64,000 nt of DNA from Echinarachnius parma (taxonomy: Eukaryota; Echinodermata; Echinoidea; Clypeasteroida; Echinarachniidae). The notes below the pieces were generated by a model. That model was not told the DNA's origin. It saw only the letters and a list, made by a program, of their open reading frames with translations, and searched no databases. A program made the translations under genes and the position numbers. Numbering within the stretch: position 1 is the stretch's first letter; each line of letters begins with the position of its first letter. The DNA lies in contig JBAMJV010009687.1 of NCBI GenBank assembly GCA_037951105.1, forward strand, positions 1 through 64,000. The letters run 5' to 3'. Below are positions 1 through 64,000 of this stretch, piece by piece.

Positions 1-85
1 AGCTTCAGGCAAGCTGACTCACCCATGTGTACTGTACATGATATGCATGTATGCAGGGTGATATCTCAAACCTCTTGGTGCATGT

Positions 86-340
86 TGTCGGTTGAGAACG
101 AGAAGGGCGCTAAGTCACATTTTGTACTTTGGAGATAATCATGTTTGAAGTTTGAAAGCCATAATATAGTTCTAAACAAAAGTAGCTCTCTTTTATTTAT
201 GTTGAATGTTCCGACCAATAGACATAATTATTATTTGAACAAATTGGCATCACGTTGATAAGGCTCCAACCGTCAAGATAGAATGGGTAACTCAGTTTGG
301 GCAAAAACCGACTTGGCGCCCTTCTCACTCTCACCGGATG
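86..340. mobile_element. MITE family D, copy 1 (GAGAAGGGCGC ends)
   Basis: A non-autonomous DNA element of about 255 bp with inverted ends. The left end carries GAGAACGAGAAGGGCGC and the right end GGCGCCCTTCTCACTCTC. Related copies lie at 3283-4370 (interrupted by later insertions) and 13489-13744, with a piece near 36625-36720. No coding capacity is seen and the superfamily is not recognised. This uninterrupted copy is useful because it shows what copy 2 looked like before two other elements landed in it. Confidence 0.6.
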
Positions 341-546
341 ATGTGATACATGCAGGAGATAGGACTGCAGCGAATACGAGTAGTGAGCACAATTATAATA
401 CAGAATACACCAACAGGATGATGACCCAGATGAAAGCATGAATCTGATTGACCCAGGAAATGACAAAAAGAGACAAAATTGGATGAATTATAAACGTCCG
501 ACGGAGATTCGGAAATTGGGGATGGGGATGGGGATGGGTAGGTTAA

Positions 547-1094
547 AGGGATAGTTGAGTTCTGGTAAGGAGAGTACAGTTTTAGTGAAACTGAATTTTA
601 GTAACCCAAACCTGCATCATTACATTACAAACTAATAGTTATAACTAGAAAGGATTACAAATGACGTAGTAAAGATCATGTTATCATTCAAAAAGAGCCG
701 TTTAAACGTAAGAGGGCGCTCTCTAAACACTCATCGGTGTCAACCATTTTGAATAAAATATTGTGCATGTGATGCTTTGTTGAAATAGTGATTAGATAGA
801 GAAATAACCAACAACTATTTAAATACCTATTTTGTAACTTTTTTGAAAAGAGGAAGCATTTTTTTGAATTTTTAACGGCTGGTTAAAAATTCTCTAATAA
901 ACCCGGGGCCCCGGGTTTATTACAAATTGTTATATTTATGGATATTTCAGCCGTTTCTGAACCGATTTTGATCAAACAAAGATGATTTTATTGTTTAAAT
1001 ATTATGCTCTTTCAAATTTTACACTCAGTTTTTCATTACCTCACAAACCAATTAAGTAGTCTAGCGCCCTCTCTACCAAAACTCAACTATCCCT
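547..1094 (+). mobile_element. MITE family A, copy 1 (TTAA target site)
   Basis: A non-autonomous element of 548 bp flanked by TTAA at 543-546 and 1095-1098. Its ends are inverted: AGGGATAGTTGAGTTCTGG on the left, and CCAAAACTCAACTATCCCT on the right. The middle (895-922) is a perfect 28-bp palindrome centred on GGGGCCCC. TTAA duplications are made by piggyBac and Kolobok transposases; the AGGG/CCCT termini are not the usual piggyBac CCC, so Kolobok is the better guess, as inference. Other copies: 3429-3983, 18990-19524, 19580-20098 and a degraded one at 39645-40030. Confidence 0.75.
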
Positions 1095-1134
1095 TTAAAG
1101 GGACAGGAAAAGCCCTGGGAGACACATCAGGGAG

Positions 1135-1465
1135 ATGAGAGAGAGAAAGAAGTAGGGACATTGGAGAGGGGGAGAGAGAGAGAGAGGACAGGGGGAGGGT
1201 TAAAGCATGGTTAAAGGAAGATAATGAGAGAGATAAGGAGCATACTGTAGGAGGAGGGGGGGGGGGGGGGGTAAAGAAGAGGAAAAGGGGGAGAGAGGAG
1301 GGAGGAGGGAGCTTGGAGAAAGGGAATATATATATATATGAGATAAATAAGGAGCATCTATAGGAGGGGGAGCAAAGAATGGGAATAAGGGGAGAGAGAG
1401 GGAGAGGATCGAGGTGCGGGTGTTGGGGTAGACCTGTGTATGTGTTGAAGGGAAAAAGAGAGGGT
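1135..1465. repeat. GA-rich and poly-G low-complexity tract
   Basis: A purine-rich + strand run of gagaga, gggaggag and a G homopolymer near 1255-1271, with a short (ta)n at 1327-1339. The ORFs across it are proline/serine/leucine-rich simple-sequence translations and are not genes. A second poly-G run lies at about 1561-1582. Runs this long can form G-quadruplexes and are prone to length error. Confidence 0.8.
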
Positions 1466-1639
1466 TATTTTCACGAGATGATATTCTCCTTCCCACTTGA
1501 CCTGAATTGTGGCATGTCAGTCAAGGATTGTTGTATTGATAACTTCTATTTTGGGGGGTTGGGGTGGGGGGGGGGGGGGGGGAGGGGAGGAGGGGCAGAG
1601 GATGCATTCGGATATTTGTGTGAAGGCAGGGCTCAACAC

Positions 1640-1935
1640 TAGCATTTGTATGTCAGTCAAGTAAAATGTCAATGATTGTCTAATTTGGTTGCCTGATTGG
1701 GCGAATAACATATTCTCTGTTCACCTTCAGGAGAACAAAGTAATTCTTTACAAATAAATCTCATTTAAAAAACAATACGGGCAAAGACATTTCCAAGCAG
1801 ATCTTTTAACGAAGTGTGAATAATTGGTCTTTTGTCATTGGTTTGTATTCTTTTCAGGCAAGTAATGTTTGAAAATTGATAATTTGATATGCCCAATTGG
1901 GTAAGCAGGACAAAAGTAGAGTGGAGGCTTGGTAA
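1640..1935. repeat. GGCAAGTAAA-type dispersed repeat (family N), degraded copy
   Basis: A piece of a dispersed repeat built from short alternating motifs such as gtcaagtaaaatgtc, gttgcctgattgggcg and ggcaagtaatg, ending in gtggaggcttgg. Better copies lie at 8215-8500 and 46140-46505. No protein is recognised in it. Confidence 0.5.
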
Positions 1936-1997
1936 CCATAAAGGATTTACAAATATTTATTTACTTATTTTTATTTAATATATATATATATATATAT

Positions 1998-2260
1998 AAG
2001 AAATAATCATAAATGATTGAGAAGGAAGAATAATAGGCGTAGCTTAATAAGCATTGTTCCTCCCTTTAATCCTCCAAATGAAAAAAGGCACTGGTCGAAA
2101 AATTGGTCTCCGCCAGGACTCGAACCCGGGTCTTCAGCTTGGAACGCTGACGCCTTAACCACTAGGCCACGGGGACCGTGTGATTGAAGACAGATCCAAA
2201 TTCAGGTCATTGGCAAGCCAATCTCTCGGCCCTTTGTACTCAATTAATTCATGGGGAAGG
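1998..2260. repeat. 263-bp tRNA-bearing block, copy 1
   Basis: This block is repeated at 2399-2661, 401 bp away, and I see no difference between the two copies. It contains a minus-strand tRNA-like gene plus about 100 bp on each side. Copy 1 is preceded by a (ta)n run and copy 2 is followed by one, which suggests duplication or insertion at AT-rich targets. The identity points to a recent event or to gene conversion. Confidence 0.85.
2105..2176 (-). tRNA. tRNA-Gly(UCC)-like gene, copy 1
   Basis: The minus strand folds as a 72-nt cloverleaf. The acceptor is GTCCCCG/CGGAGAC with one C-A mismatch. The D stem is GCCT/AGGC and the anticodon stem TCAGC/GCTGA with loop GTTCCAA, giving anticodon UCC. 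The T stem is CCGGG/CCTGG with loop TTCGAGT, and the discriminator base is C. The internal pol III boxes are near-consensus (A: TGGCCTAGTGG; B: GGTTCGAGTCC) and a T5 terminator follows (AATTTTT). It differs from the usual animal tRNA-Gly body, so it may be the head of a tRNA-derived SINE or a mobile tRNA gene rather than a working tRNA. Confidence 0.65.
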
Positions 2261-2398
2261 AGTTACAAACAATGCAAGCCGCCTGTACTTCAGCTGGATC
2301 ACAAAGGAGTGATTCAAGTATTAGTTAGAACATATATATATAAGCGAGAAGTGAACTAATACATACAGCTTTGGTTTCTTCCAATATTTAAATAATGC

Positions 2399-2661
2399 AA
2401 GAAATAATCATAAATGATTGAGAAGGAAGAATAATAGGCGTAGCTTAATAAGCATTGTTCCTCCCTTTAATCCTCCAAATGAAAAAAGGCACTGGTCGAA
2501 AAATTGGTCTCCGCCAGGACTCGAACCCGGGTCTTCAGCTTGGAACGCTGACGCCTTAACCACTAGGCCACGGGGACCGTGTGATTGAAGACAGATCCAA
2601 ATTCAGGTCATTGGCAAGCCAATCTCTCGGCCCTTTGTACTCAATTAATTCATGGGGAAGG
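2399..2661. repeat. 263-bp tRNA-bearing block, copy 2
   Basis: Direct copy of 1998-2260 with no difference seen by eye. It is followed at once by (ta)n, T8 and poly-G runs at 2663-2726. Confidence 0.85.
2506..2577 (-). tRNA. tRNA-Gly(UCC)-like gene, copy 2
   Basis: Identical to the copy at 2105-2176: same cloverleaf, UCC anticodon, A and B boxes and T5 terminator. Two intact copies within 400 bp fit either a small tRNA cluster or a very young repeat family. Confidence 0.65.
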
Positions 2662-2728
2662 ATATATATATATATATATATATTTTTTTTTGGGGGGGTA
2701 TTGGGTTCGGGAGGGGGGGGGGGGGTTA
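2662..2728. repeat. (TA)n, T8 and poly-G run
   Basis: Alternating ta for about 20 bp, then a T run, then two G-rich runs. Simple sequence; the small ORFs across it are not genes. Confidence 0.85.
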
Positions 2729-3428
2729 TTGGGCAAGAGTTTAGAGACCCATGTGGCATGTGTTGTGTGAATCCCACAAGAAGAGTGGCTCAGGTGTCAT
2801 GACTCATATTGAACCATCCTCCAACAGGATAATTCTTTCAAACCTAGAATCATGAATTGTAAATTATATAAGGTACATCCAAGTTCGGAAGAAAATAGCT
2901 TGCTCTAGACTATGTGTGTTGCTTGACCAGTTTGGAAAATTAGGAAATGAGCATTCAATTTGTAATTGTAATGAAGAACATTTTAAGAAAAATTGGTGAA
3001 TGACATTAAACAAACCTTGAGAAACAAATTGCTGTCAGTCCTTACAGTATGTTGTAAAAATACAAAAATGTTCTTAAAATACATTGGATGGAAGCTGGGA
3101 AAGTGGGTTTTTTAGAGCCGTGAATGGAAAAGAAAGAGAAGCAGTTCCTACATGTAATTACAAGTTACTCAGAAATTCAATTTGCAAGCAGCAAGAGAGA
3201 GCAACAATTGTTGAATTAGATACCCTAATCCTTGATCACCGAGTATCGCTAGAGTGGCAGTTGTGTGCTTCTATGATAATGTCGGGTGAGAGTGAGAAGG
3301 GCGTTAAGTTGATTTTTCGCTAAATTGAGTTATGCATACCATCTTGTAGGTCCGAACCTCCTCGACATAATGCAACATTTTCAGATAAAAATTATGTCTA
3401 ATTTTGGGAACATTCAACAAAATATTAA

Positions 3429-3983
3429 AGGGAAAGTTGAGTTTTGGTAGAGAGGGCGCTAGACTACTTAATTGGTTTGAGAGGTAATGAAAAACTGAGT
3501 GTAAAATTTGAAAGAGCATAATATTTAAACAATAAAATCATCTTTGTTTGATCAAAATCGGTTCAGAAACGGCTGAAATATCCATAAATATAACAATTTG
3601 TAATAAACCCGGGGCCCCGGGTTTATTAGAGAATTTTGAACCAGCCGTTAAAAATTCAAAAAAATGCTTCCTCTTTTCAAAAAGTTACAAAATAGGTATT
3701 TAAATAGTTGTTGGTTATTTCTCTATCTAATCACTATTTCAACAAAGCATCACATGCACAATATTTTATTCAAAATGGTTGAAACCGATGAGTGTTTAGA
3801 GAGCGCCCTCTTACGTTTTAACGGCTCTTTTTGAATGATAACATGATCTTTACTACGTCATTTGTAATTTTGTGTTCCTTTCTAGTTATAACTATTAGTT
3901 TGTAATGTAATGATGCAGGTTTTGGTTACTAAAATTCAGTTTCACTAAAACTGTACTCTCCTTACTAGAACTCAACTATCCCT
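3429..3983 (-). mobile_element. MITE family A, copy 2 (inside family D)
   Basis: Reverse-orientation copy of 547-1094, flanked by TTAA at 3425-3428 and 3984-3987. It keeps the same perfect 28-bp central palindrome (3601-3628). It is very similar to copy 1, so both are fairly young. Confidence 0.75.
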
Positions 3984-4000
3984 TTAAACATAGCTACATT

Positions 4001-4249
4001 GTATCGGAAATAATATCGCTAGTGATATTCGTTTGTCTCGCAATGTATGGTCAAACTAGGAATCTAAAGGATCATACAAATATGGAACGCTTCACGATTT
4101 TGAGTGTCATCCCGGGATTAGCATGGCCTCTGCGCAAGGATGACTCGCAAAATCGAGAAGCGTTCCATATTTTTATGATCTTTTAGATTCCTAGTTTGAC
4201 CATACATTGCGAGACAAACGAATATCACTAGCGATATTATTTCCGATAC
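4001..4249. repeat. U6 snRNA-derived foldback element
   Basis: A near-perfect inverted repeat: arms 4001-4112 and 4138-4249 around a 25-nt spacer. Each arm carries the 3' end of U6 snRNA followed by about 75 bp of shared tail. The left arm reads GGATGACACTCAAAATCG on the minus strand. The right arm, joined to the spacer, gives 59 nt (4116-4174) matching the U6 3' half with four mismatches from the vertebrate U6 I recall, including GATTAGCATGGCC, GCGCAAGGATGAC, GAAGCGTTCCATA and the T5 terminator. An 11-bp direct repeat TAGCTACATTG (3991-4001 and 4293-4303) flanks the region and looks like a target-site duplication. Confidence 0.85.
4116..4174 (+). pseudogene. U6 snRNA 3'-half fragment
   Basis: Colinear with U6 from GATTAGCATGG (just after the ACAGAGA region) to the terminal oligo-U. 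It includes the sequence that forms the U6 internal stem-loop. The 5' stem, the ACAGAGA box and any upstream PSE/TATA promoter are missing, so this is not a working U6 gene. Confidence 0.85.
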
Positions 4250-4379
4250 TATATCCGCAATGGATTATATATTTACTATTATAATGTACATGTAGCTACA
4301 TTGGTTTCTACATAGCTTTCAAACTTGAAACATGTCTATCTCTGAAGTGCAAACAGTTACTTACTTCTCTTTTCCACTG

Positions 4380-5240
4380 GCGATAAGCAGACTGATCAGA
4401 GTATGAGCTGACCCAATTTCTGCCTAATTGGTTTTATTTGTTGGGTTTATTTATTAATTGGCATTGGCTAGTAGTGGCTTCATTATCAAACAGCCTGGGG
4501 CATACGTTACAGTATTATGCATTCACTGAGTCATCCTTTTAAGCAAACAAGTGACCATTTTTGTAAATGTAAAATAAGTGAATACTTCTTTTCATTATTG
4601 AAAATGAAAGGAAAATGCAGAATCAACTAAATTCAGTATTTTCCTTTTAAATTATTAACCATCCCAATTAAATTGTTTCATATGCCATGTGATAATTTAC
4701 ATTTTTTAATTTTCAAAATTCTTAGATGAAATGAGTAGTTTGCATTATTGTACACTTGAACATGACTTCCTCTTGTGATGGCTTTGTCTTGTGACCCCTG
4801 GCCATTCCTCTTGGGGTTTCTAGTCTCATGTGTCCAGTTGTTTCTTCTAGAGGCCTGATTTATTGGCACACTGGATGATTGATTTCTTGTTTTGCTCATA
4901 TTTGGTGCATTGGAGTTGAGACCCTACATACATGTAGTCCCATATTGGTGAAAGTCTTGATAAATGAGTAGTGCTGGAACTTTATTTGGGAAAGATAACG
5001 TGTGTCGAACAGTTATGTCATAACAAATGTGAGCATTTCTAAATACCATTGTAAGTTACATTTTATTGTGAGAAATGTACATTTTTAAAAGCAATACGGA
5101 GAGTATAATGCTGTGGTCAGTTGTGCTACTATTACTACATCTTCAATGCTATTTAATGTGAGCCTAGCTTTTGATCCTAGCAGAATCTTCATTGTATGTT
5201 GGGACAAAAATGAGCATTACTAAATAATTTCCACACTTAC
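4380..5240. other. Intergenic or intronic, nothing recognised
   Basis: AT-rich sequence with stops in all frames. I see no exon, RNA gene or repeat that I can support. Confidence 0.6.
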
Positions 5241-5244
5241 ATTT

Positions 5245-5605
5245 TTTGTCTGTGGCCTGGTCGGGCCAGTGAAATAATTTCTTCCCCTTTTCTGGTGGCC
5301 CGAAAAGAAAAATTTACTGGCTCGAAAATTCGAATATTTAATTTATGAATTATAAACTTTTTACTGCATGTAGGGTTAGTTACTATTCAAAATATCACTC
5401 TTATCTGATCAAACCAGTAATTATAAATGAAGCGTGACATGGAAGAAAACAAGATTTTCTAATTTTGTCAATGTCGGGTTTAAAATCTGCTTGCCCGATC
5501 GGGCCACCAAAATATGATTTTTATACATTTTTGCTGGCCCGAAGTGCAATTTCACTGGCCCCGGGCCAGCGGGCCAACTGTGCGAGTGTCAAGCCCTGCA
5601 TAGTT
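5245..5605. repeat. Dispersed repeat family N, GGCCAGTGAAA subtype
   Basis: Alternating short motifs: ggtcgggccagtgaaat, ggtggcccgaaaa, ttgcccgatcgggcca (5491-5506), ctggcccgaagtg, ccccgggccagcgggcc. It ends with gcgagtgtcaagccctg. The same layout returns at 21315-21585 and 33285-33505. Its function and class are unknown. Confidence 0.55.
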
Positions 5606-5678
5606 CTTGAAAGAATATTGATATGCCATTCCATGTTGTCAACCAAATCTGCAATCTGCAAACCTTGCAATCTATTAA

Positions 5679-6066
5679 AGGGGACCACCAGGCAAAGAAC
5701 AACACATAATTATATATGTTTTGGTACCGTTTTGTGATATCAAATAGATACCCAACATTTTTTAAAGGGTTATGTAATTCATAAACAATGCAATTAATTA
5801 CCACCACTTACGGAACCGTAATTATTTCATGGTTCCGTACGCGCCAAACATTTGCGAGAGCGCAATGATGCTATTCTGAATAATTCACGCGTACGTTTGG
5901 AGACGATAGAAGCCCGGACGATTCGTTCGCTCTGGACGCTTTAGCAAGGTGATGCGTTTTCCATACATATATTTTTTTTCTGAAAACATATTTGTCTGAA
6001 CTTATTGATGGAATGGACTAAGTATAAAGATGTTACCTTTCATTTATTTTTAGGTGGTGGTACCCT
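5679..6066 (+). mobile_element. MITE family C, copy 1 (TTAA target site)
   Basis: Begins after TTAA (5675-5678) with AGGGGACCACCAGGCAAAG and ends with GGTGGTGGTACCCT followed by TTGA, a decayed TTAA. The interior carries acggaaccgta...tggttccgtacgcg inverted motifs. Relatives: 17811-18199, 55453-55871 and a partial copy at 60799-60925. Confidence 0.65.
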
Positions 6067-6126
6067 TTGAATAAATCTTTGGTTCACCATTTATAGATAT
6101 CCAGTTGCATGGGAATTCTCCACAAA

Positions 6127-6500
6127 CTAATAGTGCTTTTACACGCGTGATTGCAATCACGATTGGAATGATGTTTACAATCACGGTGATTATGTTGCCT
6201 TGATTTTACACGACGAAAAAGACTTCGCGCAAACTGTTATTACAATCGTGTTTCTGGAGACAAGGAGAACACTAGTACTACAGTGCATGACTGCATTCGA
6301 AGCGAAGAGCGCCCCCTTTATCGGCGGAAGTGCATGTACATGTAAGGTTGCGTAAGCTCCGCCTCCCAAATCATGTTTTGGAGGTCAAGCGGTCTACACT
6401 ACCGATTCGCATTGTGATTTGAGTGAATCATGATTAGAAAACACCTCAGGACCACGATTCGAGTTTCGCGATTCATGATTCTAGTTTGTGTTTACACAGT
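6127..6500. mobile_element. Harbinger-like MITE family F, old copy
   Basis: Contains gtgcttttacacgcg, gattgcaatcacgatt, tgtttacaatcacg and a mirrored ending near 6440-6500. These match the better copy at 58267-58710. The outermost ends are decayed here, so its limits are approximate. Confidence 0.5.
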
Positions 6501-6730
6501 CAAAAAAGAGCCCCCGAAAAAAAACAAGTTTTTTTTTGGATTTTGGGGATTTTTTGTTTAGATTTTCTGTTTGGATCGTGATCAAATGCTTATACTTACA
6601 GCATTAGAGCTTAATAGTAGCCTCTGAAATTCAAGAAAGAGCCCAGAAATTTGTAGCCCCCGAGATGATAAAAGTAGCCCCCCAAAGTTGGAAATGTAGC
6701 CCCCGAAAAGGAGCCCCCGAAATAAAAATA
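6500..6730. repeat. Cluster of GAGCCCCCGAAA-type short repeats
   Basis: Scattered copies of agcccccgaaa / agcccccgagat / tagccccccaaag every 20-40 bp. Single relatives occur at about 31018 and 54030-54060. Low-complexity repeat of unknown origin. Confidence 0.5.
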
Positions 6731-7620
6731 TTAATTTCTTCGCTGCCATGAATACATTTCTTAGCATTTCTGCAAACTTTGTACAGATCTAGATGTAAAA
6801 TAATGCATTGGTTCACCATTTATAAATACTCAGTTGCATGGACAATGTCCCTCTGCTTCCTAACATGTTATTCTAAAAACCAACTGCAGCAGTTTACTCT
6901 AACCTCCCCTCTTTCTATAGAACAGACTGGTAATCACAACAACGTATATCTAGGTCATGCTTTTGCGTGGGCCTTTTCAGCATTCGCATTCACATGTTTG
7001 GAGAAAGGCTTGAATTCAATAGGTACACGGGGCCAAACAAATCTTACTCTTTATGTGTCACATTATAACAATAGATCTCAAATGTATAAATCCCCAAACC
7101 AGTGAGCACAAGTCTCTGCAGATGAAGGGGGCTGATTTAGCCACCATCAACACTCAACAGTTCTTTGATGTGTACCTTTGCAGGGTTTTTAATGTAAGTT
7201 GATCTTCTTTGTCACAGAGGAGCTAAACCAAGCCTGAGATTGTGAACTTGTTTTCAATAGAATGCCAGGATTTTGGGATTGGAATTTAATTTAAATTCAC
7301 AAAGTAAATGGAATAATTCTAATCAATTGAAATTTGAATTATGAAGTGATACATGTAAGTTTATACATGCACGTATTGTATGCTCGGGCAAATGCTTGGG
7401 CAAAGTTAAACTGAGAATGACATTAAATTTTCATCCACCAAAAGTGTACATACATGTACATGTATCAGATCACATAATTATACACACATTATGCCAGTTT
7501 TTGCACTAATTAACAAAGTTACTGGATCCCTTTAAACATGTAGTACATTTATAATATGTACATTATGTTAGCATCATGCATCATGCATGACTACAGCTGG
7601 GGTCTCCTGAGGGGTCACAC
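6731..7620. other. Nothing recognised
   Basis: The 108-codon ORF here (6779-7105) has no domain I recognise, no matching splice phase and ordinary AT-rich composition; I treat it as chance. Confidence 0.5.
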
Positions 7621-7639
7621 ACTCTAATGTCATCAGGGT

Positions 7640-7925
7640 TTTTTTTTCCACAAAGATCCTAAGTTAAACTTAACTCTTCAGTTGGACTTACAAATTATGG
7701 AAAGCCGTTTGTTTCTTTAAAACATTTTTGAAAAAGTTCTTTTAAAAGGCACAAAATGTTGATTCAAGGAGATTTTATGTTCTTGATGTAACATTGACGA
7801 AAGCTTGAAATACTTGCATTCTTGGTTTTGAATATTTTGTATTCCAAGGCTACATATGGCTTTCCATAATAGTTGGGTCCAATTTAGAGTTAAGTTCAAC
7901 GTAGAATTTTTTGTGAAACACCCCC
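7640..7925. mobile_element. GTTTCACAAA-type MITE family M, old copy
   Basis: The left side holds cacaaagatcctaagtt and gttggacttacaaattatgg; the right side mirrors it with ccataatagttgggtcc, gagttaagttcaac and ttgtgaaacacccccc. Compare 13009-13287. The left end is damaged, so the start is approximate. Confidence 0.45.
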
Positions 7926-8214
7926 CAAGCCCAGAAACATCTACTGTCACCAGGCCAAGAACCCCGAGGGATAACCCAATCTGCTGTCATCAGGCCCATG
8001 CAGTACCCAATTAACCAATCTCATTAATTACCAGAGCAACAGTGAGTAGCGATGATGCCTCTGGTATGTGAGGCATGCAATGCCTGCTTGCTTGAGATTC
8101 CAGATAATGGCTCTGCTATGGACAGGAATGGTCTCATGCTCAATGCTAATACATTTAATGTTCTTTTAAATGATCCGTCTCCCCATGGATGGATGAGATC
8201 TTTACCTATGCAGT

Positions 8215-8500
8215 GCTCGACATGACACTAGCACTTGCCCGCTTGCCCGGGGCAATTAAAAATTGGTGTTGGGCAAGTAAAATGTCATAAATTGTCTAGT
8301 TTGCTTGCCCGATCGGGCAACTAAATAATGGTTCAATTACAAGAGAACAATGTAATTTCACATGTGTAAATCTCATCTAGAAGTAAGTAAGAGGGCAAGT
8401 ACATTTTTATAATGGGACAAGTAAAATTTCCAAATGTATGATTTTACTTGCCCGAATGGGCTAGTACAGAAAACAGTTAGTGTGGAGGCTTGACCTAGGG
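8215..8500. repeat. Dispersed repeat family N, GGCAAGTAAA subtype
   Basis: Starts near gtgctcgacatgacactagc and ends near gtggaggcttgacc, a boundary pair also seen at 46130-46500. The interior has gggcaagtaaaatgtc motifs and the perfect 16-bp palindrome TTGCCCGATCGGGCAA (8305-8320). A shorter related piece lies at 8555-8600 and another near 9105-9225. Confidence 0.55.
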
Positions 8501-8639
8501 TTTTGCAGCTTACATGTATCACATGTAAGTTTTTAGATAGCAAGCCTCCTGACTGCCTTTTTTTCTACTTGCCCAATAGGGCAAGTAAAATCCTCAAGTT
8601 TCAAACGTACTCGGCAGAACAAAATATGTACATGTATGT

Positions 8640-8990
8640 GTGTAATAATAATAATAATAATAATATAGGATATTTATATTGCGCAATATCTACCTACACC
8701 TGTAATATAAGGTGCTCAAAGCGCTTATTATTATCCCTGGTCATTTGGTACAGTTCGGACCCGCACAATGATATTGTACACATTCTCAACTCCCCGGGGG
8801 AGCATACTAACGGGCAACCCTATAGGTGCACCAAGCTAATTTTCACCAGACCAGGTACCCATTTATACACCTGGGTAGAGAGCAGCAATGTGGATTAAAT
8901 GTCTTGCTGAAGGACAAAGGCAGTGGGCAGGGTTCGAACTCGGGTCTCACGATCAGAAAGCACGCGCTCTACCGATCTTGAAAAAACAAA
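8640..8990 (-). mobile_element. tRNA-derived SINE, full or nearly full length
   Basis: Read on the minus strand it begins with a tRNA-like head: box A TCGGTAGAGCG (8965-8975) and box B GAGTTCGAACC (8931-8941). A body follows with caggtgtataaatgggtacc, gctcccccggggag and aagcgctttgagcacctt, and it ends in an (ATT)n tail (8643-8664). Bodies with this 'acccatttatacacctggg' segment are common in marine invertebrate genomes, as general knowledge. Relatives: 10295-10525 and 34186-34450. Confidence 0.75.
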
Positions 8991-9229
8991 ACAATGGGAG
9001 ATAAATAATTTCCTGCTTGCTTGTTATCTACATGTACATTAGATGAGATTTTTGTGTGAGGAATTATATATTTTCTTCTTCTTTTAATGAACAAAAACGT
9101 TAGTTGCCCCATCCAGCAACCAAACTACACCATTCAACAATTTTTACTCGCCTGCCATCAACTTCTAATTGGCCCTGGCAATTGGGCAAGTACTACATGT
9201 AGTACCGAGCCCTGATTTAATTGACTTTA

Positions 9230-10285
9230 ATGATTTGTCTCCCAGTTCTAAACACATGTGATTTTTCAATTTTAGTATATTTGTTCTGAAAGAGTAAATT
9301 CCAACCCCATATTTAAAATCAAATTGTAATTGAATTGACCCATGTTCCAGGAATACATGGCATGATTACAATTGGTCTGTTACAGATGTATTTGTAGTTA
9401 CATGTAAGTATGGTCAGCTAAATTTCATGAACTTGGGGAGTACAATTCTACAGAATCAGTAAAGAAGTTTAAAAAGTAGTGTTCAAGCTAGTAGGGACAT
9501 GTAAATACATTAACATTTTGTGGTTAATGTGTTGATCTCATGTACATGTAACTGCCCATAGTGAGTCGGCATACTGAACATTCACATGTGAGACATCACT
9601 GTGTCAATAAGAAGTCATTCCAGCCTACATCATTGTGTCAACATAAAGTCACCCAGGCCATCAATTCTAGCTAGTCACTGACACCACAAACCGAGAACTG
9701 TCCTCTTGGTTTTCCCATCAAGTCATCAACTATGACCACAAGCTTGATTTCCATATCAAATTATGATGATTTCAAACATGGGGAAACAGACCAATGCCCG
9801 TGTCATAAAACACACAGTGGTAACCTTATCAACTGTTTTGACTGACCACTGGAGGCTGCCATGTTTTTCAAGGGTACCGCATGAAACGTCATCTTAGTGC
9901 ATCTGAGTGTGCACTAACAAAAGTGGGTTATGTAACAGCTGCTGCTATGTCAGTGGTTAGGTAACCAGCTTTTGTGCTGACCAGCAAGGTCAGTTGACAT
10001 TTCATATGGTACAGTTAGAAAGCATGGCATTGGCAGCATCCAGTGTTCAGTCAAAATAGATGTTAGTGGTTAAAAAAAAAATAGATTGTTTTCATTGTTA
10101 GTGATACCCAAGAGGAAATATATGACTAGAAATGACTGGAATTATGCACTTATCAGTACTGGTCAGTAAGCAAAAAAGCCAGCATTTGGCTCCCCTTTAA
10201 ATCAAACCAAGACTACCATCTTGATATCCTCATTAAATCACACACACACACGCAAACACAAACAAGACTTGTAAATATCTGAAAA
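9230..10285. other. Nothing recognised
   Basis: Unique-looking sequence with short ORFs only. No exon with a convincing splice pair or repeat with clear ends was found. Confidence 0.55.
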
Positions 10286-10294
10286 CTTATTAGG

Positions 10295-10525
10295 AAGCCA
10301 GCAAAGTCCTCTGGGAAACCTTTCCTATAGTGCTCTCGACCCAGGTGTAAACATGGGTACCTGGAAGGATGGAACGTAGTTCCTTAGCACTATGTGAACT
10401 TACCAGGTGCCTGGATGGAATGCTCCCCAGGGAGTGGAAAAAGTGCACCTTGTGTGCTGGATTGATTGTAGTATGTATCCGATGACCGGGGCAATAATAG
10501 TGATGTGCCGCGAGCGTCGAAAGAT
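10295..10525 (+). mobile_element. SINE body, head missing
   Basis: Shares gacccaggtgtaaacatggg, ggaatgctccccagggag and ctggattgattgtag with the SINEs at 8640-8990 and 34186-34450. The tRNA-like head is absent. It ends where the TIR element at 10540-11548 begins, so the latter may have inserted into its 3' end. Confidence 0.65.
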
Positions 10526-10539
10526 GGAACATGCGCTAT

Positions 10540-11548
10540 ATATACTCCGCAAAAAAAGAAACTGGACACTTGTATAAGTTGAAATATTTCATATTAATGT
10601 ACGATAAAGTGTACATGATCATATATCAAATTAAAGGGAATTTAGTCCTCTACATGCAGGGTATAACTTAAAGGTGTAATCGCTCATGCATGAAATGCCA
10701 TGGTCAATTAACAATAGCAAGGTCTGTTTTCAAAAATAGCAAAACAATGGAGGACCACACCATTCGACTGAAATGATAGTAAGCGTTTCACTTAAAACAA
10801 GATGAGCGGGGCAAGTAAATTATGACATTATTCAACTTTATTATTATGAACAAACTCTGGAAATACAAATTTGTCAATAAAACAGGGACAGGTTATGAAA
10901 GCATTATCATATTGGTCTGTATTAGAGGCATGAAGTTTGTCTATTGCATGTGTCCCCTGCAATTTTAACCATACATTTGTATTTAGCTAGAGAAATGTCA
11001 TGTTAAAGACTGCCCAACTGTTTGACCAAGGGTGACTTCAGGTTTTGAAGATCTTTGAACTACGGTAGAATTCTTGAGAAGAATTTATACCATTTTCATG
11101 CTGAAATAAGGGCACAAACTGTGGTTTTGACTAATAAAGCTTTGCCATGGAATTCCCCATTTTGTTACTTTTGGATGAAAATAACACCTACATGTATAAC
11201 GTTCACAATTTGTCTTCATTTATACTCTTTATTGAGATGAAGATAGAAACGGTCACATTTGTAATGAAAAATTATGCCATCTCATAAATATAGCGTTTTA
11301 GATTACGCTTATCAACATTTATATGGTTGAGTGGATGTTCCATTTTTGCTATTTTTGAAAACAGACCTTGGTGTGGTTAATTGACCGTGACAAGTCATGC
11401 ATGAATGATTTCATCTGGATTTCTTGCGAATATTGAAGAGGGTAATTTTATCTTTAATTTGATATACAATATCATATATTTTATCGTTAATGAATACGAA
11501 ATATTTGGTCTCATACAAGTGTCCAGTTTCTTTTTTTGCGGAGTATAT
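10540..11548. mobile_element. 1-kb TIR element with TA-rich target
   Basis: Inverted ends of about 38 bp: ACTCCGCAAAAAAAGAAAC then TGGACACTTGTAT on the left, mirrored by ATACAAGTGTCCAG then TTTCTTTTTTTGCGGAGT on the right. Both ends sit in tatata, consistent with TA target duplication as in Tc1/mariner, though the exact boundary cannot be fixed. An inner mirrored pair (acagaccttggtgtggttaa, 11362 side; ttaacaatagcaaggtctgt, 10708 side) makes it a foldback type. No transposase ORF is seen. Confidence 0.75.
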
Positions 11549-11551
11549 ATA

Positions 11552-13000
11552 AGAAACCACCATTATTATTATTATTATTTATATACATTGATCAAATTCA
11601 AGTAGCAGAAATCTTGATAATTAGTCAACTAGGCGCAGATAAGACAAATGATCTCTTGTCTCAGATTAACGATATATCTTAAAACATGCTTATAATGGGG
11701 CTGGTTATTGGTCATCCTTTCAGTGTAGTACATGTACGTAATCTAATGGTCAGTTGACTCTCTTATGAATCACACGCACACTATTTACATATCAGTGGCT
11801 ACACAGAGGTTTACATTTGGGCCAGGGGAGGGAGGTACTTTTAAATTTAATATATGGAACGGACAAAAAAAAAGTTTGAATGAAGGAACGGTGACTCACC
11901 ACCATCGGTGTCATACTTGAAATAAGATAATTTCCAATTCCATTTACATCTTGTGTAGAATACATGTACCTCACACTGACTGAATGAACCCGGTGTGTGA
12001 ATGAGTAGAGAGGTGTTTGGAGATTGTAGGAGTGGCGTTCTATCGTCCGGAGAATCACGCTGCGGTAATGTGGGTCAATTGTTGTACACTAGTAGCACCT
12101 ACAGTAGTATAGGGACAAAAATTAAAATCAATAATTCGGGGACTACTTTTCAAGCTTGCCTGCATAGCACTCTAAAATTATTTTGCGTTGAACTTTTTTT
12201 TGAGATCAGAGCTTCCTAATGCCAAATTCTTAATTCATAATTATTTATTCTTTTTTTTAAATATGAAAACACTAAAATTAAGAGAGCTACATGTACAATT
12301 GTGTTTTACAGCCTACGTGGCTCATACACTTTAAACATGATTATCTCCTTAATACCAACAATGTACTGCATTTGATGAATTATGATAGGATATGATAATA
12401 ATGGAAGAAATATTTATTACAATGACCTGTACACAATTTGTAGATCATACATAAAAATATAAAGGGGGTAATATGTGTAAAAATAAAAATGAAATACATA
12501 AGGTTTGCCCCCCCCCCCCACCCCCACTCAGTCCGACCATGCTATGCCCCTGTGTCATGTAGTGTACCTGCATAGCAACTTTAAGTTTCTTTGTGATGCC
12601 TACTACATGTAGAAGGTAGAGCTAAAATGAAAAGATAATTCAAAATGTTGCCAAATAAAGTCGGGCCTCTGCACTAAAATTGCAACTACTAAAACAATGG
12701 GATGGTCAGATGTTTTATTAGGTACTGAAAGGGCGAATAAAGGGGTATTCCACGGGTCTGTGATAGCTATGGGAGCTGTGGTGGTTTAATGGGTGCTTAC
12801 CTGGCTTGGGGATGTTTTGAGTACCTGGCACTTCATAGTGAAGATAAAACTGAAACATAAAAAAAAAAAAATATGTCCGCTGAAATATCCTGTTCCTGTG
12901 ATATGTTTGGCCCATGTTTTACGATGGTCCACAAATCAGAGGAAATAAATGTCTGGGTGGATATAAACCAGGCTTGAAACAAACTCCTGAACATTGCTCT
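11552..13000. other. Mostly unique sequence with a poly-C tract
   Basis: No gene recognised. A C-rich run at 12508-12526 is followed by ctcagtccgaccatgctatg, resembling the ends of a poly-C-bearing repeat also seen at 15715-15775 (agtctgaccatgctacg). Confidence 0.5.
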
Positions 13001-13008
13001 ACTCCTGG

Positions 13009-13287
13009 AGGGTGTTTCACAAAGGCTGAATGTTGGACTTAAATTATGCTTAGCCATTCGTAGCCTTTAAATAAAACACTATAATCTAAAGAAAACATAC
13101 TTACTGTGTATTTGAGGCAATTAAGACACTGTACGTGTATGTAGAATCTCCTTGGTGATAGAAAATATTAATGATATATATATTAATTCTTTTTGGGCAT
13201 GTTTAGGTAGCTAGAAATGGCTGTCCATAATGTTAAGTCCAGCTTTAATTTAAGTTCAAGTACCTGCAAAGCTTTGTGAAACACCCC
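13009..13287. mobile_element. GTTTCACAAA-type MITE family M, good copy
   Basis: Ends AGGGTGTTTCACAAAGGC and GCTTTGTGAAACACCCCCC are inverted. Inner mirrored parts are tgttggacttaaattatgc and ccataatgttaagtccagc. A direct repeat CCTGG (13004-13008 and 13288-13292) contains a likely short target duplication. A 120-bp relative lies at 59162-59280. Superfamily not certain. Confidence 0.65.
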
Positions 13288-13488
13288 CCTGGCCTCAATT
13301 TCTACCCAGTTCTTCCCTTAATTTCTCCCTTTTCCCCCTCGGCTCTTACTCTCAGTGATTGTGATGAATCCCCATCTCCTACTCACTTGGCTGACCCACA
13401 TAATCAGTCATTCCCAATATGGCAATATCACCCTTGATCTTGCCATGGTCCCTCCCGCCATCCCATCATCCCCTCTCACTACATCGTG

Positions 13489-13744
13489 GAGGTGAGAGTG
13501 AGAAGGGCGTTAAGTCGGCTTTTTTTTGCTAAATTGAGTTTTTTTTTTCCATATGCATACCATCTTGTTAATTTAGGCTTCATCTATGTGGAGCCAAGTT
13601 TTCAGATTAATTAGACAAAATATAGATTTTGAAATATCAAAAGTTTAAAGAAAGCAACATTTTGTTTTGTGAAGGGCTCACAAATTCTGACATGATTTTC
13701 TCAGAAGTACAAAAAAGTGACTTAGCGCCCTTCTCTTACTCAAT
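13489..13744. mobile_element. MITE family D, copy 3
   Basis: Left end GGTGAGAGTGAGAAGGGCG, right end GCGCCCTTCTCTTACTCA, same layout and length as copy 1 at 86-340. No ORF. Confidence 0.6.
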
Positions 13745-13749
13745 TGATG

Positions 13750-15400
13750 ATATGTTGTAACCTCACATGGCCCCCCTTTTATAGAGTTCTTGCTCATTTA
13801 TCACACACTTCTCCACCTCTTAGTCAATTGGGTCACTGCTACCACAAAGCAGCCTGTAATCAATTTACTTCAAACTAATTATTATAGTGGATAAAAAAAT
13901 GCGCATTAAACATTTAGCATGTAGTGAAGTTAACCCCTTGCCTATCGGAACCTGGTGGACTTATCCTGTACAAGGTCTATGGGGATTTCAGAGCTATGAT
14001 CATGGGTGGAAAACCAGTTTGTATTATTTCTTGCATAAAGATGAGTGTAAAGGCAAGTGTCAACATTAGCAGTGGCCCAGGGCCACCACAAATTGATTTT
14101 AGGCCACCTACAAATGTAATAAAATGTTGGTGGGCTGATACTGCCACCAAAATTTATAAATGCTTCAGCAATTTGTACAAACATTACACAAATTTATTCT
14201 GTTTCATTGAAGTCATAAATTTACAGAAATTTGTTTGTTGGGTACCTACAAATACATTTTTTTTTTGCATTCTTTTTTTCTTCTTTTTTGGGGGGCCACC
14301 TAAAATGAGAAAAATTCAAGATCTTGGTGGACCAAAGGGCCACTAGAAAAAAAAAGTTTATATGGAGCACTGGTAAAGGTATTTAGTACATGTTATATGG
14401 TTACCATGGAGGTTGGGGTGGGGTCGGGAAGGGGTGTCAGATATAAATCTGCATCTAGGAGAAATTGAGATGATTTATTCCAGTTGGGAGTTGTGAGTTC
14501 ATGATATATGGCATTCCAGATGGGATCATGTCTTCAAGGAGACTGGTTGAAGTGAGGACATATTTTTGTGGCCATAAAACTCGCAGCATTGCAACAAACA
14601 AATCTGTGATCACTTAACTGGAATGTTTGTTGCTTGAATGAACTGTCTACTGTGGAGAGACTCGTAGAAGTTAGTCCATGGATGGTGTAAGAATTAAAAT
14701 GACTGCATCTTCAATGTCGGGAATATGCACAGGGCGGCACCATGGTTTCTGAACCAGGTACATGTAGAAACTTACGTGAGCACAACACTCGCCCAACTCT
14801 CTGGCATAATAGCTGCACAGTGCGCAGAACATGTGTAGAACATGGCACCTTCCTGTGCTAGGTTTGAAAGGCGCCCTCTGATGTGATGATGCAGTCTCTT
14901 TCACATGTATCTTCTCCATCTGAATAATAAGTGCACTGAAACCGTATGGAATTACTTGTATTGATAGTTAGTGTAATGGAATTTTACATTGTCAAAGACG
15001 AGATATTTTAACAGAATGAAATGAGAGACAGGATTTAGAAATACATGTTTAATTGTTTCTTAGCTCAGAATACACGTACATCCATCATTAGATGAGATGC
15101 TTTGCTTCAGACGGCAGACCTCAATAATGAGGATAATAATAACGGTTAATTCACATGAGTATCCAATAGCGCGTTACAGCATTATTGTAACCTCGGGCAA
15201 TGATCCATTCAGCCACACAATGTGCATGTTTTCAACTCCAGTCAGTTGCCTGTAAGGTGACCTTGTGCAGTCTTAAAGTGCTATACCTCAACCAATTTTC
15301 TAACAGTTGTACATGTTACTGACTCCCGAGATCAGTTTTCCAACTTAGATGTAATTCCAGGATTGTGGGTTAGAGTGGTGTGGGGAGGAGGAAATGGGTG
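13750..15400. other. No gene recognised; short dispersed repeats
   Basis: Holds one copy (about 13931-14000) of a roughly 77-bp mini-repeat with gaacctggtggac, tgtacaaggtctatggggat. A family N-like patch rich in gggccacc lies at 14070-14345. The rest appears unique. Confidence 0.5.
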
Positions 15401-15404
15401 TCAG

Positions 15405-15432
15405 TGGTGGGGGGGGGGGGGGGGGGGGGGAG
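15405..15432. repeat. Poly-G run
   Basis: A long G homopolymer, a G-quadruplex candidate and an assembly risk. Confidence 0.9.
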
Positions 15433-16415
15433 GCAGGAGATTGAGGTGTTTGACAGTGTCAGCTAAGAACTATAAAAGCAAGGAAGTGCATATAAAATGT
15501 TTGCCTGCATGTTTTTATTTAAAACTGTTTCTGTGAGTACATGTATCTCCCTTTCCCCCATAACATGTTCTCATCTACTGGAGATCACTGGCACACATGC
15601 TATTGTGTACAACAGCAGGCACGTACATGTAGCTAGGGGTTGGGGGCAACAATACAAAACACAAGGGGAACATTACAAAAAACAAAAGTTATACATAAGC
15701 CTTAAGGTGTGCAGCCCCCTCCCCCCCCCATTTAATTTTTGTGCCCCCTTAATTAGTCTGACCATGCTACGACATTGGCAACGACATTGGCTACGACTGT
15801 ACTACAGTTCAACAGTGTTGGGAGATTTTGTGCCCAATCTCTCTTTGTAGTCTTCCTGTCATTGCTTTTATTTGCTTTTAAAACTGAATTTGAATCTACT
15901 GCTTTTGAAGAATCAATAGTAATGCTGTAAGTGACTTTGATGATCAGATCGGATTGACAAACTATGATTTATTATCAAAATCGGATTGAAAATCAGACAG
16001 AAAGTGTTTTGTATTGTGTTTTTGTGTTGTGTGTGTGATATTAAACAAGTTTTTTTAAAAATTTGTTCCCTCTATGTTTCTGTTATTCTTTTTCTTCTTT
16101 CTTTTCAGTCTTTCTTAAAAAAAAAAAAATCTTAATTCAATAATCAGTGTTATTTATTATGATTACATATTTCATTTTTATATAATTTTTTTAAATTTCA
16201 ATTTGTATTATTTGTAAAGTTGTAAACATAATGTCTTTTGATGAATGAAGACAATTAATACTATTCAAAACAAAGAAAATACGGTATTTGCATTTTGTTT
16301 AAATACTTAGGTAAGATTTTCCCCAAGATCTTTTTTGATTTCCGCATGATCGGAAATCATCATAAAAGTGTTGATCATGGCATGGTCAGATCATAACCAA
16401 ATTCCGATCCAATGA
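15433..16415. other. No gene recognised
   Basis: The 117-codon ORF at 15497-15850 runs into a C-rich tract and has no recognisable domain. A small inverted motif, atgatcggaaatcat, lies near 16346. Confidence 0.5.
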
Positions 16416-16423
16416 TCTATTAA

Positions 16424-16801
16424 AGGGATCTAGTAACTTTGTTGACATGTGCAAAAAGTGATGAATGGTTGATGCAATGTATATTGTTGTTATCTCATAT
16501 GTCCACAGGGTATTGTGTGAAAATTTCAAGTCAAATGGACATTGTATGGCCAAGTAATGAGCGAAAATGCAAAGTGATATTCAGTAACTCACTGCACTCA
16601 CTTTGTACACGGAAGAAAAAATCGCCCGGAGTTTTTCTTATCTGAATACTTCAATCATACATATCTTTGTAACGAAAGGGTAATTTGAAAAACCGAAACC
16701 TGTCCCGTGATTTTATTGTTAATACGAATACACCAAGGTATTAGGGAACTGCTAGAATTAAAATTTTATTTTGAGGATTTGGACAATGTTACTAAGTCCC
16801 T
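16424..16801 (+). mobile_element. MITE family B, copy 1 (TTAA target site)
   Basis: Flanked by TTAA (16420-16423 and 16802-16805). The ends are AGGGATCTAGTAACTTTG and CATTGTTACTAAGTCCCT on the displayed strand, giving inverted repeats of about 20 bp. The interior includes tggttgatgcaatgtatatt and ccgaaacctgtcccgtgat. Short ORFs in it recur in every copy only because the copies are similar. Others: 29338-29721, 36106-36493, 43303-43706, 46768-47155. Confidence 0.75.
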
Positions 16802-17077
16802 TTAACACCATGACTCTCCAGTCTCCACAAGTCAAAAGGTCATCATCAGTGTTTGCCCCTTTTGCAGAGGCTGTTTCATAAAGCCGCTAATAGTTTTAGA
16901 ATGTGTTAGTTGTCTGGTGATATTTTTCTGATAAGGAGAATTTATCCACTCTTGTCTGGTGTGGTTGTTAATTAGAAGGTTGTTGTTTCAAATAGACCTA
17001 ACGTTTTTTTCACATCTAGACAAATTTTGGCAACGTACAGTTCTAAGCCTCCCACACACTTACATGTACATGTACAT

Positions 17078-17129
17078 GAGTTAAATAATGGCTCATTTAC
17101 ATGTATGTAAATGAGCCATTATTGAACTC
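17078..17129. repeat. 52-bp near-perfect palindrome
   Basis: AATAATGGCTCATTTACAT is mirrored by ATGTAAATGAGCCATTATT with a two-base loop, and the outer GAGTT/AACTC also pair. It could form a cruciform or, if transcribed, a short perfect hairpin. No second copy seen in the window. Confidence 0.8.
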
Positions 17130-17134
17130 AAACA

Positions 17135-17800
17135 TTACTTCTTAATGATGCAATAATTTTTCTATTAAAGATCAAAATGTATTGCAGGCATCTTATGTTA
17201 GGTAAATAATTCATGAACCACAAGTATACTTACATCTAGTTGGTAAAATCAACAGTTTACAAAGGATTTAAATGATTGAAGAACAAAATAATGGCGTTGT
17301 AGTCCAACTTTCTGGCAAATTTCCTTCATGTTGTGAATCTATATTTCATATATATTGTAAGAAACAGATGTAATCTGAGTAATTTAGTTATTTCTAACCA
17401 AGTGGTACTGAAGATACAAAAGGTTTGTTGCTGGGAAGACAAAATGAATAGCAAACATTGTCTGCAACTTCACACCGTGATAATGTTGAATTTTATGTAT
17501 AAATGTAGTATACAATGCAATTCTGTATTGATTATTGAATTTGAATGACCTTGCTTCATCACTTCATGCTGTGCTCCGCCAGTGCTCTGTCAGTGCTCTC
17601 TGCACATGTTGTGTTGGTCTTTGCTAAACAGTGTCTTTTTAATGGGGTAACAGTCGCTCCAATCAATTAAAATTTGATACTCTCCAAACCAAGGGCACTT
17701 GGGGATGGGATTCCATTTCTGGTTTGGCTGAGTGGCCCACAGCTTTTGTATGAGGAGAGGAAATCTCACGGAAGCTACTTATTGTATGGGAAATAGTTCT
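17135..17800. other. Nothing recognised
   Basis: AT-rich sequence with short chance ORFs; no repeat ends or exon signals that I can support. Confidence 0.5.
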
Positions 17801-17810
17801 TTGATTTTAA

Positions 17811-18199
17811 AGGTAACCAACACCAACAAAAATAATATTCTCATAAATGAAAGGTAACATTTTAGTAGTCTATATTCCACCAAATTCAGAAAAATAAGCT
17901 TTCCAGACAAATTATTAATGGGAGATGCATCACCATACTAAAGCATCTGTTCATGGGTCTGCAGACAAAGACTATCTAGGACGAACGCAACGTCCGTGAT
18001 TCTATTGTCTCCAAACGATCGCGTGGATAGAATCGGCGCACTCGCAGACGTTTGGTGCATACGGAACCATGACGTCATGTTGGTTCCGTAAGTGGTGGTA
18101 ATTAACTGTAAGTTTTTGAATTACACAACCCTTTGCAAAGTGTTGGGCATGTAGACCAAAACATATAATTCTGTGTTGCTCTTTGCCTGGTGGTTCCCT
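17811..18199 (-). mobile_element. MITE family C, copy 2
   Basis: Flanked by TTAA (17807-17810 and 18200-18203). It matches 5679-6066 in reverse: the right end reads TTTGCCTGGTGGTTCCCT and the interior holds ccgtaagtggtggtaatta and ttgcaaagtgttgggcat. Confidence 0.65.
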
Positions 18200-18251
18200 T
18201 TAAAGATTGTCAAGCGTGGGGCTGCTACACACAGCAGATGGCCATTTTTAA

Positions 18252-18328
18252 CCCCTTGACCACGGGAACCGAGTGGGTTGTGTACAAAGTCTATGGGGAT
18301 TTCATAAACTCGTAGGGAAAGGGTTAAC
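18252..18328. repeat. 77-bp mini-repeat with TTAACCC ends
   Basis: Bounded by TTTAACCCCTTGACCACGGG and GTAGGGAAAGGGTTAA, with gtgtacaaagtctatgggga inside. Relatives at about 13931-14000, 33718-33800 and 47638-47712. The ends are roughly inverted, so it may be a very short MITE. Confidence 0.55.
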
Positions 18329-18494
18329 TAGGCTAGTTTGTACATGCATTTAACACTGATGCAGTATACATAATACACACCATGTTCAGGACATTCGCAA
18401 GATGGCACAGTGCATCTGATTTACAGATCCGAGTTACCTTTTAATTGACGAGACAGTGTAGTAAAATCCATGCTACAAAATAGTTCCTAAATAA

Positions 18495-18985
18495 GTAAAC
18501 AGTTACTGATATACAATGTACTGTACATAATTATGTGAATGTACATGTACCTAATTGAAATAATGTTACTGCTCCATTACATGTACATTTTACTGTGCAT
18601 AGAAAATCATTGTGAAAAACTCTCTGGTGCTTATTCCTTTATCCAACTATGTACACTTTATTCCTGCCCTATTTATCAGCCAACACATTTAAACATTTGA
18701 GAATTGAACAGATCAAAAGGAAATATGTACACAGTTTTCTGATATACCTGTATGTGAATCATTTTTAATACTGAGCATCCATTATGTACATTTTAGTGTG
18801 CATAGATAATTGTAGAGCATTCTCTCAATGATTTAAGTATGCATACCTTCATCCAACTGCTCTTTAGTACCCCCTTATTTCTCAGCCAAACAAATGTAAT
18901 ATTTCCAGATAAAACAAAATATGTGTACACAGTTACTGATATTCTTGTATGTGAATGTACCTAATTGAAATCATGTTACTGCTCC
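18495..18985. repeat. Tandem repeat of about 220 bp, interrupted by MITEs
   Basis: Successive units share actgatataca..., gtacctaattgaaat.atgtta, ctgctcc, gtacattt.actgtgcatag and ctctcaatg...ttatccaac. The array continues in pieces between and after the family A elements (19530-19575, 20103-20135). Those elements landed at different points of neighbouring units, so the units provide empty-site references. Confidence 0.65.
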
Positions 18986-18989
18986 TTAA

Positions 18990-19524
18990 AGGGGTAGTTT
19001 AGTTTTGGTAGAGAGGGCGCTGCACATCACAATTTTTTTGTGAGGTAATGAAAAACTGAGTGTCGAATTTGAGAGAACATGCAATTTTAATGGCAGAATA
19101 AACTTTATTTGGTCAAAATCGACCCAGAAACGGCTGAAATATCAATAAATATATCTGATATTATAATTATTTGGGGCCCAAATAATTAGATGATTTAAAA
19201 AAAAAAATTAAAAATGCTTGCACTTTTTCAAAAAATTTCAAAAGCGTTTTTTAAATAGTTGTTGATGATCTCTCTATTTAATCATTATATCAATAAAACA
19301 TCACATGCATAATTTTGTATGAAAAATGGTTAAAACCAATGCCTTTTCAAAAAGCGCCCTCTTGTGTTTTAATGGCTCTTTTTGAATGATAACGGGCTTT
19401 TTACTTAGTCGTTTGTAATTTTGTATACCATTCGAGCACGGTGGAGTTATAACTATTAGTTTATAATGTTACTGTGCAGGTTTTGGCTACTAAAGTTCAG
19501 CCTTTCCAAAACTAAACTACCCCT
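18990..19524 (-). mobile_element. MITE family A, copy 3 (older)
   Basis: Flanked by TTAA (18986-18989 and 19525-19528) and diverged from copies 1 and 2. Its central palindrome (19164-19188) has 12-bp perfect arms around one G, with a different sequence from the other copies. It sits inside a unit of the 220-bp tandem repeat. Confidence 0.75.
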
Positions 19525-19579
19525 TTAATGTACATTTTTCTGTGCATAGATAATTGTAGAGAAATCTCTCAATGCTTAA

Positions 19580-20098
19580 AGGGATAGTTGAGTTTTGGTA
19601 GAGAGGGCGTGCTACACAAAATAACTTTTTTGTGAGATAATGAAAAACTGAGTGTCAAATTTGAAAGAGCATACAATTTTAATGGCAGAATAAACTTTAT
19701 TTGATCAAAATCGGTTCAGAAACGGCTGAAATATCCATAAACATACCATTTGTAATAAATGTGGGGCCCCACAAGTATTCGATAATTTTGAACCAGCCGT
19801 TAAACTTAAAATTCGTTTTAAAATGCTTCCTCTTTTCAAAAATGTTCAAAGAGGTTTTTAGATAGTTGTTGATTATCTCTCTATCTAATCACTATTTCAA
19901 CAAAACATCACATGCACAATATTTTATTTTAAATGGTTTAAACAAATTCGTTTTTTGAAAGCGCCCTCTTTCATTTAAATAGCTTTTGAGCATGGTGGAG
20001 TTATAACTATTAGTTTGTAATGTAATGGGGCAGGTTTTGGTTACTAAAATTCAGTTTGACTACAACTGTACTCTCTCTACCAGAACTCAACTATTCCT
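19580..20098 (-). mobile_element. MITE family A, copy 4
   Basis: Flanked by TTAA (19576-19579 and 20099-20102). The neighbouring tandem unit reads caatgatttaagtatgcata where this one reads caatgcTTAA[element]TTAAatacatac, so the sister unit shows the approximate empty site and supports a 4-bp TTAA duplication. Its central palindrome (19754-19779) is again distinct: tgtggggccccaca. Confidence 0.75.
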
Positions 20099-20104
20099 TT
20101 AAAT

Positions 20105-21310
20105 ACATACCTTTATCCAAGTGCACTTTATCGCCTCAAGCCTTTTCTTCACTTTCTCTATCCCTTTCGTGTCCCCATTTGACTACCAGTGTTCATGCCC
20201 TGTCATGCAACGAATGCTTTGACTTGGAAGAATCTAGGACAGAGTTGTATTGGGAAGGGCAGCGCGACTGCTTGGCTGAACCTGCTAGCCTAGGGAATGA
20301 ATTAAAGCGATCCCTTTTAACTTTTGTCAAATTCAGACAAATTAACGTGGAATGTCCCTTTTTGTCCCTTCTTATCCCTTTTTATCCCTTTTTATCCCTT
20401 TTTATTTGACTTATGGTAACAGAAGAATGTAACATTTGGCTATTGATATTTAAAGTGTCTCCATAATTATGGAGATATTTATGATTGAATCAAAAGCGTT
20501 CCGGAACGTTTTTTTAAATGTAAAGTAGTGAAAATATGATAAAATCTGACACTGATGTTTACTATTTCACTATGTAAACATTGTTCCTATTCTATGAAAC
20601 TATCACACATTTAAAAGAATCTTACAATGATATTTGAATGAAGTCTCAAATATCACTTTTGAAATAAATCTTATGAAGTGAATGGATCACTTTAAGGGAT
20701 GGCAGCAAAAAGGGTTTGAGGCAAATTAGGAGTACTTCTACAGCCACACTGCCAGCTACCATCAATCTTGATTTAGTGGCAGTCCAACAACAGTGTCTTT
20801 TTAAAGGGAACCAACTACCTAAAGTTCAGAATTGAGCTATTAAAGTGATTATTTTTGTAATCCATTCCACCAGCAACCACAGAAATGTGTGTCTCCAAAT
20901 TTTGTTTTCTTCACACTAACTATAACTACTGCGAACAAACTTTCATCGTTTTGCGAAAGCAGGCTTGTTGTATCATATAGGTCTTAAATACCCATTGAGA
21001 TCCTAGACAATGCGGGGTTGATGCTCCAATAGCATTATCTCTTTTCCCCAAGAAATAGCCTCTTGTACTTCAGACCGTCTCTCGCTACCTATCACAGGCC
21101 ACAGCTGCCAGATGGCCTGTTCCTAAATGGTATGATGTACTCGGCTGACTTCATGACATAACCTCGAGTCCTAGACATAGGGGTACATGTATGGGTAGCA
21201 TTTCCTTCTTTAAGCCCCCTTTACAAATTCATGTTAATACTGAAAGCTTCAATGCTATCCTCATTTAACCTGTTCCCTACTAGATTTTGCAATCCCCATC
21301 TACTATGAGT
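20105..21310. other. No gene recognised
   Basis: Contains a short tandem of ttatccctttt (20360-20403) and otherwise unique sequence. The 117-codon ORF at 20056-20409 overlaps a MITE end and this tandem, so it is not considered a gene. Confidence 0.5.
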
Positions 21311-21314
21311 TAAT

Positions 21315-21585
21315 AATACAGGACCAGTCGGGCAATGAAATAATTTCTTTCTCTTTTCTAGTTTTACTATTCAAAATATCACTCTTTCCTGATCAAACAT
21401 GTCATTAAATAGATAAAGCATAACATGGAAGAAAACAAGATTTTTCCTCATTTTGTCAATGGCGGGTTGAAAATCAACATGCCCGATCAGGCGACCAAAA
21501 TGTGACTTTTGTCCATTTTAGCTGGCCCGAAGTGTAATTTCACTCGCCGCGGACCAGTGCGAGTGTCGAGCCCTGTTATATCCTA
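21315..21585. repeat. Dispersed repeat family N, GGCCAGTGAAA subtype
   Basis: Shares cagtcgggcaatgaaataat, tggaagaaaacaagattttt, gcccgatcaggcgaccaaaa and ctggcccgaagtgtaatttc with 5245-5605, ending gcgagtgtcgagccctg. Confidence 0.55.
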
Positions 21586-21639
21586 GGCGTAAATATTGTG
21601 ATACTGGGCTCTGTAAGCGATGAATCAATGATTTGGTCA

Positions 21640-22990
21640 GTATATTGTTTGACTAGAGTGGTAGATGCCATGAGGATTGGGACTAGTGTGGAACAGACAA
21701 TGGGGATTGATACTAGTGTGAAAAGGGCAATGGTGATTTAGTGTAGTTTAGTGTGGAAGAGGCAAATAGGATTGAGACTATAGTGTGGGAGAAGCAATGA
21801 TGATTAAGATTAGTGTATATAGTTTAGGTGGAAAAGACAGAATTTTAGTCTTGTGTGGAAGAGGCTACAAGGATTTAGACTAGTGCCGAAGAGGTGATGA
21901 GGATTGAGACCAGATGTGGGAGATGGACATATGATTTAGACTCGTGTGGAGGAGGGGAAGAGGATTGAGACTAGTGTGGAAGAGGTAATGAGGATTGAGA
22001 CTAAGTGTGGAAGAGGTAATGAGGATTGAGACTAAGTGTGGGAGAGGCAATAGGGATTGAGCCTATAGCTGTGGAATAGGCATTGAGGGAATAAGACTAG
22101 TGTGGAAGAGGTAATGAGGTATGAGTGAATAGGGCAATTATAACAGATAAGATATGAGTTTATATTAGGTGGAAGATCGCGGCAAAGAGGATAGAGACTG
22201 GCTGTGATGAGCTAATGGGGATTGATAGTTTGGGACTAGTGTGGAAGAGGCAATGCAGAATGAGACTATAGAGATAGGGAAGAGGCAATGAAGATTGAGA
22301 CTAGTGTGGAAGAGGCACATACATTTGTAGGGTTGAAACTAGTGTGAACGGAGCAAAGATGATTTAGAGTAGTGGGGAAGAGGCAATGAGGGTAGTGGAT
22401 CTAGAGAAATCACTTGGAGACTAGTTTGGAAGAGGCATAGAGGGATGAGACTAGTGTGGAAGAGGCAATGAGGGATGAGACTAGTGTGGAAGAGGCAATG
22501 AGGGATGAGACTAGTGTGGAAGAGGCAATGAGGGATGAGACTAGATAGCTTGGGAAGAGGCAATGGGGGATGAGACTAGTGTGGAAGAGGCAATGAGGGA
22601 TGAGACTAGTGTGGAAGAGGCAATGAGGGATGAGACTAGTGTGGAAGAGGCAATGAGGGATGAGACTAGGTGGAAGAGGCAATGAGGGATGAGACTAGTG
22701 TGGAAGAGGCAATGAGAGATGAGACTAGTGTGGAAGAGGCAATGAGGGGTGAGACTAGATAGCTTGGGAAGAGGCAATGGGGGCAGTGGATCTAAATGAT
22801 TCATCCCTTGGAGACTACTATGTAAGTGTGGAAGAGGCATATTGGATTTAGACCAGTGTGGATGAGGCAACAAGGATTTAGACTAGTGTGGAAGAGGCAT
22901 AGTGGATTTAGACTAGTGTGGAAGAGGCAATGAGGGATGAGACTAGATAGCTTGGGACGAGGCAATGGGGGCAGTAGATCTAGAGGAATC
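21640..22990. repeat. 30-bp minisatellite
   Basis: Units of the form gagactagtgtggaagaggc plus aatgagggat. Copies from 22430 to 22760 are almost identical, whereas those before and after are looser (for example aggattgagac). Because 30 is divisible by three, long minus-strand ORFs rich in repeated SLIPHCLFHT appear; they are artefacts of the repeat. Confidence 0.9.
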
Positions 22991-23046
22991 ATCCCTTGGA
23001 TCTGTCATTCCTAATTGTGGCTTCTTCCTGCCACCCCCAATCACTG

Positions 23047-23720
23047 GCTCATGATGTCTCAGTCAAAGCCAGACCAGACCACAGTGCTTCACTCATCTTC
23101 TACAAGCAAACAAGCAAACAAACAGAGAGAGTTCAGTATTTCCTGTCCAACTATCCCATTTCTATGTCAGTGGAAATTGTTGTTTTTAAGGTGAGATATC
23201 AGTTGTTGTTGATTTCAAGGTAGAATTGTTTTTATATATGCAGTAATATATTAGCCTTAGCATTCTATCGGGACTCATGATGTTGCAGTCAAACCCAGAC
23301 CAGAACACAGTGCTTCACTCATCTTCTATTGTGCAAACAAGCAAACAAACAGAGAGAGAAAGTTCAGTATTTCATGTCCAACTATCCCTTTTCTATGTCT
23401 GTGGGAATTGTTGTATTTAAAATGAGATATCAGTTGTTGTTAAATTAGGTAGAATTGTTTTATGTGCAGTAATATAATTAGGCTTAGAATTCTATCAGGG
23501 CTCATGAAGTTGCAGTAAAACCCAGACCAGAACCCAGTGCTTCACTAACAAACAAACAAACAAACAAACAAGCAAACACACAAACAAACAGTTCAGAATT
23601 TCCTGTCCTGCTATTTTTTTTCTATGTCTTTGGAAATTTGTGTGTTTATCACTGAGAAATCAGTTGCTGTTAAATAGGTAGAATTGTTTTCCGTGCAATA
23701 ATATTGCTTTGTATCATATC
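23047..23720. repeat. Tandem repeat of about 225 bp, three units
   Basis: Each unit has ggctcatga.gt..cagt, agaccagaacacagtgcttc, a run of (caaa) words, gttcagtatttcctgtcc, tatgtc.gtggaaattgttg, gagatatcagttgttgtt and gcagtaatat. The third unit is the most diverged and has an expanded caaa run (23548-23590). Confidence 0.8.
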
Positions 23721-23724
23721 CTAA

Positions 23725-24315
23725 ACTAGATGTGCTAGACAAAATCATTTTGCATTGAACTCCATACATTTAGGAGCAAAACCACTATGAGGCTCTAGAA
23801 GCATTTTTTTTTTCACTGGCATACAACAGACACATGATGTTTCCAATTGTTGAATGAATAAAGGAAATCGATCAATATATGAATATATGCATCTGTACTG
23901 CCACCAGCAACAGATGGACACAATTTATATTCACTATCATGATAAATGACGATCCTATTCAGGATGTCCTCTACTATGAATGAAGCTAGGTACCAGTAGT
24001 GGGACAGATTAAAGTGTCTGCATTATTATTACAGCTAATCTAGGTCAAATATCAATTGTGTCATTATTGGCTGTGTCATTAATTCAGATTGATCAACTGC
24101 GTCATTAATTATGACTCCCCTTCAATGCAAACTGCTGCGGTTCTCTCTACCTTTGACATCTCCGTCTCATTTGACTGTCATCAAATATTTGATTGATTGT
24201 TAAGAATATGATATTGTGGTGTTTCTAATTATTGTTTACAATGTATGCTGATAATCAAGTCTTACAAGTTGACTCATTCCAATTAAAATGAACACTTTGA
24301 CCTACCGACTGACTG
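23725..24315. other. Nothing recognised
   Basis: Unique-looking AT-rich sequence. Confidence 0.5.
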
Positions 24316-24319
24316 ACTG

Positions 24320-24363
24320 GCCGACCGACCGACCGACCGACCGACCGACCGACTGACCAACCG
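24320..24363. repeat. (CCGA)n microsatellite
   Basis: About eight ccga units, then imperfect ctga/ccaa variants. It lies 130 bp before a second tetranucleotide array of complementary purine/pyrimidine bias. Confidence 0.9.
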
Positions 24364-24494
24364 ACTGACCGACATACTGTAGATAATGATTAACTAAATA
24401 AATAAATAATATAAGTGAATAAATGAGTGAATAAGTGAATAGATTTGAGATGTTTAATGATGAATATATGAATGGATGGATGGGTGGGTGGATT

Positions 24495-24679
24495 GACGGA
24501 CGGACGGACGGACGGACGGACGGACGGACGGACGGACGGACGGACGGACGGACGGACGGACGGACGGACGGACGGACGGACGGACGGACGGACGGACGGA
24601 CGGACGGACGAACGAACGAACGAACGAACGAACGAACGAACGAACGAACGAACGAACGAACGAACGAACGAACGAACGA
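24495..24679. repeat. (GACG)n to (AACG)n compound microsatellite
   Basis: Twenty-nine pure gacg units (24495-24610) switch abruptly to about seventeen pure aacg units (24611-24679), then tgaa variants. Translations (repeated TDGR or TNER) are artefacts. Confidence 0.95.
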
Positions 24680-24719
24680 ATGAATGAACGTATAAATGAA
24701 TGACAGAATACGAAATCAA

Positions 24720-26590
24720 TTCACATTGTGTTAAATACAGACACTGGTGTCACCCCAACAAACTCCATGCACCCATCCATCCATCATGTCCATCATCTCA
24801 TCTCATCCAGACTGTCTCATGCATTCTGTAGTTTGCATACTTGGTCCAGTTGAAAGGATGATTTGCATAACTACCTTTTCAGTCGTTGAGAAAAGGAAAT
24901 GCTATTGCTAATGCTCTGCTCCCCTTCAATTGGAGCTTGAGTAATGCAGTAGGAAAGTGGGAATAAAAGGGAAGGAGATGGCTCTGATTGATTGTTGAAG
25001 GGTGTGAAATGTGAATAAAAGAAAACAAAGACGGCCAAAATGTCAAGGTTAGGGAGATTACGCTGAAAATGGAACTCCTCTTTTATTTTCTGGGCTGCTA
25101 ACGATTTATTTGGACAAAAGGTCGAGAAACCTGGGTTGTTTTGTCTGTTGTGTGCTGATTTTCTCCCATTGGGCTTTTAGTTCTTTGGCCGATTTTTTGT
25201 TGTTGTTATTTTTGGTGAGTTTGCCTCTGAAGAAGATCCTGATAGGATAACCAAAACAAATCTAGACCCCAAATTGGCTCTCAATTTATTGCACGAGCCA
25301 TATTTTAGTTGATGAGCATTGTTCGGCCTGACAGTATTTTGCATCACCTCTTAAAAATGTTGATATACATTGCATTGGCTTTTCCTGGTAACCTACGTAC
25401 ATCACTGATTGCAAAACCCACTTTCTTTGTTGGTAATTGTGTCAGTGTAATAAATAGCCTTTTCCCCGTTCTTGCTGGAGACCCTTTCTCCCCTCTTCTT
25501 GGGCCAATATCAAGTATGGTAGCATACGCGAAGGCCTATTATTTGCACCCTGAACAAAGCTTTGCTCTCCCAACAATGTAATGGGATCGATGAAGGAAGA
25601 GCGTTAGATCAGGTTACCCATAACCCCCCCCCCCCCCCCTTCTCCGCTCCATGATGGGACTATTTTCACGGGGACTATCACCCCTCCTGCCTATGGGCCC
25701 TTGCCCCTGGTCACACTGCCTTTGACTTTGCATTTGACAAAGCATCGTATTCCTTAAAATGCAACACAAATTTTTCATTTAAATCATATTTAAATAATAT
25801 AACAAATTTACAACATGAGTTGATTTTGTAGAAAAAAATAAAGTAACCATACACTTAACTTGACACACATGCACATTTTCGCTGCATCCGAGATCTGAAG
25901 GGGGGGGGGGGGGTATGAGGGTGGGGGGCATAATCATACATGTATGTCTGCGATGAACAAACCTCCAAAAAGACATCCTTTTAGTTTTATGGTTTAAGAG
26001 TAAAACTTTATCATTAAACAAAATAAGAATGAGAATGATAGTAATTTTGTAGAAGCCAGTAGGTACAGTAGTGGCAATTCAATTTTAATTTATTTTTCTT
26101 TGAAATATAAGTATACATACACGTATAGCTACCAGATTTAGGTGCCTTATTATGAACAATCCAAACTTAATATCATATTGTACATTTCGAACAATCTGAG
26201 AAGATTTAAGATATAACTGCCCCTTCTAGTCTGTTGGAATGTGTGTCCATCGTCCTGTGTATCTGGTTCTCCATCGCTGCCATGGTCTATTGAAGCTCTG
26301 CACCCCTCAGTATCCAGGCCACATCTGTTAGCCCCCCTTCACATCTGGACAGATGGGCCGTAGGGGAACATGGCTAGAGGCTAGGCAGGCTGCAACCCCC
26401 CCCCCCCCCCCCCCCCCTCACAAAATCCAGAAAAATGGCAACCCTAATTTGGGCCCAACCATGTAATTTTTCAGATATAAGCATATTTAAGCAAACACAT
26501 GGGCAAACTTATATAGCATATTTAGACAAACAATAATGTTATATTCAGGAAAACTCGTGTCATTTTTTCCCCTCATTATTTGGGCAATAT
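24720..26590. other. No gene recognised; poly-C and poly-G runs
   Basis: Homopolymer runs at 25626-25639 (C), 25900-25912 (G) and 26397-26417 (C). The ORF at 25309-25581 (90 codons) has no recognisable domain. Confidence 0.5.
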
Positions 26591-26603
26591 CATACATTTC
26601 AGG

Positions 26604-27920
26604 TAATGCTGTTATCCGATCCGGATCCGATCCGAGATCCCGGCGGTAATGGCTTCCGAGCCAATTCCGAGACGGATCCGAGAAATATTTTTTCTCGGTA
26701 GAAAATATCGGAAGATTTTGCCGACCCATTTTCTCCAGTGATAATTGAACATGTGTATGTTTGACAGTCCATTAAGTAGTGTAATTTAAATAAGAAATGG
26801 GGAAATCAATATTGTTTACTTTATGAGTGGTTATTTTGGAGAAATTCATGGTTCGTCAGTTCGTTTTGCAGTCGAAAATTGAACAGGATGCGCGAAATTG
26901 CTAGTCATTTGAACGATGTTGTGGACGGATGTGCAATCAAAGTTACGCCGATACTCGAGGGGAGACGTCTGTTGGATGTATGATCGAGCTAATAAGCCAG
27001 TGCATTCAAAATGTGGCTCTGAATACGTTTTATTGTCATTTGCACATTTAAAAATGTTCTGATATTCTACTTACATGATTTCTTGGCGTTTGATAGCTGG
27101 GCGGAAACAAAAATATGCCCCTAAGCAATGAAAACAATTGCGCAAAAATATCGATAAAAAATTACTACACCGCTCCCGTTTGCTTTTATAATTGCGTGTG
27201 CAGATATAGATCCGCCGCCGGGAATTCCCCAATTTTCGGCGGATGGATCTCGCGTAAGAAAAAATGTTCACCATAACACACGCAAAGTAATACGACCAAA
27301 TTAACGCCTAATAACTTGTTGCATGTGCATGCAAGCTAGCTATAGCTAGCTAACTCATTGGAGTTCTCTCGAGGCTAGCCCTAGCCGTCCGTAATCCGAT
27401 TTTTTTCTTTGGAAATATATCGATAATTCAGCAGTTTTGTCTTTGATATGGGGGGTTATTTTGTATTCTGTTCGGCTTTCAGATGCCATGTTATCATGTA
27501 AGTAGATTACCAGAATTGTGTGGTTCCCTAAAAGGGTAATTTATAGCTGATTTTTGAGGGCAGTGGCCCGGCAGTGGCTCACAAGCGCAGTTTTCCACGC
27601 GATTGGCGGGTTGAGTTTCTGTGAAACGTGTGGTGCGATGCCGAACAAACCATCGAAAAAATACTTTTCTTGCGAAACTCTGAATAATCTGAATATTATT
27701 TTTCCGTAAAAATTGATATGTACATGCCTCGAAACGTCATTATTATTAATATTTTTGCCATATAAAACAAGAAAGATGAGTCTACAACGCTGCATTTTTT
27801 CAGAGCAAATTGCAATATTTTTTTTCTCCGAGATCCGATCCGATCCGAGATCTCGTTAGCGATATAGAATTCTAACGATCCGAGAACGGGCCGGGATTTT
27901 TTGTTTACCCAACAGCGTTA
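26604..27920. mobile_element. hAT-like non-autonomous element, copy 1
   Basis: Flanked by a perfect 8-bp duplication ATTTCAGG (26596-26603 and 27921-27928). Termini TAATGCTGTT and AACAGCGTTA are inverted. Eight-bp duplications and TA.NG-type termini fit the hAT superfamily. Subterminal regions repeat GATCCGATCCGAGATC at both ends. The interior has no transposase ORF, but a foldback pair (gatattctacttacatgatt, 27060; catgtaagtagatta, 27495). It shares its interior, not its subterminal motifs, with 34789-36085. Confidence 0.8.
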
Positions 27921-27929
27921 ATTTCAGGC

Positions 27930-29330
27930 AAAACAGTGTCATGTTATTTATCAAGTTTATTTCACTCGGTGTTAAAATACAAGAGTACAATTGAAACATG
28001 ATAAAACGATAACAACGCATTCTAAAATAAATGATGTAAAAAGGTGCATTATTCTGAGTGGGTAATGGCCAGTAAGGAATGAAATCCTTATGAAAGGCTG
28101 ACCCATGAAATAATTTATTTCAGACATTACTTGATGATTTATTTGTGTGAATTTTATATTTTAGATTTAATCATTTCTCAAGTTGAATTTCGCTTAAGAA
28201 CTGGCTTTTGTTGACTATATATTAGAGGTAGATGATAGAATGACGTATAATTCCCTGCCTCGGGTCTGGATTTGTAGGTGTGTGTGATTATAGCCATTAG
28301 CACAGGTAGATGGAGGGTTATCAACAATATATAAATCATGGAGACCATTCATTATTATTGTATGGAAAAGAAGTAAATCAATTTCTCAAATAAGTAAGTG
28401 CGTTTCCTAAGTAAGAAGCTCATTATACAACTATAATTATGGAGAGGCATGGAGTGAATTTAGAAATGACTTCCATCCTGCCGCTCGTACTGTTATTTGG
28501 TTTTTGACCAGGAATGATTGCATTATATATAAGTGCCTTGAGAATATGAATGAAAGTCATCAACCCTAAACAGTAATAACAGCATTAATAAAAGCAGATA
28601 CAGTAACAAAATAGGGCTAAAAAATAGAGACATTTATGCTCTTTCTCCTTAGTTAAATGCACATAAAATAAACATGAACCTACTACATTAGGTTCGTGAT
28701 ATAACTTATTATATTTTTGCTCAAATTTAGGACTACCAAACCACAAATATGTGGGCAATTGTCCTGATGGGTAGCAACTATTGCAATGACCTTTTTAGTA
28801 TACATGTAGTATGATTGTATCGCCATTTACATAACAATCATCAATCTATAGATGTAGTTTATTCATGGAAATGCATCTAAATGAATCTTGTAAGTTACTG
28901 TATGCTCAAGAATCTATCACTCATCTCTTAATTCCTGCTTACAAATCTGTCCTTATGAATTTTTTTTTATCCAATTTGTATATTGTATCTACAACCAGAT
29001 ATCACTAGTGAGAATTAAGAATCACATGGGTCTGAACTTACCTGCTATTTTCATTCAGCAGTGCATGACAAGGATCTGATTTATTATTTTATAAGTAGGA
29101 AAAAACAGTCAAAGAAGATTTTAAAACAATACATTTTTAAAACAAGGATGAAGCACAAAGTACTAATAAACAACACTTGCTAAGAACACAAATATTAGGA
29201 CTCAACACCTGAAACTTCAATTGCTGGTAACTAGTACAATGTACAATACCTACATGGAAGGGGATTTTGTTAGATTATAAATGCAAGTTAAAAAAAATGA
29301 AATCATCTACAAAAACTGATTTTATGTATA
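27930..29330. other. Nothing recognised
   Basis: AT-rich, mostly unique; no exon or repeat boundary supported. Confidence 0.5.
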
Positions 29331-29337
29331 ATATTAA

Positions 29338-29721
29338 AGGGACGTAACATTGTCCAAATCCTCAAAATAAATTTTTCATTCTAGCGGTTCCCTCATACCT
29401 TATTGTATTCGTATTAACAATAAAATCATGGGACAGTTTTCAGTTTTTCAAATTTCCCTTTCGTTACAAAGATATGTACGATCAAATTATTCAGATAAGA
29501 AAAACTCCGGGCGAGTTTTTCTTCTGTGTACAAAGTGAGTGCAGTGAGTTATTGAATATCACTTTGCATTTTTGCTCATTACTTGGCCATGCAATGTCCA
29601 TTTGACTTGAAATGTCCACACAATACCCTGTGGACATAGATATGAGATAACAATAATATACATTGCATCAACCATTCATCACTTTTTGCACATGTCAACA
29701 AAGTTACTACAGTAGATCCCT
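29338..29721 (-). mobile_element. MITE family B, copy 2
   Basis: Flanked by TTAA (29334-29337 and 29722-29725). Very similar to 46768-47155 and the reverse of 16424-16801. A small insertion (acagtag) lies near the right end. Confidence 0.75.
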
Positions 29722-30414
29722 TTAATAAATGTGAATTCCCCCCTTTTCTACATATTCCTTTATCTGCCATCCAGCCCTTTCACGAATCTGTTGTCGTAAC
29801 AAACTCAATGCTTACATTAATTTTAAATGTACTCTCTTACCTCTGATATTTTCATAAATCTACCGATTTACATGTAGATATTTCAGGCAGGTTCATGTTT
29901 TGAAATATAATTGTTGATCTTTTTACTTAGAATTTATAAGCTTCCTTGCAGTAATTTGAGCTGTGCTTTTAAAACGATACTTTGAATTTGTGTGACATAA
30001 ACATTTATTACTCATAGATCAAGTGACAGGAATTTTTATGGAGGGCTTTTGTTTTGACTGACTGACATTACCGACTGTGATATATTCCATGGCTGAAAAG
30101 TTTATCTATATATAGCCATGAAAAAATATGGGTCAAAAGGTTCAAGTTTGAAGTCGAAGGTCATTTGAAAGTAAACAACACTGTCACTACTATGTACCCA
30201 TGCCTAACCCTAACTCTTAGAAGCACTACATAGCCTTGGAAAATTGTTCAAAGTACATGGTTATGTTCTATGTGTGTTTTCACCTTTTTAGCAAAATTTA
30301 GTAAACTGCAATGCGACTAGCCATGCCCTTTTAATATAGTGATCCGAAAATAGGTAATTTTAAGTATATATGAAAACAGAACTATTGACACAATATTTCC
30401 ACATCATCCTAATC

Positions 30415-30824
30415 TAAAACCCTGTCTTAACTGGGAGAAATAGACCTTACCTCGATGTCACCCGAGCAACATCTGGATAAGAAACAGTAGGGGGTCTGAT
30501 CGTAAAACACCGGGGTGAGCCTTCGTCAGGCTCATGGCCGCTGTCTTGACCAGCCATCTGCAAAATCCTCACTCGGGTAGGTTACCATAACAACCGCACC
30601 TCCCTCATCACGATCAGCTGGCGCGACACAGGAGTATCAGCGTGCGCTGTGTAGTCATCTACCCGGGTAACGTTCCGCGCGCGTCTTAACTGGCCATTTA
30701 TCAGGGACATCCGGACGTTACCGCGATATCACCCTGGCCCGACTAGGGTGAAACTCACCCCGATGTCGTCCGGATAACATCAGGATGTTACCTCGACTAT
30801 TTCTCCCAGTTAATACGGGGTTTA
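30415..30824. mobile_element. GC-rich MITE family K, copy 1
   Basis: Inverted ends: AAACCCTGTCTTAACTGGG then AGAAATAG, mirrored by CTATTTCTCCCAGTTAATAC then GGGGTTT. The inside is GC-rich with repeated aacatccgga, gtgaggtaac and accgcacctccctcat. Another copy in the opposite orientation lies at 32624-33117. Confidence 0.7.
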
Positions 30825-31432
30825 TAAAGCAAAGAGGGTGGATGGAAGTGTCTAGAGATGAGTACGATCTCACCATTTTACAAACGGAAACATCATGCAA
30901 TAAGGCTGTTGTCATTTATTGATCATGAGCATGATCTCACCATCAAAAAAATAGAAACATCAGTGAAAATAATACATGGGAGCACAGTTTGAGGTGCTGT
31001 TTTGCGAGCTTGAAAAGGAGCCCCTGAAAAATACCTTTTAATTTGTTCCCTGGGAAACAACATGCCTGTACTAACTCATTGGTCTACCTCTTTCTCGTTT
31101 CTGAAAGGGTTAACTTAAAGCCATCTAAAGTGGATGAATGGTTGGAAAGCTTTTGACTGTGCAGAGATGAGTACACTCTCACCATCTCGCAAATGGAAAC
31201 ATCATGCCCAGGCTTCAGCTTTACCAATTAGGGCCGACCTGGGACTGGAATCTAGATAACTAGAGTCCATTAAGAGGCAATCCGAATTGCCTTTTTGGTT
31301 TGGGATGTAATCTCACCCCGATGTAAGAAAGCATGATTGAGTAATATCAGTTCCTGTCGTTGCCAATTTAGCCGTAAATGATGACAAGCGTATGCTTGAC
31401 GGACAGTCTTGTTTTTTTTCGTTCATCTCCCT

Positions 31433-32095
31433 TGAAATTAGCACTTGTGCGAGTTGTGATGTCATTGCACTTTGGAAATATACTTCATTCAGGTGTATAT
31501 ACTGTATGTATCAAATTCTTCCAATGTTGCACATTTCATTTTAGGAATGCTAACATCGTGTCATGAAAACTGTCAACACAAGTACACATTTACAAAAAAA
31601 AGTGGTTCATTAGTTCAAATAATCCTGTCTTTCCTTCTGAAATTAGCACCTGTAATGTCATTGCACTTTGGAAGTTTACCTCACCCGGCCAGGTGATACA
31701 TGTACATACCTGTATCAATTCTAGATTTACTCATTTACAGCATTGCGATTTGAATGCTTTTCATAAGAAATGCTACATTTGCATCAAGACAACTATCAAC
31801 ACAGTTTGAATACACAGCATTGATTTATTAGTGTAAACAATTCCTTATTTCCTTCTGAAGTTAGTACTTATTTTATTTCACTTTGGAAATATACTTCACT
31901 CATGTGTACATACATTATGTATAATTTCTCCCATTGCACATTTCATTAGGAATGCTATTTAACATTGTGTCATGAAAACTGTTAAAACAATTACACATTT
32001 ACGAATAGTGATTTATTAGTCCATAAAATCATGTCTTTTCCTTCTGAAATTAGCACCTGTAATGTCATTGCACTTTGGAAGGTCTCACCCATGTG
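31433..32095. repeat. Tandem repeat of about 205 bp, three to four units
   Basis: Recurring blocks: atgtcattgcactttggaa, atacttcactc.tgtgta, cacatttcatt.aggaatgct, gtcatgaaaactgt.aacac, cctt.ctgaaattagcacc. The units are clearly diverged, so the array is old. Confidence 0.75.
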
Positions 32096-32623
32096 AACAG
32101 GTATCAATTATACCATCAATTGCTCTTCTATAATTCGAGTGTAAAAAGGTATTTCTATCTAGCATCAATTACCCATCTTTCATTTGTAAAAATGTATTTT
32201 ATTGATGGATGAGTGACTATTCGTGAGTTGTATACTGATGATTGTTTGTTATGTGTTTATAATCCATTTACATGTATATCATAAAATGTAATCCTTATAT
32301 GCTTAGGAGTTACGGTGAGGTTGCCACCTTGTTGTATAACAGTGTTACTCTGTTTTTGTTGCAGTGTTCAGTAGTCTTATAACATGTACAGTATGTTATT
32401 ATCTCAATTTGTTCCATTGACGTCACAATATTTATTATGTCTCTGTGTGTTGTGTGAAATTAAAAGTTAAAGGAGAGTTCAGGATGTACTACACATCACA
32501 TTTTCTAAAATACATTTTTGATAACAATTTTCTCACTTTCATGTACAGGATTATTCTTATATTCATACTAAGTTCATCCATGAACCTAGGGTCTGTGGTT
32601 CATCTAAGTGCAACTAGGCACAT

Positions 32624-33117
32624 TAAACCCCTTCTTAATCATAAAAAATAGTCGCGGTGACGTCCTTATGTTGTCCGGATGAGATCCTACACCGTTTCTA
32701 TTAAGAAGCTCCAATCGGGATAACATCAGGACGATATCCTGACAACATCGGGGTGAGATTCACCCTAGTCGGGTCAGGGTGATAGTGCGGTGACGTCCTG
32801 ACAACATCTGGATGACATCCTGATAAACCGTCTATTAAGACGCGTGCGGAACGTTACCCGGTTAGAAGATGTCATGGCCGTGAACAAAAAACACAGCGCG
32901 CGCCGATACTCCGTGTCGCCCCAGCTGTTCGCGTGATGAGGGAGGTGCGGTTGTTATGGTAACCTGCCCGAGTGAGGATTTTGCGGATGCTATATTAAGA
33001 ATGGGTCCGAAAGCTCGCTGCGTGTTTTACGACCTGACCCCCTACTGTTTTTCATCCACAAGTCGCTCGGGTAACATCGAGGTGAGGTTTATTTTTCCCA
33101 ATTAAGAAGGGGTTTTA
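32624..33117. mobile_element. GC-rich MITE family K, copy 2
   Basis: Opposite orientation to 30415-30824 and slightly longer. It shares ggtgacgtcc, aacatcaggacgatatcc, accctagtcgggtcagggtg, gggaggtgcggttgttatgg and gtaacatcgaggtgag. Ends TTAAACCCCTTCTTAAT and ATTAAGAAGGGGTTTTA are inverted. Confidence 0.7.
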
Positions 33118-33284
33118 CTCACTCTCTCTAGATGTTGCCCTGACGAAGATCCTGCCAGGATTGAAAGCTTGGCTTTATTATATGACTCATTTTATCACAT
33201 TGCCAATATTTAGTAGATACATGTAAGCATTTTCAGCAGTAATTTCTTTATATGTTCTAGATGTAATGCTAGAAATTAACCTTT

Positions 33285-33505
33285 TTTCTTTGTGGCCCAG
33301 TCGGGCAAGTACAAACACAAATTTAAAACTTCTAGTGGCCCGAAACCTAAATCTGGTTGCACCAAACAAAGAAGAACATAACAAATACTGTTAAATTTGC
33401 TTGCCCGATTGGGCCAGTAGAATTTAGGATCAATAAAATATGGTGGCCCGAAGCTAATTTTTAGTGGCCCTGGGCCAGCTGGCCTATGGTAATATCGAGT
33501 ACTGA
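33285..33505. repeat. Dispersed repeat family N, GGCCAGTGAAA subtype
   Basis: Motifs ggcccagtcgggcaagta, tagtggcccgaaacc, ttgcccgattgggccagtag, ggtggcccgaagc and ggccctgggccagctggcc. It lies 70 bp before the ROR linker exon. Confidence 0.55.
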
Positions 33506-33571
33506 TCTGTGTATTGGCAGTTACTGTTTGTTTGTTTCAATTAATATGTTAACTCTGTGTTTGTATTCCAG

Positions 33572-33659
33572 TGACCTGTAGCCCCACCGTGCAGACCACC
33601 ACCAGTGCCATCTCAGCCTCTGTGACCAGGCAGACGTCAGAGCTGCTCAGCATCTTAGG
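33572..33659 (+). CDS. ROR-like receptor tyrosine kinase, linker exon
   Basis: An 88-nt internal exon between the acceptor tattccag and donor gtaagtc. The only open frame starts in phase 1 (two bases complete a codon) and ends in phase 2 with GG. It reads TCSPTVQTTTSAISASVTRQ then TSELLSILG; the frame joins exactly to the Ig exon at 50178. The product is a Thr/Ser-rich, probably O-glycosylated extracellular linker before the Ig domain. Vertebrate ROR proteins also have a poorly conserved Ser/Thr-rich stretch here. The assignment rests on phase, position and the downstream exon rather than on sequence similarity of the linker itself. The upstream signal-peptide exon was not identified; it should end in phase 1. 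Confidence 0.75.
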
Positions 33660-33957
33660 GTAAGTCAAGTGCTGTCAATTTATTTCCTCAGCTTAGTTCC
33701 ATTCTAAGTCTCCCTTTTAACCCGTTCACTACAAGATTCTGAAATCTCCATAGCATTTGTACACGGCCCACCCAGTTCCCGTAGTCAATGGGTTTAGTTG
33801 CCAACTAGGGCTCATAGTATGTAGAAATGCTTACCCAGATTCATAACCATAGTTAGTAGATAACTTTGTGCTGCATAGTTGGCCCTATAATTTTTCATGG
33901 GCTTTAGAATGGAATTAAGATACTTCGTGTGGTTTTATGAATTAATGTGAACCCATG

Positions 33958-34112
33958 GGGTTGTTTCATTAAACACTAAAATCGATTTTAGGATAGATTT
34001 TGAGACTATGAAATCCCCAAGACTTTTTACATAGCCCACACGGTTCCAGTAAGCAACAGAATAAAAGGATGCTGAAGTTTGATTTGAGTGTTTTGTGAAA
34101 CACCCCTGGAGG
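33958..34112. mobile_element. GTTTCATTAAA-type short MITE (family M relative)
   Basis: gggttgtttcattaaacact on the left is mirrored loosely by gagtgttttgtgaaacaccc on the right. Diverged copy; compare 13009-13287 and 59162-59280. Confidence 0.45.
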
Positions 34113-34185
34113 ATAAAGTTACATGGGAAGTATGATTTCAAATTCACAATGGCTGCTCTCAATCTGACAGCTTGAATACTCCAGC

Positions 34186-34450
34186 AGAGGTGTGGCACGA
34201 TCCGATAAGCGCTTGACTTTTAACCACGGGGAGCAGAGTTCAAAACGTATCGTTGCTATCATTACACCAGCACATGTCCTTCAGCTCCACATTGCTGCTC
34301 TCTGCTGTGTTAGTACTTGATAACATGGAGTGCACTGTAAAGTAGCACCTGATGGAATGCTCCCCAGGGAGTGGATATTGCACAATAAGTGCTGGATTGA
34401 TTGTGGGACTGACTCCGATGACCGGGTTTTTATAATATTAGATGCAAGTC
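34186..34450 (+). mobile_element. tRNA-derived SINE, + orientation
   Basis: A degraded tRNA-like head (ccgataagcgcttgac; box B relic gagttcaaaac) is followed by a body with tccacattgctgctctctgc, tggaatgctccccagggagt and ctggattgattgtgg. It has lost some of the 'tatacacctggg' block seen at 8640-8990. Confidence 0.65.
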
Positions 34451-34788
34451 CCTCAGAGAACAGTGCATAAACTCTTTGAACAGGCTGTAACCTGGATAAA
34501 TCAATAAAAAATAAAAATCCATAATGAATATTGGCAATGTTTACTACAAAAAGTATAATTTCATCCTTCAAGCATTCAGTTTGAATCCATTGCATTATTG
34601 ATTTACAGTCCATTTTCTTTTATTTATAATCTGACATACGTTTCCTGAAAATGCTGTGAGAGCTTACATGCATAATGGATGATAATAATGTATTACCCTA
34701 AAACTGTCAATGCCACTGTTCAGGAGCTGATGGGTAAACCATTAGCCTGAAATGAGGTCATGCCTGCATTGTCCTATTCACTTTGAAC

Positions 34789-36085
34789 TAAGGCTGAGTC
34801 GGTTCGGTCGATCACACCGGTTACCGACCGTTTCAATCGGGACCCGGTTTGGTATATCGGGAAACAGTGCCCCGAAAAAAAAAATAAATAAATAAAATGT
34901 TAAAAAAGAAATTAAGATTATCACAATAATGTAGCGGAATTCAAATAAAAACGGGGCAATTGATATCATTTACTTTAAAGAGTGGTTATTTTCGAGAAAT
35001 TCTTGGTTCATTACTTCATTTGACAGTCAGAAATTGAACAGGAAGCGCAAAATTGCTAGTCATTTGAACGATATTGTCGGCGGATGTGCACACAATGTTA
35101 GTCCGATACTCCAGGGGAGTTGTCTGATGGATCTTTGTATGATCCAGCTGATGAGCCAGTGCATTCAAAAAGTGGCTCAAAATACGTTTTTTGGTCATTT
35201 GCACCATTTAAAAATGTTTTGATATTCTACTTACATGATTTCATGGCGTTTGACAGCCGAACAGAAACAAAAATGAGCCCCAAAACAATGAAAACAACTA
35301 CTCAAAACATCGATAAAAAACGACTACATCGCTCCCATTATATTCGCTCGTATACCCTGTGTGCAAGTTACGGGACTATGTTCCAGTCCGCCCTCTATCG
35401 GCAAGATCCATCCGCCAGGAATTGGGGAAGTCCCCGGCGGATGGATCTTGCGCAAGAAAAGAGACCCCGTAACTTGCACACAGGGTATACGAGCGAATTG
35501 GAGTGATGTAGTCGTTTTTTATCGATGTTTTGAGTAGTTGTTTTCATTGTTTCGGGGCTCTTTTTTTTCTGTTCGGCTGTCAAACGCCATTCGAAATCAT
35601 GTAAGTAGAATATCAAAATGGTGTTGATTGCGAAAAGGCTAATTTATAGCCACTTTTTAAGGGCATGCAGTGGCTCACTGTCACAAGCGATCGTACATGT
35701 GATGTTTCCCCCGCCCGACTAGCGGGCTAAGTTTCTGTGAACCGTGTTGCGATGGGCAATGGTGAACAAACGATCGATTTCTAGGTCCAATTTACTTCGA
35801 AAAAAAGTACTTTTCATTCGAAACTGAGTTAATTCTGGATAGTCTGTAACTATTTTCCCGTAAAGATTGATATGTAAATCCATAAAAGCCTCGGTATTTA
35901 TAATGTTATTTGCATATAAAAAGAGCAATATAAGCCCCATACAGTGCATTTTTGCCGATGCGTGCACGATTGCGTGATTTTACCGGTCGAGTTTCGAGGG
36001 TAAAAATTTATCGGGATACCGGTTCCCGACCGGTAAAAGTTTATCGGGACCCGGTTCCGACAATTACCGACATGACTCAGCCTTA
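34789..36085. mobile_element. hAT-like non-autonomous element, copy 2
   Basis: Flanked by a perfect 8-bp duplication CTTTGAAC (34781-34788 and 36086-36093). Termini TAAGGCTGAGTC and GACTCAGCCTTA are perfect 12-bp inverted repeats, matching hAT habits. Subterminal regions are packed with ACCGG/CCGGT words (ttaccgaccg, cgggacccggtt, ataccggttcccgaccggta). The interior is a long foldback: arms about 35221-35425 and 35433-35623. About 900 bp of interior is shared with 26604-27920. No transposase ORF. Confidence 0.85.
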
Positions 36086-36105
36086 CTTTGAACACCATTA
36101 GTTAA

Positions 36106-36493
36106 AGAGATCTAGTATGTTGTCCAAATCCACAAATCTTACCTAGAACTCTAGTGGTTCTGTCATACCTTGTTGTATTTGTACTTACAATAGAAGCATG
36201 GAACAGATTTCTTTTTTTTTTAGAATTTCCCTTTCGTTAAAAAGATATTTATGATTTATGAAGTATTTGGATGTTTAATTATCCACTGGAAAGTTATGCC
36301 TGTGTACAAAGCCAGTGTAATGAGTTAGCGAATATCACTTTGCATTGTCGCTAATTACTTGGCCATATAATATCAAATGAAAGTGAAATTGTCACACATT
36401 ACTCAGTGGAACATATCAAATGATAACAAAACACATTTTTATCAACAATTCATCACTTTGTACACATGATGTCAACAAAGTTACTAGATCCCT
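36106..36493 (-). mobile_element. MITE family B, copy 3 (diverged)
   Basis: Flanked by TTAA (36102-36105 and 36494-36497), beginning 20 bp after the hAT-like element ends. More diverged than copies 1, 2 and 5 and closest to copy 4 (for example tatccactggaaagttat). Confidence 0.7.
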
Positions 36494-36499
36494 TTAAGA

Positions 36500-38800
36500 T
36501 ATCCTTTTCACTTTGGGCACCATTAGTTATAATTGTCATATCTGCTCCAATCTCTTGGTGCTATGCATTTCCTGGCCTGTCAATGATCACATTTTGCTCT
36601 TCCATCAAGCCTCATTCTATCAACATATCGTAGGAGAGAAGTGGGCTAAGTCACTTTTTTGTACAAGATTGGAGGTAATTATGTTTATAGTTTCAGAGCC
36701 ATGTAGGTACCAAATGTGATCTTTCTTCAATATTTAATGATTCTAATCATATAAATTTGCATCACATACATGTATAAGGAGGCTCTGACCCTTTTCACCA
36801 GTTTATAATATTAAATAATTATCAAACAGTGCCCAGAATTGCTGATTAGTTCATAGTTGTAATATCAAAGGAAATCTCAAACATACTGTCAACCAAAACT
36901 TTTTTTTTAATACAGAACCATTCATTTTTAAATCAAATTTCTTACTATTCATTGTAAACAAAAAATGTTTGTAAGATTATAAGCCCTTGATATCGTGGCA
37001 TGGATCTTTGAAAATGTATGTATTATGTCAGATGCCAGTATCAAATCATTGATACTTGTTTAATTATGGCACATACATGCAATCATGTTTTTCATATTTT
37101 CCTCGCTCTTTTAAACCATCCTTTGTATATAATACTTTCATGTGTAGATATAAGAATAATTAATTGCACCTCATACTGTGCATGTAATTTGACAATTATT
37201 GCATTATCCAATGATGGTCTCATTGGTGTGGGGGTTGTCTGGGGCAAACATTGTTGATGCTTCATAGACAAAGATCATTCATTTACCAAATGTATTGATC
37301 CGCCACTTAAATTCACTTAACCCCCATTAAGAAAATCAATTAATGATTTTCCCTGTCTGCATTTGTATTTACTCCTAATTGATGCCCATTAGTCTGTACA
37401 TTTCCATGTGTTTGCCAACACATGTATTAGTCCAAAGCAAACCATAATGTTATACATGTACATGTTCAAATCAGATGTTTCATTGTCGGATATCACCGGA
37501 TAGCGTACAATTTGCGTAATGAGCATAATTTGCAAAATCAAATTTTCCAGTGGTGAAAATTGTCTTCATTGCTGCATGCACAAAACTTTTCGCCAGATAA
37601 AACAACGGACATCGCCTGACGAGGAATGCATTCGCTGAACAAGAAACGGGCATGAACGGAGACAATTTGAGACAAACGGATTGAAAATGATGCTCTCTGT
37701 CTGGCATCTGTTAACGCTATCAGGTGATATGTGACAGGGGCTGAAAGGGGCAAATCAAAGATTCGCAACCCTTTTCATAAGTGCATCATCTGAACTGTTT
37801 CCAGTCGCAAGAGGAGAACTTTGACATCCAGGCAAAATTGAGATGGAACAACACTTTAATTTAGACTAAATACAATTCAAGAACAATCAACACATCACAA
37901 TTCATCCACTTAATATTTTTAACTGATCAATGTTGTCTTGCAATACGATTTTCTCTTAGTTTATTAGCATGAAGTCTTTGCATTTACCGTATTTGCCGGT
38001 GTATTAACCAAGCTTTATTCCGGATGGAAGAAACCACAAAAAGGGGGGTGCGCCCTTATACACAGAGATGTGGAACATTTTAGAGTAAAACCCCCACCTA
38101 GGCCAATACAGCATGGAAAACTATGTATATTTAGGACTATCTTGTTTGTATAATTTACCCAAATGGCCTACCAGGCAAACAAAATAATTTTGAGCATTGG
38201 CATATCAGATTTCATAGGAAACAAAATCTGGATTATGTTTTGGTAGGTTGGCAGCACTTTGGTAGAACTCATACATGTACTTGAATGCGATTGTACAACT
38301 TGTGATTCTTAGATTATTATTGCAACTCTAGTAGCTACAATGTATTGTTAGCAGTTTTTTGATTGATGAATCAACTTACAGGATTAAAAAATGATTTGGT
38401 GGTATGTGCAGCCTAATCTGTTGTATAAATGCAAGTGCGATTTAACAATCAGAATTTTTAAAAAGAAAACTTAAGAATATATAGGAAAGCAAGATAACTT
38501 TCTCCTGCCCTGAAACCTTTTATTATTGAATGTTGTAATCAGCCAAACTCAAAGATAGAGACTGTTGTAGAAAGTGCCATAGCACTGAGAATAGCCAGTT
38601 GAAAGTACCACATAACACTAGAACGGCCTGAGGCAATAATTATATTTGACAATTGGCTGCAGGGGGTTGGAGTGTTGCACCCCACGACCTAATTATCTGC
38701 TTGTCGACTTCCCCTTCATGTAATTGGCTCTTTGCTAAGATTGGATGCATGGTATGAGAGGGTTGATGGAAGTACATGTCAAAGTGAAGAGAAATGATTG
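36500..38800. other. Intronic, few features
   Basis: A family D fragment (gagagaagtgggctaagtc) lies near 36633, and a lone end of the CCGTATTTG element at 37986-38015. The remainder shows no repeat ends. The block 37480-37770 contains tgccagacagagag and caaatcaaagattcg (a TCF/LEF-like core) and may be regulatory, but this is only a guess. Confidence 0.45.
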
Positions 38801-38809
38801 ACAGCATTC

Positions 38810-39545
38810 TATTGAGTCACAGCTAGAGGCAGATATCTTCACTTGAGTCCCTCCAGTTAGAGGCATGCATATTGAGTCCTACAGTAGCTAGAGGAAGACA
38901 TATTCTATTAAGTCCCAGCTAGAGGCAGATATCTTCTATAGAGTCCCCGCTAGAGGCATGCACCTTCCACTGAGTCCCAGCTAGAGGCAGATATCTTCTG
39001 TTGAGTCTAAGCTAGAGGCAGACCCCTTCTATTGAGTCCCAGCTAGAGGCAGTCATCTTATATTACATCTCAGCTAGAGGCAGACACCTTCTATTACATC
39101 TCAGCTAGAGGCAGACACCTTCTATTACATCTCAGCTAGAGGCAGATATCTTCTTTTGAGTCCCAGCTAGAGGCAGACACCCTTCTATGGAGTCCCAGCT
39201 AGAGGCAGACACCTTCTATTGAGTCTCAGGTTGAGGCAGACACCCTCCCTATATGGTGTCCCAGCTAGAGATATACATGTACATTATATTGAGTCCTGTG
39301 GAGCTAGAGGCAGAAACATTCAATGGAGTCCCTGTTAGAAGCAGACACCTTCTTTTGAGTCTGAGCTAGAAGCATACACCTTCCATTGAGTATCAGCTAG
39401 AGGCAGACACCTGCACTGAGTCCAAACTAGGGGCATACCCCTTCTGTGGAGTCTCAGCTAGAGGCAGACACCTTCTATTGAATCCAATATAGAGGCAGAC
39501 ATCTTCTATTGAGTCCCATCTAGAGGCATGAAACATGTCTGGAGG
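38810..39545. repeat. 31-bp minisatellite
   Basis: More than twenty units near agtcccagctagaggcagac then accttctattg, with many point variants and small length changes. Lies within the ROR intron. Confidence 0.9.
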
Positions 39546-39644
39546 CAGACATATTTTGAATAATTGTGACTTGAGAACAGTTAAAATAACTGCTTCATGT
39601 TTCTTTCGGTAATTTTATTTATTCTTGCGGAAGTGTATTTTATA

Positions 39645-40030
39645 TTAAAAGGATACTAGTACATGTATAGTTCTGGTCAAACTGAATTTTAGTAACCAAA
39701 CCTGCACCATAACATTACAAACTAATAGTTATAACTCCACCATGTTCGAAAGGTTTACAAAATTATAAATGACTAGAAGTAAAAAGCCTGTTATAAATTT
39801 TAAAAAAGAGCCGTTAAAAATCAAGAGGGTGCTCTCTAAAATCGCAACAACTAAACAAATTGTGCAGTGATGTTTTTTTAAAATAATGATTGAATAGAGA
39901 GATCATCAACAACTATTAAAAAACCTCTTTGGTAATTTTTTACATAAAGTGTAAGCATTTTATATTTGTTTTCTTAAATCATCAAGTAAATGTTGGATCC
40001 AACATTTATTCCGATTGGATATATTTATTG
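39645..40030 (+). mobile_element. MITE family A, copy 5, partial
   Basis: Matches the left half of 547-1094 (tagttctggtcaaactgaat, acaaactaatagttataact, agagccgttaaaaatc) through a central palindrome at 39987-40008, then becomes unrecognisable. The palindrome here is gttggatccaac, unlike the GGGGCCCC cores of the other copies. Confidence 0.65.
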
Positions 40031-40034
40031 TTAT

Positions 40035-40845
40035 GAATTATATTTATTAATTAAAATACTATTACAACTGCAAAAGTCATTTTAGTTGACCATATAAAAA
40101 TGGTCTTTATATAATGTATGTCTAGCTTATTTTAAAATAAAATATGAAAGAGCACTTTTAGTGGATTGAGATGAATAATCAAGTCAACCTTTTGTTATTG
40201 ACCACTCACAGTAATCTTGTGCAGAATATTGATGATGATTTTTGTTGAAATTAAACGTTTTTCAAAAATTCCTTACATTTGTCAAGAATTATATTACCTG
40301 TTATAATATGGAATGTAATATATTGTTTGGAAGTCAGCTTTGTGGTGTTGAGAATGAGGTCAATATGAATGAATAAGAAGAAGAGAATATTAGTGATTTC
40401 TAAAGAAACGTGATATTCCCGAGGGGGGAAAGGGAAACCATTTGTTTGGTTGTCCTGCCATCACTCAAATCCCAGTTGAATGGGAGAATTTGACCAGAAT
40501 GAGTGATAACAGGTCAGAATGGGCAGGAACAAGTCCCGCCCAGGTCAATGTCGGCTCAAACTGGGATTTACATGGTCAGTACTCTCTGCTCCAATGGTCA
40601 ATGATCCTTGGTCAACTATTGACCACAGTTAGTGCAAGCAAAGACCTACAAACATATTTGTGTTGGTACAGGTCTACGGTGTAAGTCACACCTCAAAAGT
40701 GAGAAAAACAGTTCCCCTCGATACCAGACATGTACACATGTATGAAAATCTTGCCCCCTCCTCCTTGCACCAACCCTTGCACTTATTTGCTTGAGCTTGG
40801 TTAAAAACGTTATTTGAACATTGTTCTGACTCCCCCCCACACTTT
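40035..40845. other. Intronic, nothing recognised
   Basis: AT-rich first half, more balanced second half. The 80-codon ORF at 40442-40684 has no recognisable domain. Confidence 0.5.
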
Positions 40846-40848
40846 TTA

Positions 40849-41795
40849 GGGTGTGAGTGATCCATTTCATCACTTTTTCAATTTATAGCCATCATCAGCA
40901 GCTCAGCTCCTACTTCTTTAGAGGAGGGTCTGATCACAACACACGCTTCCTGTATGGGGTAACATGCATTTTCATAGACCCCAGCCCTGGAAGTATTATC
41001 AGGACCAGGCCTGTATGGGTTGACATGCAGATATTTAGCGAATCATTAGTTGTCATTCAGATGCTATCCAGTCATCTTTGGCCTGTTAAGACGTAGGATG
41101 TCTTCATGTTAAAAATCCCCCTCTCTCTACGTCTCGTTCCCTTTTCTCTCTACCATGCATGAGTCTAGAAAGGCTAAACATGGTTGGGGGTGTGAGTGAT
41201 CCGTTTCATCCCTCTCTCAATTAGCCATCATCAGCAGCTCATCTCCTCCTGGTTTATCTATAGAGGAGGGTCTTATCGCAACACAAACTTCCTGTATTGG
41301 GTAACATACATTTTCATAGACCCCAGCCCTGGAAGTATTATCAGGACCAGGCCTGTATGGGTTACCATGCAGAGAAAGGGAATCATTAGTTGTCATTCAG
41401 ATGCTATCCAGTCATCTTTGGCCTGTTAAGACGTAGGATGTCTTCATGTTAAAAAATCTCCCCTCTCTCTACGTCTCTCGTCCCTTTGTCTCCCTACAGT
41501 GCATCAGTCCAGGGCCCCGTTGCAGGAAGAGATACAATCGATTGTAAGTTACAATTAATTGTAAGTCAGACAATTTGAGCGTTCCAACCAATCAGATTTG
41601 CGCATTTAGAACGCATGATTTGACAATCGATTGTATCTCTTTCTGAAACGGGGCCCAGAAAGGCTAAACATGGTGGGGGTTGGGGGTGTGACTGATCCAT
41701 TTCATCCCCCTCTCAATTAGCCACCATTAGCAGCTCAGCTCCTCCTGGTTTATCTGTAGAGGAGGGTCTTATCGCAACACAAACTTCCTGTCTGA
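40849..41795. repeat. Tandem repeat of about 340 bp, two full units and a partial third
   Basis: Units start at about 40849, 41188 and 41694 with gggtgtgagtgatccatttc-like sequence. They share ccatcatcagcagctcagct, gaggagggtct, catagaccccagccctggaa, gtattatcaggaccaggcct and gcctgttaagacgtaggatg. Unit 2 has an extra MITE (41513-41655) near its end. Confidence 0.85.
41513..41655. mobile_element. GGCCCCGTT palindromic MITE
   Basis: A 143-bp element with long inverted arms: GGCCCCGTTGCAGGAAGAG, atacaatcgattgta and their mirror ending CTGAAACGGGGCC. It is flanked by CAG on both sides (41510-41512 and 41656-41658). The sister tandem unit reads gagtctagaaaggctaaaca where this one reads cagtcCAG[element]CAGaaaggctaaaca, so the empty site supports a 3-bp duplication. 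Three-bp duplications are typical of PIF/Harbinger, though TWA is the usual target there. Confidence 0.75.
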
Positions 41796-41799
41796 GGAC

Positions 41800-43298
41800 T
41801 AGTAGCGTGCTTGCCCTCCCATGGAGAAGTTTGTTTGTTTGTTTGTTAGCTTTTATTTCTGCATTTTGTTCAAAATAGTGCGCAATCATTTACCTTCAAT
41901 TAAAAAAAGGTTTGTTTCATTGAATAAGATGCATGCAAGCACAAAAGCAAGAAAAATGGAAACAAAAATGCAGGAGACTACCATCTTCGGCAGAAAGCTT
42001 GGGCTTGAAATCAGTAGCAGACTCGGATGTCATGAGCAATGATTGACACGAAAATAACTAGTCATCAAACACATGTATGCGCAAGATTGTACATGTACAT
42101 TATGTGCCTAAGCTTGTACATGGATGCCTTCTGTTCCAGCGCTCTGTAATGTTTTTAATTTACACCAGTACTTCATCTATTGTACGGATTGTTAGCTTGC
42201 ACCATCTCTTAAATTGTATCTGTTGCTTTAGTAATGTAGGAATTATGTAGAAATAATGTGGTTAATGCCCACTTTCTGCCCCTCAAAATGATTAGGAATT
42301 TAAGTTATAATTGTAAACAAAACTTAAGTTGATAGGAAGAGCGGATACCGACATCATCTATTGTAGGAATTGTTGGCTTGTCTATAAACCATGGACCCTA
42401 CTATAAACGTTCCTTAAAATTGATATATAATTATTTTGCAGGAATTTTAATGGTAGTAATCTCCCCTTTCCCCCTTCCAAATGATTAGGAGAAATGTAAT
42501 AACTGTAAACAGCTTTCAGACCTATAGAAAGAAACATGAATTGATGGGAAGAATAGATATGTACAGCTGCAACTTTGATGGGTCCCATAGGTTTGCCAGC
42601 GCAGGGGGAGTTAGCAGATGTAGTGCATCTCATGAATGTGTCCTTTCAGTTAATGCTAGACCAGAGAACTAACCCATGTTGCACCAAAAAGCGGTTCCTT
42701 TGAAAGAAAGTTTCCTCTCTTTTTGTCCATCTTTCACTCCGGTGGTATTGCTCAGTGAAATGTTCAGTCTGTCTTTTTTACACTGGTCTGCATCCGATCT
42801 CTCCGTTTATAGTCTGTTACTTTGTTGTTGTTTTGGTTTACAGAGCACCAATGCTCTCTGACTGGAATTACCACATATAAGAGCAATTTAATTTGCACAA
42901 CACAATACAACTGTTCAACATGGTGCACAAATCACCTCCAACTCACCCAGTTAATATTATTTTGTAAAGACATCCTGAAGTTGTGTGCACAAATTCCTAC
43001 TCAAGAGAAGGTAAATGTTGTTTTTTGTTTGTGTTAATCTCATGGGTGTTGACTCTTCATATGTGGTAGGGTGTGAAGAGGGCTTGTATGAGCTAGAGGA
43101 GACATGATCCAGAGGTTAGACAGCTCGGTTTCTACTTTCATTTGTTACAATGTCATGAATCTTACACATACTTACGAGAAATTCCTGTGGATTTACTTTT
43201 TGAAAAGTTCTTGATAATAATATACACTCATAGTTTCATGCACCATCAGTTTCATGTTTTTGCAAAGTAGACTGGCAAAGAAGTGTCATGTATTGCTG
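41800..43298. other. Intronic, nothing recognised
   Basis: Includes a (tttg)n run at 41828-41846. Short ORFs only. Confidence 0.5.
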
Positions 43299-43302
43299 TT
43301 AA

Positions 43303-43706
43303 AGGGATCTAGTAACATTGTCCAAATCCACAAAACTCTCTCAGAACTGTAGTGGTTCCATCATACCTTTTTAACATTTTATTTGTATTACCAATAGAAG
43401 CATGGAACAGGTTTTGGTTTTTAAAATTTCTCTTTCGTTAAAAAGATACATGAATTTAAGTTTGAAATGTTTATTATCCACTGGAAAGTTATAACTGCAT
43501 AAAAAGTCAGTGCAAAAAGTTCCCAAATATCACTTTGCATTTTTGCTCATTACTTGGCCAAATTATATTTACATGTACACAGCCATGTACATCAATTTAA
43601 TGTGAATTTTTCACACATTACTCAGTGGACATATCAGATCACAAACATACACATGTTATAAACTTTTCAACACTTTTTGCCATGTCAACAAAGTTACAAG
43701 ATCCCT
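43303..43706 (-). mobile_element. MITE family B, copy 4 (diverged)
   Basis: Flanked by TTAA (43299-43302 and 43707-43710). It carries a small extra block with tacatgtacacagccatgta near 43570-43590. Confidence 0.7.
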
Positions 43707-43709
43707 TTA

Positions 43710-46130
43710 ATCTGGTGGTCACTATGTATCAAAAGGAGGCACTCCTGGTTCCTAAGCTACATGGCTCAGGGGAAGGAATGAAAAGAACGGGCTAAAAAGG
43801 GGGAGGTTTGAGAGGCCTTGTTTGTGCGGTGAATTGAAAAGGATTTAAGGGAAGAATGCGGCTTCATTTCGCCAACCCTCTGGGACTTGAATGGGTAAGG
43901 ACTGGGCTCTTGAATGGTTTGATGACATCTTCATCTATAGTGGTTTCCTCAAACACTTTCAGGCTTGAAGCGGACAAAACAACACACTACATTTATTTCT
44001 CCTGCAAGCTAGCTTTTCTTTATCTATAGTGCCCTTTCCTGCATGACTCAAGGCCCATTTAGTGATTGAATCGTCACAGCTTTTCTGTTACATGTACTAC
44101 AACTTCTTTTCAGCTATCCGCTCACATCGTCCAATTTTTTTGGTGAGACTTCTCTTGCCTGTGTAACAATAGAAGAGCGCTGAAATTAGCCCGTGGAAGA
44201 TTGCACTGACAGTTTACAACTAGCGCCGTGCGTGGATGCACGCCTTGCTCCGTCGCTGCGTTACGTGATCCACCGTGATTAGAAAGGTGCGAGTGAGCTC
44301 GGGGGAAAGGATGCCCAACATTCATCTAATCTTGAATTCTTAGTTGACGAATCGATGGAGATAATATGAGTGGGATTCTGTTATTCCATACAGGCCTTGT
44401 CTGCAAGTCGGCGATATGCTCCTCCGTGGTGTAGGAGCATGTAAGCTTTGGTAACTGTTATCTCTCTTGAGACTAAAAACAAAATGGACATCAGCGGAAT
44501 ATTTATCCAGCCCCGAGTTATGCTGATTTCATCTGTCACTCAAATTACAGATATCAGGCTCTTTGTCACCTCTGATTAGAGCCTGTTGATAACTACATGT
44601 ATAAGAGGAAGAAGGAGACGCATTCATTTCAAGGCACAAGCACATCGTCATCACATCTAGAAATGTTATCCTGCTGTTCGTCATAGTAAAATTAACAGCT
44701 ATCAAATAACCCTGCATTATGCCTTTATGGTCTACTTTGCTAACTAGTTTGGATTCATATCTTTGAACATGTCTACATTATTCATACTGTAGCTAACTTT
44801 GGAGCGTTTTTTTTTTTCTTTCTTTTCATTCTGTGGATGTTCTTTTTATGTTAGCTGGCAGTGTGCATTTTTCTGTGTTACTTCAAAATCATGATTTTTG
44901 GTAAAGTCGATGATTAACTGTTTCAGGAACTGACTTTTGACACATGCCTGCAATGTATACACAATACATATGTTGCAATTCCTCAGTTATTGTGAAATGC
45001 ACAGCAACAGTAGCAGCAATCTTCTAACATGGATAATTTCATTAACTGAAGGCTCAACTTTGTACCACTGCTTTATGGACATGGTGTGGTGAACAGATTC
45101 TTAAGTGACATAAGTAATGAATAATGACCACACAATCAAATTGTTCCTAATAAAGCAAATCCTGATCTTCCGTGTGATTACATGACAAAGAACTTCCACA
45201 GTTGTAGAAAACCTCTATTTTTAAACAACCTTTGTTTGAACTACATGTACATAATAGTAATTGAAGCATTTGATGACCTATTTTGCTATGACTGGTTTCA
45301 ACAGAGCATTTATCTTCAGACATCATTGAAAGCGGATGGTACATGTGCGTTGCATTTGGACTCGCATCTGTCTCCGATGTTAACAATTAGAGAGCCTTGC
45401 TCGAGCATTGATTTGTTCAAGTTTTGTATGATCTGTGCGCCTGTTTCTGTGGGTATGATTGCTTGAGAGACTGCTAGCCCGGCGACCATGGAGATTAAGG
45501 GAATCTACCGCTGGATTACTGCCCAGCTTCTACTGGTGCATGCCCTCTGCCCACATGTATTGTCAGATCGGTAAGAGTTATTCCAAAGATTTGTCCCCAT
45601 TCCTCTACCACAGAAATACATTCCATCATTTCATGTCAATTTATTTGGATCACGAATTTGAAAAGGCACAACAGAAATTGGAAAAAAAAATTGAGGATAA
45701 AAAGTGAGCCCCAAGAAAATAAGTGCAACTTATTCTGGTCATGGTATACTTTGTTATGGATTAGGGAAAGAAAAACTCTTATCAGAATTTTGGCTATAAT
45801 TGTGTGTCATATCATTTCGAGCTTATTAAATGATTCCATCTTGCTTGAATGGAAGAAAGGAATTGTAACAATGTGTTTTTCATTTAGGAGTCTGAAATAG
45901 AATCACCTAGAAGATTGAAGCCTTTTACTGTTCTATACATGTATGTAAGTTATTATTCAATAGAGAGAGTATCAGAATACATTTTAAAGCCACTTTGGTG
46001 TAATTTCATGAATGTGAAATTAAATTTCATGTCTGAAATTTCAAATGAAAGTTAGCACCCTTGACTTTTATTCAAATGACGTTTCTCTTTCTCAACTGAC
46101 GACTTGAGCTGTTCAGTCTATCATCTTAGA
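43710..46130. other. Intronic stretch free of recognised repeats
   Basis: The longest part of the ROR intron without a repeat family I know from this window. The piece 44100-44340 is more GC-rich than its surroundings (ctagcgccgtgcgtggatg, cgtcgctgcgttacgtgatc). No exon with a fitting splice phase was seen. It is a reasonable place to look for conserved regulatory DNA, as inference only. Confidence 0.4.
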
Positions 46131-46139
46131 CATGACTCG

Positions 46140-46505
46140 CCACTAGAACTTGCCCTATTGCCCGGGCAAGTAAAAATATATGTCGGGCAAGTAAAATTTC
46201 ATAAATGGTCCAGTTTAGTTGCCTGATCAGGCAACCTACATACCCTTTCAACTATAAGAGAAAAACGTAATTTGTAACATGTAAATATCATCTAGAAACA
46301 AGAGGGAAATTTGCCACGCTACCAAGCACAATCAATTCATCTTTTTTTTCAATTTTTTTTGGCAAGTAAATTTTGTATGCGATAAGTACATTTTTCGATT
46401 TGGGCAAGCAAAATTTCTGTTTGGGCAAGTGAAATGTGAAAATTCATGGTTTTATTTGCCCCAATGGGCAAGTATAAAATGACAATAGTGCGGAGGCTTG
46501 TCTGA
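46140..46505. repeat. Dispersed repeat family N, GGCAAGTAAA subtype
   Basis: Same start and end words as 8215-8500 (gacatgactcgccactag; gcggaggcttg). It contains the palindrome TTGCCTGATCAGGCAA (46219-46234) where the 8215 copy has TTGCCCGATCGGGCAA. Confidence 0.6.
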
Positions 46506-46767
46506 GAGCATCAGACTGAATTGTGAGAAATTAATTTCGTATGTGACCCAACCCACCCTCGTACGCACTAGAGCTCAGAGTCCACGGCACCCAGTGATGA
46601 AACAATAACCTGTGGGCAATTGATAATTATATGGGGTTTTATTGGAACGGTCTGTGTATCAAGTGGGGCTTAATAGGTACTTAATAGGAGGGATTATGAC
46701 TCATATATTGTTTCTATCTGGGGTAAGGAGGCAGCTGATATTGGAGTGGTGTCTTCGCTGGCTTTAA

Positions 46768-47155
46768 AGGGACTTAGTAACATTGTCCAAATCCTCAAAA
46801 TAAAATTTTAATTCTAGTGGTTCCTTTATACCTTGTTGTATTCGTATTAACAATAAAATCATGGGACAGCTTTCGGTTTTTCAAATTTCCCTTTCATTAC
46901 AAAGATATGTATGATTGAAGTATTCAGATAAGAAAATCTCCGGGCGAGATTTTCATCCCTGTACAAAGTGAATGCAGTGAGTTGGTGAATATCACCCAAT
47001 ATCACTTTGCATTTTCGCTCATTACTTGGCCATACATTGTCCATTTGACTTGAAATTTTCACACAATACCCTGTGGACATATGAGATAACAACAATATAC
47101 ATTGCATCAACCATTCATCAGTTTTTGCACATCTCAACAAAGTTACTAGATCCCT
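46768..47155 (-). mobile_element. MITE family B, copy 5
   Basis: Flanked by TTAA (46764-46767 and 47156-47159). Close to copies 1 and 2, with a short internal duplication around gaatatcacccaatatcact. Confidence 0.75.
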
Positions 47156-47233
47156 TTAAAGCGAAAGAACAGTTTTGAAGGAGAAAATTAACAAAAACTA
47201 AAATATTTGCATCTCCAACAAAGTGGAGGAGTA

Positions 47234-47372
47234 CCGTATTTGTCGGTGTATTAACCGCACCGGTGTATTAACCGCACCCCCTAAAGTGTGGTTAATACGG
47301 TCGTGTATTAACCGCACCCCTTTTTTTTTTTTTTTTTGAAAAAAGGTGCGGTTAATACACCAGCAAATACGG
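47234..47372. mobile_element. Short CCGTATTTG-ended MITE
   Basis: Ends CCGTATTTGTCGGTGTATTA and TAATACACCAGCAAATACGG are inverted and flanked by TA on both sides. The interior has ttaaccgcaccccctaaagt and a T17 run. An isolated end of the same kind is at 37986-38015. Confidence 0.7.
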
Positions 47373-47760
47373 TATGCCTATTTGTTTGATTTATTTTCTT
47401 TCAAGAACTATCTTAGAACTATTTAAAACTAGAGAAAGTTGAACATTACTATTTCATGACATAATCACAAATTTGATCTTTCATTTCAATAAAAAAGTGC
47501 AGTCTGAACATAATGTATGCTACATGTACATGTACACCTGTATTCTCACACACGAATATCTGTTGAAATGATAGCCTTGGAGGGCATGTTATCTATTGAA
47601 GTTGAGCTCAGAGTCATGAGACTTTTGTCACATTAAGTTGTTCCCTTCTAGATTCTGAATTGCCCATAGATATAGTACATGGCCCACCAGGTTCTTGTAG
47701 GCAAGGGGTTAATACCAGTAAGCAGCCTTGGGAATGTTGTATGTAAAGCATCTATCAGCG

Positions 47761-48276
47761 TGTTCACACACAAACATTTTAATCCCTTAATCATGACTAA
47801 AGAATCCTGACTAACGATACGATGTATCGTTAGTCATGATTAAACCAAACTAACTCTTGCGTTCACACACACAAAGCCAAGATTCCACAACAGCTGGCTT
47901 CCAGGTGCACCGAACATCGTATAAGTGCGCAGTTTGCTTCTGCGCAGTGCATGTGTTGTCTTTTTTCTGTCTGCTGTATCCCTGTGCACGCGAACGTTCA
48001 CGTTAAGCCACGCCCAGTTAGTTACGAGTCATATAGCTAATCATGATTAAGCGAGCGACCGTTGTTCACACACGAAAAGAGCGTGATTCTATAGTCAGCT
48101 CTCGTACGAAACGACGATCAAACCCGTGTTTCGTTAGTCATGATTTGCTATACGTTGTTTCGTTAGTCAGCGTTCAGACACACAAATTTCATCGTATAGC
48201 TAATCAGCAGCTGATTCTATTATTCAGCTGCTGATTCTTTAGTCTTGATTAAGGGATGACATTTTTGTGTGTGAAC
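47761..48276. mobile_element. TGTTCACACACAAA-ended MITE
   Basis: A 516-bp element with inverted ends TGTTCACACACAAA/TTTGTGTGTGAACA. They are followed by TTAATCCCTTAATCATGACT and its mirror (tcttgattaagggatga). Inside are many copies of gttagtcatgatta and its complement, and a hairpin around tgtatcgttagtca (47805-47840). The target duplication is unclear. Confidence 0.65.
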
Positions 48277-48279
48277 ATG

Positions 48280-48875
48280 GGGCATGGCATTATTGGCCAA
48301 ACTAATTGAGCAATATTGTTGAAATACATTTAGTCCAACTCTCTACATTAACAAATAAGTTATGACAAACATGTACTGTAATATACATGTGGTATTCTTT
48401 CACATGGTAGGTGATGAACAGTGTATTATGTATATTGTTTTTTTGTTGTTGTTGTTGGGGTGTTTCCCAATACAGCTATCTCTCGCTTCAATGTCACATT
48501 ACGTTGTTCATCGTAAAGTACATAATGTATGTACATTTGTATGTGCACACTATAGTGTACATGATTGTCGTGTGAATATGATTTATAAGCAAGATGTCTG
48601 TCAGCTAGGCAGGGCTAGATCTGTCACTAATGGGAGCAGCTTTTACACCCGGAAAGTGGGGGTTTCAACCCAAATCTCTCTGAATAAACAAGGGTGGTGG
48701 TGTCAACGGTGGATGGCTAGTGCTACGAGGCACCCTTTCCTTCCCTGTTAAGACCTGTGCAGCTCTCGCATCTTTCACTACCATATCCCACAATCCCTCT
48801 TTGATGGATTTAACTCGAGGCTGGGAAAGGATATTTTCCTAGTCCAAAACAAATATAATATTGCCATATTTGGCA
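48280..48875. other. Intronic, nothing recognised
   Basis: The 129-codon ORF at 48362-48751 is the longest chance ORF in the intron. It has no recognised domain and starts within an AT-rich stretch. Confidence 0.45.
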
Positions 48876-48879
48876 ACTC

Positions 48880-49120
48880 TGTGAGCCATCAAAAAGAAGA
48901 TCATAAGAAAGAAAATTTGAGAAGAGATAGCTAAAGTTTTAAGTTGGCAATTCCTATACAAAAAGAGGTCATAAGAAAGAGAAATTGAGAGAGATCGCTA
49001 TAGTTGGCAATTCCTATGCAAAAGGAGATCATAAGAAAGATAGATTTAGAGAGATTTGCTATAGTTGGCTATTCCTTGAACTATCAGAAAGATAATTATA
49101 AGAAAGAGAAATTGAGAGAG
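48880..49120. repeat. Tandem repeat of about 62-66 bp, about four units
   Basis: Units share gatcataagaaagaaa, ttgagagagat, gctatagttggcaattcct and (t)atgcaaaa(g)gagatc. Purine-rich on the + strand. Confidence 0.75.
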
Positions 49121-50177
49121 AAGAAAGAGAAGGCATCCCATTTATTCCATTTGTGAAGAGTGGGATCTTGAACCTCGCCCCCTCCACACCCCCTGGGCGA
49201 TTTATCAGCCTCCTATATCTGGCTTTCTGCACCTCAGTGCGTCTACCAAACTCGGGAAGAGTCTCCCTGGGCTGGGGGGCAGGCAGGGGTGTGCTATAGT
49301 GGCTAGGTGTCTGCTGTTCAGCAGCTTGGGGTGCGCTATACCATTTGCTCCTGCCTGCCTGCCCGCCCGCCTGTCACCCTCTCGCCTCTCTTCTCACTCT
49401 CCGTCTCACCGCACTCTGCTCAAAATGCCCTCCTGACTTCCCTCTCTCCGTATCATCTTTCATATACGGCAGGGATGATGTGGTCATGCGCGTCTTCGTG
49501 CTGTAGTCTGTAGACAAAGAGGATCCCTTGGCCTGGATTTGACTGGGTTGTAATAGTGTGTCCAGTTGGCAAGGATGGGAAAAAATGGCCACAAAGGCAC
49601 AAAAAGAATCAAACAAATTGTGACTCCTTTGTCACAGGTAGTTCATGTATTATTAACGTAGCTTGGCCTGTTGTATGGGTACTTCAAATACTGCTTACGA
49701 GAAAAAGATTTTTTAATTATACAATATACATGAAGTAAGATACTTAATTTGGTTTCAAACATATAATATGAATTAAAAAGAGTTAAGAAAATGTTGGTTT
49801 CTCTGGAAAAAACATTATTTCTCTGAAAAAAAACAGCCATATTGTGAACAGATGTGTCTTTTCACAATTGGTTGTTTATTTTACTGATCAAAGTAAAGTA
49901 ATATATCATTGTTTGAAGTTGTGAATCTTATTAAAAAATACTGTATTGAGAAGTAGAAAATAGCATTATTTATTGACCTGAAAATAATCAGACAACATGT
50001 ACCATAAATTATTTCAAATACTCTTTTATGAAGTTTATTGTAGTGTGTACAAAAGTATTTACTGAAGCCAGGGATTTTCTGTGACATTTTTTACTCTCTT
50101 TGGAGCGTTTGTGAGACTAAAGTGCCCCTATTTCCAGTTGATCTAACATTATATCTGTTTGTTTTCCTGACTTGCAG

Positions 50178-50485
50178 AACAACGCCAGTGCCAGGAACTG
50201 AATACATTACGATAGATGCGCCCATGAACAATGAAACGGCTATGCCAGGAGATTCTGTCACGCTATACTGCAGGATACGAGGCTACCCTAAGCTTACCTA
50301 CTGGTGGTATCGGAACGACGCTATCATACGGGATGACATCGGACGCAACGTCCTACGAGAGTTCCCCGGGGGATCCTCGCTGACGATACGTGATGTGGGC
50401 ACACTGGATACGGGGTCCTATAAATGCATCGCAGCAACGCGCAATCTGACCAAGTCCTTGCAAGGCTCCATCACCCTCAGTGCAA
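50178..50485 (+). CDS. ROR-like receptor tyrosine kinase, Ig-domain exon
   Basis: A 308-nt exon between cttgcag and gtaagt, entering in phase 2 and leaving in phase 1. The product is an extracellular Ig-like C2/I-set domain. It opens with EYITIDAPMNNETAMPGDSV, and the PMNN segment is characteristic of ROR1/ROR2 (vertebrate 'EPMNNIT'). The conserved Ig residues are present: first Cys in VTLYC (50269-50271), Trp in YWWYRNDA (50302-50307), and second Cys in DTGSYKC (50425-50427). NET and NLT are possible N-glycosylation sites. ROR receptors bind Wnt5-type ligands through the Frizzled-like CRD, and that exon should come next, past 50485. Other Ig-bearing receptors are possible, but PMNN plus W..NDA favours ROR. 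Confidence 0.85.
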
Positions 50486-50627
50486 GTAAGTTTGGTTTTA
50501 TTTCTGCATTTTTCCAAATAGTGCACAATATATACATTAAAAAGCATGCATATCAAGTTTAGGGGAAGTCTATATGGATTTAACGAGTTATATCTTGTAT
50601 GAAATCTGTCTGGAACTAGTTGTACCC

Positions 50628-50800
50628 TTATCAGTCTTGGAGGTCTCGAGGCCGGCCTCGGCCTCGAGGCCGGCCTTGAGGCCGACTTTGCCAGGCCTCG
50701 GCCTCGGCCTTGGCCTCGTAATGCCGTGACTCGGACTCGTCCTCGGCCTCGTAGCATGCGGCCTCGGCCTCGATGACTCGAGGCCGGTTCGAGGCCGGAA
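50628..50800. repeat. GGCCTC-rich block, copy 1
   Basis: GC-rich repeats of ggcctcggcctc/gaggccggcc, then gtaatgccgtgactcggact. It starts with cagtcttggaggtct, as does the direct copy at 51262-51440. Arg/Pro/Gly-rich translations are artefacts. Confidence 0.85.
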
Positions 50801-51261
50801 GATTTCATAGAATCTGGTGAATTTAAGATTCAACATCTATTCACTATTTTGAAGTATTTTCCAATAATATTTCATTAAAAAAAAATAAAAATGTAAATCA
50901 TACGATTGATAGTTAAGTTCATGCGCAGCTACGACCTACGTACGTACCGTACCCATCGATATCTCTCGATGTAATATAGTACGGTACAGTCAAAGATCCT
51001 ACATACAGCGCTGCAGCGCTCTGATATACAGCGTGCGCACCCTAGAATTTGAAGATCTTGGTTGTTCAAAATTTTAAACAGCGTTGTTAGAGGGACCGGC
51101 TTAAACAGCGTTTTTGGTTGTTTAAAAAGTTGTTTAATTTGTTTTGCTGTGTATGCACAAGGCAAAGTAAGTTACGCAATGGCATGTGATCGATTAGATC
51201 ACGATTATTTGGTAATACTGAAGTATCTCGAAAATACTTTTGCATTTTCATGAAATTCTCA

Positions 51262-51440
51262 GTCTTGGAGGTCTTGAGGCCGGCCTCGGCCTCGAGGCCG
51301 GCCTCGAGGCCGACTTTGCCAGGCCTCGGCCTCGGCCTTGGCCTCGTAATGCCGTGACTCGGACTCGTCCTCGGCCTCGACCATGGTGACTCGGACTCGG
51401 ACTCGGCCTCGGACCATGGTGACTCGACTACAACACTGAC
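51262..51440. repeat. GGCCTC-rich block, copy 2
   Basis: Direct copy of 50628-50800 with a different ending (accatggtgactcggactcg). The 460 bp between the two blocks looks unique. Confidence 0.85.
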
Positions 51441-51464
51441 CCTTATGCAACCTAGGGAATGTCT

Positions 51465-51780
51465 CACTGGATCAAACCAGTATTACATGGTACCAATTCT
51501 AGGAAAAGTCTGGATGGAACCAGTTGTACCCTTTATCAAGTCTATGGGAAGTCTAGATGGAACCAGTTGTAACCTGTATCAATTCTAGGGGGAAGTCTGG
51601 CTGGAAACAGCTGGGGGAAGTCTGGCTGGAAACAGCTGGGGGAACTCTATGTGGAACCAGCTATGGGAAGTTTTGACTGGATCAAACCACTTGTACCCTG
51701 TATCAAGTCTAGGCTCAGGATGAATCTGTTTGGAACCAGTTATACCCTGTAATTAATCTAGAGGAAGTTTCATGTAAGGG
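51465..51780. repeat. Tandem repeat of about 50 bp
   Basis: Repeats of gggaagtctggatggaacca, gttgtaccctgtatcaagtct and shorter variants. Similar words just before the first GGCCTC block (50560-50628) suggest that the block landed inside this array. Confidence 0.7.
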
Positions 51781-52334
51781 ATGCAATGTTTTGGAACGAT
51801 AGAGAAATATATCTTTACAGTCTAAATTTCCCTTGAACATTACAGTATATATCTGTTTCACTTGTGTTACTGGTGTTATTGCTTGAAAGGGCCAGTGCTT
51901 GAAAAAATAGTTCCATCCCATATACACTTTTTAGAAAATAGCTTCACATGACAGCTATGCAACATGTCTGTGTTCAAACTTCAAGTAAACACTGGGTTAG
52001 ACAAGTAGGTTAGCCTTGCTTATAATCACCCCCTTTTTGTCCTGACACATAAATATAAAAAGCAAACACATTTTTAGGAAGTATACTTAATACTTTCTTT
52101 CAAGCCCCACTTAAAACTGTTTGTTGGATAACCTACTTCCCATGGAACTAATCCTAATGACAAATTTACAGGGTATTATAGAAGGGGATGGAAAAAAAGA
52201 GGGAGAGAAAACAGTTCTTTTGGGACAGTGGGGGTTACTGGAGAAGGTACCAGTCCTGGCTCACAATTGGAGCCCTTATTAGTTGGTAAAAGGGATGAAT
52301 TTGTAACAAAATAAGACTTCAAGATACTTTTCTT

Positions 52335-52362
52335 TTGGGGGGGGGGGGGGGGGGGGGGTGGA
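52335..52362. repeat. Poly-G run
   Basis: About 25 G residues with one late T; a G-quadruplex candidate and an assembly risk. Confidence 0.9.
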
Positions 52363-52686
52363 GTGGGATATAGGGTTTTTGTGCAAAGCTGTAAGACAAA
52401 CAACATACATGGTGCTAGGAATAATGGAGAGATTAGTTGAGGTGTCCTTAAGCACAGTAGGGTGGAATTCTCTCTCCCGGGCCCTGTTCCATTTGTCCAG
52501 ACATGGTCCAATCTTTATTCAGGACAAGTAACCTCATCTGTCCAGTTTTTTGTCCTTCTTTTATGATTTCTCACTGTTAACATAGTATATACTATTATAT
52601 AATAATAATGTTGTATTTATAAGGCACATAAGTATGTCTCTATGCGCTGTTAGAAATTGAAAATAAAAGGAAGGTTCAGCATACTA

Positions 52687-53667
52687 AACCGCTCAAAAAA
52701 AGTTCGGAAACTCAAATTTGATCGATCATATCTCTCGTATTTTTTAATAAGAATAGCATTCAAATAAAATATTCATGATCAAATATGATATCAACGGAAA
52801 GCCCAACAACTCTTCTGTATGAAAATGTGAAATTTATAATGATTTTTGTAAAGGGCGGCTGCAGGGAGATGAATGGGATGGAGCCTCAAAAGTGACCCAT
52901 TTTGAAACGCTCTGATTTCATTCATGCGTTTTCAATTGAATTCCTCTCATTCATGGCCAACTCATTCAAGTCGCATTACATCCTCTACACAATGGTATAC
53001 AGATACCGACACCAAATCAGAGCGTTTTGAAATGGGTCACTTTTGAGGCTCCCCCACATTCATCTCCCTGCAGCCGCCCTTTACAAAAATCATTATGAAT
53101 GTCACATGTTCATACAGAAGAGTTGTTGGGCTTTCCGTTGATATCAATTTAAATCATGAATATTTTATTTGAAATGCTAAAAAATCCTCCCAAAAGCTCG
53201 AAAAAAATGCAACGCTCTGATTTTTTGTCAACTCCATATCTTTTTGTCTGAGTTCACACTCGACCCATCTCCATATTCCGGTTCGCTGCACACACCCATT
53301 TGCATAATCCTTACGATTAATATGCCATCGTAATGAAGAGATAATTTCCATTAAAATGGTATCCAATTCAACAATTTTTATGAATGGAAAGGGTGGCAGT
53401 ATTCAATAGAATGTTAACCTTTAGAAAACTGATCAACACAATCATGCACTCGTAAATTGAATGCCTTGGGGCCATTTTGCGAGATTTCACTTCCTGCCTC
53501 CCCCTATTCTCTGGGCTACTGCCATCGCCCCAATTGCATAATCACTACACATAATGCACCGTTTGTATAATGAGGCTTTATTGTGAACCGATTTCGAGTA
53601 TTCTTATTAAAAAATACGAGAGATATGATCGATGAAACTTGAGTTTCCGAACTTTTTTTGAGGGGTT
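52687..53667. mobile_element. TA-flanked foldback transposon, non-autonomous
   Basis: Flanked by TA (52685-52686 and 53668-53669). Long inverted ends: AACCGCTCAAAAAAAGTTCG then GAAACTCAA, mirrored by TTGAGTTTCCGAAC then TTTTTTTGAGGGGTT, extending over ttaataagaat with one gap. A second inverted pair lies inside (about 52757-52925 and 53007-53178), including ggaaagcccaacaactcttc and ggcggctgcagggagatgaa. TA duplication and length fit Tc1/mariner derivatives. No transposase ORF. A short SINE-tail-like piece (ataataataatgttgtattt) precedes it. Confidence 0.8.
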
Positions 53668-53669
53668 TA

Positions 53670-54142
53670 TATTGTGTAGTAACTTAAATAACATTATATC
53701 AGACTATTATATGTGTATCAGAAAGATGCCATCCTGAATTTTGGTCATAAATGCAGACATACTAAGTATTTTGCCTGACATCTACAATACAAAGGAGAAA
53801 GAAAATCAGTACTGATCTAGTATGAATGATGCATAGATCTACATTATTAAAGGATGGGAGGCAGGGGGAACATAAACAAGTATTTTTGGCGGCTACTTCT
53901 CACCCCTGCCTGCATTAAATAGCAATGCAGATTAGATTTGTATTGAGCTGTATTAATGTATGCACATGAAGCAGTGAATAAAATACACTCAGGGCCAAGA
54001 TGCCCCATACATGTAAATGCCAAAAAGAGTCCCTAAAATCATAAAAGAGCCCCTGTAAATTTGCATATATAGAGTTCAATGCAAAACAACTTTAGAGTGC
54101 TATTTTCATGCAGGCGAGCTCGACAAGTAGCCCCCCCCCCCT

Positions 54143-54173
<31 letters not shown>

Positions 54174-55440
54174 AAAAAGATTTTAATTTTCCCTGTTTGC
54201 AAGGCTTCTTTTGCAGCTTAGTGGGTTAAATAACTCTGAGCCCGATCTACTGGTTTCACTGATGGGAGGAAACGGTCACTCAACACTGCTAGTGGAGTGC
54301 AAACCTTTCTGGGGAGCATTAGGCGGCCAGCTTAGTAGTGGCAAGTCTTTTGTTGATTGGCCAAATGCTAATTATAATCCCTCATTGCTGAAACCAGCAT
54401 AACATCTGATTGAAATAATCTTTTTAAATGTTGTTTTCCAACATCCTGTAATCTATGTTGTGTCAGTTGTTGGTTTTGTTCTAGATATTTTGTTCACCCA
54501 AAGTCAAGTCATATTATCAATGTTCAACAAAATATATTATGAAGCCCGTTTAAAAAACATTGATTAGTTATTTGGAAATTGAAGACCTTTATTAAATAAG
54601 GTTAGAAACGAATCCATTTTGGAATGTAAATGTATAATTAGAAAAACAAATTTATACAAGTTAGTAACAGAGGCGAGTATGTATTGTTTAAACTATTAGT
54701 TCAGATTCGTAAAATAGATGCGCGGTGCCATCTTGCCAATACCCAGTGCACAGGGCATGCCTAGTTCAAAATGGCGATCTACAGTGTGGCGTTCCCATGC
54801 TTGACACCCTTTAATCTAAACACATCTGGCAAGGGGAAGAGGTGGTGGGGGCTCTAAATCTCCCCCCTGTGAGCTGCATGCTGCCTACCATGCAACTCAT
54901 CACCAAGTCATCTGGTACAAACCCTCATACTAATGTTGCTTTCATGCTGGACAAATTTCTATCGGATGCGTCCGGACGCATCCGATGAAACGTCCAGCAT
55001 GAATGCTACAGAGGTGAAAAAGCCGATAGAATAGGCGATGAAAAGAAGAGAAAAAGGCGATTGTTTTCTCCTACTTTAGAGCAGGAGAAATTCACTTTCT
55101 ATCGGTGTCACTCCGATAGAATCGTCAGCATGAATTGGTTCGGGGAAAAAACACCGATTAAAACGGTCAAAGGTCGTGACCTTGTTCCGGCTAACGCAGT
55201 GCAGCGCGTGCTTTTTTTCGGAACACGGCGTGCGATAATATTATGCATAGCTAGCTCGTGTGTAAAGCGATTGCGCAACAATTCTTCACTTCCGGCGGGT
55301 GAAAGCAAAAGGCGATTAAATTCCCTCCACTATGAACGCTACAGAGGGGAAGTTGCGAATTGCCCGTTGTTGACATAAGAAATTCTATCGGACTTTTCTA
55401 TCGGTATTTTCTCCCGTTTGCCAAGCTTGAAAAGGGTATA
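53670..55440. other. No gene recognised; poly-C tract
   Basis: C-rich runs at 54128-54171. A GC-richer stretch at 54930-55430 contains cggatgcgtccggacgcatc (a palindrome near 54963) and several ctatcgg/ccgatag words, so it may be an unassigned MITE. The 105-codon ORF at 55061-55378 has no recognised domain. Confidence 0.45.
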
Positions 55441-55452
55441 AGCTGCCTTTAA

Positions 55453-55871
55453 AAGGACCCACCACCCAAAAATAATATTTGTATAAATGAAAGGTAATTG
55501 TTTTGGTAGTCTGTTCTACCTACACGTGCAGAAAAATTGGCTTCCAGATAAAAATGTAATAATTTGAAAAACTCATCACCATACTAGCTAAGTGTTCATG
55601 GGTCTGCATACAAAGACTATGGCTATTGTATAGGACGTAAATGTCTTTGTGGCTCTTTTGTCTCCTAACGTACGCGTGAATAGAGTTGGCGCACTCGTGG
55701 GCAATTTGCGCAAAGGGAACCATGAGGCCATAATGGTTCCGTAAGTGCTGGTGATTAATTGCATTGTTTATGAATACCACAACACTTTGCAAAGTGTTGT
55801 ACACCTATTTAATCAAACACTGATACCAAAACACATAAAGACTGTGTTGTCCTTTGCGGTGGTGGTCCCCT
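55453..55871 (+). mobile_element. MITE family C, copy 3
   Basis: Flanked by TTAA (55449-55452 and 55872-55875). It shares tacaaagactat, gcgcactcg, aaccatgaggccataatggt and aaagtgttgtacacc with 17811-18199 and 5679-6066. The right end GGTGGTGGTCCCCT is well kept. Confidence 0.65.
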
Positions 55872-55879
55872 TTAAAACC

Positions 55880-57700
55880 AACTCACACTTGGTCATGAAC
55901 TCTGGGTGCTAAGGTTGCTATCACTCCAGCGTAGCACTAGAAAAAGGGGAGTTTATATTAGCAGAAGTAATATTTTGAAACTCATTGAATAAGCTGGGAT
56001 ATAAGTACATCATCACCTAGCTACATGTACACTGTTCTTTTTTCCCAATCCAGGTTTTTTTTTGTGTGTGTGTAGATATATAGGATCTGCAAGGACACAA
56101 TCGCATGTTTTTCACACTTGATGTTTTATCACACATACATTTCCCTCAGGTTTACAACTGTAGCCTACTTATTTCCAACAGGTGTCTTGCGAAGTAATGT
56201 GATGCGAACATTTATAGAACTCTGGGGAAATCATATATATATATGATATAAACAGTATCCATATTGTTCAATAAACTGGATTCAAGCATTGTGAACATTT
56301 TATCTGATTGTCTTCAATCATATACCATGATGTATACTCAACTTCGGGGTTCTTTTGATTTGTTTGACTTTGGTACTTTTAGGCAAATTGGACAAATATT
56401 TATGGACATAAAAATTACTGTTTAAAAAAAACAAAAAAATTGTCAGTCATAATGCTTTTGTTGATTCATATCATATCATATTTGCTTTCTGCCAGTAGTA
56501 CCAGTAAACTGAGAAGTAGTTTACTATCTTTCTTAACAAATTTAAAGCAAAAAACAGATAAATTGCAGAACACACACATTCATTTCATATTTCATTTATT
56601 TAGGATTTTTCAAAAAGTATGTATCATTTCAGACTTACTAATTGTTTAAAACATTGGTTGATGTAGTGGAAATATGGAAAGATATTCGAGAGATAAGTAT
56701 ATTTCTGAAGACATACATAGATACGTGTAGTTGCAGATATTTTGATTCTTTCAAGTAATTCAAATCTCAACAAGTATGTCAGTTTGTTATGGCAGTAACC
56801 AAATGCTTCTGCTCTGCTAATGTAAATCCCTGCAGTAACTGTGGATGGATGATCCCAATGTTTCATATGATACTGTGTGTAAACAAAGCAGCCGTCAGGT
56901 TGATATCCCCTGGTCACTCACCCTTTCCACTGTATCTGACTGTCTGTCTGCCTTAGACACACAGTGGGGGCGGTGTTCACACGCAAACTTAAATGTGAAT
57001 GACAGTAGTGGGAAATGCCCCACCCTCTAGAAATGAAATGTACGCTCATATTACCAACCGTGTGAAAGAATATAGTTTTACTAATATATAGGATTATAAA
57101 AATTTGGCCAAGAAACCGCCTATTAATAGAAATATTTGCAAAATTATATATTGATCTGTTGCGGATAGATATCGCCAACGCGGAATCGCGCATACGCTAC
57201 GTGCATTATTGATCATGTGCGTTCGCTATACGGGCTTGTCCCCAGCTTGTTGATATCTCCAGTCCAGCGCTAGCGGCGCGGACAGGTGCGAACGGGCGGT
57301 GGATTTATACATTTCACGGGCGGGTATTGGATTTCTTCCGATATTTCTGCATTTAACGCATCGTTAGGTTCAGATTTTACCACACAAGCCCTTTTTAGAT
57401 ACTTATTCAACAATATTGACCAATTATAAACGTTTTCTGTAACTTTCCCAAAACTGTTATTCACCTATAACAATTTTGATTATAGGAAATTTCGGCTGTC
57501 GTCTTGATCAGCCTAATGAAATACCAATCACACAGATGAGCTTTCATGCTAATATTATTCAACTTTTTTGAGCCCCAAAACAAACACAATTCTGCAAATT
57601 AATACCAATGTTAAAGAAGAGGCATGTACGTTGGTTTGTAAAAAAAGCAACAACATATTTTCAAGATTATGATTTTGCTCTCTGAAATTCATGTACACTA
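55880..57700. other. Nothing recognised
   Basis: Mostly AT-rich unique sequence with short chance ORFs. Confidence 0.5.
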
Positions 57701-57717
57701 TTATGCAAATATTATGC

Positions 57718-57768
57718 AAGTACCCCGGGGTACCGTTGTACCCCGGGGTACCGTTGTACTCCGGTATC
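57718..57768. repeat. Short tandem of GTACCCCGGGGTACCGTT
   Basis: Three 18-bp units in a row, each a palindrome plus ccgtt; the last is diverged (gtactccggtatcc). Related words ggtaccccagtgtac and ggtaccccaggttacc follow at 57940 and 58005, so a wider diverged repeat may be present. Confidence 0.8.
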
Positions 57769-58266
57769 CTGCATTGTGTAGCGCCATCTTGTGTCCACCC
57801 GAAGTACAACCGTACCGCAGAGCAATCATGGACGCCGTATTGCGTTGTGCATGCAGCGCTTGTATGCAAGCTACCACGGCCACAAAGAGAGCATTTTGAA
57901 CGTAAATAAAGCATAACGAAAATAATTTCACACTCTTTGGTACCCCAGTGTACAGCTCTGAAAAATAAATAAATAATTAAACAAAATGGCGGATTTTCAT
58001 TTGGTACCCCAGGTTACCATTTATGTCATCAAATAGTGCATGGTTTGGACTTTGGTATATATACCAGAATATACACCGATACATTTTGAATTTCTCAAGT
58101 GCATTTGTATTGCATCAAGGACGTAGGCCGAGTGTGATATTATTAACTGGAGTCATGTTATTTGTAATGCATAGCATTGCTTTGTCACTCCATGGACCCT
58201 ACTCACCTCATGAGCAAAATGTTTCAATCTCACCTGGGAATACTTCATTGCATTCACTGAAACTAA

Positions 58267-58710
58267 GAGCCCTTTCACACACGGGCCAAATCGTGATTGC
58301 AATCATGTTTACAATCACGTGATTTTGTTGCTGACCTTTCACACGGGGAAAAAGTCTTTGCGCAGAACGTGATTAGAATCGCGATTCTGGAGACGTGTTT
58401 TATGCGTACTTGTTAATCAAACAAGGAGAGCACTAGCACTGCACTGCATGCACTGCACTCAAAGCGATTACTTAGCGCACAGTTTATCGGCGGAAGTTCA
58501 TGTAAGGCCACATACATATATGCTCCCAAATCGTGTTTTGGAGGAATCCATTCACACGAGAGAATCGATTAGAAAACACCTCCGGATCACGATTAGAGCA
58601 ATTTCGTGATTCTAGTTTGCTTTTACACGGATACAAATTACCGTGATTGTAGTGAAAAATGATTCCAATCGTGATAGCAATCACGATTTGGCCCATGTGT
58701 GAAAGGGCTC
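58267..58710. mobile_element. Harbinger-like MITE family F, good copy
   Basis: A 444-bp element flanked by TAA (58264-58266 and 58711-58713). Long inverted ends: GAGCCCTTTCACACACGGGC then CAAATCGTGATTGCAATCA, mirrored at the right by gattgcaatc... GTGTGAAAGGGCTC. A TAA (TWA) duplication is the signature of PIF/Harbinger. No ORF of the transposase or Myb-like type. Confidence 0.8.
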
Positions 58711-59161
58711 TAACACAGAAATCTTTGGCATTTTCCCTGGTACCAAGCCTGTAGGCTGTACCAAGTCTGTACCAAGCCATAGGAATGTTATATGTTGCAT
58801 TTTCTTTAGTTTCATACTGTAAATTGCTACTCATTTTAAAAGAGTGGCACAATCTGATTTACAGGGAAAATAGAGCAGATAGACATAGTGCCATGAAGCA
58901 TTTTGCTTGGGGTAGAGGATATTGGCTGGGTAAACATGAAGTGTAAGTTAAACCTATACTTTAGCCTAAGTCCCATTCACCTCATTATTAGCTAAATATT
59001 GTGCTAACAAGCATGTGAACCTGTAGGCATTCTTGTACATCTTCTGTATACTGCCCCATTGTGACATACAAAAGTCACATTATTAGGAGATACATGATAC
59101 ATTACATGTAGCATAGAGATGGGATAGGATATAGGGACCATAGAAATGAACCGCATCAGAA

Positions 59162-59280
59162 GGGTGTTTCACTAACACAAAAATAGATTTAATTTTAGCA
59201 TCAATGTTGTAGTGATAATCCTCCCATTGAAAATATGCTAAAATTAATTTGAATTACTGTTTGTGAAACACCCCCCCAGA
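59162..59280. mobile_element. GTTTCAC-type MITE family M, short copy
   Basis: About 120 bp, nearly all palindromic: GGGTGTTTCACTAACAC, atttaattttagcatcaatg and their mirrors cattgaaaatatgctaaaat, GTTTGTGAAACACCC. CAGAA flanks both sides (59158-59162 and 59278-59282), consistent with a short target duplication. Confidence 0.65.
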
Positions 59281-59284
59281 AATC

Positions 59285-60790
59285 AGCTACATCGTACATG
59301 TATGATGTAACCAAGGAGTTACCATCGATGGAGTCACAACTGTCACTAATCTCTGTCTTTATTCTAAAGGCGAACAAAAGGAGAAGTGGGGCTTTGCGGT
59401 TTATTTGAAGTTCGATCTTCGATGCCGCCGAGTGAAACCAACGACTTGCTAATTAATTCCTGACGATTTTTTAATTTCATGATAATTCAACGAATTTTCA
59501 TTTATTTGTGACTATTGCATGATTAGTAGAGACTTGATGAACGCGTCGTCAAATAGAGATGTAATTGTAATAATTTCCTACATGAATTGAGAAAAAATCC
59601 AGATATATCTTGAATTAATATGATTCTTTGAAGCATTGTTTATCCACTTTCGATCATTTTCGACAAATTGACATCAACACAAAATAATCTTGAGATATCA
59701 CTCTAATTGATAAGATACGTCGCAATAGTGCCAACACATGCCAACCACGTTAATTTTCATCATGAATATTTCAATTTCCACACATTTTTTTATTTCGCGC
59801 GCATTTGCTATCTATAATAAAGAAGTACTCGAATTAGTTGAGTTCGGGTTTGCGAAAAGTTATTATAATAACAAAGCACACCTCTCTTTGAAATGTGCCA
59901 ATGCGTATGTAATCAACCGAAACGTATTTGTGTTTCCACCTGCAAGTTAAGTTCAGGTCCCATTCAAATGAGCACATTCACTGCATAGTTTACAGTGGCG
60001 GCATCGAACATCTAGTAAAGGATTTGAATCTGTTGTGACTCCATCTATATAATAGCTCTTTGTTTATATTAATGTTATAATTGTACTGTTGGGATAATTG
60101 GTTGAGAAATATGTAACTTATTTCTTTTTATTCCTTAGGTTTATCCGGATTTTGATAATTTATGCCAAAATTATAATTGTGCATGCCCACGTTTACTCTG
60201 TTTAATTATTAAACGAATGTTTTTTTTAATTACTCAATTTGTCATTCTTTATACTCTTACATTTTATTATTTTGTGGTGTACACTCCATGATAGTATATC
60301 CCTGGCTCAGTTTATTATTCCTAGCTACTGTATAAGCAGGTGTAAACTGTATTGGTTATTACATGTGCATATGGTGTATTTTGTTATACGGTGGGAGCCC
60401 AATATTGCGAGAACTGGTATGACGATGTACCTTATGGTGATAAGGTTTAATATTTTCTTTGGTCGGGTTACATTTTGTTTTTGTGTATTGTTAAAAGACT
60501 GCAGATGGTAACCTAGTGTCTGAGGCTTCAGACAGTCAGACAGGATTTTATGATCATAGTCCCCAGGATCTCATTATACTGAGTTTCGCCTGTATTGCTC
60601 TTCCAGCCTACTACACGTACTTGTTGTTTTATAAAGTACTAGCAAATTACCCGTCACCAGATCTTTGAGTGAGATATGTTGAATGTTGTATTTTTGTAAC
60701 TCTTTATTTTTTGTATATGTCCGAGTGTAAACAAACATAAGTAATTGATTCTTTGTTTATATGGTTATAATAATTAAGATGGACAAAATT
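59285..60790. other. Repeat-free AT-rich stretch
   Basis: No repeats recognised. Rich in ttaatta/attaattc words, which resemble homeodomain sites but are expected by chance in AT-rich DNA. No exon found. Confidence 0.4.
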
Positions 60791-60798
60791 ATTGTTAA

Positions 60799-60925
60799 GG
60801 GGACCACCAGGCAAATAACAACACATTATTATATGTTTTAGTACCGTTTTGTGATATCAAATAGATACCCAACATTTTGAAAAGGGTAGTGTAATTCATA
60901 AACAAAGCAATTAATTTCTATGTTT
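60799..60925 (+). mobile_element. MITE family C, copy 4, left part only
   Basis: Begins after TTAA (60795-60798) with GGGGACCACCAGGCAAATA and follows 5679-6066 for about 125 bp (taccgttttgtgatatcaaa). It is then replaced by the GGTCTC-rich region. Confidence 0.65.
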
Positions 60926-60929
60926 TCGA

Positions 60930-61800
60930 AACCGAGACCAGGTTGGCTTACTTTCAAAATTTTCGAGACCGAGACCAAGTACCGTCAAACTTGAAAACCC
61001 CTCTCAGCAAAGCCGAGACCAAGTACTTTTAAATTTTTCGAGCCAGCGACCGGAGATCTTCAAAAATTGTGTGGGCCGAGACCAGGTTTTAGTCGGTCGA
61101 GATCAGGTTTTAGTCGGTCGAGACCAGGTTTTAGACGGTCGAGACCGCTTAAAAGTAGTCCCGAGACCCGCTAAAATTTTAAAAGGGGGGGCGGGGGGGT
61201 TCAACCCCCCTATTTGGTCAGAGGGGGGGGGGGGGGGGGGTTTGAACCCCCCAAATCCCCCCTGGGTACGCCTATGGTAGTAGTAGTAGTAGTAATAGAA
61301 GTAGTAGTAGTATTAGTAGTAGTAGTAGAAGTAGTAGTAGTATTGTAGGTAGTCATCGGCGTACCCAGGGGGGGGGTTCGAACCTCCCCCCCCCCCCCCC
61401 CCTTTGACAAAAAAATGCCGTTTTGGGGGGTTTGAAACCCCCCCCCCCCCCTTTTCAAATCTTAACTGGTCTTGAGACCACATTTTAGCGGTCTCGACCG
61501 TCATTATCGATGGTCTCGGCCTCGAAAGTGTCAAAAAGTTTCGGTTTCGGCTTTGAAAATTTTCTACGACCACCACCTCCCCCCCCCCCCCCCCTCGCTT
61601 ATTACAGGATTCTCATCCAATGGGTCATGGTCTCGTTCTCAAAAATGTCGAAAATTCTCGGTCTCGAATTCAAAGATTTTCTTCGACTACCCCCCCCCCC
61701 CCCCCCCCCCAATGAGTCTTGGTCTCGGCCTTGAAAATTTGGGACTGGACCTGGTCTCAGTCTCGAAAATGTCGAAACATTCTTCGGTCTAGGCTTCAAA
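60930..61800. repeat. GGTCTC / poly-G palindromic repeat region
   Basis: The left side has gagaccgagaccaag and tcggtcgagaccaggtttta words; the right side has the complementary ggtctcggcctcgaaaa words. At the centre are two inverted poly-G blocks (ggggtttgaaccccccaaat...ctgggtacgcc and ggcgtacccaggggg...ggttcgaacc) around a (TAG)n loop (61276-61345). Several C runs follow to 61712. ORFs here are simple-sequence artefacts. Confidence 0.8.
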
Positions 61801-62364
61801 AATTCTGTATGACTATTTTCAGAAAATCTTTTACGAATCCTGTACGAATTGGCAAGGAAAAATAACCCTAATTCTTGCACAAGTAGGCTACAGCTTTTTA
61901 TACTTGAATACAAAAATAAATACTTATGTACTTCGAATAGACATATTTTACAAAACGCCTTTCTCAATATTTCAACTTTCAAGTGCAAGTGAACAACATA
62001 TTTTGGTAGCCCCAATGTTTTCCTTCGAATTTTACGAATATGGTGTTGAAACAACACTCGGTATAATGATGAAACAAAAATGCACCGATCGTCAGTCAGT
62101 CACTCACGCATACAGCGTACGTATGCCGTGTCTTGCCATTGGTATGGGTAAATACGTCGAGTCGAAGCATTCCGCACCCTTGTTCGCTACCGACCAAATA
62201 CTGAATTTGACAATTGAAAACAACGAACACCATATAACTATCTAAATACAAAATTATGTTCCCACAAGGAGATAATCAATGTCAGTCTTGTTTCGCTTCA
62301 AAAATAAAATATCAAATTGCGATCGCGTCGCTTTCGCATCGCTTTGAATACCGTACCCATATAG

Positions 62365-62786
62365 TAAGCAAATAATTACCGTTGGTGAAGGTGATGGGAC
62401 AAACTATCACGTCCGAGGCGATCTGGATGTAGCTATCTTTCCGAAGCGAAGCTGAGGAAAGATAGCGTATACATTCAGATCGCCGAGGAAGTGATAGTTT
62501 GCCATCGCCTGAAACCAAAAGGTGATTATTTGCTTTATATTCCTCATCTTCTAGATCTTCTAGATCTAGTACTAGTCTACTTTTACTGTGTTACTAGGTT
62601 TGATCTACTTACCAATATGTTATTCCATGACAATTCCATAACAGTTCAACATGCAAATTCTTTTCACCCCTGTTCGCACAATTGGTCATAATGTCGATGA
62701 AATTGAAAACTTTACGTTGTAGTCCACAAGGAGAGTCCTGGACCTGGTCTATAGACTAGACTGTCTTGAATCGTGTTCATGCCGGT
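62365..62786. repeat. Direct duplication, copy 1 (period 1214 bp)
   Basis: Matches 63579-64000 at a constant offset of 1214 bp with no difference seen by eye. It starts exactly at one end of the 170-bp palindromic element. The second copy runs off the window, so the true repeat unit may be the whole 1214 bp. Confidence 0.9.
62366..62535. mobile_element. 170-bp palindromic element, copy 1
   Basis: Ends AAGCAAATAATTACC and GGTGATTATTTGCTT are inverted. The core is a strong hairpin: caaactatcacgtccgaggc, gatctggatgta, gctatctttcc / ggaaagatagc, tacattcagatcgcc, gtgatagtttg around a 13-nt loop (gaagcgaagctga). TA occurs next to both ends. Not assigned to a superfamily. Confidence 0.75.
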
Positions 62787-63202
62787 TTCACTGACAGGCC
62801 GTTTTACATTGGCTTTCCCCTCTTCCTTGAGTTTCCGAAGAACAGTTTTGAACACTCGACCAGGTTTCGCAAAGTTGGTATCCTTGATAATGTCTATGTC
62901 TCGCAAATTCAAAAAATGTCTCTGCAGACCACATACCTCAAAGCTTGTAGAGATTTCTTACTGTATGACTCACCATTTCGCGATTTCACACCAGCATACA
63001 ATCTCCCCAACACTTGGTCTAGCGATTTCAAGTCCATGTCAGACAGTTTGTCAAAATGTATGATTCCCGCATCGCAATAATCTTGGAACACTTTCAGGCT
63101 GAACTTAAGTTGTCGCTTTGTATTTTTACTTTCACTCTCCAGTAAAAACGTGTCCATTTCATCCTCATCCAAAAGCTCAAACCTTATGTTTGTGGCCGCC
63201 AT
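62712..63202 (-). pseudogene. Crypton-type tyrosine recombinase, N-terminal fragment
   Basis: On the minus strand, an ATG in AAAATGGCGGCC (63200-63202) opens a frame reading MAATNIRFELLDEDEMDTFL, then TKRQLKFSLKVFQDYC and SRNGESYSKKSLQALRY. Similarity to the family continues in another frame with RHFLNLRDIDIIKDTNF and VFKTVLRKLKEEGKANVKR. This pattern ('NTKR..', 'YSKKSL..LR', 'RHL...IDI..D..F', 'LK.....G') is the N-terminal, core-binding part shared by Crypton transposons and Crypton-derived animal genes such as KIAA1958. The catalytic C-terminal half is missing, and one frame break is present. A DIRS-type origin is less likely but not excluded. Confidence 0.55.
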
Positions 63203-63210
63203 TTTAGTAG
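63195..63210 (-). promoter_or_regulatory. YY1-like AAAATGGCGGCC at the start codon
   Basis: The start codon lies in AAAATGGCGGCC, which matches the YY1 site often found just downstream of transcription starts in animal TATA-less promoters, and which can also serve as the initiator ATG. Its presence fits a real, once-active start for the recombinase fragment. Confidence 0.35.
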
Positions 63211-63578
63211 AGTACACAGAACGAGTATGCAAACAGTGTATGTACGATAATGCTCGCCCCGGCCAATGCATTGTGTTTTCCGAACAGCTGATCGACGCCT
63301 CTGATGTACAGTGCATAGTGTATGCAGTGTACTACACGTATACCGTATGCACAACGAATACAATTAAATTTGTAATTCGCGCGCATAGAGTTATCGCGCC
63401 ACTTATTGGTATTCAATTCAATGCAACCGCGGAGTGTAGATAGTACTTTTTATCTAGTGAGTGCAACGCACTTTCACCCAAGATATCTACAGAGTGTAAC
63501 GATGGGCGAAACTATATTTCATCACGTGATTAACTTTTGACCAATCGTAGAGCAAGATTCTTAGTATGTGGAATATAA

Positions 63579-64000
63579 TAAGCAAATAATTACCGTTGGT
63601 GAAGGTGATGGGACAAACTATCACGTCCGAGGCGATCTGGATGTAGCTATCTTTCCGAAGCGAAGCTGAGGAAAGATAGCGTATACATTCAGATCGCCGA
63701 GGAAGTGATAGTTTGCCATCGCCTGAAACCAAAAGGTGATTATTTGCTTTATATTCCTCATCTTCTAGATCTTCTAGATCTAGTACTAGTCTACTTTTAC
63801 TGTGTTACTAGGTTTGATCTACTTACCAATATGTTATTCCATGACAATTCCATAACAGTTCAACATGCAAATTCTTTTCACCCCTGTTCGCACAATTGGT
63901 CATAATGTCGATGAAATTGAAAACTTTACGTTGTAGTCCACAAGGAGAGTCCTGGACCTGGTCTATAGACTAGACTGTCTTGAATCGTGTTCATGCCGGT
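63579..64000. repeat. Direct duplication, copy 2 (cut by window end)
   Basis: Copy of 62365-62786, including the palindromic element (63580-63749) and the 3' part of the recombinase fragment (63926-64000). If the pattern continues, another N-terminal recombinase frame should lie just past the window. Confidence 0.9.

Follow-up and report, generated by a model that had tools for sequence, protein, structure and literature searches.

Why should the 3' half of a U6 snRNA stand at the centre of a palindrome, and is such a structure a working RNA gene or the remnant of an insertion? The question is raised by a stretch of 64,000 nt of Echinarachnius parma DNA (contig JBAMJV010009687.1), referred to here as the window, for which an initial annotation had described a near-perfect palindrome centred on U6. 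The inverted repeat is real: its arms lie at 3998-4112 and 4138-4252, are 115 nt long each and 95% complementary, and are separated by a 25-nt spacer. The left arm is nested inside the right arm at both ends. The predicted RNA fold of the palindrome had a z-score of -26.9, and none of 200 shuffled sequences was as stable. We resolved the locus into the following features, where 'unit' denotes the repeat unit of the retroelement family described below.

3991..4001, left target-site duplication TAGCTACATTG, which abuts the element end and is identical in contigs C5339 (L040) and C5282 (L041)
4002..4075, minus strand, element part of the left arm, unit positions 74 to 1, inverted
4076..4112, minus strand, U6 3' end of the left arm, 37 nt including the T-run, matched by the Rfam U6 model on the minus strand
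4113..4115, head-to-head junction CGG, outside both arms; C5339 has one additional G
4116..4174, plus strand, 5'-truncated U6 of the right arm and spacer, from Rfam model position 47 (GATTAGC) to the 3' TTTTT
4175..4248, plus strand, element part of the right arm, unit positions 1-74, with U6 joined exactly at position 1 (ATGATC)
4249..4282, plus strand, 34-nt extension, unit positions 75-108, at the right end only
4283..4292, 10 extra nt between the element end and the right duplication, likewise present in C5339 and C5282
4293..4303, right target-site duplication TAGCTACATTG

That both arms carry the U6 3' end was confirmed with Rfam. The U6 model matched the right arm at 4115-4174 on the plus strand with 56.4 bits, above the gathering threshold, and the left arm at 4076-4113 on the minus strand with 21.4 bits, below the gathering score of 44; the left-arm match came from a search of the small region and did not appear when the whole window was searched. 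The U6 portion of the left arm starts at model position 69 and comprises the last 37 nt of U6. The 59 nt of U6 reported for the right arm and spacer stood, whereas the reported four mismatches became three when the sequence was compared with a canonical invertebrate-type U6 stretch; the four correspond to human U6. The U6 gene at locus L064 of this genome agrees with this stretch except in the last base of the T-run, and the U6-half copies at both ends of locus L063 agree with it throughout.

Elsewhere in the window, ungapped comparison with the U6 stretch gave at best 30 matching positions of 59. The U6 sequence of the window is 5'-truncated and no full-length body is present, so the locus does not qualify as a U6 snRNA gene. 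Full-length U6 copies do occur in the genome, with the top matches among the 48 scored of 110,561 candidates spanning the whole model. The L064 gene has a canonical body and a 3' flank unlike the tail of the palindrome; the suggestion that the tail might be the 3' flank of a normal U6 gene was therefore not borne out at the one gene flank examined. Short U6 matches also occur in runs with a recurrent spacing of ~403 bp (C11222:86249-97766 and C2510:126770-142675). At L063 (C11222:88740-89240), two identical U6 3' halves lie 403 bp apart with one diverged copy between them; they start at GATTAGC, which is the 5' boundary of the right arm in the window, and their 3' flank (GCCTTTTTTTT...) differs from that in the window. 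The recurrent GATTAGC boundary perhaps reflects a reverse-transcription stop on modified U6.

The palindrome is also found on contig C5282 (99.8% identity over 501 bp) and on contig C5339 (97.4% over 422 bp). The three palindromes have common flanks and a common duplication and are one insertion carried on three contigs. The arms change independently among these copies. The T-run of the left arm is interrupted in the window copy alone. The arms of C5339 show 4 differences across the outer 112 positions, and its U6 letters are canonical at the two sites of a T/A double change in the window, which indicates that the arms were closer at birth than they are now. This double change (window 4145 and 4156, in the right-arm U6, shared with C5282) is a paired one, converting CACG/CGTG of the U6 internal stem-loop to CTCG/CGAG; either chance or hairpin-templated correction could have produced it. 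Non-tandem window positions at which an 11-mer is shared at the spacing of the insertion's duplication numbered 79 of 49,501.

Adjoining the palindrome is a TTAA-bounded MITE-like element of 563 bp (3425-3987), 97% identical to an inverted copy ~2.3 kb off (543-1098) and with relatives at 18986-19513, 19576-20103 and 39665-39961. We considered this MITE as part of the palindrome and rejected it, as the corresponding site of C5339 lacks it.

The tail shared by both arms, which had been called unique, proved to be nothing of the kind. The palindrome tail (4175-4282) corresponds to positions 1-108 of a tandemly repeated unit of ~461 bp, as seen at L014 (numbering reference L014:1501-1961), and is the conserved end of a tandem-repeat retroelement: the first 35 nt of the unit have 1,084 copies within three mismatches in the 1.2-Gb assembly. 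A U6-specific repeat or SINE was rejected on this basis, with the U6 joint present in 2 insertions against 1,084 copies of those 35 nt. The unit has a GC content of 0.477 and no ORF was seen in it by eye, with stop codons near position 1. A 28-nt pattern from the tail had no matches in IMG/VR or bacterial genomes, as expected for an animal sequence.

We characterized the family in 20 regions of 8-10 kb (L030-L049). These were drawn from a list of 97 matches for which 40 of 735 candidates had been scored, and they do not sample the 1,084 tails at random. As the tail itself had served as the query, its conservation among these regions is biased and was not taken as evidence. Merging of duplicated contigs or segments (L031/L032, L033/L034 and L040/L041) left 17 insertions. 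The ~461-bp unit was in tandem at several loci, and head-to-head inverted arms were present in 15 of the 20 regions, or 12 of the 17 insertions after merging; insertions with arms in one orientation only were also present, and the number of tandem units varied. The head-to-head break points varied as well (for example, unit positions 370/384, 413/325, 13/290, 429/79, 41/207 and 52/276). In the two-armed insertions one outer end was short, at unit positions 72-79 (...TATTTCCGATA; read from the printed letters for L035), and the other long, at 104-109 (...TTTACTATT). Target-site duplications of 9-13 bp were identified for 11 of the 17 insertions, abutting both element ends in 10 of those 11 (the left end of L035 again read from printed letters), with the 10-nt gap at the right of the window group as the exception; the remaining 6 of 17 had no duplication of at least 9 bp. 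Among five further insertions tested, four had duplications of 12-14 bp (L051, L055, L057 and a mini-insertion in L043) and one (L053/L054) had none.

The ends of the window insertion, at unit position 74 on the left and 108 on the right, match the family layout, and by its sequence the palindrome is a strongly indicated member of this insertion family. It is most likely retro-derived, as initially proposed. The expectation of a multi-copy family with the same inverted layout was also correct, in 12 of 17 insertions, but the tie between that layout and U6 was not: the inverted layout is a property of the tandem-repeat element family and not of U6. Two smaller relatives deserve mention. At L043 (5607-5661), a minimal insertion is confined to approximately unit positions 21-75, and ATGTTACCTTTC is a candidate for its 12-bp duplication; a single-arm insertion on C7434/C8842 (L053, L054) starts at unit position 1; the ~50 nt upstream of the latter might represent another RNA partner.

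Unit position 1 is where U6 is attached. In the native family, ...GCAGCGGCAYACGAAACGTC leads into position 1 (ATGATC); in the window, the U6 3' end ...GTTCCATATTTTT does so in both arms, and U6 takes the place of everything upstream. With a 30-nt pattern spanning the joint and up to three mismatches allowed, a search of the whole genome identified TTTTT/ATGATC in seven arms at four places: the window, C5282, C5339 and C1302. Flanks and duplications resolve these four places into two independent insertions. The C1302 insertion is flanked by a 13-bp duplication of its own, and only one of its arms carries U6, ~20-23 nt in length. At the gathering threshold, Rfam detected U6 in 2 of 17 loci of 3 kb (L002 and L003) and missed a short piece at L008.

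Among exact tails, the base before position 1 was non-native at 10 places, comprising the 4 U6 copies, 2 point mutants and 4 other junctions in which an arm begins at position 1. The last group represents 3 events, of which L055 is uncertain by a base. At position 3, which served as a control, there were 5 such places, 3 of them junctions. Arm starts thus amounted to 5 events at position 1 against 3 at position 3, an enrichment so weak that we set it aside. Because starts at position 3 are nearly as many, truncated arms alone are no proof of an RNA 5' end at position 1; the case for such an end therefore rests mainly on the two U6 insertions and on the motif described below, and not on arm statistics. 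U6 is a passenger at the element joint in two independent insertions, which could derive from one chimeric source.

The letters around the joint, AUCAU-UUGACAAA-GURU-UGCAGCGGC-AYAC-GAAACGUC/AUGAU, resemble in layout the minimal type I hammerheads of Penelope-like elements (PLEs), which have no helix III (PMC7761336, PMC11167929). The unit end ...CGAAACGTC before position 1 resembles the cut site of these minimal hammerheads, no helix III nucleotides are present, and most native copies read GAAACGTC/ATGATC, in agreement with the GAAAC-GUC feature of PLE hammerheads. The motif alignment (A1) used 25 of 34 distinct native copies, trimmed, with nine places lacking the native upstream sequence skipped. 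Of 22 distinct rows, 21 retain the closing G-C pair of stem II, and one stem II pair shows compensatory change (G-C in 14 rows, A-U in 6, G-U in 1 and unpaired in 1). Changes on both sides occurred in only this one stem pair, and 470 of 500 shuffles did as well by that measure. Pair 3 of stem I is broken in 4 of the 22 rows.

The core is UUGACAAA and not CUGANGA, departing from it at C3 and G8, and because of this deviation we do not claim the motif as a member of the hammerhead class. There was no Rfam hammerhead match in 17 loci at gathering or in one unit at E-values up to 10, and the exact canonical pattern CTGATGAG..CGAAACGTCATG was absent from the whole assembly; a canonical hammerhead was rejected on these two results. 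The folding energy of the motif was ordinary (z of -0.3 and -0.6, no better than shuffles), and its minimum free energy structure pairs UGAC with GUCA, which would compete with the hammerhead fold. A relaxed hammerhead descriptor gave 34 matches in L030-L059, 0 in the window and 0 in 60 random 64-kb sequences, and is to be read as a description and not a test because it was written after the motif had been seen. A U3-A8 pair could stand in place of C3-G8, with one extra A left over. The double change C3G/G8C partly restores activity (PMC11167929), and the motif may work like a hammerhead despite its deviating core.

There are good sequence grounds for assigning the family to the PLEs, because it combines tandem units, two ends ~30 nt apart, target-site duplications and a hammerhead-like motif. 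The ~461-bp units correspond to the tandem or partial-tandem (pLTR) arrangement of PLEs, the alternative ends at 72-79 and 104-109 to the optional tail of 30-40 bp, and the duplications of 9-13 bp (12-14 bp in the further insertions) to their variable-length duplications. Autonomous PLEs encode a telomerase-like reverse transcriptase and a GIY-YIG endonuclease. GIY-YIG ORF pieces were identified in the genome by Pfam, and none was linked to the palindrome tail; no autonomous element with this tail was found, and among the 17 GIY-YIG matches the three examined on their 3' side showed no convincing similarity to the unit there. The ORF pieces in L043 belong to an insertion separate from the family unit. 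They include a reverse transcriptase piece that had no Pfam match and that, by eye, we take to be Penelope-like.

We consider it probable that the palindrome stems from a single insertion event by a non-autonomous retroelement, tandemly repeated and of PLE or retrozyme type, with the 3' half of U6 already fused to its RNA. The U6 end was probably picked up at the element's own RNA cut site. A U6 joint at position 1 needs an element RNA with its 5' end there, and such an end would arise if the minimal hammerhead-like ribozyme cut the element RNA between ...GAAACGUC and AUGAUC, leaving a 5'-OH at position 1. U6 would then be joined to this end, either by RtcB-type ligation or by a jump of the reverse transcriptase between RNA ends. 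U6 ends in oligo-U with a 2',3'-cyclic phosphate, and this phosphate and the 5'-OH of a hammerhead product are the two ends that RtcB joins, which would permit ligation of U6 to the element RNA. Both cutting by a ribozyme and RNA ligation at the joint are inferred steps.

Insertion would follow from a staggered cut by a Penelope-type reverse transcriptase-endonuclease, with cDNA primed from both broken ends at RNA positions ~107 and ~75. The two cDNAs, 5'-truncated inside U6 at Rfam model positions 47 and 69, would be joined head to head to give the palindrome. Joined midway in this manner, they would leave arms in opposite orientation with unequal ends, flanked by a duplication as long as the stagger. 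The presence of U6 in both arms favours a preformed chimera. Later point changes and the insertion of the neighbouring TTAA-type MITE would complete the locus. In Anolis, a PLE protein cuts and extends both target strands and reverse transcription starts inside the RNA; the optional 'tail' of 30-40 bp in genomic PLE copies is the stretch between two start sites of reverse transcription (PMC11167929), and the 34-nt extension in the window has the size and place of that tail. A fuller version of the scheme, which we hold only tentatively and at somewhat less than even chances, is that a variant minimal hammerhead with a U3-A8 pair cuts GUC/AUG, the host tRNA ligase joins the cyclic phosphate of U6 to the 5'-OH, and the PLE machinery copies the U6-headed RNA from both sides of a staggered break, leaving a fossil record of cleavage and ligation in vivo.

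The same element and insertion mechanism would also be compatible with a different origin of the joint, in which the reverse transcriptase, having reached the 5' end of the element RNA, jumps end to end onto the 3' end of U6 as its next template. Such jumping has been proposed for U6-LINE chimeras, and template switching to U6 has been reported for L1, L2 and RTE elements (PMC4476161). The exact junction fits this route, which likewise depends on an element RNA beginning at position 1. Two jumps in one event would, however, be required to place U6 at the joint in both arms of the window, and the joint was found in just two insertions (the window group and C1302); we regard jumping as possible and on balance rather unlikely. 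The palindrome might instead have formed at the DNA level, through a single U6::element cDNA that folded back and copied itself or a replication template switch that inverted an existing copy. The nesting of the left arm within the right at both ends is what such folding back would produce, as are arms that were nearly identical at birth, judging from the few differences in C5339, and the L031 arms, which are identical over 152 nt. It is difficult to reconcile with one family arm having its own preferred outer end (72-79) abutting the duplication, with head-to-head break points that differ among insertions, and with L033, in which the arms differ by 5% and each has closer relatives elsewhere; we consider it an unlikely origin.

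Long inverted arms, target-site duplications and many copies would equally suit a cut-and-paste DNA transposon or MITE that had captured U6, with the arms as its terminal inverted repeats, and other foldback repeats are present in the window (e.g. 52759-53173). The unequal ends (the one-sided 34-nt extension), variable break points, variable tandem unit number, single-orientation insertions and variable duplication length make this very improbable, and a MITE with U6 cargo was rejected because unequal ends and variable breakpoints depart from symmetrical terminal inverted repeats. A selected hairpin RNA gene based on U6, whether a long hairpin or a source of siRNA, is more improbable still. 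The predicted fold is very stable and the Rfam microRNA model MIR8565 scores 77 bits; this is below its gathering threshold of 136, and we took it as a generic hairpin score and rejected the match. Against such a gene, no U6-type promoter was seen by eye in the 76 nt upstream of the truncated U6, a run of five T residues within the stem (4170-4174) would terminate Pol III transcription, and in the three copies each arm has changed on its own. Long-read data are known to contain artefactual inverted chimeras, and the palindrome could on that account be a foldback artefact of the assembly or library. That reading is negligible in our estimation: the arms are non-identical, target-site duplications flank the insertion, and the palindrome is present on three contigs, one of them ~97% identical and without the neighbouring MITE.

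The palindrome is a rare hybrid and not a working RNA gene. With U6 5'-truncated, no promoter seen, a T5 run in the stem and arms that change independently, nothing supports a function for it, and the transcribed U6 hairpin envisaged in the initial annotation finds no backing here. The interest of the locus lies in a joint at one base of a tandem retroelement, beside a hammerhead-like motif, in two independent insertions. Should the cut be real, the joint would provide genomic evidence for activity of PLE-type ribozymes in vivo and for host RNA ligation acting on their products. The activity and role of hammerheads in vivo have been called 'still a mystery' (PMC7761336), and no RNA reads were found to begin or end at the presumptive PLE cut site (PMC11167929). 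If the variant-hammerhead reading is true, the U6 joints at position 1 would locate the cut with single-base precision, and PLE hammerheads, so far mysterious, would gain a role in vivo. The inverted pairs, two end classes and ~12-bp duplications fit the extension of both strands reported for the PLE enzyme, and the family could serve as a genomic test bed for it.

Other features of the window include a 280-bp unit in two copies of 98.2% identity (1982-2261 and 2384-2662), which contains a tRNA-Gly (TCC) gene and has TA repeats on some sides. The sequence TACATGTA occurs 50 times in the 64 kb, against ~2 expected from base composition. Further foldback repeats lie at 52759-53173 (160-nt arms, 93%) and 35243-35590 (nested arms, 94-100%).

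Several known systems share parts of this arrangement, and U6-LINE chimeras, PLE insertions and retrozymes are all established kinds; for the first of these, Moldovan et al. 2019 is reportedly a source. A U6-PLE chimera was not reported in the titles and abstract openings of the literature searched, nor did we meet there a U6 fusion to a tandem element of PLE type that lies at a putative ribozyme cut and occurs in both inverted arms. The Poseidon PLE of Anolis carolinensis has tandem and partial-tandem copies, an optional tail and extension of both target strands in common with the present family (PMC11167929); by comparison with Poseidon, the unit described here has no ORF, a non-canonical ribozyme core and U6 attached. 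The metazoan non-LTR retrozymes likewise consist of short tandem repeats, of 150-450 bp as against ~461 here, with target-site duplications of more than 4 bp and a GC content below 50% (PMC7229834, PMC7761336), and RtcB circularizes self-cleaved retrozyme RNA in vitro (PMC7229834). Unlike them, the present family has no canonical type I hammerhead, and inverted twin arms and fusion to U6 are unmentioned in the passages of those two papers that were consulted.

The palindrome, in which the U6 3' end is fused to a retroelement in an insertion flanked by target-site duplications, conforms to a U6 chimeric retropseudogene. Fusions of U6 are known with L1, L2, RTE and related LINEs or SINEs, including 5'-truncated U6 on short L2 ends in platypus (PMC4476161), and ligation of U6 to LINE-1 RNA assists retrotransposition according to a review (PMC13247085). 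U6/LINE chimeric pseudogenes therefore resemble the palindrome in the fusion of the U6 3' end to retroelement RNA, in the duplications that flank the insertion and, with stringent LINEs such as L2, in the 5' truncation of U6 (PMC4476161, PMC13174262). What distinguishes the palindrome from them, for joints searched at position 1, is a PLE-like tandem partner, the placement of U6 at a putative ribozyme cut, and the presence of U6 in both inverted arms.
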